From NCBI GenBank assembly GCA_900315045.1, contig OMXR01000006.1, positions 1-37,457 of the forward strand: a stretch of 37,457 bases of DNA, in the 5' to 3' direction. A program made the translations under genes and the position numbers. The stretch comes from an uncultured Sutterella sp. (GTDB lineage: Bacteria; Pseudomonadota; Gammaproteobacteria; Burkholderiales; Burkholderiaceae_F). The notes beneath the pieces are model-generated. The model did not search any database. It had not been told where the DNA came from and was given only the letters and a program-made list of their open reading frames with translations. Below are positions 1-37,457 of the stretch, piece after piece (position 1 is the first letter of the stretch; each line of letters opens with the position of its first letter).

Positions 1-1350
1 GATCTGTCCGGTCTGCGGATCGAGATCCAGAGCAGCCAGCCGCTCGGAGGCCTGCTGCAGCGTCATGTTCATCAGCTCGACAATATTGACGCGCCTGTCG
101 CCTGCCCCAAGGTACACGCTCACGATTTCCCGGCGATAGCGCTCTCCCGAACAATGCCGGCACGTGAAGGAGCGCCGCATTGCCCGCATGCCCACCTTGG
201 CGCTTTCGCTTCTTGCCCTTGACCAGGCTAGCTCCAGCTCGGCTATCACCCCATTGAAGCGGCAGCCCTCGGGCGCCCCTTTTCCGGCGGCTTTTCCGTC
301 TCCCTCCAATACAAGCACCCTCGCCCACTCGGGCAGATCCTGCCATGGCGCATCCACGGACAGCCCGATGCGCGAAAAGAGCTCCCGCAGTTCGGCAAAC
401 TTCACGCTGTTTCTTCTGGAGTACCCGCAGACGGCGCCGTCGGCAATCGACAGAGTCCGGTCCTTGACAATGATGTCCGGATCAAACTGTTCGACTACGC
501 CGGTTCCCTCGCAGTGCGGGCAGGCTCCAAGAGGGTTGTTGAAAGAGAACATCGCCGGAGTGAGGTCCTGCACCGTGTAGTCGCATTCGGGGCAGCCATA
601 GTGCAGGCTGAAAGCCCGCACGCTTCCGTCTGCCATGTTCAGAAGCGCGGTGCGTCCGTCAGAAAGTCTGGCAGCCACTTCAAAACTATCCGCCAGCCGT
701 GTTTTCGCTTCCGCCGAAATCTTCAGCCTGTCGACAATGACCTCAATGGTGTGCACAGCCCCGCGCTCTGCTGCAGGCAGCGCATCCACCGTGCAAACCT
801 CCCCGTCAATGCGCAGCCTCAAAAATCCTCTTCGGGTCATTTCCCGAGCAACAGTATCGGGATCTGCAACCGCATTGCGCACGACTGGCGCCAGAATCAT
901 GACTCTTGTTCCCGGTTCCAGGCTCAAGGCTGCATCCACCATGTCATGAATCCCGCTTTTTGATAGCGGAACATCATGCTCCGGACAGTACGGAACCGCC
1001 GCCTTTGCAAACAGCACGCGCAGATAGTCGGCTATCTCCGTGACTGTCGCCACCGTTGATCTGGTCGTCGGCGTTGACGTGTGCTGACTGATGGCGATGG
1101 ATGGCGAAAGCCCCTCGATCGAATCCACATCAGGCCTGTCGAGCACATCCATGAAACGCCTGGCATAGGAAGACACGGACTCCGCATAGCGCCGCTGCCC
1201 TTCCGCATACAGCGTGTCAAAGGCAAGCGAACTCTTCCCGGATCCCGACATTCCAGTCACAACGACAAGCTTGTTGCGCGGAATGTCCACGCACACGTTC
1301 TTCAGATTGTGCGTGCGGGCGCCTCGGATTTTGATCTGATCGATAGCCAT
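1..1350 (-). CDS. uvrA: Excinuclease ABC subunit UvrA, N-terminal 450 residues (C-terminus beyond left edge)
   Basis: UvrA is the damage-recognition ATPase of nucleotide excision repair; it dimerises and loads UvrB on lesions in the cytoplasm. The protein starts [19 protein letters not shown], with Walker [10 protein letters not shown] at residues 33–41 and the family block [19 protein letters not shown] just after it. A zinc module follows with two CxxC pairs (CPEC and CPHC) around FSFNNPLGA. The frame is open to base 1, so only the first half of the usual ~950-residue protein is here; the second ATPase half is outside. The ATG at 1350 is the first start in frame and matches family N-termini. 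It is divergent from the MFS gene. I looked for a LexA box (CTGT-N8-ACAG) in the gap and did not see one. Very sure of the family. Confidence 0.97.
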
Positions 1351-1467
1351 AAAAAACCGCCGGGATACGCTTAAGCAAAAGTGCAATCTGCCAATATATC
1401 CTATCGTCCCGCTTCGCGTATGAATTCTTCCGCGAAATACAAAAGGCCCTTGACTAACGCAGTGTTT

Positions 1468-2688
1468 ATGCCCCGACAAGATCCATCCAGAATGCTCCCG
1501 CTGGAGCGCAGATCCGCGGCATCTCTTGCCAGCATCTTCGCGCTGCGCATGCTCGGCCTTTTTCTGATTCTCCCCGTTTTTGCGATCTACGCACGCAATC
1601 TTCCCGGCGGCCAGAACCATTTTATGGTCGGACTCACTCTTGGCATTTATGGTCTGACACAGGGACTTTTACAGGTGCCTTTTGGCGTTGCCAGCGACCG
1701 GCTCGGCCGCAAGCCCGTCATTGTTTTCGGTCTGGCGATTTTTGCTCTGGGCAGCACTCTTGCCGCCATGGCCGACTCAATTCTCTGGGTCATGATCGGA
1801 AGAGCAATCCAGGGAGCCGGTGCCATTTCGGCTGCGGTCACGGCCATGCTCGCCGACAGCGTGAGGGACCGCGTCATCACCCGCGCCATGGCAATGGTTG
1901 GCTCCTCAATCGGGCTCACGTTCGCTTTCTCGCTGATCGCCTCTCCGCTGCTGAGCGAGCTGATCGGCGTTCCCGGTCTTTTCTGGCTGACGGCCATTCT
2001 TTCGGTCATCGCCATCCCGGTCATGCTTTGGGTTGTTCCGCCGGCAGCCCAAGCAAAAGCAAGCGGCCCGGCCAGCCATCAGCCTTGGCAAAAAGTCGTG
2101 TTCGACGGGCAGCTGCTCAGGCTCAATGCCGGGATTTTCATCCTGCATCTTGTGCTCATGGCTTTGTTTGTTGTCATTCCCACTCGACTTGTTGCCCTAG
2201 ACTTACCCCTTCGCAGCCATTGGCATATATACTTGCCCGCTGTTCTGCTCAGCTTTGCCTTCATGATGCCGCTCATTGTGAGGGCCGAGCGCAGCGGACG
2301 AACAAAATTGCTGTTTCTTGTGTCGATCGACCTTTTGGCGCTGGTCTTTGCAGGGTTTGCATGCTTTGGCGGTTCAATCCTCGGCATCAGCGTTCTGCTG
2401 CTGGTGTTCTTTGTCGGATTCAACATCCTGGAGGCCAGCCTGCCGTCGCTCGTCACAAAAACAGCCCCGCCAGCCGATAAAGGTCTGGCACTTGGCGTCT
2501 ACAACACAACACAGTCCATCGGACTGTTTGCCGGAGGCGCTATTGGCGGATGGTTATCCAACCGATTCGGCTCAAACGGGGTCTATGCATGCTGTGCAGC
2601 GCTTATGCTCGTGTGGCTAGCGCTCGTGGTCGGCATGCGCTCCCCGAAGAAGCGCCAAAGCGGTGAAGAAATCGATCTAGCGAATTAA
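1468..2688 (+). CDS. MFS transporter of the uvrA–ssb neighbourhood
   Basis: A 12-helix major facilitator protein of the inner membrane, probably a drug or metabolite/H+ antiporter; the substrate cannot be read from sequence. After LERRSAASLASIFALRMLG the first helix begins. The MFS motif A is visible as GVASDRLGRKPVIVFG between helices 2 and 3, and a second half with GVYNTTQSIGLFAGGAIGG fits the pseudo-repeat. Length is about 406 residues from the ATG at 1468. Alternatives in the same frame are GTG 1381, ATG 1420 and ATG 1492; none has a clear Shine-Dalgarno, so the start is uncertain. The order uvrA–MFS–ssb is common in betaproteobacteria. The gene ends 24 bases before ssb and may be cotranscribed with it. 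Confidence 0.88.
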   Translation: MPRQDPSRMLPLERRSAASLASIFALRMLGLFLILPVFAIYARNLPGGQNHFMVGLTLGIYGLTQGLLQVPFGVASDRLGRKPVIVFGLAIFALGSTLAAMADSILWVMIGRAIQGAGAISAAVTAMLADSVRDRVITRAMAMVGSSIGLTFAFSLIASPLLSELIGVPGLFWLTAILSVIAIPVMLWVVPPAAQAKASGPASHQPWQKVVFDGQLLRLNAGIFILHLVLMALFVVIPTRLVALDLPLRSHWHIYLPAVLLSFAFMMPLIVRAERSGRTKLLFLVSIDLLALVFAGFACFGGSILGISVLLLVFFVGFNILEASLPSLVTKTAPPADKGLALGVYNTTQSIGLFAGGAIGGWLSNRFGSNGVYACCAALMLVWLALVVGMRSPKKRQSGEEIDLAN

Positions 2689-2712
2689 TTTTTGGTATTT
2701 AAGAGACTTAAC

Positions 2713-3285
2713 ATGGCATCTATCAACAAGGTCATTCTCATCGGCAACCTGGGCAGAGATCCTGAAACCCGCTACACCGCGGACAACAACACCGCCATCT
2801 GCCACATTGTCATTGCAACAAGCCGCCGCTACAAGGACAGTCAGGGCGAACTGCAGGAAGAAACCGAATGGCATCGCGTCGTGTTCTTCGGCCGGCAGGC
2901 TGAAGTTGCCCAGATGTATCTGAGAAAGGGCAACCCCGTCTACATCGAGGGCCGCCTGCGCACCCGCCGCTACACCGACAAGGAAGGCATCGAGCGCTAT
3001 CAGACCGAAATCATCTGCGAAACGCTCCAGCTGCTCGGAAGCCGCTCCCAGAATGGCGGCGTTCAGGGCGCCCCCCAGGGCGGTGACGGCGGTTTTGAGT
3101 CCCCGCGCCGCGCACCTCGCCAGCAGTATCAGCAGCAGCCCTATCAGCAGCGCCCGCAGGCGGCCGCTGAAATCGGCGACGACATGCCGCGCCAGCAGCC
3201 CCGGCCCCAGCAGCAGTCCTATCAGCAGCAGCCCCAGCAGGCTCCCGCGGCAGGCGGAGTCACTGACGAAGACATTCCCTTCTAA
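2713..3285 (+). CDS. ssb: Single-stranded DNA-binding protein
   Basis: SSB coats single-stranded DNA during replication, repair and recombination and recruits partners through its acidic tail. The start MASINKVILIGNLGRDPETR is the standard family N-terminus, so the ATG at 2713 is chosen over an in-frame start at 2692. The OB fold covers about residues 1–110 (EWHRVVFFG, YIEGRLRTRRYTDKEG). A disordered linker of about 60 residues is very rich in Gln, Pro and Tyr, with several QQQPYQQ-like units encoded by CAG-rich DNA. The protein ends in DEDIPF, the conserved partner-binding tip. Length of 190 residues is normal. An intrinsic terminator follows. Confidence 0.97.
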   Translation: MASINKVILIGNLGRDPETRYTADNNTAICHIVIATSRRYKDSQGELQEETEWHRVVFFGRQAEVAQMYLRKGNPVYIEGRLRTRRYTDKEGIERYQTEIICETLQLLGSRSQNGGVQGAPQGGDGGFESPRRAPRQQYQQQPYQQRPQAAAEIGDDMPRQQPRPQQQSYQQQPQQAPAAGGVTDEDIPF

Positions 3286-3331
3286 GCATACCTGTACGGG
3301 CCGGCGTTCCCGTGCCCGTGCAGGTCTCCAG

Positions 3332-3362
3332 GGCAGCGATTCGCGGAACCGCTGCCTTTTTT
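3332..3362 (+). terminator. Intrinsic terminator after ssb
   Basis: A 7-bp stem GGCAGCG (3332–3338) and CGCTGCC (3350–3356), with an 11-base loop, is followed by six T. It ends ssb transcription and sits just before the converging end of the regulator remnant. Confidence 0.88.
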
Positions 3363-3365
3363 CTT

Positions 3366-3758
3366 TCACAGAACGCTCAGGCGTTCAGCAAAATCCGCGG
3401 CGTTATGTACGCGAAGCTTCTGATACACCTTGTTGCGGTGTCCCTGAACGGACCTTGGGCTGAGACCAAGCCGCTCGGCAATCTCTGCATTGGATAGTCC
3501 CGCGCAAAGCAGGTCCGTGACCTGCCTTTCCCGTGGGCTCATGTCCTGAAGCGCCTGAAGCACCCTGCTGCGATCCAAAAGCCTGCCGTCACGGTTGATG
3601 TTAAGCATGCAGGCTTCGAGAATTGAACTTCTCAGCCGCTCCTCGTTAACAGGCTTCTGCAAAAAATCTACGGCCCCTTTCCTGAGAACATCCACGGCCG
3701 TATCAACGTCAGCGTGCCCCGTGATGAAAATGATCGGCACCCCGATGCCGCGGTGCAT
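3366..3758 (-). pseudogene. 5'-truncated FixJ/NarL-family response regulator
   Basis: The 130-codon frame from ATG 3758 encodes only the second half of a receiver domain (VPIIFITGHADVDTAVDVL, then the conserved lysine in FLQKP) and a complete LuxR-type HTH (MSPRERQVTDLLCAGLSN, SVQGHRNKVYQKL). Homology seems to begin about 13 codons upstream, at SGISDEKMHRGIG, before an in-frame TGA. The phosphoacceptor aspartate, the acidic pocket and the first ~60 residues are missing. None of the three frames up to 3945 contains them. The intact regulator at 31543–32172 is about 209 residues. The surviving part has no stop or frameshift, so either truncation is recent or a phosphorylation-independent DNA-binding protein survives. 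There is no partner kinase beside it. Confidence 0.72.
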
Positions 3759-3945
3759 TTTTTCGTCAGAGATACCTGAGTACTTTGATCTGCATCAATC
3801 GGTTCTCGGTCCGGATTCCTTCGCCGGCCTTCTTGTAAAGAAACGCAAATATCCGTGCACAAACACATTGTCAGACCTCTTTTGAACGCAGTCTGTGCCA
3901 TGATTCGATCAGGAAAAACTTCTGCACGACACTGTGATAAACGCC

Positions 3946-4656
3946 ATGTTCACGCGCCCTTCGAAAATTCTCATCATTGACGACGATGCCGAACTCGTGA
4001 CGCTGCTCACCGATTACCTCACGCTGGAAGGCTTCTCGGTCACCCCGGCACACAATGGTCTGGACGGGCTTTCATCTCTTGCAAAGGAGGAGTTCGATCT
4101 TGTTGTGCTCGATGTGATGATGCCCGGAATGAGCGGGACGGAGGTCCTACAGAAGATCCGCGAGCGCAGCCAGACGCCCGTTCTGATGCTGACGGCCAGG
4201 GGAGACCCGGTCGACCGGATTCTCGGTCTTGAGCTCGGAGCCGATGACTACGTGCCCAAGCCGTGTCCCCCGCGCGAGCTCGTTGCCAGAATGCGGGCCA
4301 TCCTGCGGCGCAGCAAAAACTCTTCTCAGACGCAAACCGTGGTGACAGCCGGTCCCATGCGGATCGACTCGGCCAAGCGCCGCATCTACATCAACGACAA
4401 GGAAGCGTCCTTTACGGGGACTGAATTCTCTCTGCTGGAGACCCTGGCACGGCAAGCTGGGCAGCCTGTTGCGAAGAGTGACATTTACCCGAGAGTTCTC
4501 GGCCGTCCAATGGGGCGCTACGACCGCTCGATCGATGTGCATGTGAGCGCAATCCGCCACAAGCTTGCCCAGGCATGCGGCAGCGCCATCACAATTGAGA
4601 GCGTCCGCGGGATCGGGTATCAGCTGATCGTCCAGGACGACAATTCGCAGGGCTGA
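3946..4656 (+). CDS. OmpR-family response regulator (CpxR-like)
   Basis: A two-component transcription factor. The receiver domain is at residues ~7–120, with acidic pocket DDD at 12–14, phosphoacceptor D56 in VVLDVMMPGMSG, and the conserved lysine in DDYVPKPCPPREL. A winged-helix DNA-binding domain follows (FTGTEFSLLETLARQ, YDRSIDVHVSAIRHKL, IESVRGIGYQL). Length is 236 residues. An in-frame GTG at 3934 is an alternative start; neither has a good Shine-Dalgarno, so the ATG is preferred only weakly. The kinase starts 5 bases after its stop. The layout and kinase type resemble CpxRA envelope-stress systems, but the signal is not shown by the sequence. Confidence 0.93.
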   Translation: MFTRPSKILIIDDDAELVTLLTDYLTLEGFSVTPAHNGLDGLSSLAKEEFDLVVLDVMMPGMSGTEVLQKIRERSQTPVLMLTARGDPVDRILGLELGADDYVPKPCPPRELVARMRAILRRSKNSSQTQTVVTAGPMRIDSAKRRIYINDKEASFTGTEFSLLETLARQAGQPVAKSDIYPRVLGRPMGRYDRSIDVHVSAIRHKLAQACGSAITIESVRGIGYQLIVQDDNSQG

Positions 4657-4661
4657 TTGCC

Positions 4662-5999
4662 ATGGTCGGGCGGCGTCATTTTCCGGGCGGCATATTCATC
4701 GAGCTTTTTGTCGGCATCTGGCTCGTGCTGCTGCTCATCGGCGTCAGTGTCTGGCTGATCGGCGAAAGCTATCAGCAGTATCCCCGCAACTTCGGACACA
4801 TCGACCAGAGCCGGAGGGCGGTTCGCGCACTGAGGCTTTCAGCAAACCTCGCGCAATGGAACGGTGAAGCGGCTCTCAAGAAATTCCTTCTTGATCCGCA
4901 AATCAACCAGCGTCCCGAGGTTTTTGTTCTGGATGCCTCCGGCAGGGAAATCACGGGAAGAACGGTTCCGTCGACGGCGCTGGCAGATCTTGATCGCGGT
5001 GTTCCGCCGCACAGTCTGGTGACGGTCCGTCTTGAGTCCGGGCCTCTCACCTTCTTTTCCGTGCGCACAGACCGCCCCCCCAGGAATCTCTTCTTTGACT
5101 TTATCCGGGCGCCCCTGTGGATACGCGCGCTGATCATCGTACTGGCAACGACTGCCGTTTCCAGCCTGCTTGCCTGGTACTTTTCCCGCCCCATCAAAAA
5201 GCTTGAATGGGCGATGCGCAAGGCCTCCCAGGGCGACCTCGATATCCGAATCGCGGCGGAAGTCGGGCACCGGCACGACGAAATCGGGCAGCTCGCCCAA
5301 GGCTACGACCACATGGCCGAGCAGATCAACCGGCTGATAGCCAGGCAAAAGCGGCTCTTCCATGACGTGAGCCACGAGTTGCGGAGTCCTCTTGCGCGGG
5401 TCGAAGTTGCTCTTGCCCTCGCCGAAAAGAATCCGGAGCGCCGTGACGAGCTGATGAAGCGCATTGAGCGGGAGGTCACAACACTGGACGCACTGGTCGA
5501 GGAACTTCTCACATATGCACGGCTCGATGACAACGCACCGATGAAGCTCGAGCCGACCGACATCGCGCCGATTCTGGAAGCCATTGCTGAAAACGCCCAG
5601 TTCGAGGGAGAGGCAAAATCCATCCGCATCGCGCTTGCCCCCGTCCTGAACTGCAGGATCAATGCCAATGTCGATCAGCTGGGACGCGCCATTGAAAACA
5701 TCGTCCGCAACGCTCTGCGCTTCACGCCGCAAGGCGGCGTCGTATCGATTGAATCGCACCTTCTCGGCAAGACGCTTCTGATCACCGTAGCCGACCAGGG
5801 GCCGGGCATGTCGCCTAAGGAAATCGAAAACATGTTCCAGCCCTTTGTCCGAGGCGCCGATCAGGCAACCGGCTCCGGGTTCGGGCTCGGGCTGGCCATT
5901 GCCAAACGGGCGGTGGAACGCCACGGCGGCTCCATCAGCGTGAAGAACGCCACGCCGCACGGCCTCGTCATGACCGTGAACCTGCCAGTCTGCAGTTAG
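4662..5999 (+). CDS. Membrane sensor histidine kinase (CpxA-like)
   Basis: Partner kinase of the regulator just upstream. A first membrane helix at about residues 11–31 is followed by a periplasmic loop of roughly 110 residues and a second helix at about 150–170. A HAMP linker follows (FSRPIKKLEWAMRKASQGD). The H box FHDVSHELRSPLARVEVAL has phospho-acceptor H238. The ATPase domain shows the N box (IENIVRNALRFTP), the G1 box (VADQGPGMS) and the G2 box (GSGFGLGLAIAKRAVERHGG). The 445-residue length is usual. Its TAG stop overlaps the stop of hisN on the other strand by four bases (5996–5999), leaving no room for a terminator between them. The stimulus is unknown; envelope stress is inferred from CpxA resemblance. 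Confidence 0.92.
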   Translation: MVGRRHFPGGIFIELFVGIWLVLLLIGVSVWLIGESYQQYPRNFGHIDQSRRAVRALRLSANLAQWNGEAALKKFLLDPQINQRPEVFVLDASGREITGRTVPSTALADLDRGVPPHSLVTVRLESGPLTFFSVRTDRPPRNLFFDFIRAPLWIRALIIVLATTAVSSLLAWYFSRPIKKLEWAMRKASQGDLDIRIAAEVGHRHDEIGQLAQGYDHMAEQINRLIARQKRLFHDVSHELRSPLARVEVALALAEKNPERRDELMKRIEREVTTLDALVEELLTYARLDDNAPMKLEPTDIAPILEAIAENAQFEGEAKSIRIALAPVLNCRINANVDQLGRAIENIVRNALRFTPQGGVVSIESHLLGKTLLITVADQGPGMSPKEIENMFQPFVRGADQATGSGFGLGLAIAKRAVERHGGSISVKNATPHGLVMTVNLPVCS

Positions 6000-6853
6000 G
6001 CGCCCTGCAGCAGCCCGAGCACTTCGCCGTGGATTTGGCCGGCGCTTGCCACAGCACTCAATTCCTCAAGCGGATTGCCGCCCGTGAGGGACGTGAGCAT
6101 GCCTCCCGCCCCCTCGATGACAGGGAGCAGCGCGGCAACGTCCCAGTAGCTCAGATCCGGATCGACCATGATGTCGGCGCCGCCCGTTGCCACGGAAAAA
6201 TACCCGAAGCAATCCCCCATCGTGCGGTAAAGCTTGACCGAATCAATGAGCTTTTGCATGCGGGCATCGCCCTTTTGTTCAGGACACGTCCAATGGCTTG
6301 TCGTCAGCAGGGTAGCCTCGGAAAGACTCGTGCATTCGCGCACCGAAGCCGGCCGGCTGAAACTGTTCCAGCGATTGTCAAGCCGCAGAACGGCGCCTTC
6401 CCGGCTTCCGATGATCCTGACATTGGCCGCGGCATGCGCGATCGCCGAAAGCACCGGCCGGAACCCGGCTCCGTCATCGCGCTCCAGAGCAATCAGCGTG
6501 CCGAACAGGAATGAATTCGTGATGAAACTGCGCGTCCCGTCGATCGGATCAAGAATCCAGCGGTACCGCACAGTGCCGTTGCCGCGCGCTCTCTTGATTC
6601 CCCACTCTTCGCCAAAAATCCCATGTTCGGGAAAGTTCGACTCGATGAGTTCGCGCATCTTCTCCTCTGCGGCCTTGTCCGCAGCCGTCACGGGGGTTCC
6701 GTTTTCCTTGTCCTCAATAGCTATGTTCGATAGAAACTTCGGCATGATCACGGAAAAAGCCGTGTCGACAAGGTGGTTAAGGAAAGGTTCGAACTCTTTT
6801 TTCTCGGCTTTGCTGATGGGAGCGGTGTAATAGGTGCGGGAGGGGATCGGCAT
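5996..6853 (-). CDS. hisN: Histidinol-phosphatase of the inositol monophosphatase family
   Basis: Probably dephosphorylates histidinol phosphate in histidine synthesis (HisN type), as a Mg2+-dependent cytoplasmic enzyme. The metal-binding motifs of the family are all present: GEEWG (E82, E83), LDPIDGTRSF (D102, D105) and the distal YWDVAALLPVIEGAGG. The wording DPIDGTRSFI with FGTLIAL nearby favours HisN over true inositol monophosphatase, but other small phosphate esters are possible. The ATG at 6853 gives 285 residues and has CAGGAG about 10 bases upstream. The frame continues antisense to fusA far upstream, but that extension is not protein-like. No other his gene is in the window, so the pathway call rests on the family alone. 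Confidence 0.85.
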   Translation of the reverse strand: MPIPSRTYYTAPISKAEKKEFEPFLNHLVDTAFSVIMPKFLSNIAIEDKENGTPVTAADKAAEEKMRELIESNFPEHGIFGEEWGIKRARGNGTVRYRWILDPIDGTRSFITNSFLFGTLIALERDDGAGFRPVLSAIAHAAANVRIIGSREGAVLRLDNRWNSFSRPASVRECTSLSEATLLTTSHWTCPEQKGDARMQKLIDSVKLYRTMGDCFGYFSVATGGADIMVDPDLSYWDVAALLPVIEGAGGMLTSLTGGNPLEELSAVASAGQIHGEVLGLLQGA

Positions 6854-7039
6854 GGAAATTGTTCTCCTGATGATCCGATCGTGATACTGCGATCGTACAG
6901 CGGATTGTGCCATAGGAAGTCGGGAATTTTTCTGCTCTTTTCCGGCGGTTGCGCCGTGCGTGCCATCTTGCATTTCCCTTTTCCTCTCTTTCAGTGCAAA
7001 ATGAATCGTATGTGTTTTTTTCCAACTGGGAGATGAACT

Positions 7040-9091
7040 ATGTCCAATTACGCAACCGAAAACATTCGTACTGTAGCCCTGGTCGGCCACGGCGGCAGCG
7101 GCAAGACCTCTCTGGTTGAGGCCATGCTGGTACGTTCCGGCGCCCTGGCCGAGCTTGGTTCCGTCGAAAAAGGCAATACGGTTTGTGACAACGATCCCCA
7201 GGAAAAACAAGTCGGACACTCTCTTCGCATGGCTGTGGCGCACATTGATACCGCCATGCCTGACCTCACTCCGGTTCGCATTCACGTCATCGACACCCCG
7301 GGGTATCCGGACTATGTAGGACAGTCCCTCGCCGCGCTTGATGCAGTGAAATCCGTTGCAGTTGTCGTAGATGCAACAAAGGGCATCGAACTGATGACCC
7401 GCCGCATGATGCAGTGGGCCAAGGAACGCAATCTTTGCCGGATGATCGTTGTCAACAAGATTGACGCTCCGGACGTCAACTGCGAAAAGATTCTCGAAGA
7501 ACTGCGCGAAGCCTTTGGCGACGGCGTTCTTCCCATCAATCTGCCCACCAAGGGCTACACCCGCGTCATTGACTGCTTTGACAAGGATGAAGGCGAAGCC
7601 GACTTCATGAGCGTTTCCGAAGTGCACCGCGCCTTCATCGAGCGCGTCGTCGAAGTGGACGACGAGACGATGGAGAAGTATCTGGAGGAAGGCGACGCCG
7701 ATCCGTCCACGCTCCACGCCCCCATTACCAAGGCTCTTCGCGAACATCACATCATTCCCGTGTGCTTCACGAGCGCCAAGAAGCTGATCGGCATCCGCGA
7801 CTGCATGAAGGTGATCATCCGCCACATGCCCTCGCCCGAAGAGGCCAATGTGTCGCTCTTCAAGAACCCGGATCATGAACTGCATGTCACATCCCCCAAG
7901 AACGACCTTCCGGTTCTCGCGCACGTCTTCAAGGTCGTCTCCGACCCGTTCGTCGGCAAGATCGGCGTGTTCCGCGTGCACCAGGGCCAAATCAAGCCGG
8001 GCACGATTCTGTACGTCAATGACAACAAGAAGCCGATCAAGGTTGTCCGCCCCCTGATTCTGCAAGGCAAGGACACGGAGGAAGTCGACGAGTTGCACTC
8101 GGGCGACATCGGCGCCCTGAACAAAATCGAGGAACTCACCTACGGCTGCGTCCTGCACTCCGATCCCAACGATTCGGATCTGCACATGTCGCACCTGTCC
8201 TTCCCCAAGCCCATGTACGGTCTGGCCATTGCTCCGGCCCGTCGCGGCGACGAAGGGCGCATGAGCGACGTGGTCGGCAAGATGCTTGCCGAGGATCCCA
8301 CGCTTGCCATGGATCATGACGTCGTGCTCAACGAAACCGTGCTGCGCGGCCTGACGGAAATGCACCTGCGCACCGTTCTGCAGCGCATGAAGGATCAGTT
8401 CAAGCTTGAAGTGACAACTGCGATTCCGTCCGTTCCGTATCGCGAGACGATTTCAGCCAATGCGGAAGGCCATGCCCGCCACAAGAAGCAGACGGGCGGC
8501 GCCGGACAATTCGGCGAGGTCTACCTGAAGGTTGAACCGCTTCCTCGCGGAGCAGGCTTCGAATTCGTCGATCAGGTGAAGGGCGGTGCGATTCCGTACA
8601 ACCTCATCCCGGCAGTGGAAAAGGGCGTGCGTGAAGTGCTGCAAACCGGCTTTGTCGCCGGCTATCCGATCGAAGACATCCGCGTGATCGTTTATGACGG
8701 CAAGTCTCATCCCGTGGACAGCAAGGAAGTGGCATTCGTTGCCGCAGGCCGAAAGGCTCTGCTTGACGCGCTGCCCAATGCCAAGCCGACGGTTCTTGAG
8801 CCCATCGTCCAGCTGGAGATCTCCGCTCCCGATGCCGCCATGGGCGACATCACCGGCGAACTTGCCTCGCGCCGCGGACAAGTCATCGGCACGGAGAACC
8901 TTGCGGGCGGCATCATTGAGATCACTGCAACGGCTCCGCTCTCCGAGCTTGACGACTTTGCGTCTCGCCTGACCGCCATGACCCAGGGCGCCGGCTCCTT
9001 CTCTATGGATCTGGCCAGCTATCAGCCGGTTCCTGCGCAAAAGCAGGCCGAACTTGCCAGCAAGTTCCAGCGCAAGGAAGAGGACGACTGA
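7040..9091 (+). CDS. Elongation factor G-like GTPase (EF-G paralogue, FusA2 type)
   Basis: A 683-residue translational GTPase with EF-G domain order: G domain, beta barrel (~290–380), domains III–V with the IV segment GHARHKKQTGGAGQFGEVYL and the C-terminal MGDITGELASRRGQV. The P-loop is GHGGSGKTS (16–24) in place of the AHxDHGKT of canonical EF-G. Switch II reads DTPGYPDY (85–92), so the catalytic histidine of DTPGH is a tyrosine. NKID (139–142) is normal. These features mark the EF-G-like paralogue group rather than the housekeeping EF-G, and the gene lies outside any rpsL–rpsG–tuf cluster. GGGAG at 7028–7032 supports the ATG at 7040. Its role in translation is unknown; it could act in ribosome recycling or under stress. 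Confidence 0.9.
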   Translation: MSNYATENIRTVALVGHGGSGKTSLVEAMLVRSGALAELGSVEKGNTVCDNDPQEKQVGHSLRMAVAHIDTAMPDLTPVRIHVIDTPGYPDYVGQSLAALDAVKSVAVVVDATKGIELMTRRMMQWAKERNLCRMIVVNKIDAPDVNCEKILEELREAFGDGVLPINLPTKGYTRVIDCFDKDEGEADFMSVSEVHRAFIERVVEVDDETMEKYLEEGDADPSTLHAPITKALREHHIIPVCFTSAKKLIGIRDCMKVIIRHMPSPEEANVSLFKNPDHELHVTSPKNDLPVLAHVFKVVSDPFVGKIGVFRVHQGQIKPGTILYVNDNKKPIKVVRPLILQGKDTEEVDELHSGDIGALNKIEELTYGCVLHSDPNDSDLHMSHLSFPKPMYGLAIAPARRGDEGRMSDVVGKMLAEDPTLAMDHDVVLNETVLRGLTEMHLRTVLQRMKDQFKLEVTTAIPSVPYRETISANAEGHARHKKQTGGAGQFGEVYLKVEPLPRGAGFEFVDQVKGGAIPYNLIPAVEKGVREVLQTGFVAGYPIEDIRVIVYDGKSHPVDSKEVAFVAAGRKALLDALPNAKPTVLEPIVQLEISAPDAAMGDITGELASRRGQVIGTENLAGGIIEITATAPLSELDDFASRLTAMTQGAGSFSMDLASYQPVPAQKQAELASKFQRKEEDD

Positions 9092-9102
9092 TCGGACTGC
9101 CT

Positions 9103-9178
9103 CAGCGGGATTTCCTCAAGGATTTCCCGCTGCTTCTGATGCACAATTGCCGCCACCCACACCGGATGGCGGCAATTG
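9103..9178 (+). terminator. Two hairpins between converging fusA-like gene and dtd
   Basis: Hairpin one pairs CAGCGGGA (9103–9110) with TCCCGCTG (9125–9132). Hairpin two pairs CAATTGCCGCCA (9144–9155) with TGGCGGCAATTG (9167–9178), a perfect 12-bp stem followed by TTTGCG. Neither has a long T tract, but their place between convergent genes fits bidirectional termination. Confidence 0.6.
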
Positions 9179-9202
9179 TTTGCGTGCCGAAAACTGATCG
9201 CC

Positions 9203-9640
9203 TCAGAGATTGAAGATGAAGGTCACAGGCCCGTCGTTGACGAGTTCCACCTCCATATGCGCGCCAAACAGTCCTGTCTGAATGGGCACGGCCTGATCTC
9301 TGAGCTCGGAGAGAAATTCTTCATACCGGGCACGGCCTTCCTCGCTTGGCGCAGCACCGCTGAAACTCGGCCGATTGCCGCTTGCAGTATCGGCGGCAAG
9401 CGTAAATTGCGAAACAGCCAGCACCGATCCCCCGACATCCCGGACGGAAAGATTCATCTTTCCCTGCGGATCGGTAAACATGCGGCACTTCACAACCTTC
9501 TGGGCCATTTTGCGCGCCTTCTCGGGACTGTCGCCCTTTTGCGCGCAAAAAAGCACCAGAATCCCCTTCTCAATCTGTCCGACTGTCTTTCCGTCAACCC
9601 GGACACAGGCTCGCGCTACGCGCTGGGTGACTGCGATCAT
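9203..9640 (-). CDS. dtd: D-aminoacyl-tRNA deacylase
   Basis: Dtd removes D-amino acids (and glycine) wrongly attached to tRNA, acting as a cytoplasmic proofreading homodimer. Both active-site motifs are present: SQFTL at residues 77–81 and the Gly-cisPro motif in VNDGPVTF (G137–P138). At 145 residues it is full length. It starts only four bases after the tyrS stop and is read with it; pairing with tyrosyl-tRNA synthetase makes sense because D-tyrosyl-tRNA is a classic substrate. Confidence 0.97.
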   Translation of the reverse strand: MIAVTQRVARACVRVDGKTVGQIEKGILVLFCAQKGDSPEKARKMAQKVVKCRMFTDPQGKMNLSVRDVGGSVLAVSQFTLAADTASGNRPSFSGAAPSEEGRARYEEFLSELRDQAVPIQTGLFGAHMEVELVNDGPVTFIFNL

Positions 9641-9644
9641 GGGC

Positions 9645-10895
9645 TTACTTCACCACGATGCGCGCCCACTTGCGCTTGCCGACCTGAACCGTGTAAGTGC
9701 CCGGAGCGAAAGTGAGCCCCCGATCGGTGACACGCTCACCCTCGATGCGCACGCCGCCCTGATCAATGTTGCGGTTCGCCTCGCTGTTGCTCGGCGCAAG
9801 CCCCGCCTCCTTGATCATCTTGGCAATTCCGATCTTGCCGTCGACGGCCTGAACGGTCACGGTCTGGATGTCGCTCGGAACCGCCCCCTGCTGGAAGCGC
9901 TTGTTGAACTCGGCCTCGGCTGCCTCGGCACTGGCTCTGTCATGGAATCGCTCAATGATCTCCTTGGCGAGCATCACCTTGGCTTCCCTCGGATTGCGCC
10001 CGTTTTCGCATTCGTGCTTGAGCGCGGCGATTTCGCTGTTGCTCCTGAGCGAGAGAAGATCGTACCAATTCCACATGAGCGTGTCGGAAATGCTCATGAC
10101 CTTGCCGAACATGTCATCGGGCGCATCGGTGATCCCGATGTAATTGTGCTTGCTCTTGCTCATCTTGTTGACGCCGTCAAGGCCAACGAGCAAAGGCATG
10201 GTAAGGATGCACTGGGATTCCTGGTTGTACTGGCGCTGCAGTTCGCGGCCGACAATCAGATTGAATCGCTGGTCCGAGCCGCCAAGCTCCAGATCGCTTC
10301 TGAGGGCAACGGAGTCGTAGCCCTGCATGAGCGGATAAATCAGCTCGTGCATGGCGATGGGCAGCTGCTGGGCATAGCGCTTTGCAAAATCGTCTCTTTC
10401 AAGGAGCCGGGCAAGCGTGTAGCGGGAGCAGAGCTGAATGAGTCCCGTGGCGCCAAGCTTGTTGTTCCACTCGGAGTTGTAGCGGACCTCGGCCTTGTTG
10501 ATGTCCAGAACGAGGCCGGCCTGAGCCAGATACGTTTCGGCATTGACCTTGATCTGCTCGGCAGAGAGCGGCGGACGAGTAACGTTTCTGCCGGAAGGAT
10601 CGCCAATCGCAGCCGTGAAGTCGCCGATCAGGAAGATCACCGTGTGTCCGAGATCCTGCAGCTGACGCAGCTTGTTGAGCACCACGGTGTGTCCGATATG
10701 AATGTCCGGAGCGGTGGGATCAAGCCCCAGTTTGCAGCGCAGCGGCTCTCCGGTTGCACGGGATCGCGCAAGCTTTTGCTCCAGCTCGCTTTCGATAAGC
10801 AAAGTATCGGTGCCGCGGCGGATCGTTGCCATGGCCTCCCGTATCTCGGGCGTCACCTCGTATTTCTTTTCCTGCTGCTGAACTTGCTCGGTCAT
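9645..10895 (-). CDS. tyrS: Tyrosyl-tRNA synthetase
   Basis: Class I aminoacyl-tRNA synthetase that charges tRNA-Tyr. The nucleotide-binding signatures are HIGH at residues 66–69 (in [14 protein letters not shown]) and KMSKS at 244–248. The C-terminal ~65 residues form an S4 RNA-binding domain ([18 protein letters not shown]). Length is 416 residues. The ATG at 10895 has AGAGGAG about 12 bases upstream. It leads the tyrS–dtd pair and is divergent from the M23 peptidase gene, the usual betaproteobacterial arrangement. Confidence 0.97.
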
Positions 10896-11112
10896 TGCTT
10901 GCTGAACTCCTCTGAATCATTCATTGCAAAAAGGTACATAGAGGCACTCTTGCCTCGCGAGTCCGGCGATTTTACAGGATTGGCCCGCAAAGCCATCGAT
11001 TTCCACCGGGGAAGGATGTCAACTGCCGCGGCCAAGTCGGATTGCGCTGCATTCCGTCCGTTTTCGAAAAAAATCAGTCCGGCATGCCTCAATTGCTGAG
11101 CGCATTCCTCCC

Positions 11113-11118
11113 TATAAT
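11113..11118 (+). promoter_or_regulatory. Possible -10 element for the M23 peptidase gene
   Basis: A perfect TATAAT lies 39 bases upstream of the ATG at 11157. The best upstream partner, TTGCTG at 11093–11098, is only 14 bases away, so the -35 is weak or absent. Confidence 0.4.
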
Positions 11119-11156
11119 TGCACTAGTTTTCATTCCTGCCGGAGCCATCCGAGTCA

Positions 11157-12611
11157 ATGACCTGCCAGTCCTTTTTCGGCAGACAGCTGCGACAGCTGGG
11201 GCAACAAGCCATCAGTTTTGTGGCCGAAAAAGCCGCCAGCGATCCGCGCTGGCGCAATTTGTCGCGCCCGTCCGCTCTGGCCGCAGGCATTTTCATCATG
11301 CCTGCCATTGCCGTTTCGGCAGCCTATTTCTCCCGCCCTGCGCCAACGGTTGAGACAATCGTCCAGCATGAAAACATCACTGCGCTGGACATGCCGGATG
11401 TTTCCGCCCAGATTGCCCAGATTTCCGTTTCTTCGGCCACCGTCAGCCGCACGGCCCGGACGGCAAAGAACGAACCGCTCCCCCGTCTGTTCGCCCGAAT
11501 GGGCATTACCGACCCGAAGGCACTTGACACGGTGACCAAGGACAGAAGACACGCCCTCGCCGCCTCCATGCGCAAGGCAGGGGCGAACCAGCTCGTCACG
11601 GCGGAAGTCTTTCCTTCCGGCTCGATCAAGACCTTGTCGGTTTATCTGGAAAACAAGGGAATGGGCGGGAAGATGTTCACCCTTAACCGCACCTCCCCGG
11701 AAAGCGATGTCGCGATTAGTTCCCGGCCATTCCGCTTCCGCATGCACGAAACGCTGGTCAGCGGCAAGGTTCAGGGCGCAATAGACCGCAGTCTTTCCAG
11801 AGCAGGGCTCCCCGCTGTTGTGATCCGGCAGGTTCACGCCATTTTCGATCGCGACCGCGATCCTCTCTGGTCCATGAACAAAGGCGATCAGTTCTGGGTC
11901 GTCTACGAGAAAAAGCAGGCCAACGACCACGTTGTCGGCTACGGCAAGCCTCTTGCCGTGGTTTTGCGCCGGGGCCACAGAACATTCAGCTACTACTGGC
12001 TCAATGACGGCTCTCAAGCCGGCAGCTATTACGATAAAGAGGGCATGACTGCCCGCCGGGCCTTTCTGCGCGTGCCCCTTGACGTGCGTGCTGTCTCGAG
12101 CGGTTTCAACAGGGTGAGAAAGCATCCCATCACGGGCGTGGTCAGGCCTCATCTGGGAACGGACTTCAGCGCCCCGAAAGGCGCAGTCGTTCGTGCAGCG
12201 TCCGATGGCGTGGTCCGCAAAGCGGGCTGGGGCACGGGCTTTGGCAAACATATTCTCATTGACCACGGCAACGGCTACGAAACCGTCTATGCCCATCTGT
12301 CCGTCATTTCCAAGGGCATTCGCCCCGGATCGCATGTCACGATTTCCCAGCAGATCGGCCGGGTGGGCATGACCGGGCTTGCCACCGGCCCGCACCTGCA
12401 CTACGAGCTCCGCTTCCATAAGCAGCAGATCAATCCGATGACGGCAAAAATCCCGACCGCCCGTGCTCTGTCGTCCAGCAAAAAGACCCGTCTGAAAGCG
12501 GACATTGCCGCATTGGAAAAGAAATTTGATTTGCCGACAGGCAAGAGCTCTGCCAGCACGGCACAGGCAGATAAGGCAGACAAGGGAAAACCCCAAAAGA
12601 AAGTCAACTAG
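11157..12611 (+). CDS. M23-family (LytM) murein endopeptidase, membrane-anchored
   Basis: A cell-wall metallopeptidase, expected to cut peptidoglycan cross-bridges during growth or division. A single N-terminal membrane segment lies at about residues 43–61 (LAAGIFIMPAIAVSAAYF), preceded by a basic cytoplasmic stretch. A long periplasmic region follows, then the LytM domain at ~325–430. Zinc ligands are visible: H332 and D336 in HLGTDFSAPKG, and H415 in HLHYEL (413–418); H380 in YAHL is the usual catalytic partner. All key residues are present, so it should be active rather than an EnvC-like activator. The tail is Lys/Ala-rich. Length is 484 residues. GGAG lies 12 bases before the ATG. The neighbour anmK also handles cell-wall material. 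Confidence 0.92.
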   Translation: MTCQSFFGRQLRQLGQQAISFVAEKAASDPRWRNLSRPSALAAGIFIMPAIAVSAAYFSRPAPTVETIVQHENITALDMPDVSAQIAQISVSSATVSRTARTAKNEPLPRLFARMGITDPKALDTVTKDRRHALAASMRKAGANQLVTAEVFPSGSIKTLSVYLENKGMGGKMFTLNRTSPESDVAISSRPFRFRMHETLVSGKVQGAIDRSLSRAGLPAVVIRQVHAIFDRDRDPLWSMNKGDQFWVVYEKKQANDHVVGYGKPLAVVLRRGHRTFSYYWLNDGSQAGSYYDKEGMTARRAFLRVPLDVRAVSSGFNRVRKHPITGVVRPHLGTDFSAPKGAVVRAASDGVVRKAGWGTGFGKHILIDHGNGYETVYAHLSVISKGIRPGSHVTISQQIGRVGMTGLATGPHLHYELRFHKQQINPMTAKIPTARALSSSKKTRLKADIAALEKKFDLPTGKSSASTAQADKADKGKPQKKVN

Positions 12612-12789
12612 GGAAAGAATTCTCATATTTGCGCTGTTTTTCGGGCATTCCTCCCTGGATTGCTCTGCTTCTAAGGATTTTCACCGTCTCGTCCGGCCTC
12701 ACAACAATCTAAAATGCCGCTCGCTTCGCGCCTTAGGGCTTTTTCTGACCGTCTGCGCGGGGTTTTGCATTTCGATCTCGGAGCCTTAA

Positions 12790-13890
12790 ATGATCAAGAC
12801 CATTGCTCTCGGTCTCATGTCCGGAACCAGCCTTGATGGCGTGGACGCCGTTGCTGTTGATTTTTCCGGCGACAAACCCAAACTCGTCGGCCACTCCCAT
12901 CTGGACTTTGACCGTGATCTGCGCAAGACGCTGCTCGCCCTGTGCAAACCGGGCGACAATGAAATCGAGACCATGCAGGATGCGGCAGTCCAGCTGTCCA
13001 AAACCTACGCCCATGCCATCCATGAACTGCTCAACGAGGCAGACATTCCGCGCTCAGCCGTTGCCGCCGCAGGAGTCCATGGCCAGACCATCCGCCATCG
13101 CCCGGAGAAGGGCTGGACCCTTCAGCTCAGCAATCCTGCCCTGATTGCCGAACTCTCGGGCGTTGACGTAATTGCCGACTTCAGATCCCGCGACATGGCT
13201 GCCGGCGGCCAGGGCGCCCCCCTCGTGCCCGCATTTCATCGCCAGGTTTTCTCTTCGGACATTGCGCGCTCCGTTGTCAACATTGGCGGCATTTCCAACG
13301 TCACGTTCCTGCCTCCCAAAAAGAGCTATGGAAAGATCATCGGCTTTGACTGCGGTCCGGGCAATGTGCTTCTTGACGGCTGGTGCAAAAAAAATCTCCG
13401 CCGCGATTTCGATGCCAACGGCGCATGGGGAGCAACCGGCCACGTCGACGAGGCCCTGCTCGAAAGGCTCCTGGCCGAGCCCTATTTCTCCCAAAAGCCG
13501 CCCAAGAGCACCGGCAGGGAACTGTTCAATCTGGATTGGCTCCGCTCCAAACTCGCCGATGAAGATCCGGCCGATGTGCAGGCGACCCTGATGACGCTCA
13601 CGGCAAGAACCATCGTGGATTCGATCAAGCGCTTCGCCCACCAGACCAAGGAGATTTACCTCTGCGGCGGCGGTGCCCTGAACGGAGCTCTGTGCCGCGT
13701 GATCAGCCAGGAGGCCGGGGAAGACGTCCTTGTGCGCTCCACCCAGGCCCTGGGCGTGCACCCGCTTCACGTTGAAGGCATGGCTTTTGCCTGGCTCGCC
13801 TGGGCATTCCTGCATCGCAACCCCGGAAACCTGCCCGAAGTCACCAACGCCAACGGCCCGCGCATTCTGGGCGCGCTCTACCCGCACTAG
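12790..13890 (+). CDS. anmK: Anhydro-N-acetylmuramic acid kinase
   Basis: AnmK phosphorylates and opens 1,6-anhydro-MurNAc, giving MurNAc-6-phosphate during peptidoglycan recycling in the cytoplasm. The ATP-binding start GLMSGTSLDGVDAV is characteristic, followed by HGQTIRHRP, DFRSRDMAAGGQGAPLVP, NIGGISNVTF and FDCGPGNVLLD, and a C-terminal LCGGGALNGAL. Length of 366 residues is standard. CGGAG sits six bases before the ATG. The M23 endopeptidase upstream releases the type of fragments this enzyme recycles. The 178-base gap between them shows no clear promoter or terminator. Confidence 0.97.
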   Translation: MIKTIALGLMSGTSLDGVDAVAVDFSGDKPKLVGHSHLDFDRDLRKTLLALCKPGDNEIETMQDAAVQLSKTYAHAIHELLNEADIPRSAVAAAGVHGQTIRHRPEKGWTLQLSNPALIAELSGVDVIADFRSRDMAAGGQGAPLVPAFHRQVFSSDIARSVVNIGGISNVTFLPPKKSYGKIIGFDCGPGNVLLDGWCKKNLRRDFDANGAWGATGHVDEALLERLLAEPYFSQKPPKSTGRELFNLDWLRSKLADEDPADVQATLMTLTARTIVDSIKRFAHQTKEIYLCGGGALNGALCRVISQEAGEDVLVRSTQALGVHPLHVEGMAFAWLAWAFLHRNPGNLPEVTNANGPRILGALYPH

Positions 13891-13915
13891 AGCTGTTCTG
13901 CCCAGTTTTCATCTG

Positions 13916-13947
13916 CGAGGGGCCGCTCGAGCGGCTCCTCGTTTTTT
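13916..13947 (+). terminator. Intrinsic terminator after anmK
   Basis: A GC-rich stem from CGAGGGGCCGCT (13916–13927) pairing with AGCGGCTCCTCG (13930–13941), with one G·T pair, is followed by six T. The terminal loop must open a few of the central CTCGAG bases. Confidence 0.9.
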
Positions 13948-14116
13948 CGAGGCAAAACAACGCTCTCAATCGCCTTTTGCTATGGCGATCTCAGAAAAAA
14001 TCCTATAAAATCCGCGCTCTTTTTTCGTTCCCGACAACCCATAACCTCGGACGGGACGACGAAACCCAATTTGCCGGTCCACCCCCTGATTCCGTTCCGC
14101 CGCCCCCAAATGCTTC

Positions 14117-15841
14117 ATGTCAGTGCTCTCCCTTTGCAAGGAAACGCTGCGGCATCTGCCGCTCGCCCCCTTTCATCCTGTCAGTTTTGATTCCCTGCGT
14201 CACTACAACGCTCGGATGCTTACGCGCGACGTCAGCGCTGGTCTTACCGTCGGCATGGTCGCATTGCCGCTTGCAATGGCCTTCGGCATCGCTTCGGGCG
14301 TACCGCCGGAAGCGGGCATCTACACGGCGATCATTGCCGGCTTTCTGATCAGCCTGTTCGGCGGCTGCCGTGTTCAGATCGGAGGCCCTGCCGGTGCCTT
14401 CATCGTCATCATCTACGGAATCATTGCCCAGTACGGCCTTGCGAACCTGTTGCTGGCGACCATCGGTTCCGGCATCCTGCTTCTGCTGATGGGACTATTC
14501 AAGCTGGGTAGCTTCATCCGCTTCATTCCCGTCTCCATCGTGATCGGCTTTACCAACGGTATTGCAATCCTGATCGGACTGAGCCAGATTAAGGACTTCC
14601 TGGGCCTCACGATTGCAAAGATGCCAGCGGATTTCTTCCATCAGATCCAGACGCTCGCGGAGAACATCCACACGGTCAATCCCTACGCGCTCGGCGTCGC
14701 GTTCGCGAGCTTCCTGATCGTCAAGTTCTGGCCTTCAAACTACACGATGCATGACCCGGCGTGGAAAAAGCTCCTGGGCCGTTTCCCCGCCACGGTCATC
14801 GTTCTGGTTCTGTCCACCGTTGTCGTTTCTTTCTTTGCCCTGCCCGTAGAAACCATCGGCTCCAAGTTCGGCGGCATCCCCCAGAAGCTGCCCGACCTTG
14901 CCATCCCGAGTTTCGAATGGGGCGACTTCAAGAAGCTCATCGGACCGATGATCACGCTCGCCCTGCTGGGCTCGATCGAAAGCCTGCTCTGCGCCCGTGT
15001 TGCAGACGCCATGACCGATGATCGCCACGACCCCAACCAGGAGCTGATGGGCCAGGGCATTGCCAACCTTGTGACGCCGTTTTTCGGCGGCATTCCGGCA
15101 ACCGGCACCATTGCCCGAACCGTGACCAATATTAAGAGCGGCGCAGCCTCTCCCGTAGCCGGCCTCGTGCATGCAGTGACGCTGCTCATCGTGATTCTGG
15201 CCGCCGCTCCGCTTGCCAGCGACATTCCGCTTGCCGCTCTTGCCGCCATCCTGATGAATGTGGCCTGGAACATGGGAAACTGGCGCGAGTTCGTCCGTCT
15301 GCGCAAGATGACGATCAGCTACAAGACGACGCTCCTGCTCACGTTCCTCTTGACCGTGATCTTCGACCTGACGGTCGCCGTGGAAGTCGGCCTGGTCACA
15401 AGCTGCCTGTTCTTCATTTTTCGCATGAACAACCTCACGCACGTTGACCGTCAGACGCTTCCGTTCGATGCCCCTTCAGAGATTGAAAGCTGGAAGCTCA
15501 CCGGAGCCTTCTTCTTCGGATCCGTCTCCAAGCTCTCGGAGCTGAGCGATCCCAAGCGGCTCACGGCTCCCAACTCGGCCAAGGTTGTCATCCTGGACTT
15601 CTCCGGCGTTCTCTCCCTGGACAACTCCGTGATGGATGTCATCGAGGTATTCCGCAGGGCGCTCAAGCGCCGCGGCCATGAACTCATCATTGCCGGCGCC
15701 GAAGGCCATCCCCGCCGCCAGCTGCGGCGCATGGGTCTGGTGGATTCGCTTGGTGCCAACCTTGTTCCTGACATGGAGTTCGCCCTCAAGAGAGCCCGCG
15801 ATCTTCTCTCGGAGATGGACAACAAGGCAGCTGCCAGCTAG
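14117..15841 (+). CDS. SulP-family anion transporter with STAS domain
   Basis: An inner-membrane anion transporter of the SLC26/SulP family; bacterial members move sulfate, bicarbonate or C4-dicarboxylates, and the substrate is not evident here. The transmembrane core is at about residues 38–435, beginning DVSAGLTVGMVALPLAMAFG and including VQIGGPAGAFIVI, SIESLL and the signature GGIPATGTIARTVTNIKSGA. A STAS domain at ~455–560 includes VVILDFSGVLSLDNSVMDVI. At 574 residues it is full length. No Shine-Dalgarno is seen before ATG 14117; an in-frame ATG at 14216 would still leave the core intact. It is monocistronic, with terminators on both sides. Confidence 0.92.
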   Translation: MSVLSLCKETLRHLPLAPFHPVSFDSLRHYNARMLTRDVSAGLTVGMVALPLAMAFGIASGVPPEAGIYTAIIAGFLISLFGGCRVQIGGPAGAFIVIIYGIIAQYGLANLLLATIGSGILLLLMGLFKLGSFIRFIPVSIVIGFTNGIAILIGLSQIKDFLGLTIAKMPADFFHQIQTLAENIHTVNPYALGVAFASFLIVKFWPSNYTMHDPAWKKLLGRFPATVIVLVLSTVVVSFFALPVETIGSKFGGIPQKLPDLAIPSFEWGDFKKLIGPMITLALLGSIESLLCARVADAMTDDRHDPNQELMGQGIANLVTPFFGGIPATGTIARTVTNIKSGAASPVAGLVHAVTLLIVILAAAPLASDIPLAALAAILMNVAWNMGNWREFVRLRKMTISYKTTLLLTFLLTVIFDLTVAVEVGLVTSCLFFIFRMNNLTHVDRQTLPFDAPSEIESWKLTGAFFFGSVSKLSELSDPKRLTAPNSAKVVILDFSGVLSLDNSVMDVIEVFRRALKRRGHELIIAGAEGHPRRQLRRMGLVDSLGANLVPDMEFALKRARDLLSEMDNKAAAS

Positions 15842-15874
15842 AGCCATCACAGTCACTTCGTTCGCTTTAATCAG

Positions 15875-15901
15875 AAGAGTCAGCCTAGCGCTGGCTCTTT
15901 T
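15875..15901 (+). terminator. Intrinsic terminator after the SulP gene
   Basis: AAGAGTCAGC (15875–15884) pairs with GCTGGCTCTT (15890–15899), with one T·G pair and a five-base loop, ending in TTTT. Confidence 0.85.
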
Positions 15902-15955
15902 GCGCTAAAGTCACGGCTGCAGTTGTTCATGGAAAAATTTTCAGCGAAACAGACA

Positions 15956-16675
15956 ATGAGAAAACTCCCCTTTTCAGCTCTGCTGCTCTCTTCGGTACTT
16001 GCATTGACCTCCCTTAGCGTTCAGGCCTCGCCCGACACCGACAGGGTCAGCCAGAAAATCCGGGAGAAAACCGGGATGATCCCGACAAGCGTGCAAAAGT
16101 CTCCCGTTGCCGGCCTTTATGAAATCGTCGTGCGCCGTCAGATCTTCTACACCGATGCCGAGGGCAAGTATCTCATTGCTGGAAGGATTTTCGACACGGT
16201 TGCCAACACCGACATCACAGCCGCGCGCATGGAGGAACTTAACCGCATCGACTGGAAGGTCTTCCGCCTTGAGGATGCCGTCAAGGTCGTGCGCGGCAAG
16301 GGCGAGCGAAAGCTTGTCGTATTCACCGACGCCCGCTGTCCCTATTGCTCCATGCTCGAGCGCAATCTGCAGAAGATGGACAACATCACGGTCTACAACT
16401 TCATCTATCCGATTCTCAATTCGGGCAGCATATCCAAGAACATCTTCTGCTCTGAAAATCCCGTTGCCGCCTTCGAGGCACACATGCTCGAAGGCAAGGA
16501 TCCCGCCGAGATTGCCGAAGGCAAGTGCGACTACAGCGCCCTGCACCGCAATCTGGAGATCGGCCGGGAACTCGGCATAACCGGCACTCCGACCATCATC
16601 TTCCCAGATGGCTCCAGAGTCTCCGGCGCCCTCACTCCAGATCAGATCGAGGCCAGGCTTGCCGCTGCCAAATAG
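15956..16675 (+). CDS. dsbC: Periplasmic disulfide isomerase DsbC
   Basis: DsbC reshuffles wrong disulfides in periplasmic proteins and is kept reduced by DsbD. From ATG 15956 the protein begins with a signal peptide (MRKLPFSALLLSSVLALTSL, ending SVQA before SPDTD). An N-terminal dimerisation domain follows, then a thioredoxin fold with active site CPYC at C128/C131 in VVFTDARCPYC, and a cis-proline loop in GITGTPTIIFPDG. Length is 239 residues including the signal. In-frame starts at 15929 (ATG) and 15923 (TTG) would lengthen the leader; no Shine-Dalgarno separates them. A DsbD-type reductase is encoded 5 kb downstream at 21444–23606. Confidence 0.93.
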   Translation: MRKLPFSALLLSSVLALTSLSVQASPDTDRVSQKIREKTGMIPTSVQKSPVAGLYEIVVRRQIFYTDAEGKYLIAGRIFDTVANTDITAARMEELNRIDWKVFRLEDAVKVVRGKGERKLVVFTDARCPYCSMLERNLQKMDNITVYNFIYPILNSGSISKNIFCSENPVAAFEAHMLEGKDPAEIAEGKCDYSALHRNLEIGRELGITGTPTIIFPDGSRVSGALTPDQIEARLAAAK

Positions 16676-16698
16676 GCACTGCGGCTGCTGTGTTCTGC

Positions 16699-17343
16699 AT
16701 GAAACGCACGTACAACCCCAACCAGCTCGAGCTTTTCGGTCCGGATCCCAACCTGCCATCCCCCGAGAAGAAGTCCCGGCGCAAGAAGCCTGCGCCCGCA
16801 AGGCAAAGGAAGCCTCAGGCAAAGCCTCCCGTGCCGCCGGCCGAAAGGCCGCTCATCAAGGCGCCGCACGCAGCTCCCCTGCAGGCTCCGGCAGTCCGCA
16901 TCTTTGAATTTCCGACCGCGGATCTGCCCAAGACCATTCCCGTGCGGCTTCCGTCGGATCTTGAAAAAACGCCCGGCTCGGAGAATGAACCTTACGCAGA
17001 GCTCAAGGACATGCTTCAAGGCATTCCCTTCTGGCAGATGGATGCCGCAGCACGCCGCGAAATCCGCGAGCGGGTCGTGCGCATGGCGCAAGACCACATC
17101 TCTGCCAGCCACTGTGCGGCTCAGCTTGGCCTGGATGAGGAACTTGTCGCCTATTGGTATCATCTGATCGATGCGGAACGGATGACCGAATTTATTGAAT
17201 GGGGCCGGCTCATTCCCGAATACACGCCGCAAATGGAACAGCAGACCCGCCGGATGCTTGCCCGGGGTTTTTCATCCCGTCAGATTGAGCTGATGCTCGG
17301 CATCCCGCACAACATTGCCGATCAGTGGCGCAAGTCTCCCTGA
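16699..17343 (+). CDS. Unrecognised protein with two HTH-like segments
   Basis: I do not recognise this 214-residue protein. Residues ~1–65 are low-complexity, rich in Lys, Arg, Pro and Ala (KKSRRKKPAPARQRKPQ), and look disordered and able to bind nucleic acid. The C-terminal half is helical. It contains two stretches that read like helix-turn-helix units, ISASHCAAQLGLDEELVAYW and SSRQIELMLGIPHNIADQW. There is no signal peptide, membrane segment or enzyme motif. It starts 23 bases after dsbC and ends 67 bases before the acyl-CoA synthetase, so cotranscription is possible. Coding bias and intact frame support a real gene. A DNA- or RNA-binding role is only a guess. The N-terminal KRTYNPNQLELFGPDP could be a short linear motif. 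Confidence 0.7.
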   Translation: MKRTYNPNQLELFGPDPNLPSPEKKSRRKKPAPARQRKPQAKPPVPPAERPLIKAPHAAPLQAPAVRIFEFPTADLPKTIPVRLPSDLEKTPGSENEPYAELKDMLQGIPFWQMDAAARREIRERVVRMAQDHISASHCAAQLGLDEELVAYWYHLIDAERMTEFIEWGRLIPEYTPQMEQQTRRMLARGFSSRQIELMLGIPHNIADQWRKSP

Positions 17344-17410
17344 TCGGCGTTTTGCCAAAATTTTCAGTCCGGCCAGTTTCTGGCTGGCAGCCTCTGCAAG
17401 GAGAATCGCC

Positions 17411-19540
17411 ATGGGCTCACTAGATTTCATCATGAAACCGCGCTCGGTTGCAGTCATCGGCGCTAGCACAAAGCAGCACACAATCGGCTCGGACATCATG
17501 AAGCGTCTGCAGGAATACCGCTTCTGCGGCTCCATCTTCCCCGTGAATCCCAAGGGAGGCGTCATCGAAGGACTGCCCGCCTACAAGAGCGTTCTGGACA
17601 TCCCGGGGAAAATCGACCTCGCGATCATTGTCGTGCGCAACTCCTTTGTCCTTGACACCATTGACCAGTGCCACGAAAAGGGCGTCGGCGGGCTTGTCGT
17701 CATTTCCGCAGGCTTCAAGGAGGCAGGGGCCGAAGGCGCTCAGCTCGAGCGCGAGCTTCTTGCAAAAGTGAAGGCCTACGGCATGCGGTGCGTCGGCCCC
17801 AACTGTCTGGGCGTCGTCAACACGGCCCCTGACATTCGTCTTGACGGATGCTTTGCCGAAACCCTGCCCGAGCGCGGAGACATAGGCTTTGTCTCTCAGT
17901 CCGGCGCACTCGGCGGCGGCATTCTGAACATTCTCAAGGACCTCGGCATCGGCTTTGCACAGTTCATCTCCATTGGCAATCAGGCCGACGTCAACGCGGA
18001 AACCGCAATGGAATACTGGGAGAACGAGGCGGACGTGCGGCAGATCCTGCTGTACATGGAGTCAATCCAGAATCCGGAGAATTTCCGCAGGCTTGCAACC
18101 CGCATTTCCAAGAAAAAACCCATTCTCGCCCTCAAAGCCGGCCGCTCTGCCGCTGGCGCAAGCGCAGCAAGCTCTCACACAGGCTCTCTTGCCGGTTCCG
18201 ACAAAGCTGCCGCCGCGCTGCTTGCCCAGTCGGGCGTCATCCGTGAATTCTCGCTGCAAAAGCTCTTTGCCACCGCCAAAGTTTTCCGCAACTGCCCGAT
18301 TCCTGCCGGAGACCGCGTAGCCATCATCACGAACTCGGGCGGCCCCGGCATCATGGCCACGGATGCTGTGATCGAGCACGGCATGAAGATGGCCAAGATC
18401 AGCGACGCGACCAAGGACAAGCTCCGCTCGTTCCTGCCTGCGGCGGCCTCGGTTAAGAACCCCGTCGACATGATCGCTTCGGCCCCTCTGGAGCACTACC
18501 GCCAGACTCTCGAGACGGTTCTGGCCGATGACGCTGTCGACATGGTGATCACCATCTATCTGCCGTTCCTGGGGCTCAAGGATACCGATGTGGCCGAGTG
18601 CATCATGCAGGTGAAGGCCGCCCATCCGGAAAAACCCATTGTCGGCGTATTCATGACCAAGAATGCTTTCTTCAGCGCAATCTCCGACATGAATCCGACA
18701 GTTCCCTTCTACATGTATGCAGAGGAAGCGGTCGACGCGCTTGCCCGACTCAACGAGCAGCGCATCTGGATGGCCAAGCCGGCAGGCAAAGTGCAGAGCT
18801 TTTCCGTTGACAAGCAGGCCGCACAGGCGGTCTTTTCAGCCGCGCTCAGAGAAAACCGCGCTCAGCTCACGACCAGAGAAAGCATGGATGTGCTTGCCGC
18901 CTACGGCGTGCGGACCTGCGGATCGGGCTTTGCCCAGGACATCGAGCAGGCTGTCGCCATCGCAAACCGCATCGGCTACCCCGTGGTGATGAAGATGACC
19001 AGCAAGACGACATCTCACAAAACCGATGTCGGCGGCGTACGCGTGAACATCACCTCCGAAGCAAAACTGCGCTCCGAGTACGCGGATCTCATTGCAAAAC
19101 TGACCGAGCGGGGACTTTCCGCCGGGCTTGAAGGCGTCATCATTCAGGAAATGGTCAAGGGAACGCGAGAGATGGTCTGCGGCATTGCCACCGATCCCCA
19201 GTACGGTCCGATGATGATGTTCGGCCTGGGCGGCGTGTTCATTGAAGTCATGAAGGATGTGACATTCCGCCTTGCCCCGCTCACGGATATCGACTGCGCT
19301 GAAATGGTGCGCAGCGTCAAGGCATACAAGCTGCTCGAGGGCGCCCGCGGCACGACGCCGGCGAACATCCCTCAAATTGAAGAGACCCTGGGACGACTCT
19401 CCCAGCTTGTCGCCGACTTCCCGTTTGTCGATGAGCTCGACATCAATCCCCTCATGATCAGCGAAAGGAACGGCGAGGCGATAGCCGTTGACGGCCGCAT
19501 CAAGATGCGGCTTGCCGAGGCTGCCGGCGCGATCTCCTGA
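17411..19540 (+). CDS. Acyl-CoA synthetase, ADP-forming, single-chain (alpha–beta fusion)
   Basis: Family of acetate–CoA ligase (ADP-forming): acyl-CoA + ADP + phosphate gives acid + ATP + CoA, with a phospho-histidine intermediate. A CoA-binding Rossmann domain at ~1–130 (SVAVIGAS), succinyl-CoA ligase-like domains (CVGPNCLGVVN, FVSQSGALGGG, NSGGPGIMATDA), and a C-terminal ATP-grasp domain at ~485–705 (YPVVMKMTSKTTSHKTDVGG, DINPLMI) are in the usual order. H256 in SSHTGSLAGSD is the likely phosphorylated residue. No GNAT domain is attached, unlike the Pat acetyltransferases. The start at 17411 has AAGGAG seven bases upstream; length is 709 residues. It probably saves ATP in anaerobic metabolism; the acyl substrate is unknown. 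Confidence 0.9.
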   Translation: MGSLDFIMKPRSVAVIGASTKQHTIGSDIMKRLQEYRFCGSIFPVNPKGGVIEGLPAYKSVLDIPGKIDLAIIVVRNSFVLDTIDQCHEKGVGGLVVISAGFKEAGAEGAQLERELLAKVKAYGMRCVGPNCLGVVNTAPDIRLDGCFAETLPERGDIGFVSQSGALGGGILNILKDLGIGFAQFISIGNQADVNAETAMEYWENEADVRQILLYMESIQNPENFRRLATRISKKKPILALKAGRSAAGASAASSHTGSLAGSDKAAAALLAQSGVIREFSLQKLFATAKVFRNCPIPAGDRVAIITNSGGPGIMATDAVIEHGMKMAKISDATKDKLRSFLPAAASVKNPVDMIASAPLEHYRQTLETVLADDAVDMVITIYLPFLGLKDTDVAECIMQVKAAHPEKPIVGVFMTKNAFFSAISDMNPTVPFYMYAEEAVDALARLNEQRIWMAKPAGKVQSFSVDKQAAQAVFSAALRENRAQLTTRESMDVLAAYGVRTCGSGFAQDIEQAVAIANRIGYPVVMKMTSKTTSHKTDVGGVRVNITSEAKLRSEYADLIAKLTERGLSAGLEGVIIQEMVKGTREMVCGIATDPQYGPMMMFGLGGVFIEVMKDVTFRLAPLTDIDCAEMVRSVKAYKLLEGARGTTPANIPQIEETLGRLSQLVADFPFVDELDINPLMISERNGEAIAVDGRIKMRLAEAAGAIS

Positions 19541-19555
19541 CCGGTGCCGGAACGA

Positions 19556-19584
19556 GCGAGGGGCGGAAAACCTCCGCCCCTCGC
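19556..19584. terminator. Perfect inverted repeat between acyl-CoA synthetase and rnpB
   Basis: GCGAGGGGCGGA (19556–19567) pairs exactly with TCCGCCCCTCGC (19573–19584) around a five-base loop. It lies between two convergent transcripts and probably ends both, although neither side has a T tract. Confidence 0.6.
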
Positions 19585-19593
19585 ACTGGATTT

Positions 19594-19920
19594 CAGTCAC
19601 GCACGTCGCACCTGTAAGCCGGATTATGTTCCGTGCGCCGCAAGGCGCACGGTGACGACCATTCATCTAGAACGGAACTCGCGTCCCGCTTCAAGCCATC
19701 TACCCGCAGCCATCTCCCGGACCGGGATCGGGCGGCTGCTTATTTGATGTTGCTCCCCGTAGAGATTGCCCGTTTCACCCGGACTGAACCGGCTCGTCTC
19801 TGTTGCTCTGATCCGCGCCTTGCGGCGGACAGGTGTTACCTGCTACGGCGTCCTGCGGAGTCCGGACTTTCCTCAGACAGAACCAGGCTGCCCGCGGTCA
19901 TCCGATGCGGCTTGCGTGAG
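19594..19920 (-). ncRNA. rnpB: RNase P RNA (M1 RNA), bacterial type A, compact
   Basis: Catalytic RNA that trims the 5' leader of pre-tRNAs. On the minus strand the P4 core GAGGAAAGTCCGGAC is at 19874–19860. It is followed by conserved AGGTAAC, GCAACAGAGA, GGGTGAAAC, GGAGCAACATCAAATAAG, CTAGATGAATGG and ATAATCCGGCTTA. P1 pairs about 15 bases (CACGCA… near 19918 with …TGCGTG ending at 19598) with two mismatches, which sets both ends to within a few bases. The RNA is about 327 nt, shorter than the 377 nt of E. coli. The stretch between GGGTGAAA and GGAGCAA is about 15 nt, where E. coli has the P13 and P14 hairpins, so these seem to be missing. Confidence 0.96.
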
Positions 19921-19926
19921 CACGGG

Positions 19927-19955
19927 ACTTTACTCGGATTGCGCCCTGTGCGCAA
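19927..19955 (-). promoter_or_regulatory. Predicted rnpB promoter covered by an inverted repeat
   Basis: On the minus strand TTGCGC (19955–19950), a 17-base spacer and TAAAGT (19932–19927) form a sigma-70-like promoter that would start transcription at the 5' end of the RNase P RNA. The dyad GGATTGCGC (19936–19944)/GCGCAATCC (19950–19958) overlaps the -35 box and fills most of the spacer. Confidence 0.6.
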
Positions 19956-20159
19956 TCCGGACTGTCTAAAAAAACCAACACTTACGGAGCCGGCGCAATT
20001 TCCCACGGCTCTTCCCGACGGACGGAACCATTTTGCGCCTTCCTTAAGCAACTCCTGCCCCCGCCGGTGCTAGCCTTCGGTTGCTGCAGTGTCCGGCAAT
20101 CCGCAGGTCATTATCATTGCGTGCCCGCGCACTGACGAATTTCTATAGGAACTCATCTC

Positions 20160-21437
20160 ATGTCCATCAATGAAGAACTTTTTGCTCGCGCTCAAAAAAC
20201 AATTCCTGGCGGCGTGAACTCTCCCGTACGTGCATTCCGCAGCGTGGGCGGAGCCCCGCGCTTCATCACCCGGGCCAAGGGCCCCTACATGTGGGATGAA
20301 GAGGGCCGCCGCTTCATCGATTACATCGGTTCCTGGGGCCCGATGATTCTCGGACACAATCACCCGAAGGTGGTTGAAGCCGTTCAGAAGGCGGTCGAAG
20401 ACGGCCTTTCCTTCGGCGCCGTCACCAAGGCCGAGATCCTCATTGCCGAAGAGATCGTCAAGATCATGCCCAACATGGAGCAGGTTCGTCTCGTCAGCTC
20501 CGGCACGGAAGCCGGCATGAGCGCCCTGCGCCTTGCCCGCGGCTACACCGGCCGCAATAAGATCGTGAAGTTCGAAGGCTGCTACCACGGTCACTCCGAC
20601 AGTCTGCTTGTCAAGGCAGGCTCCGGCATGCTCACGTTCGGCAATCCGTCCTCTGCAGGAATTCCGCAGGGAACCACGCAGCACACGCTCGTTCTTGAAT
20701 ACAACAATCCGCAAGCGCTCAAGGACTGTTTTGCCCAATACGGCGATGACATTGCCTGCGTCATCGTCGAGGCGGTCGCCGGCAATATGAACATGGTGCC
20801 CGCCACGCAGGAATTCATCGACACGATGCGCAGCCTGTGCACGCAGTACGGTGCGCTGCTCATTGTCGACGAGGTCATGACCGGCTTTCGGGTTGCCCTG
20901 CAGGGAGCCCAATCTCTTTACAAGGTTGAACCCGACATCACCATGCTCGGCAAGGTCATCGGCGGCGGCATGCCCGTGGCAGCCTTTGGAGGCCGCAAGG
21001 AAGTCATGGACAAGATCGCCCCGCTCGGACCGGTCTACCAGGCCGGCACCCTCTCGGGCAATCCGGTTGCCGTGGCCTGCGGCCTTGCCACGCTCAAGGA
21101 GATTCAGCGGCCAGGCTTTTACGAGGAGCTCTCGGCAAAGACCAGCCGTCTTGTGAACGGGCTTGTCCAGGCGGCTCGCGACGCAGGCGTTCCGTTCTGC
21201 GCCCGCAGCCTGGGCGGCATGATGGGACTGTTCTTCCTGCCGGAGCTGCCGCAGGGGTTCGGCGATGTCATGAAGGCCGATCCCGCCGTCTTTGCCAGAT
21301 TCTTTAACGGCATGCTTGAACGCGGCGTTTATCTGGCGCCCTCGATCTACGAGGCCGGTTTTGTGTCCATCGCCCACACCGACAAGGAGATTGATGCCAC
21401 AATTGCCGCAGCACGTGAATCGTTTGCCCTGCTTTGA
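20160..21437 (+). CDS. hemL: Glutamate-1-semialdehyde 2,1-aminomutase
   Basis: HemL converts glutamate-1-semialdehyde to 5-aminolevulinate in the C5 route to haem, in the cytoplasm with PLP. The family opening [16 protein letters not shown], the [13 protein letters not shown] block, [23 protein letters not shown] and [12 protein letters not shown] are all present. The PLP lysine is K265 in [17 protein letters not shown]. Length of 425 residues is standard. AGGA sits nine bases before the ATG. The divergent neighbour is rnpB. dsbD follows after six bases and is probably cotranscribed. Haem supply fits a genome making multihaem cytochromes, but no regulatory link is visible. Confidence 0.97.
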
Positions 21438-21443
21438 ACCATC

Positions 21444-23606
21444 ATGATGAAGCTAAGCCGAACCCTTGCCAAATGGATCATCGCCGCAGGCTCCCTGATA
21501 TGCGGGGCTTGCGCGATGGCCGCGCCCAATGTCTTTGACCGTGCCTCCGCTCAAAGCGGAGCATCCGCCCCGAAGACAGTCTCCGCCGACATCGTCTCCT
21601 CTTCCCTTGACGTCATACCAGGGACGGATTTCGATATCGCCGTCAGACTCAGGCACGAGTTCGGCTGGCACACGTACTGGATCAACCCGGGCACAACCGG
21701 CAAACCCACCACCATCAAATGGGCAACGCCCCAGGAATGGGAGATTCAAAGCCTCGGCTGGCCGGCTCCTGACATGGAGCAAAAAGGGCCGATCGCCAGT
21801 TTCGTTTACTCCGGCCAGATTCTGCTCCCCTTCAAGGTCAAGGTTCCTATCGGGGAAAAGCTCAATCAGTCTAAGAAAATCTCGGCTCATGTGGAGTGGC
21901 TCGCCTGCAAGGACATCTGCATTCCTGGGCAGGCGGACATTTCCTTCTCGGTAAACATTGCCCCTCAGGAACTCCCCGCTCCTGAGGCGTCCCTGATTCC
22001 TCAGGCGCTGGCACAGATTCCCGGAGAGGTCAACACTTCCGGCAGCATCAAAGCCTATTACGAGGCCGACCGCCTGAGCTTTGAGGTTTCGAGTTCCATG
22101 GGCTCCGTTGAGAACAGACTCCTCGTTCTGCCCCAGGAACGGGGACTGGTCGACTACGATCAGGGGTTTGTACTGCAGGACGCGGCAAAAGCCAAGAAGC
22201 TGTACCTGAAAACAACCGAACAGTTCCAGAAAAAGCCTCCTGAATCCATCAAAGCGCTCATTGTGGCCGACAGGCCGCGCTCAACCGGATGGGCGGTTCA
22301 GACCGATATCGAATTGGCGCCGGGAAAAGTAAGCCGCCTGCCGTTCCTTGCGCTGGACAAACCCGCCCCGGTCCAGTCCCAGGTTTCCCTCTCGTCGCTC
22401 TCGGCCATCCTGTTTGCCTTTTTGGGGGGATTGATCCTGAATCTCATGCCCTGCGTTTTTCCCGTCCTGAGCCTGAAAATTCTTCAGCTTGTGGACACCA
22501 AGCGCACAAAAGGCCCCCTGTGGGTGCACGGAGTAGCGTTTACCGCTGGCATTTTGCTCACCATGACGGCGCTCTCGGCCACGCTGATGCTCCTGCGCGG
22601 CACCGGAAGCATGATCGGCTGGGGCTTCCAGCTTCAGTCGCCCTGGGTCGTTGCCATTCTGGCTCTGCTCTTTTTCTCGATCATGCTCAATCTGCTGGGG
22701 CTCTTTGAATTCACCGCGGCAAGCCATCTCTCGGATGCCCGGACCATCCGGAAGCTTCCGACCCACGGCCCGCAAGGCAGTTTCTGGACCGGAGTTCTGG
22801 CTGTTGTGATCGCCTCGCCCTGCACGGCTCCCTTCATGGGCGCAGCGCTCGGGTACGCACTGACGCAGGATACCTGGGAATCAGCTGCGATTTTCCTCGC
22901 TCTGGGCTTCGGAATGGCACTTCCCTGGCTCGTTCTCACCGTCATCCCGGTCTGGACGAAACTGCTGCCGCGGCCCGGCGCCTGGATGGTGTCGCTGCGC
23001 CGCATCATGGCCCTTCCCATGGCAGTGGCTGTCATATGGCTGTTCTGGGTTCTCAGTCATCAGGTGAGTTTTTACGGTCTGGTTGCACTGCTGATTGCAA
23101 GCTGCTCTCTCACCGTCATGCTCTGGGAGATCGGCAGAAGCCAGTATGGCAGAGGCTCTTCTGCAATTCTGAAAATCCTGACCGGCCTTGTGGCGGCAGC
23201 CTGCATCGCCCTGATTGCCTCGGGAGCCTTCACGGCCGCGCGGCATGTGCAGAACAAGGGCTGGGAGCGCTGGAGCGAACAGGCCGTCCTGGATGCCCTG
23301 GAGCAGAAGACCCCTGTCATCGTCGATTACACCGCGGCCTGGTGCGTCACCTGCCAGTTCAATGACAAGGTGCTCATCCGGACCAATGTATCGGACAGAG
23401 CGCTCGCCGAACTGGGTTACCGCAAATTCGTCGCTGACTGGACGAACCGGGATGAAGCCATCACCCGGTCACTGGCCAGTTTTGGCAGAAACGGCGTTCC
23501 GCTTTATGTCCTGTACAACGGAACAAGCGGCAGGGCAACCATTCTGCCCGAACTGATTACGCAGCCGCAATTCGTCGAGGCGCTAAAGCGCAACTGCCAG
23601 CAATAA
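21444..23606 (+). CDS. dsbD: Protein-disulfide reductase, DsbD/ScsB-like
   Basis: Carries electrons from cytoplasmic thioredoxin across the inner membrane to periplasmic partners such as DsbC. A signal segment (~10–27) precedes an N-terminal periplasmic domain with a CxxxC pair, C155 and C159 in ACKDICIPG; the block FGWHTYWINPGTTGKPTTI resembles the ScsB subtype more than E. coli DsbD. The membrane domain (~315–590) carries the redox cysteines C337 in NLMPCVFP and C460 in ASPCTAPF. A C-terminal thioredoxin domain has WCVTC (C634, C637). All six cysteines of the relay are present. Length is 720 residues. Two adjacent ATGs (21444, 21447) follow hemL by six bases without a clear Shine-Dalgarno. 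Confidence 0.9.
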   Translation: MMKLSRTLAKWIIAAGSLICGACAMAAPNVFDRASAQSGASAPKTVSADIVSSSLDVIPGTDFDIAVRLRHEFGWHTYWINPGTTGKPTTIKWATPQEWEIQSLGWPAPDMEQKGPIASFVYSGQILLPFKVKVPIGEKLNQSKKISAHVEWLACKDICIPGQADISFSVNIAPQELPAPEASLIPQALAQIPGEVNTSGSIKAYYEADRLSFEVSSSMGSVENRLLVLPQERGLVDYDQGFVLQDAAKAKKLYLKTTEQFQKKPPESIKALIVADRPRSTGWAVQTDIELAPGKVSRLPFLALDKPAPVQSQVSLSSLSAILFAFLGGLILNLMPCVFPVLSLKILQLVDTKRTKGPLWVHGVAFTAGILLTMTALSATLMLLRGTGSMIGWGFQLQSPWVVAILALLFFSIMLNLLGLFEFTAASHLSDARTIRKLPTHGPQGSFWTGVLAVVIASPCTAPFMGAALGYALTQDTWESAAIFLALGFGMALPWLVLTVIPVWTKLLPRPGAWMVSLRRIMALPMAVAVIWLFWVLSHQVSFYGLVALLIASCSLTVMLWEIGRSQYGRGSSAILKILTGLVAAACIALIASGAFTAARHVQNKGWERWSEQAVLDALEQKTPVIVDYTAAWCVTCQFNDKVLIRTNVSDRALAELGYRKFVADWTNRDEAITRSLASFGRNGVPLYVLYNGTSGRATILPELITQPQFVEALKRNCQQ

Positions 23607-23611
23607 TTCTT

Positions 23612-23644
23612 CTTCGGGCGCGTTCTACCTGAGCGCCCCCGAAG
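23612..23644. terminator. Hairpin between converging dsbD and dacB
   Basis: CTTCGGGCGC (23612–23621) pairs imperfectly with GCGCCCCCGAAG (23633–23644), with a bulge. It overlaps the last codons of dacB. No clear T tract follows, so termination is only likely. Confidence 0.4.
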
Positions 23645-25064
23645 CCACCCAGCGGTTGACGGCATCAATGAATGCCTTTCCGTGAGGCTTTCTTCCCGAT
23701 CCCGGATAGTTCACTGTCACGGCCACGCTCCAACGCCGTCCCGCCACGTCGGTGAGGTATCCGGCCTCGGCCCAGACGTTGTTGATGTAGCCTGTCTTCA
23801 TGTGCGCACTGCCCGAGGAAACGCCGCGCTTTCTCATCGTACCGTCCAGTCCTGCGATCGGCAGACTGCTGATGAATTCGGCGGCATAGGGACTCTTGTA
23901 TGCATAGTTGAGCACCTTGCCCATCGCCCTTGGCGATATCCAAGCCTTGCGCGAGAGACCGGAGCCGTTTTCCAGATTCACCTCTGCGACGGGCACGGAA
24001 CACTCCTGAAGCCATCGGTCGAGCACTTTTCGACTACGCTCAATTGATGCCGGCTGCGCCCAGCCGTATTCATCCATGAACGAGAGCGTGAGATAGAGCT
24101 GGCGCGCCATCGGATTGTTGGAGTACTTGTTGATGAGCCCCACAATCGTGACGAGCGGCTTGGAATCCTCCGTGAGGAGCAAAAAGGCATCCTGATCGGC
24201 CTTGCCTTCGATGCCCCTGCCTTTCCAGACAATGCCGGTCTGCGCTAGAACGTACCCCAGAGAGCGTGTGAAAAACTCGTCCGCGCTGTAGCCCGCGTAG
24301 TGCCAGGACTTTGTGCCGCATGACAGGGGATACGCCCCCTTGAAACTGACTTTCGGTCCGGAAAAATCTCCGTGAAGGCGCCTCTGCCACTCGTCGCCGT
24401 CGCAGCGCGCACTGCGATCAAGCGGAACAGTCCTTTGAACCTGGATGCCCATGAGTCCGGGAAACGATGTGATTCTCGCGATACCCGCCATGGAATCCGG
24501 ATGAAACGTCAGCGAGAGCGACTTCATGTTTGTGAGCAGCGCATCCGCTCCCACGTTGTACGACTCGTTTGCCTCGCCGTCAAAAGCTCCCTGATCGATC
24601 ACTTCAACTGCAAAAGCGGACCGATCCAGCGTGATGTCCCCGACAATCTCGCGAACCCCAAGCCCGCGCAGTCTCTCGGCCATCAGCCAGAGCGACTCGC
24701 TCACCCGGTGCGGATCCCCGTCGCCTGTGATCGATACCGAAGTGATGCGTCCGCGCTCGTCAGGTGCCGCATCTGCCCTGACAAGCGTTTTCCAACGGAA
24801 TGCAGGCGTGAGCAGATCCAGGCCTGCCATTGTCGTCACAACCTTTGCCGTGCTCGCAGGCGTGAAATTGCGCGTGCCGTTTACGGAAAGCGCAGGCTTG
24901 TCAACACCAGCAGGAGATATCCAGATGCCGATCATGGATTCGGTGAGCCCCGCCCTTTGTGCCGCCTGCCGCAGTGCGGGAGGCATCGCCGCATCCGCCG
25001 CTCCTGCGGCCAGAGCGGCCAGCATCAGCACAACCATCTGTTTTCTATAGTCTTTCAGAAACAC
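23625..25064 (-). CDS. dacB: D-alanyl-D-alanine carboxypeptidase/endopeptidase (PBP4 type)
   Basis: A periplasmic low-molecular-mass penicillin-binding protein that trims or cleaves peptidoglycan peptides. The three active-site motifs are SxxK at S71–K74 (PASTAKVV), SxN as SNN at 315–317, and KTG at 423–425 (HMKTGYINN). A large insertion between the first two motifs is typical of PBP4. A signal peptide covers about residues 10–26 (VVLMLAALAAGAADA). The GTG at 25064 has AGAGG about eight bases upstream and is preferred over the unsupported ATG at 25037. Length is 479 residues. It is divergent from groES. Confidence 0.93.
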   Translation of the reverse strand: MFLKDYRKQMVVLMLAALAAGAADAAMPPALRQAAQRAGLTESMIGIWISPAGVDKPALSVNGTRNFTPASTAKVVTTMAGLDLLTPAFRWKTLVRADAAPDERGRITSVSITGDGDPHRVSESLWLMAERLRGLGVREIVGDITLDRSAFAVEVIDQGAFDGEANESYNVGADALLTNMKSLSLTFHPDSMAGIARITSFPGLMGIQVQRTVPLDRSARCDGDEWQRRLHGDFSGPKVSFKGAYPLSCGTKSWHYAGYSADEFFTRSLGYVLAQTGIVWKGRGIEGKADQDAFLLLTEDSKPLVTIVGLINKYSNNPMARQLYLTLSFMDEYGWAQPASIERSRKVLDRWLQECSVPVAEVNLENGSGLSRKAWISPRAMGKVLNYAYKSPYAAEFISSLPIAGLDGTMRKRGVSSGSAHMKTGYINNVWAEAGYLTDVAGRRWSVAVTVNYPGSGRKPHGKAFIDAVNRWVASGALR

Positions 25065-25119
25065 TTCAGACCTCTACCCCCTTGCCGGACAATCTTCGTG
25101 AAATTTTCGCAGATCGGGA

Positions 25120-25148
25120 CTTGAAAAAAAACTGCCCCGTCCCCATAT
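25120..25148 (+). promoter_or_regulatory. Sigma-32 (RpoH) heat-shock promoter for groESL
   Basis: CTTGAAA (25120–25126), a 14-base spacer and CCCCATAT (25141–25148) match the RpoH consensus almost perfectly. It gives a 5' leader of about 100 bases before groES. No CIRCE (HrcA) element is present. Confidence 0.88.
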
Positions 25149-25163
25149 ACCCTTATGCGTGAG

Positions 25164-25230
25164 GACAGGGTGCCTGTATCAGGCATGACTGATCCAGCAG
25201 ATTCAAGACAAGCCGCCAGGAAACGGCGGC
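25164..25230 (+). promoter_or_regulatory. Structured 5' leader of groES
   Basis: Within the leader are the dyad TGCCTG-TAT-CAGGCA (25171–25185) and a stable hairpin GCCGCC (25212–25217)/GGCGGC (25225–25230) followed by AACTTTTT. The second ends 16 bases before the GGAG ribosome site at 25247. It could be a weak attenuator or protect the mRNA; no function is shown. Confidence 0.45.
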
Positions 25231-25257
25231 AACTTTTTAACGATTTGGAGTTAGAAA

Positions 25258-25545
25258 ATGCAGATTCGTCCTTTGCACGACCGCGTGATTGTCAAGCGCC
25301 TTGAGGCCGAGACCACGACCGCCAGCGGCATCGTTCTTCCTGACAGCGCCGGCGAGAAGCCCGATCAGGGTGTTGTTCTGGCCGTCGGCCCCGGCAAGCG
25401 CGATGACTCGGGCAAGATCATTCCGATGGACGTGAAGGTTGGCGACAACGTTCTCTTTGGCAAGTACTCCGGCCAGACCGTCAAGGTGGGCGGCGAGGAA
25501 GTTCTCGTGATGCGCGAAGAAGACATCATGGGCGTTCTCGAGTAA
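25258..25545 (+). CDS. groS: Co-chaperonin GroES
   Basis: The 10-kDa lid of the GroEL folding chamber. The start [18 protein letters not shown], the mobile-loop region with [18 protein letters not shown], and the end [12 protein letters not shown] are textbook. The length of 95 residues is exact for the family. GGAG lies seven bases before the ATG. groEL follows after 49 bases in the same transcript under the sigma-32 promoter. Confidence 0.98.
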
Positions 25546-25567
25546 TCGGATTTCCAAACTTTTCTGA

Positions 25568-27232
<1,665 letters not shown>

Positions 27233-27247
27233 TCAGCGCCGCACAAT

Positions 27248-27357
27248 TCAGGCGGAGACCTTCCGCCTGACGCTGCAGATGGGCGGATCCGGACAAACTC
27301 CTGGTCCGCCTTTTTGACACCAGAGAAATCGTTTTGCTCTTTTGCAAAACGATTTTT
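27248..27357 (+). terminator. Tandem terminators after groEL
   Basis: Three hairpins follow in series. TCAGGCGGA (27248–27256)/TCCGCCTGA (27262–27270) has no T tract. A stem between 27282 and 27310, ending GGTCCGCC, is followed by TTTTT. AAATCGTTTTGC (27326–27337)/GCAAAACGATTT (27344–27355) is a perfect 12-bp stem running into T. The set insulates the next operon from the strong heat-shock transcript. Confidence 0.85.
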
Positions 27358-27635
27358 CGTTTTTGCGATGTTGCTGGGCACTTCTTCGTAAATAATTCCC
27401 CCGAGTGTATTTCTCCTTCTGCCGACAGGCTGCCTGTCTGGCTTTCCGCCCTGATGACTTTTTTGTGATCAGGGCATTTTCTTGCCTGACCGCAGAAAAA
27501 ACCGTCCAAAAATCAGCCTTCGGTGACGCCAGGGCACCATTCAGCCTTTCTGTTGGCAATACGCAAACTGCTTAAGTAGCGCTTGGGGATACTGTTCCTC
27601 CCGTACAAACAAACCCATCCTATCGGAGGATCACC
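27358..27635 (+). promoter_or_regulatory. Upstream region of the flavin reductase operon with two dyads
   Basis: No gene is seen in these 278 bases. A near-continuous dyad GACAGGC-T-GCCTGTC lies at 27424–27438. A second inverted repeat, GCCCTGAT (27448–27455)/ATCAGGGC (27468–27475), is followed by ATTTTCTT and may be a further terminator. No convincing sigma-70 or sigma-54 promoter could be named. The operon's ribosome site is TCGGAGGA, seven bases before the ATG at 27636. The first dyad is a candidate operator for the operon's own regulator, by inference. Confidence 0.4.
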
Positions 27636-29225
27636 ATGCAAGTTTCCAAGCGCAATTTCCTGAAGGGCGCCGCGGCTGCCGCCGCCGTCGCTGCCGTTCC
27701 AGCTGCTCAGGCCAAGAAGCGGGCCGACCTGCCCAGAAAGTGGAACATCACCACGGATGTTGTCATCGTCGGCTACGGCGGAGCTGGTGCCAGTGCCGCA
27801 ATTACGGCTGCCGATGCCGGCGCCAAGGTCATGATTTTTGAAAAGTGCGCCACTGGCGGCGGCAACACCGCAGTGTCCTCCGGCGGCATGTTCATCCCCA
27901 ACAACGAAGAGCGTGCCTTCACCTACCTGAAGAAGACCTACACCTTCGCCAACAGCGAAATCGACGAGGTTCAGCTGCGCGCCTTCGTCAAGGAAGCGAT
28001 GAAGTCCAAGGAGTTCCTCCTTTCTCTGAAGCCCGACCAGAAGGTCTACATCTACGGCCACGCCGGCTTCCAGAGCATTCCCGAATCCGATGCCGTTGAC
28101 AAGTGGCGCTTCCGCTCCACGCCCGGCACCAAGATCCGCGGCGGCGACATGCTCTTCAACAACTACCGCTACGCCGTTGAGACAGTCCGCAAGGTTCCTG
28201 TCAAGTACAACGCCCGCGCTCTGGAGCTGATCCGCGAAAACGACGAGGTTCTCGGCGTCTGGTTCGAAATCGAAGGCAAGAAGGTTGCCGTCAAGGCCCG
28301 CCGCGGCGTGGTGCTTGCAACCGGCGGCTACGAGTGGGATGACGTCCTGCTGCAGAACCACACGATGGGCACGATGTTCCATCGCCTCGGCCACCCCGGC
28401 AACACGGGCGACGGCGTGCGCATGGCGGTTGCCGCCGGCGCCGACACCTGGCACATGAACGCACTGTCCTGCCCGCTCGGCCTTGAAGTCCCCGGTCTGA
28501 AGACCGCCCTGCAGATCAACATGCTCTCTGCCAGCTACTTCTATGTCGACCAGGACGGCAAGCGCTTCGTGAACGAGAAGATGGACAACCACACCTGCAT
28601 CTACGGCGTGAACATGCTCGATGCCATCAAGCACCGCTATCCGCGCATCCCCTGCTTCGTGGTCTTTGACGAGAAGGCCCGCCTGCGCGGCCCGATCATC
28701 GGCGGCGCCACCTCGGGCTATGCCCTGAACCGCGAAGGGTACAAGTGGAGCAAGGACAACAGCGCTGAAATCGAAAAGGGCGTGATCGTCAAGGCCGACA
28801 CCATTGAAGAGCTTGCCAAGAAGATCAACGTGCCCGTTGAGAACCTTGTCAACACCTTCAAGACCTGGAATGCCAACATCAAGGCCGGCGCCGACAAGGA
28901 ATTCGGCCGTCCGCTCGAGAAGAAGGGCAAGATCGCCTTCGAAGGCCGCGAAGCTCCGCTCATCTCCGCACCGTTCGACGAGCAGGGACCGTACTACGCT
29001 GCCAAGCTCTACCCGGCCATCCTGAACACCCAGGGCGGTCCGCGCAGGAACGAAAAGGGCCAGGTGCTCAACCCATTCAAGAAGCCGATTCCGCGCCTTT
29101 ACAGCGCCGGCGAGCTCGGTTCTATGTGGGGCCACATCTATCAGGGCGCATGCAACAACTCCGAGTCCTGCGTGTTCGGACGCATCGCCGGCCGCACCGT
29201 TGCTGCCGAGAAGCCCTGGTCCTAA
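27636..29225 (+). CDS. Secreted FAD-dependent reductase, flavocytochrome c/fumarate-reductase-like flavoprotein
   Basis: A periplasmic flavoenzyme of the fumarate reductase/KstD-like FAD family, expected to reduce a small organic molecule with electrons from the adjacent cytochrome. The N-terminus has a Tat-like signal with a Lys-Arg pair (SKRNFLK, residues 4–10), an Ala-rich core and a likely cut after AQA at 26. FAD binding is shown by VVIVGYGGAGASAA (42–55), E69, TGGGNTAVSSGGM and the C-terminal ACNNSESCVFGRIAGRTVA. By eye-alignment to Shewanella Fcc3, the fumarate-binding histidines and arginines are replaced: C279, L297, N464, and IYQGACNNSES (501–511) instead of NRLGGN. Fumarate is therefore unlikely as substrate. 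Length is 529 residues, with no haem domain attached. Confidence 0.88.
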   Translation: MQVSKRNFLKGAAAAAAVAAVPAAQAKKRADLPRKWNITTDVVIVGYGGAGASAAITAADAGAKVMIFEKCATGGGNTAVSSGGMFIPNNEERAFTYLKKTYTFANSEIDEVQLRAFVKEAMKSKEFLLSLKPDQKVYIYGHAGFQSIPESDAVDKWRFRSTPGTKIRGGDMLFNNYRYAVETVRKVPVKYNARALELIRENDEVLGVWFEIEGKKVAVKARRGVVLATGGYEWDDVLLQNHTMGTMFHRLGHPGNTGDGVRMAVAAGADTWHMNALSCPLGLEVPGLKTALQINMLSASYFYVDQDGKRFVNEKMDNHTCIYGVNMLDAIKHRYPRIPCFVVFDEKARLRGPIIGGATSGYALNREGYKWSKDNSAEIEKGVIVKADTIEELAKKINVPVENLVNTFKTWNANIKAGADKEFGRPLEKKGKIAFEGREAPLISAPFDEQGPYYAAKLYPAILNTQGGPRRNEKGQVLNPFKKPIPRLYSAGELGSMWGHIYQGACNNSESCVFGRIAGRTVAAEKPWS

Positions 29226-29248
29226 CGGACTGATCTGACGCCCTGCGG

Positions 29249-29278
29249 GCATGCGGGAACCCTCCGACCCGCATGCCG
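29249..29278 (+). repeat. Intercistronic hairpin between flavoprotein and cytochrome genes
   Basis: GGCATGCGGG (29249–29258) pairs perfectly with CCCGCATGCC (29269–29278) around ten bases. There is no T tract, so it more likely stabilises or marks a processing point in the mRNA than ends it. Confidence 0.6.
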
Positions 29279-29304
29279 GTGGCGGCGGCATCAAGGAGAT
29301 AACA

Positions 29305-29652
29305 ATGTCTTTTACTGCAAAAAACCTGATTCTGGGACTTGCCGCGATGGCCTTCTCCCTGACGGCCGCCGCTGCTGACGCAAACAAGATGCTTGCCGAC
29401 CGGCATGCCGCCAGAGGCGTGCCGTGCCAGGCATGTCACACGCAGATGCCCCCGAAGGCGCCATCAAACGAGGCATGTGCCGCCTGCCACGGCGGATATG
29501 CGCAGCTTGCCAAGCGCACGGCCAAGAAGGACATCAATCCGCACGACTCCCATGTTGAGGATCCGTCCTGCAACCAGTGCCACAGCGGCCACAAGAAGCC
29601 CCGGCTGCTTTGTGACCAGTGCCATGAATTCACGGACATCAAAGTTCCGTAG
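29305..29652 (+). CDS. Periplasmic tetrahaem cytochrome c
   Basis: A 115-residue electron carrier with four CxxCH haem sites: C41–H45, C58–H62, C89–H93 and C103–H107. Additional histidines at 34, 80, 83 and 96 can supply the second axial ligands, as in the haem domain of flavocytochrome c and small tetrahaem cytochromes. A Sec signal peptide (LILGLAAMAFSLTAAAA, cut near residue 24) sends it to the periplasm, where haem is attached. AAGGAG lies eight bases before the ATG. It is the natural electron donor to the flavoprotein encoded 79 bases upstream; the two correspond to the halves of a single-chain flavocytochrome c. The quinol dehydrogenase that would feed it (CymA/NapC type) is not in the window. 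Confidence 0.95.
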   Translation: MSFTAKNLILGLAAMAFSLTAAAADANKMLADRHAARGVPCQACHTQMPPKAPSNEACAACHGGYAQLAKRTAKKDINPHDSHVEDPSCNQCHSGHKKPRLLCDQCHEFTDIKVP

Positions 29653-29668
29653 TGCCTCTCAGCTACAA

Positions 29669-29696
29669 TTGCCCGCAAGCCCTGCGGGCAATTTTT
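29669..29696 (+). terminator. Intrinsic terminator between cytochrome and sensor kinase genes
   Basis: TTGCCCGCA (29669–29677) pairs with TGCGGGCAA (29683–29691) with a five-base loop, followed by TTTTTCTTTTTC. It sits inside the operon, so it probably lets only part of the transcript continue into the regulatory genes. Confidence 0.88.
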
Positions 29697-29708
29697 CTTT
29701 TTCAACAA

Positions 29709-31550
29709 GTGCCCCGAATCCTCTCCCTTTTGCTTGCGGCCGCAACCTGCGCCTTCGGACTGTTCCTCGCCTCGGCGACAGATCCTGCGAGTTCCGCCGA
29801 GGAGCCGCCAGCCGCCCTTCTGGCGGCACGCCACGCTGCGAGCGGACGGCCTCTTCTTCGCATCGGCTATATTGAGCAGAGTTTCTCCCCCTCCGAGCGC
29901 GAAGGCTTTGAAGCCACCTTTGCGTACCTGAGGAAACGTCTGCCGCAGTATGACGTGTCCATCGATCCGTACCTGGTCAAGGATCTGGAAAGAGCCATCC
30001 GCGAAAACAAGGTCGAATTCTTCCTGGGGGCCTCGGGCTTCTATCGGCGCGTCTACAGCAGGGGCCTTCGCGACATCGCCACCATGACGACACGTGTTGC
30101 CCCCAATCCCAACCAGGCGATCGCCACGGTTTTTCTCGTACCCAACGAAAGTCCGATCAAAACGGTTGCCGATCTCCGGGGCAAAAAAGCCGCCGTCAAC
30201 TGGCTCAATGGCTGGTCCGGCGTCTTCATTCCGCTCAAGGAGCTTCAGGATGAGGGCTACGATCCTGACAATTTTTTCGGAGGGCTTGTCGCTGCAGGCT
30301 CACCGATGCGCAAGCTTCTGCTCGCCGTTCTGCGGGGCGAAGCCGATGTCGCAATGTCCCGCTCCTGCACGCTTGAAGAGCTGCGTCTCACGGAACCTGG
30401 ACTTGCCGGCCGGTTTCGTCCGATCGGGCTGAAACCCGATAATCTGTCCGACTTCAAGTGTCTGCGCTCAACCGAGGTCTATCCCAACTGGACGTTTGTT
30501 TCAACCTCGCTGGCTCCCTGGCAGATGAGCCGGGACGTGGCAGCCGCCCTGCTCACCATGCCCAAAACTCAAAACGGGACGGGCTGGGCCGTTGTCTCCG
30601 ACTTCACACAGGTCGACAATCTCTACAAATCCCTGCGGCGCGGCCCGTACGAATACCTGCGCATCCGTTCGGTGTCTGATTTCATTAAGCGCTACTGGGG
30701 CATCATCTGTCTTGGGTTCATGGGGATTCTTGCCCTGATTTTCCACAGCTGGTATGTCCGGTACCTGGTCAGCGTGCGGACACGAGAGCTGCGCGAAGCC
30801 GTGCAAAAGGAGCGCGAGGCCGAAGCCGCGCAAAAACTGGCGCTCGAGCAGATTCAGTCCCTTGAACGAATCAGCACGATCGGCGCCGTCTCGAGCATGA
30901 TCACCCACGAGCTGAATGGTCCGATCTCCGTGATCAGCAACAGTTGCAACGCGCTGCAAAGACAATTCGAGCGCTCCCCCGTCCCGCCCCAGCTCGAAAA
31001 GGCGATCGAGCTCATCGCCCGCCAGTGCGAAAAGGCAAGCGGCATCGTCAATCACGTGCGCAATTACGTCAGGCACCGCGACGCACAGCTTGAGCCCATC
31101 GACCTAGCCGCCGAACTCACCCGGATTTTCAACGCGTGGCTGCTCAAAACCCCGGTCGGCATGCTCCATCTGGACATTCAGGCCCAGGGAATCAGCGTTT
31201 TCTGGAACAGGCTCGAGCTCGAACTTTGCCTCAGAAACGTCACCAAAAATGCAATCGAGGCCTGCGAGGGCTACAAAGGCGCCCGCATACGCATTGTCCT
31301 CACCACGCAGGACGCGGGCTCGAAGGCCATCATTTCGGTTCTTGACAATGCACCGACCGGCGAGGACGAACTTGAAAAGCACAGCCGGCCGCTGAACACA
31401 TCCAAGGCAACAGGCACCGGTCTCGGACTGCTCATTGTTCGGACACTGTGCGAAAAAGCCTCCGGAAACTTCACGATTGGCAGACTGGATGGCCTCACCG
31501 AAGCGCGCATTACATTGCCGATTTTCAACAAGGAGAGCGCTCATGGCTGA
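29709..31550 (+). CDS. Sensor histidine kinase with PhnD-like periplasmic ligand domain
   Basis: A membrane kinase that probably senses the reductase's substrate outside the cytoplasm. From GTG 29709 a signal/anchor helix (ILSLLLAAATCAFGLFLA) leads to a periplasmic domain (~45–310) resembling PhnD-type phosphonate/anion-binding proteins (LLRIGYIEQSFSPSEREG, TVADLRGKKAAVNWLNGWSG). A second helix lies at ~330–350, then a coiled coil, then the H box ITHELNGPISVI with H400. The HELNxP wording is the HPK4 type seen in DctB and FixL. The ATPase domain shows N-box NVTKNAIEAC and G-box TGTGLGLLIVRTL. Length is 613 residues. A start at GTG 29652 is in frame but would place the terminator hairpin in the coding region. 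The regulator overlaps its end by 8 bases. Confidence 0.88.
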   Translation: MPRILSLLLAAATCAFGLFLASATDPASSAEEPPAALLAARHAASGRPLLRIGYIEQSFSPSEREGFEATFAYLRKRLPQYDVSIDPYLVKDLERAIRENKVEFFLGASGFYRRVYSRGLRDIATMTTRVAPNPNQAIATVFLVPNESPIKTVADLRGKKAAVNWLNGWSGVFIPLKELQDEGYDPDNFFGGLVAAGSPMRKLLLAVLRGEADVAMSRSCTLEELRLTEPGLAGRFRPIGLKPDNLSDFKCLRSTEVYPNWTFVSTSLAPWQMSRDVAAALLTMPKTQNGTGWAVVSDFTQVDNLYKSLRRGPYEYLRIRSVSDFIKRYWGIICLGFMGILALIFHSWYVRYLVSVRTRELREAVQKEREAEAAQKLALEQIQSLERISTIGAVSSMITHELNGPISVISNSCNALQRQFERSPVPPQLEKAIELIARQCEKASGIVNHVRNYVRHRDAQLEPIDLAAELTRIFNAWLLKTPVGMLHLDIQAQGISVFWNRLELELCLRNVTKNAIEACEGYKGARIRIVLTTQDAGSKAIISVLDNAPTGEDELEKHSRPLNTSKATGTGLGLLIVRTLCEKASGNFTIGRLDGLTEARITLPIFNKESAHG

Positions 31551-32172
31551 AAATACCGTCAAACCGCTGATCCGCCTGGTCGATGATGAAGCCGATCAAC
31601 TGATGAGCCTGAGCCTTCTGCTTGAGGGCGAAGGCTGGCAAACCGCCGCCTATCAGAGCGCCGCCGCCTTTTTTGCCGGTGACACGCCATCTCGCCCCGG
31701 ATGCCTCATCCTGGATGTGCGCATGCCGGACATCACCGGGCTGCAGATGCAGGCTGAAATGAACCGGCGCCAATATCCCCTGCCCATCATCTTTCTCACC
31801 GGTCACGGCGACGTGGACATGGCGGTGCAGACGATGAAGGACGGAGCCAAGGACTTCCTGCTCAAGCCCGTCGACCCCGAGCGGCTTCTCACCGCCGTTG
31901 CCAAGATCGTGCAGGACGATCTCGACCAGAGGTCTATGCCCATTGACGAAGCGGAATGGAAAAAGCGATTCGAGCGGCTCTCCTCGCGCGAGCAGGACGT
32001 GATCCGGGGCGCCATCAAGGGGCTGCTCAACAAGCAGATCGCGCGCAAGATGCAGATCAGCGAGCGCACCGTTCAGGCGCACCGCAACACGGCCTACCGC
32101 AAGCTCGAAGTGCACAGCGTCGCGGATATGGCGCCGCTTACCGTGCTGTTTTCCCGCGGCATCCTATCGTGA
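31543..32172 (+). CDS. FixJ-family response regulator
   Basis: Output partner of the kinase. The receiver domain is at ~8–125, with D14–D15, phosphoacceptor D58 in CLILDVRMPDITG, and the conserved lysine in FLLKPVDPERL. A LuxR-type HTH lies at ~145–195 (LSSREQDVIRGAIKGLLN, SERTVQAHRNTAYRKLEV). ATG 31543 has AAGGAG nine bases upstream and overlaps the kinase gene, indicating translational coupling. Length is 209 residues. One feature is unusual: the last nine bases overlap the end of the U32 gene on the other strand. It most likely activates the reductase operon. A truncated relative lies at 3366–3758. Confidence 0.93.
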   Translation: MAENTVKPLIRLVDDEADQLMSLSLLLEGEGWQTAAYQSAAAFFAGDTPSRPGCLILDVRMPDITGLQMQAEMNRRQYPLPIIFLTGHGDVDMAVQTMKDGAKDFLLKPVDPERLLTAVAKIVQDDLDQRSMPIDEAEWKKRFERLSSREQDVIRGAIKGLLNKQIARKMQISERTVQAHRNTAYRKLEVHSVADMAPLTVLFSRGILS

Positions 32173-33414
32173 CTGAACGGACTCGATCCGGTAGAGCTTG
32201 TCGTGTTCTCTGATTTTCTCGGGCACGCTCACCGTGATCCGTTCGCCTTTTTGCGCCTGCTCGAGCTCACTGCCGTCATCGGCAAGAATGCGCTCGACCG
32301 AAAAGTACACGGCGCCCGTCGTTGGACCTGTTGCCAGTAGCTTTTGCCCGAGACCAAAACCGCCCCCAGTCAGGGCGAACTGGCCAACTCCGGCACGGGA
32401 GAAGTAGTTCACGCACTCGCCGACATAAACCTTGCGCTCTGTGGCCTTGGAGCCGTAAGTGCCGCAAAGCTCGGCAACTGAGGCCCCTAGGTAGTACCCG
32501 TCCCAGAAGCCCCGGTTGAAGACCCGTGCAAGACGCTCGTCCCATCGGGTGCGGCAGCTCTCCGTCCAGGCTCCGGCAGCGATCGCTTCGAGCGCCTCGC
32601 TGTAGCACTCGACCGTCGTGCGCACATACTCCGGCCCCCGCGCTCTGCCCTCAATCTTGAAGACCCGTACGCCTGCATCAACCATGCGGTCGAGAAACCC
32701 GATCGTCTTGAGATCCTTGGGGCTCATGAAATATCCATTGTCCAAGGCAATCTCGATGTCGCGGTCGACATCCTTGAAGACATATTCACGCCGGCATGTC
32801 TGAAGGCACTCTCCCCGGTTTGCGCTCCTGCCCCGGGTCGCAAGGCTCATGTAGCATTTCCCGCTCACCGCCATGCAAAGCGCACCGTGGCAGAACATTT
32901 CAATCCGAATGGGCCTGCCCGACACGCCGCGCACATCCTCCCGCTCAATCCCCTTGCATATGTCCTTCACCTGATCCAGATTCAGTTCGCGGGCAAGCAC
33001 GGCGACATCGGCATACGGAGCATAGAACCGCAGCGCTTCAAGGTTGGAGATGTTGAGCTGAGTGGACAGGTGTACGGGCACCCCTCTTTCCCGTGCCCGC
33101 ATCAGAACGATCGGGTCACAGGCAATCACAGCATCTATTCCCTGACTGGCCGCCTGCTCAAGCGTGCTGCAAAGCAGCTCCCTGTCTCCGTCAAACATCA
33201 CGCTGTTGAGCGTGAGATAGGCCTTCACACCCGCGTCGTGGCAGATGCCACACACCCGGCCGATATCCTTCACCGTAAACCGTCCCGCGGAGTGGGAGCG
33301 CATATTGAGCACGCCCGCCCCGAAGTACACCGAATCGGCGCCTGCCGAACAGGCCGCCGAAAGCGCCTCCCAGGATCCCGCCGGCGCCATCAGTTCGAAA
33401 TCACTTCGCTTCAT
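32164..33414 (-). CDS. U32-family protein, TrhP (YegQ)-like
   Basis: U32 proteins were named as peptidases, but characterised members such as TrhP modify RNA (prephenate-dependent 5-hydroxyuridine in tRNA). The family start FELMAPAGSWEALSAACSAG is followed by VYFGAG. The cysteine cluster MFCHGALCMAVSGKCYMS, then ANRGECLQTCRREY, is the site of the expected iron-sulfur cluster. DAGVRVFKIEGRARGPEYV is the third family block. Length is 416 residues from ATG 33414, which has AGGA nine bases upstream. It overlaps the upstream acetyltransferase gene by 14 bases, so the two are cotranscribed. TrhP, RlhA and UbiU/V are hard to separate by eye; TrhP-like is the best guess. Confidence 0.85.
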   Translation of the reverse strand: MKRSDFELMAPAGSWEALSAACSAGADSVYFGAGVLNMRSHSAGRFTVKDIGRVCGICHDAGVKAYLTLNSVMFDGDRELLCSTLEQAASQGIDAVIACDPIVLMRARERGVPVHLSTQLNISNLEALRFYAPYADVAVLARELNLDQVKDICKGIEREDVRGVSGRPIRIEMFCHGALCMAVSGKCYMSLATRGRSANRGECLQTCRREYVFKDVDRDIEIALDNGYFMSPKDLKTIGFLDRMVDAGVRVFKIEGRARGPEYVRTTVECYSEALEAIAAGAWTESCRTRWDERLARVFNRGFWDGYYLGASVAELCGTYGSKATERKVYVGECVNYFSRAGVGQFALTGGGFGLGQKLLATGPTTGAVYFSVERILADDGSELEQAQKGERITVSVPEKIREHDKLYRIESVQSR

Positions 33415-33907
33415 CTGTCGCTTCCTTGCCGCTCTGCGCAAATGCTCTCAGATCCTCTCCGGCAAGCCGGTAGATCGTCCAGTCGCTCATCGGCCTTGCA
33501 CCGAATGAGGTATACAGATCAATGCTCGGCTTGTTCCAGTCCAGACAGGTCCACTCAAAGCGGCCGCAGCCGCGCTCAACGGCGATCCGGGCGAGCTTGC
33601 GCAGCAAGCCGATGCCGTGCCCCCTGCCGCGGTAATCCGGCAACACGAAAAGGTCTTCCAGATACAGCCCCGCCCGGCCGAGGAACGTGGAAAAGTTGTG
33701 GAAAAAGAGGGCAAATCCCACTTCCTTGCCGTGATCGCAGACAAACAGCACCTCGGCTGCATGTTTTTCAAAAAGCCAATGCCCGAGCAGTTCCTCCGTG
33801 GCAACCACTTCCCCCAGCATCCTTTCGTAGTCTGCAAGCTGCCTGATGAAACTCAAAATCAAAGCGGTGTCGCTCTTTTGTGCGAATCGGAATGTCTGCT
33901 GCGGCAT
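33401..33907 (-). CDS. GNAT-family N-acetyltransferase
   Basis: A 168-residue GCN5-type acetyltransferase. The acetyl-CoA pyrophosphate-binding motif A is clear: LYLEDLFVLPDYRGRGHGIG (R/Q-x-x-G-x-G/A form as RGRGHG), followed by LLRKLARIAVERGC and the motif B segment LDWNKPSIDLYTSFGA. The pattern is that of spermidine/diamine or thialysine acetyltransferases (SSAT-like), but the substrate is not certain. The ATG at 33907 has GGGAGGGG six to eight bases upstream; the longer frame upstream lacks family similarity. It is divergent from pyrF and translated together with the U32 gene. Confidence 0.9.
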   Translation of the reverse strand: MPQQTFRFAQKSDTALILSFIRQLADYERMLGEVVATEELLGHWLFEKHAAEVLFVCDHGKEVGFALFFHNFSTFLGRAGLYLEDLFVLPDYRGRGHGIGLLRKLARIAVERGCGRFEWTCLDWNKPSIDLYTSFGARPMSDWTIYRLAGEDLRAFAQSGKEATDEAK

Positions 33908-34027
33908 CTTCGCCCCTCCCTGCAGGTTACGGATTGCTCGGCAGTTTAGCGATTTGCCGGGCGGTACAATGCGGCAGTTAAAGCAATCCGGCCCGGTTCC
34001 CGGGTCGACATCAAGGATCCTGCCGCC

Positions 34028-34858
34028 ATGCTGTTTACTGAAAAACTCTCCGCCAGAACCCGCTCCGCCGATTCCATGCTGTGCGTTGGACTTGATCCGG
34101 ATCCGGCCAAATTTCCGCAATGCATCCTTGCCGAGCCCGACCCGATCTATGCCTTCTGCGAGCAGATCGTGCGGGCCACTGCGCCGTATGTCTGCGCGTA
34201 CAAGCCCCAGATCGCCTACTTCGCGGCCAACCGGGCCGAAGACGCTCTCGAGCGCATCATCTCGCTGATCAAGAGCGAGCATCCCGACATTCCCGTCATT
34301 CTGGACGCCAAGCGCGGAGACATCGGCTCAACCGCCAGACAATACGCCAAAGAAGCCTTTGTCCGCTACAACGCCGATGCCGTCACACTGTCCCCGTACA
34401 TGGGATTTGACACGATCGAGCCTTATTTCGAGTACCCAGACCGCGGGATCATCGTTCTGTGCCGGACTTCCAACCCGGGTGGAAAAGACATTGAAGAACT
34501 CGTCGCCGGCGGCGAGATGGTATACGAGCGGATCGCCCGCCTTGCCGGCAGCAGCTGGAACAGAACCGGTCAGATGTGTCTGGTTGTCGGGGCAACGCAG
34601 CCCAGGGAGATCGCCAGCGTACGCAGGCTGGCCCCCAGCGTTCCCCTGCTCGTACCCGGCATCGGCGCACAGGGCGGAGATGTTAACGCCGCCGTCGCCG
34701 CAGGTCTGGATGCCGATGGCTGGGGCATGATCATCAATTCAAGCCGGGCGATTCTCTATGCCGGCAAGGACGAGCACTTCGCCCAGGCCGCAGCCGAAGC
34801 AGCCATCTCAACTAGGGATGCAATCAGGCGAGCCAAGGCGCTCTGCCGCTCGCAATAA
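34028..34858 (+). CDS. pyrF: Orotidine-5'-phosphate decarboxylase, type 2
   Basis: Last step of UMP synthesis. The signature DAKRGDIGSTA is at residues 93–103 (catalytic D93, K95, D98), and CVGLDPDPAKFP is near the start. At 276 residues it belongs to the longer subfamily 2 found in many betaproteobacteria and actinobacteria. VPGIGAQGGDVNAAV is the phosphate-binding part. A TACAAT lies at 33965–33970, but no good -35 is seen. It ends four bases before the end of the convergent pncC. Confidence 0.96.
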   Translation: MLFTEKLSARTRSADSMLCVGLDPDPAKFPQCILAEPDPIYAFCEQIVRATAPYVCAYKPQIAYFAANRAEDALERIISLIKSEHPDIPVILDAKRGDIGSTARQYAKEAFVRYNADAVTLSPYMGFDTIEPYFEYPDRGIIVLCRTSNPGGKDIEELVAGGEMVYERIARLAGSSWNRTGQMCLVVGATQPREIASVRRLAPSVPLLVPGIGAQGGDVNAAVAAGLDADGWGMIINSSRAILYAGKDEHFAQAAAEAAISTRDAIRRAKALCRSQ

Positions 34859-34862
34859 AGCA

Positions 34863-35360
34863 TCAGAGGCGCTGAAGAAGTCCGGTCAGGGCATGCGCAA
34901 CAGCCTGCTCCCGGACTTCCGAGCGATTCCCGGAAAAAATAACCGTCTCCGAGCAAACCTTCCCGCTCTTTCGGGCAAACCCGAAACAGACCGTTCCGAC
35001 AGGCTTGCCCGGCTCTGCGCCGCCAGGCCCGGCAATCCCCGTCACCGAAACGGAAAGAGCCGCTTCGGAGTGTTCCTGCGCTCCGATGGCCATTGCCCGA
35101 GCGGTCTGCTCGCTCACAACCCCATGCTTTTCAATGAGCGAAGGATCCACGCCAAGCATCTCGCACTTGGCCCTGACCGTATAGACAACAAAGCCCCGGT
35201 CAAACCAGGAACTTGATCCCGGCACCTGCGTGATCGCCCAAGAAATCCCCCCCGCCGTGCAGCTCTCGGCAGTTGCTATTTTCACCTGTGCACCAAGTGC
35301 TTTCCTTCCGAGTTCGTCTGCTAGATCCGAAATGCGCTTTTGCATGCCCGCTTCCGTCAT
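34863..35360 (-). CDS. pncC: Nicotinamide-nucleotide amidase (CinA C-terminal family)
   Basis: PncC deamidates NMN to NaMN in pyridine nucleotide salvage. The active-site block IATAESCTAGGISWAI (S33 as nucleophile) and VSVTGIAGPGGAEPGKPVGT are diagnostic. At 165 residues it is the stand-alone form without the N-terminal CinA domain. AGGAG precedes the ATG at 35360. It starts eight bases after pgpA and is last in the nusB–thiL–pgpA–pncC run. Confidence 0.95.
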   Translation of the reverse strand: MTEAGMQKRISDLADELGRKALGAQVKIATAESCTAGGISWAITQVPGSSSWFDRGFVVYTVRAKCEMLGVDPSLIEKHGVVSEQTARAMAIGAQEHSEAALSVSVTGIAGPGGAEPGKPVGTVCFGFARKSGKVCSETVIFSGNRSEVREQAVAHALTGLLQRL

Positions 35361-35368
35361 TGTCGCTC

Positions 35369-35929
35369 CTAGTACAGGCCGAGGAAAACCGGGCCTGCAA
35401 GACGATTCACCACCGCATCAAGCAACATCACTGCGGCTATCGCCCAGATCGCGGCAAACAGGTCATCGAGCATCACGCCGATGCCGTTTTTCATCCGCGC
35501 ATCAATCGTACTTGCGGGCGGCAGCTTCACGATGTCAAAGATGCGGAAGGAAATGAACGCCGCAAGCCACCCGATCCAGTTCTGGGGAAGCATCAGGAGA
35601 ACAAGCCAGACCGCTGCCACTTCGTCAATCACGATGCAGCCGGCATCCTCAACCCCCAGATCAATCCCCGTCCTGTGGCTGGCCCAGGCACCGGCAACAA
35701 AGGCCAGGACAGTCAGCACGATCAGCGCCGCAAGCGGCACATTCAGGCTGATCAGGGCAATCCAGACAAGCACGCCCGCCGCAGTGCCCCAGGTACCCGG
35801 CGCAGGCCTCATGCAGCCCGCGCCGAAAAAGAGCGCCAGGGCATGAGCCGGATGGCTGAACGCGAAAGCGAGCGTCGGTCGCACCCTGTTCGCGGGGTTA
35901 TCTGCGCTGTACTTTTCCTTCAGACTCAT
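35369..35929 (-). CDS. pgpA: Phosphatidylglycerophosphatase A
   Basis: Inner-membrane enzyme that removes phosphate from phosphatidylglycerophosphate. The motif GAGCMRPAPGTWGTAAGV near residue 36 and VIDEVAAVW near 99 are family hallmarks, together with FRIFDIVKLPP. Several membrane helices are apparent. Length is 186 residues. Its ATG overlaps the thiL stop by four bases (ATGA type), so translation is coupled. Confidence 0.95.
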   Translation of the reverse strand: MSLKEKYSADNPANRVRPTLAFAFSHPAHALALFFGAGCMRPAPGTWGTAAGVLVWIALISLNVPLAALIVLTVLAFVAGAWASHRTGIDLGVEDAGCIVIDEVAAVWLVLLMLPQNWIGWLAAFISFRIFDIVKLPPASTIDARMKNGIGVMLDDLFAAIWAIAAVMLLDAVVNRLAGPVFLGLY

Positions 35930-36942
35930 CGGCCGGCCTCTTGCTCGCCAAAATGATCGAAGCCGCCTGCGGGCATAAAGACCTCCTTGCCAGCCTTGTC
36001 GTGCATCGTGAGGCGGGCCTGCGGACCGGTGAGCTCAACGATCCTGCCGATCCGGGTCACCGGAGTCAGAGACGAAATGGAAGCCTGCTCGACCAACCCC
36101 CGCTTCTCGCTTGGCGCCGTAAAGACAAGCTCATAATCGTCGCCGCCGTTCATCGCTGCCTGAAGCTGTCTCTCGGGCGTGAGCGCCGCAAGGCTCGGAT
36201 GCTTCGGGACGGCATCCCAGAGGATGTCGGCGGCCACACCGCTGCGCTCCATGATGTGTCCAAGGTCCTGGGCAAGGCCATCGGAAATGTCAGCGCAGGC
36301 GCTTGCCACATTGAGCAGCGCCGTCCCGAGGGCGTTTCTTGCCTCCGGCCGATCCATGCGCGCCGCAGCAGCCGGGAACAGCCGCGCGGGCAGCGTCCAC
36401 TCGCCCAGCCTGTGGCGCAGCGCAGCGCAGGCGCCGCCCACGTTTCCGGACACCCAGATGTCATCACCAGGCTTGGCTCCGGAGCGTGTGAGGCCCATCT
36501 GGGCCGGAAGCTCGCCCATCGCAGTGATGGAGATCGTCACCGGTCCGGGCGCTCCGCCTACCGTGGCCGCACGGGTCGTATCTCCGCCAAGCAGCGGACA
36601 GCTGGCAGCTCTGGCCAGTTCCATCAGCCCTTCGGTAAACCCCGAAAGCCACAGATCATCCCGCCCGGGCAGGGCAATGGACAGGAAGAACGCGCGCGGA
36701 ACGGCTCCCGCAGCAGCCAGGTCGGACAAATTCACGGCAAGCGCCTTGTACCCGATGTCTGCAGCAAGCGCCGACGGCAGAAAGTGCGTTCCCACGGACA
36801 TCATGTCGGTCGTGACCGCAAGACGCCCCCCTGCCGTATCGATGATCGCGCAGTCATCCCCCACGCCCTTGCTTTTCCAAGCTCCGAAAGCTTCATGCGT
36901 GAAAAACCTGTCAATAATCGCAAACTCACCGTTTTGAGCCAT
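35926..36942 (-). CDS. thiL: Thiamine-monophosphate kinase
   Basis: Makes thiamine diphosphate from thiamine monophosphate and ATP. The family features are GEFAIIDRFF at the N-terminus, GVGDDCAIID, TTDMMSVGTHF, AVNLSDLAAAGAVPRAFFLS, LLGGDTTRA and ISDGLAQDLGHI, with GGDDYEL near the C-terminal part. Length of 338 residues is standard. ATG at 36942 follows TAGAGGTTCATCTT. It lies downstream of nusB with a 116-base gap, which holds a hairpin at 37016–37045. Confidence 0.96.
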   Translation of the reverse strand: MAQNGEFAIIDRFFTHEAFGAWKSKGVGDDCAIIDTAGGRLAVTTDMMSVGTHFLPSALAADIGYKALAVNLSDLAAAGAVPRAFFLSIALPGRDDLWLSGFTEGLMELARAASCPLLGGDTTRAATVGGAPGPVTISITAMGELPAQMGLTRSGAKPGDDIWVSGNVGGACAALRHRLGEWTLPARLFPAAAARMDRPEARNALGTALLNVASACADISDGLAQDLGHIMERSGVAADILWDAVPKHPSLAALTPERQLQAAMNGGDDYELVFTAPSEKRGLVEQASISSLTPVTRIGRIVELTGPQARLTMHDKAGKEVFMPAGGFDHFGEQEAGR

Positions 36943-37015
36943 AAGATGAACCTCTAAAAAACAAAAGCGCGACCGCGGCCGCTTGTCGCAGGGCCCGCCG
37001 GAACGCGCTTTGCAC

Positions 37016-37045
37016 TTGCCCTCGTCCGCTCGGGAACGAGGGCAA
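37016..37045 (-). repeat. Hairpin in the nusB–thiL gap
   Basis: TTGCCCTCGT (37016–37025) and ACGAGGGCAA (37036–37045) form a 10-bp stem with a 10-base loop. On the minus strand no T tract follows it, so it may be a partial terminator or mRNA-processing element. Confidence 0.45.
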
Positions 37046-37058
37046 AAGTCACTTCTTC

Positions 37059-37457
37059 CTACGAGTTCGCGCGCACCTCGTCCGGGCGCACGTCAAGAGC
37101 AACCTTGTCAAGAACTCCGTTGACCAGTTTGAACCCCTTGTCCGAGCCAAAGGTCTTGGCGAGCTCCACAGCCTCGTTGATCACGACGCGATAAGGCGTC
37201 TCAAGGCTGTGCTTGAGCTCCCAGGCGCCAATCAGCAGACATGCATGCTCAATCGTCGAAAGCCGCTCCAGAGGGCGGTCGACATGCGCACCAACAAGCT
37301 CGGCCAGCTCGCCCTTCTCCTGCATGACTCCGGACAGAATGAACTTGTAGAGCTCCTGGTCGCAATGACTGAAGTCATCGGCCGTGAGTTCAGAGACAAC
37401 CGGCTCGTCCTCATCGCTCAGAACCGAAAGCAAATTGGCGTCAATCTTCGCATAGTC
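37059..37457 (-). CDS. nusB: Transcription antitermination factor NusB, C-terminal part (N-terminus beyond right edge)
   Basis: NusB binds boxA RNA with NusE (S10) and supports rRNA antitermination. The 132 residues present contain the conserved C-terminal core: LERLSTIEHACLLIGAWELK, then TPYRVVINEAVELAKTFGSD and GFKLVNGVLDKVA. The frame is open through the last base of the window (DYAKIDANLLSVL), so the start lies outside. nusB–thiL–pgpA is a familiar order. Confidence 0.95.
   Translation of the reverse strand, partial: DYAKIDANLLSVLSDEDEPVVSELTADDFSHCDQELYKFILSGVMQEKGELAELVGAHVDRPLERLSTIEHACLLIGAWELKHSLETPYRVVINEAVELAKTFGSDKGFKLVNGVLDKVALDVRPDEVRANS

Follow-up and report, generated by a model that had tools for sequence, protein, structure and literature searches.

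Genes and transcript layout of the locus

The window, by which we mean the whole stretch of 37,457 nucleotides analysed from an uncultured Sutterella sp., carries four forward-strand genes that the first-pass annotation had proposed to be intact and to follow one another in the order reductase, cytochrome, sensor kinase, regulator. An open reading frame check and profile searches find all of them as described. The first (27636-29225) encodes an extracytosolic FAD flavoprotein reductase, here called RedW, which matches FAD_binding_2 (E 9.8e-48) and, above its cut-off, the TAT_signal profile, the motif being KR rather than RR (SKRNFLKG). The second (29305-29652) encodes a periplasmic tetrahaem c-type cytochrome of 115 residues, scoring 66.4 bits against PF14537 (cut-off 25 bits) and containing the four CXXCH motifs of a cytochrome c3-type tetrahaem protein. 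Its start was corrected to the ATG at 29305, which has AAGGAG ahead of it, from the wrong start at 29251. The suggestion of a respiratory-type flavoprotein accompanied by a tetrahaem cytochrome is supported.

The sensor histidine kinase (29709-31550) consists of a signal peptide or anchor, a PhnD-like domain (PF12974, about 29886-30590), one later transmembrane segment, and HisKA (HELNGP) and HATPase_c domains (about 30891-31520). Its start is most likely the GTG at 29709, judging from the alignment with a related locus, L112, which has an ATG there and is without the GTG of 29652; the latter codon was dropped as a start because it is not conserved. The regulator gene (31543-32172) begins before the kinase gene ends (31543 against 31550) and encodes a FixJ/TtrR-type protein with a receiver domain (LDVRMPD) and a LuxR/FixJ-type helix-turn-helix, whose recognition helix reads SERTVQAHR. 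The fusion of a PhnD-like periplasmic domain to HisKA/HATPase, with such a regulator adjacent, is the architecture of TtrSR systems.

The picture of a tightly spaced unit, by contrast, does not hold. An intrinsic terminator on the forward strand at 29667-29703, consisting of a hairpin (29667-29693) and a T-run, divides reductase and cytochrome from sensor and regulator, and because of it we reject a single four-gene transcription unit. The hairpin folds at -17.8 kcal/mol (z -4.69) and its stem is retained in L112, the one relative compared. The terminator call is based on this strength and conservation because the scan as a whole returned about as many terminator-like sites as shuffled sequence (eight against 6.5 expected).

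Other structural features surround the genes. An inverted repeat between the reductase and cytochrome genes (29249-29276, forward strand), read by alignment, is mostly retained in L112. A terminator-like hairpin at 27323-27358, downstream of groEL (25595-27232), divides that gene from the reductase. A further inverted repeat, GCCCTGAT...ATCAGGGC, lies upstream of the reductase promoter (27448-27475) and is mostly conserved in L112, which keeps it although genes farther upstream give no DNA match. No Rfam element reaches its gathering threshold between 27200 and 32300, and a promoter scan found no consensus sigma-70 promoter in the reductase upstream region.

The control region and its predicted operator

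The new part of the locus is its control region, a composite, address-bearing promoter. Alignment and motif scans place the predicted operator of the FixJ-type regulator, TGCTTAAGTA, at 27569-27578 on the forward strand, 57 bp before the reductase gene; it was first picked up as CTGCTTAAGTAG when the upstream regions of the window and L112 were aligned. Two base pairs ahead of it lies a degenerate FNR/CRP-type box, TTGGC-AATA-CGCAA (27553-27566, forward strand), of the form TTG-N8-CAA. The consensus for FNR is TTGAT-N4-ATCAA, and relatives of the window's box come near to it at the same spacing; an FNR-like protein with CxxCx5C is encoded at C64 in the same genome. A candidate -10 hexamer, TACTGT (27590-27595, forward strand), has only three of six matches to TATAAT and stands at +21 from the operator, a position conserved elsewhere.

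Operator-like sequence recurs ahead of reductase or cytochrome genes in other loci, and its specificity was assessed in several ways. Allowing up to one mismatch, TACTTAAGTA occurs 12 times in 5' flanks and nowhere else across 69 loci in which flanks make up 55,149 of 790,357 bases; these loci were not selected for the motif, although part of them had suggested it. Among 19 permuted palindromes used as a control, the best reached four in flanks, with eight outside. An unsupervised scan of 3328 patterns (256 half-sites by 13 gaps), which took in loci selected for the motif, ranked TACT-N2-AGTA first, with 15 instances in flanks and six outside. Exact STACTTAAGTAS is found at 23 places in 67 genomes: 15 are where a reductase, cytochrome or kinase gene of such a module begins, one lies between two flavoproteins and seven are elsewhere, so that 8 of 23 fall away from module promoters. 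By count the motif is not over-represented, there being 33 places per strand in this genome (up to one mismatch) against 113 for the reversed pattern. Its distinctive feature is placement, not number.

In a list of 37 operator sites drawn up by hand, TTG-N8-CAA (up to one mismatch) appears at offset -16 in 23 (next best offset, 3), and a TATAAT-like hexamer (up to two mismatches) at +21 in 17, the window lying outside those 17. A search of 67 family genomes for the composite TTGA-N7-CAA-N2-TAC-N4-GTA, without mismatches, finds 25 places in 14 of them, against one for the reversed control. At 23 of the 25 the first gene downstream in the proper orientation encodes a flavoprotein (22 by HMM, and a 63-residue start at a contig end in L223); the other two precede a truncated regulator in this window and a DJ-1-type protein in L230. 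All 25 are in genomes with PhnD-like kinases; the 34 genomes that lack a kinase match at 1e-60, among the matches listed, contain none. The RedW promoter itself is a variant (TTGG, TGC, weak -10) outside the 25. A looser form of the composite finds two sites in the window, where 0.03 would be expected and none of 100 shuffles had two: the RedW promoter and TTGATGCAGATCAA-AG-TACTCAGGTA on the reverse strand at 3773-3798.

The latter site is 5' of the truncated regulator gene (3366-3758, reverse strand). The 130-residue remnant comprises part of a receiver and a helix-turn-helix (helix SPRSVQGHR), its N-terminal half missing, and stands right behind a near-perfect FNR box and the operator TACTCAGGTA; the glycine of its helix and the non-TA operator centre fit the code proposed below.

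Probable regulon, relatives and regulator-operator covariation

A genome scan with a 12-mer, allowing one mismatch, finds the 10-mer TGCTTAAGTA at four places: in the window and on contigs C121, C131 and C105. The C121 site precedes RedF, a reductase with FMN_bind and FAD_binding_2 domains; that on C131 precedes a second copy of RedF, truncated where the contig ends and 98.5% identical to the first over 273 residues; and that on C105 precedes a DJ-1/PfpI protein. With three further transcription units behind the same sequence, the locus can no longer be called self-contained or a one-locus device. An operator-like site on C76 was taken as chance, since it sits among what look like atp genes. 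DJ-1/PfpI-family proteins with signal-like N-termini also stand behind composite promoters in two genomes (L150, 2318-3112, and L230), where they are 58.5% identical over 164 residues.

Flavoproteins adjoining sensor relatives in L094, L092, L096, L124 and L126 share 70-78% identity with RedF, which is 67-70% identical to flavoproteins clustered with a RedW-type cytochrome in L116, L119 and L102, the RedW gene in L102 being a 138-residue remnant. RedF orthologues thus adjoin relatives of the window's sensor in other genera. At L116 and L102 the sensor beside RedF belongs to another clade, which counts against a fixed sensor-RedF pairing. In two further genomes (L093, 7434; L095, 7538; G045 and G044 respectively) an operator separates the kinase gene from a divergently oriented Amidohydro_3 hydrolase gene, and the neighbourhood lacks a flavoprotein; the hydrolase is a possible non-respiratory target of the sensor's relatives.

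Operator centres vary between modules, and apparently do so together with the regulators. Among 31 regulators whose promoters have an FNR-type box (up to one mismatch), from a wider list of 68 of which 27 have no composite site, the operator centre is non-TA in all eight modules with glycine before HR in the recognition helix and in 1 of the 23 others. Likewise, a CTAG-type centre accompanies asparagine at that position in 6 of 6, against 1 of 25 of the rest. When the regulators are grouped into 17 clusters at 60% identity, the associations have Fisher p values of 0.002 (Gly) and 0.005 (Asn), for a pattern that was noticed first and then tested on the same data. In the cluster of the window's own regulator (window, L112, L094, L127), TGCTTAAGTA is present in four of four, though L094 serves another reductase. 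Since the operator sits in the RedW promoter, recurs in relatives and covaries with regulator helices, the regulator very probably acts on that promoter, and comparative sequence strongly supports the regulatory link.

A broader reading, for and against which we find the balance about even, is that Sutterellaceae run an addressable system of respiratory control. Each genome would hold many paralogous PhnD-sensor/FixJ pairs, each reading an operator of the TAC-N4-GTA class whose central bases (TTAA, CTAG, GTAC, GCGC, TCGA and others) form an address, the window's type using a TGC half-site. The residue before HR would decode the address, and an FNR-type box would always stand 2 bp away from the operator. 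Recombination would have brought sensors and flavin reductases together in new pairs under this code, so that an enzyme's acceptor might be traced through its address to a sensor elsewhere. The window's system would represent one address, with a regulon of RedW-cytochrome, the two RedF copies and the DJ-1 protein. Searches of the open-licence literature brought up no description of such a promoter code, nor of flavin reductases controlled by PhnD-type sensors in Sutterellaceae.

How often do such genes keep company? PF12974 has 11 matches in this genome, seven of them full kinases, and a FAD_binding_2 gene (25 matches in the genome) is near four of the seven. When 16 loci were picked by kinase alone (L171-L186), nine had a flavoprotein within the fetched stretch. 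The arrangement is therefore a common theme, not a single device, and the combination is not unique to this locus, the more so as the TtrSR and ThsSR systems discussed below share the sensor-regulator architecture. At another locus (L053, G000:C65), a PhnD-kinase/regulator pair adjoins a DUF748 gene and a transporter-like gene rather than a reductase. Across the 67 family genomes the kinase has a match at 1e-60 in at least 33 and the reductase one at 1e-90 in 24.

Outside the window's genome, reductases 72-97% identical to RedW were found at 11 loci. A PhnD-like kinase and regulator are within about 2 kb at 10 of them, with the kinase split by a stop at L121; at L122 neither is found in 13 kb. 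The order reductase-cytochrome-kinase-regulator with the same sensor clade is seen at 1 of the 11 (L112), the usual order being kinase-regulator-reductase, with kinases 28-36% identical to the window's by BLAST. For the proposed refutation, a sensor-regulator pair usually apart from the reductase in relatives, the answer is mixed: some pair of this type generally accompanies the reductase, but the same clade in the same order seldom does. Loci were chosen for reductase or kinase homology, except for 14 annotated ones chosen for the motif; a scan of related loci yielded a single relative that matches over its full length (L012, 77%), and 37 more loci that match at 21-33% identity in the kinase part.

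Proposed function and its alternatives

In its gene content the locus follows the known TtrSR/ThsSR scheme, with a flavoprotein as the variation. In TtrSR-TtrBCA (tetrathionate) and ThsSR-PhsAB/PsrC (thiosulfate), too, the genes of a respiratory reductase adjoin those of a PhnD-like kinase and a FixJ-like regulator; those reductases are molybdenum enzymes (PMC5408782), in contrast to the flavoprotein and tetrahaem cytochrome here. The published descriptions give a ttrR box, GTGG-N4-CCAC, and a ThsR operator, TATGTGGTTTACCACAAT, both assisted by FNR or CRP sites (PMC11293645, PMC5408782). The operator here has their geometry, with a half-site STAC/TGC as against GTGG for TtrR. A TtrR box is absent from the reductase promoter, the sole exact GTGG-N4-CCAC being at 5913 and the nearest with one mismatch at 27740, inside the reductase gene. 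Similarly, the kinase scores 175.5 bits against TtrS (NF040750) and the regulator 144.8 against TtrR (NF040749), far below the cut-offs of 750 and 290. The sensor type is already known, since the survey in PMC5408782 lists 154 PhnD-like kinases after removal of redundancy, of which 131 adjoin a regulator, 18 lie near tetrathionate genes and 13 near thiosulfate genes.

Other systems share single elements. In AioXSR/ArrXSR a PhnD-related binding protein senses a respiratory substrate, arsenic oxyanions, and regulatory modules and enzymes differ in phylogeny (PMC5908839); there, however, kinase and binding protein are two distinct proteins, and a molybdoenzyme does the catalysis. The regulator's best NCBIfam match is FixJ (NF006900), at 168.7 bits below the cut-off of 255, but FixLJ has a haem-PAS sensor and the window's kinase has none. 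Of the FixJ motifs GTAMGTAG and TAAGTAATTTCCCTTA given in PMC4999443, the first resembles GTACGTA/TAAGTAG in operators here. The two-gene cgr operon for cardiac glycoside reduction in Eggerthella lenta, also a gut bacterium, pairs a cytochrome with a flavoprotein reductase (PMC5953540); it differs in phylum, substrate class and regulation, and the cytochrome matches Cgr1 weakly (27.6 bits, cut-off 340). Flavocytochrome c fumarate reductase, urocanate reductase and their kin have a FAD_binding_2 reductase fed by a tetrahaem cytochrome, as here.

We think it fairly probable that the locus as a whole serves respiration in the manner of TtrSR, being induced by its acceptor but using a flavoprotein in place of a molybdenum reductase, and that its regulon is spread. 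RedW would be exported and reduce an organic compound in the periplasm, receiving electrons from the tetrahaem cytochrome, itself presumably supplied from the quinol pool by a NapC/NrfH-type dehydrogenase encoded elsewhere; a NapC-type cytochrome gene (PF03264) is present on another contig, C120. The kinase would bind a small molecule with its PhnD-like domain, presumably the electron acceptor or a close relative of it, and phosphorylate the regulator, which would then bind TGCTTAAGTA. As the same promoter carries an FNR-type site, we propose that expression needs both the absence of oxygen and the ligand. The terminator would hold the sensor pair below the level of the enzyme, its genes being transcribed by read-through or from a separate weak promoter, and the operators before the two RedF copies and the DJ-1/PfpI gene would extend the response.

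It is possible, if somewhat doubtful, that the sensor pair was instead recruited from another system and that its ligand is not a substrate of the adjacent flavoprotein. Kinases serving the 72-83% identical reductase relatives are only 29-37% identical to the window's, among the matches listed. A tree built from 59 kinases places the window's kinase in a mixed clade of 10 members (100/100), with RedW-type neighbours in three cases, RedF-type in five and no flavoprotein in two; on this tree, proximity to a RedW-type reductase must have changed at least five times. However, RedF, the usual partner of this clade, keeps the operator in trans here and clusters with RedW-cytochrome genes at L116 and L119, so that these partners seem to belong to a single pathway. 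In the PhnD-like pocket, STSG of PhnD becomes GWSG in the window's clade, and there is no His at PhnD's His position, differences that do not suffice to assign a ligand; for comparison the alignment included the one match, below cut-off, obtained when 274 genomes of the class were searched for TtrS.

That the regulator switches the enzyme on, as first suggested, is in part upheld: the predicted, recurring and covarying operator argues for control, and activation rather than repression is what we infer. If the +21 hexamer is the -10, the FNR-type centre would be near -42 and the operator centre near -28, which would be unusual for an activator. Lying between the FNR-type box and the -10, at roughly -33 to -24, the operator might serve to repress an FNR-driven promoter until ligand reverses the kinase/phosphatase balance. 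We consider this unlikely, as TtrR and ThsR are activators (PMC11293645, PMC5408782) and the start site here is a predicted one. Still less likely is it that another regulator, for example that on C55 with the similar helix SEKTVQVHR, reads the orphan sites or even the window's promoter while the adjacent pair acts elsewhere: TGCTTAAGTA adjoins the regulator in all four loci of the window's cluster, and no PhnD-like kinase is present at C55 among the genome's PF12974 matches.

RedW scores 188.2 bits against TIGR01813 (flavocytochrome c), below the cut-off of 285.45, while RedF (L147) exceeds it at 372.7. RedW keeps as R310 only R402 of fumarate reductase, which we take to be the proton-donor Arg, and has Leu/Asn and Tyr at the positions of H504 and R544. 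RedF keeps the positions of H365, R402, H504 and R544 and not T377/E378. Given the carboxylate-clamp roles of these residues, RedF retains the clamp positions but not those for a second carboxylate, and we therefore guess, tentatively and for the pathway rather than for RedW, at an alpha,beta-unsaturated monocarboxylic acid. It is quite improbable that RedW instead oxidises a ketosteroid-like substrate, as a dehydrogenase feeding electrons into the cytochrome. Among proteins of solved structure, 3-ketosteroid dehydrogenases match it best (4c3x, E 2.9e-33), but the catalytic Tyr of that family, Y318, aligns with Asn, R310 is kept and an FNR-type box is present in the promoters. The keto-binding Tyr, Y487, pairs with Y502 by eye.

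Dozens of secreted flavin reductases in gut bacteria await the assignment of a substrate, and a signature tying each to a sensor would be useful. The promoter signature would allow regulons to be assigned by sequence, as a prediction until binding and induction are shown, and the system provides a natural example of how paralogues diverge in regulator-operator specificity. The PhnD-like sensors would be a ready library of biosensors for respired compounds, as has been done for thiosulfate and tetrathionate, and a shared promoter code linking enzymes to sensors could help to find what each enzyme respires.
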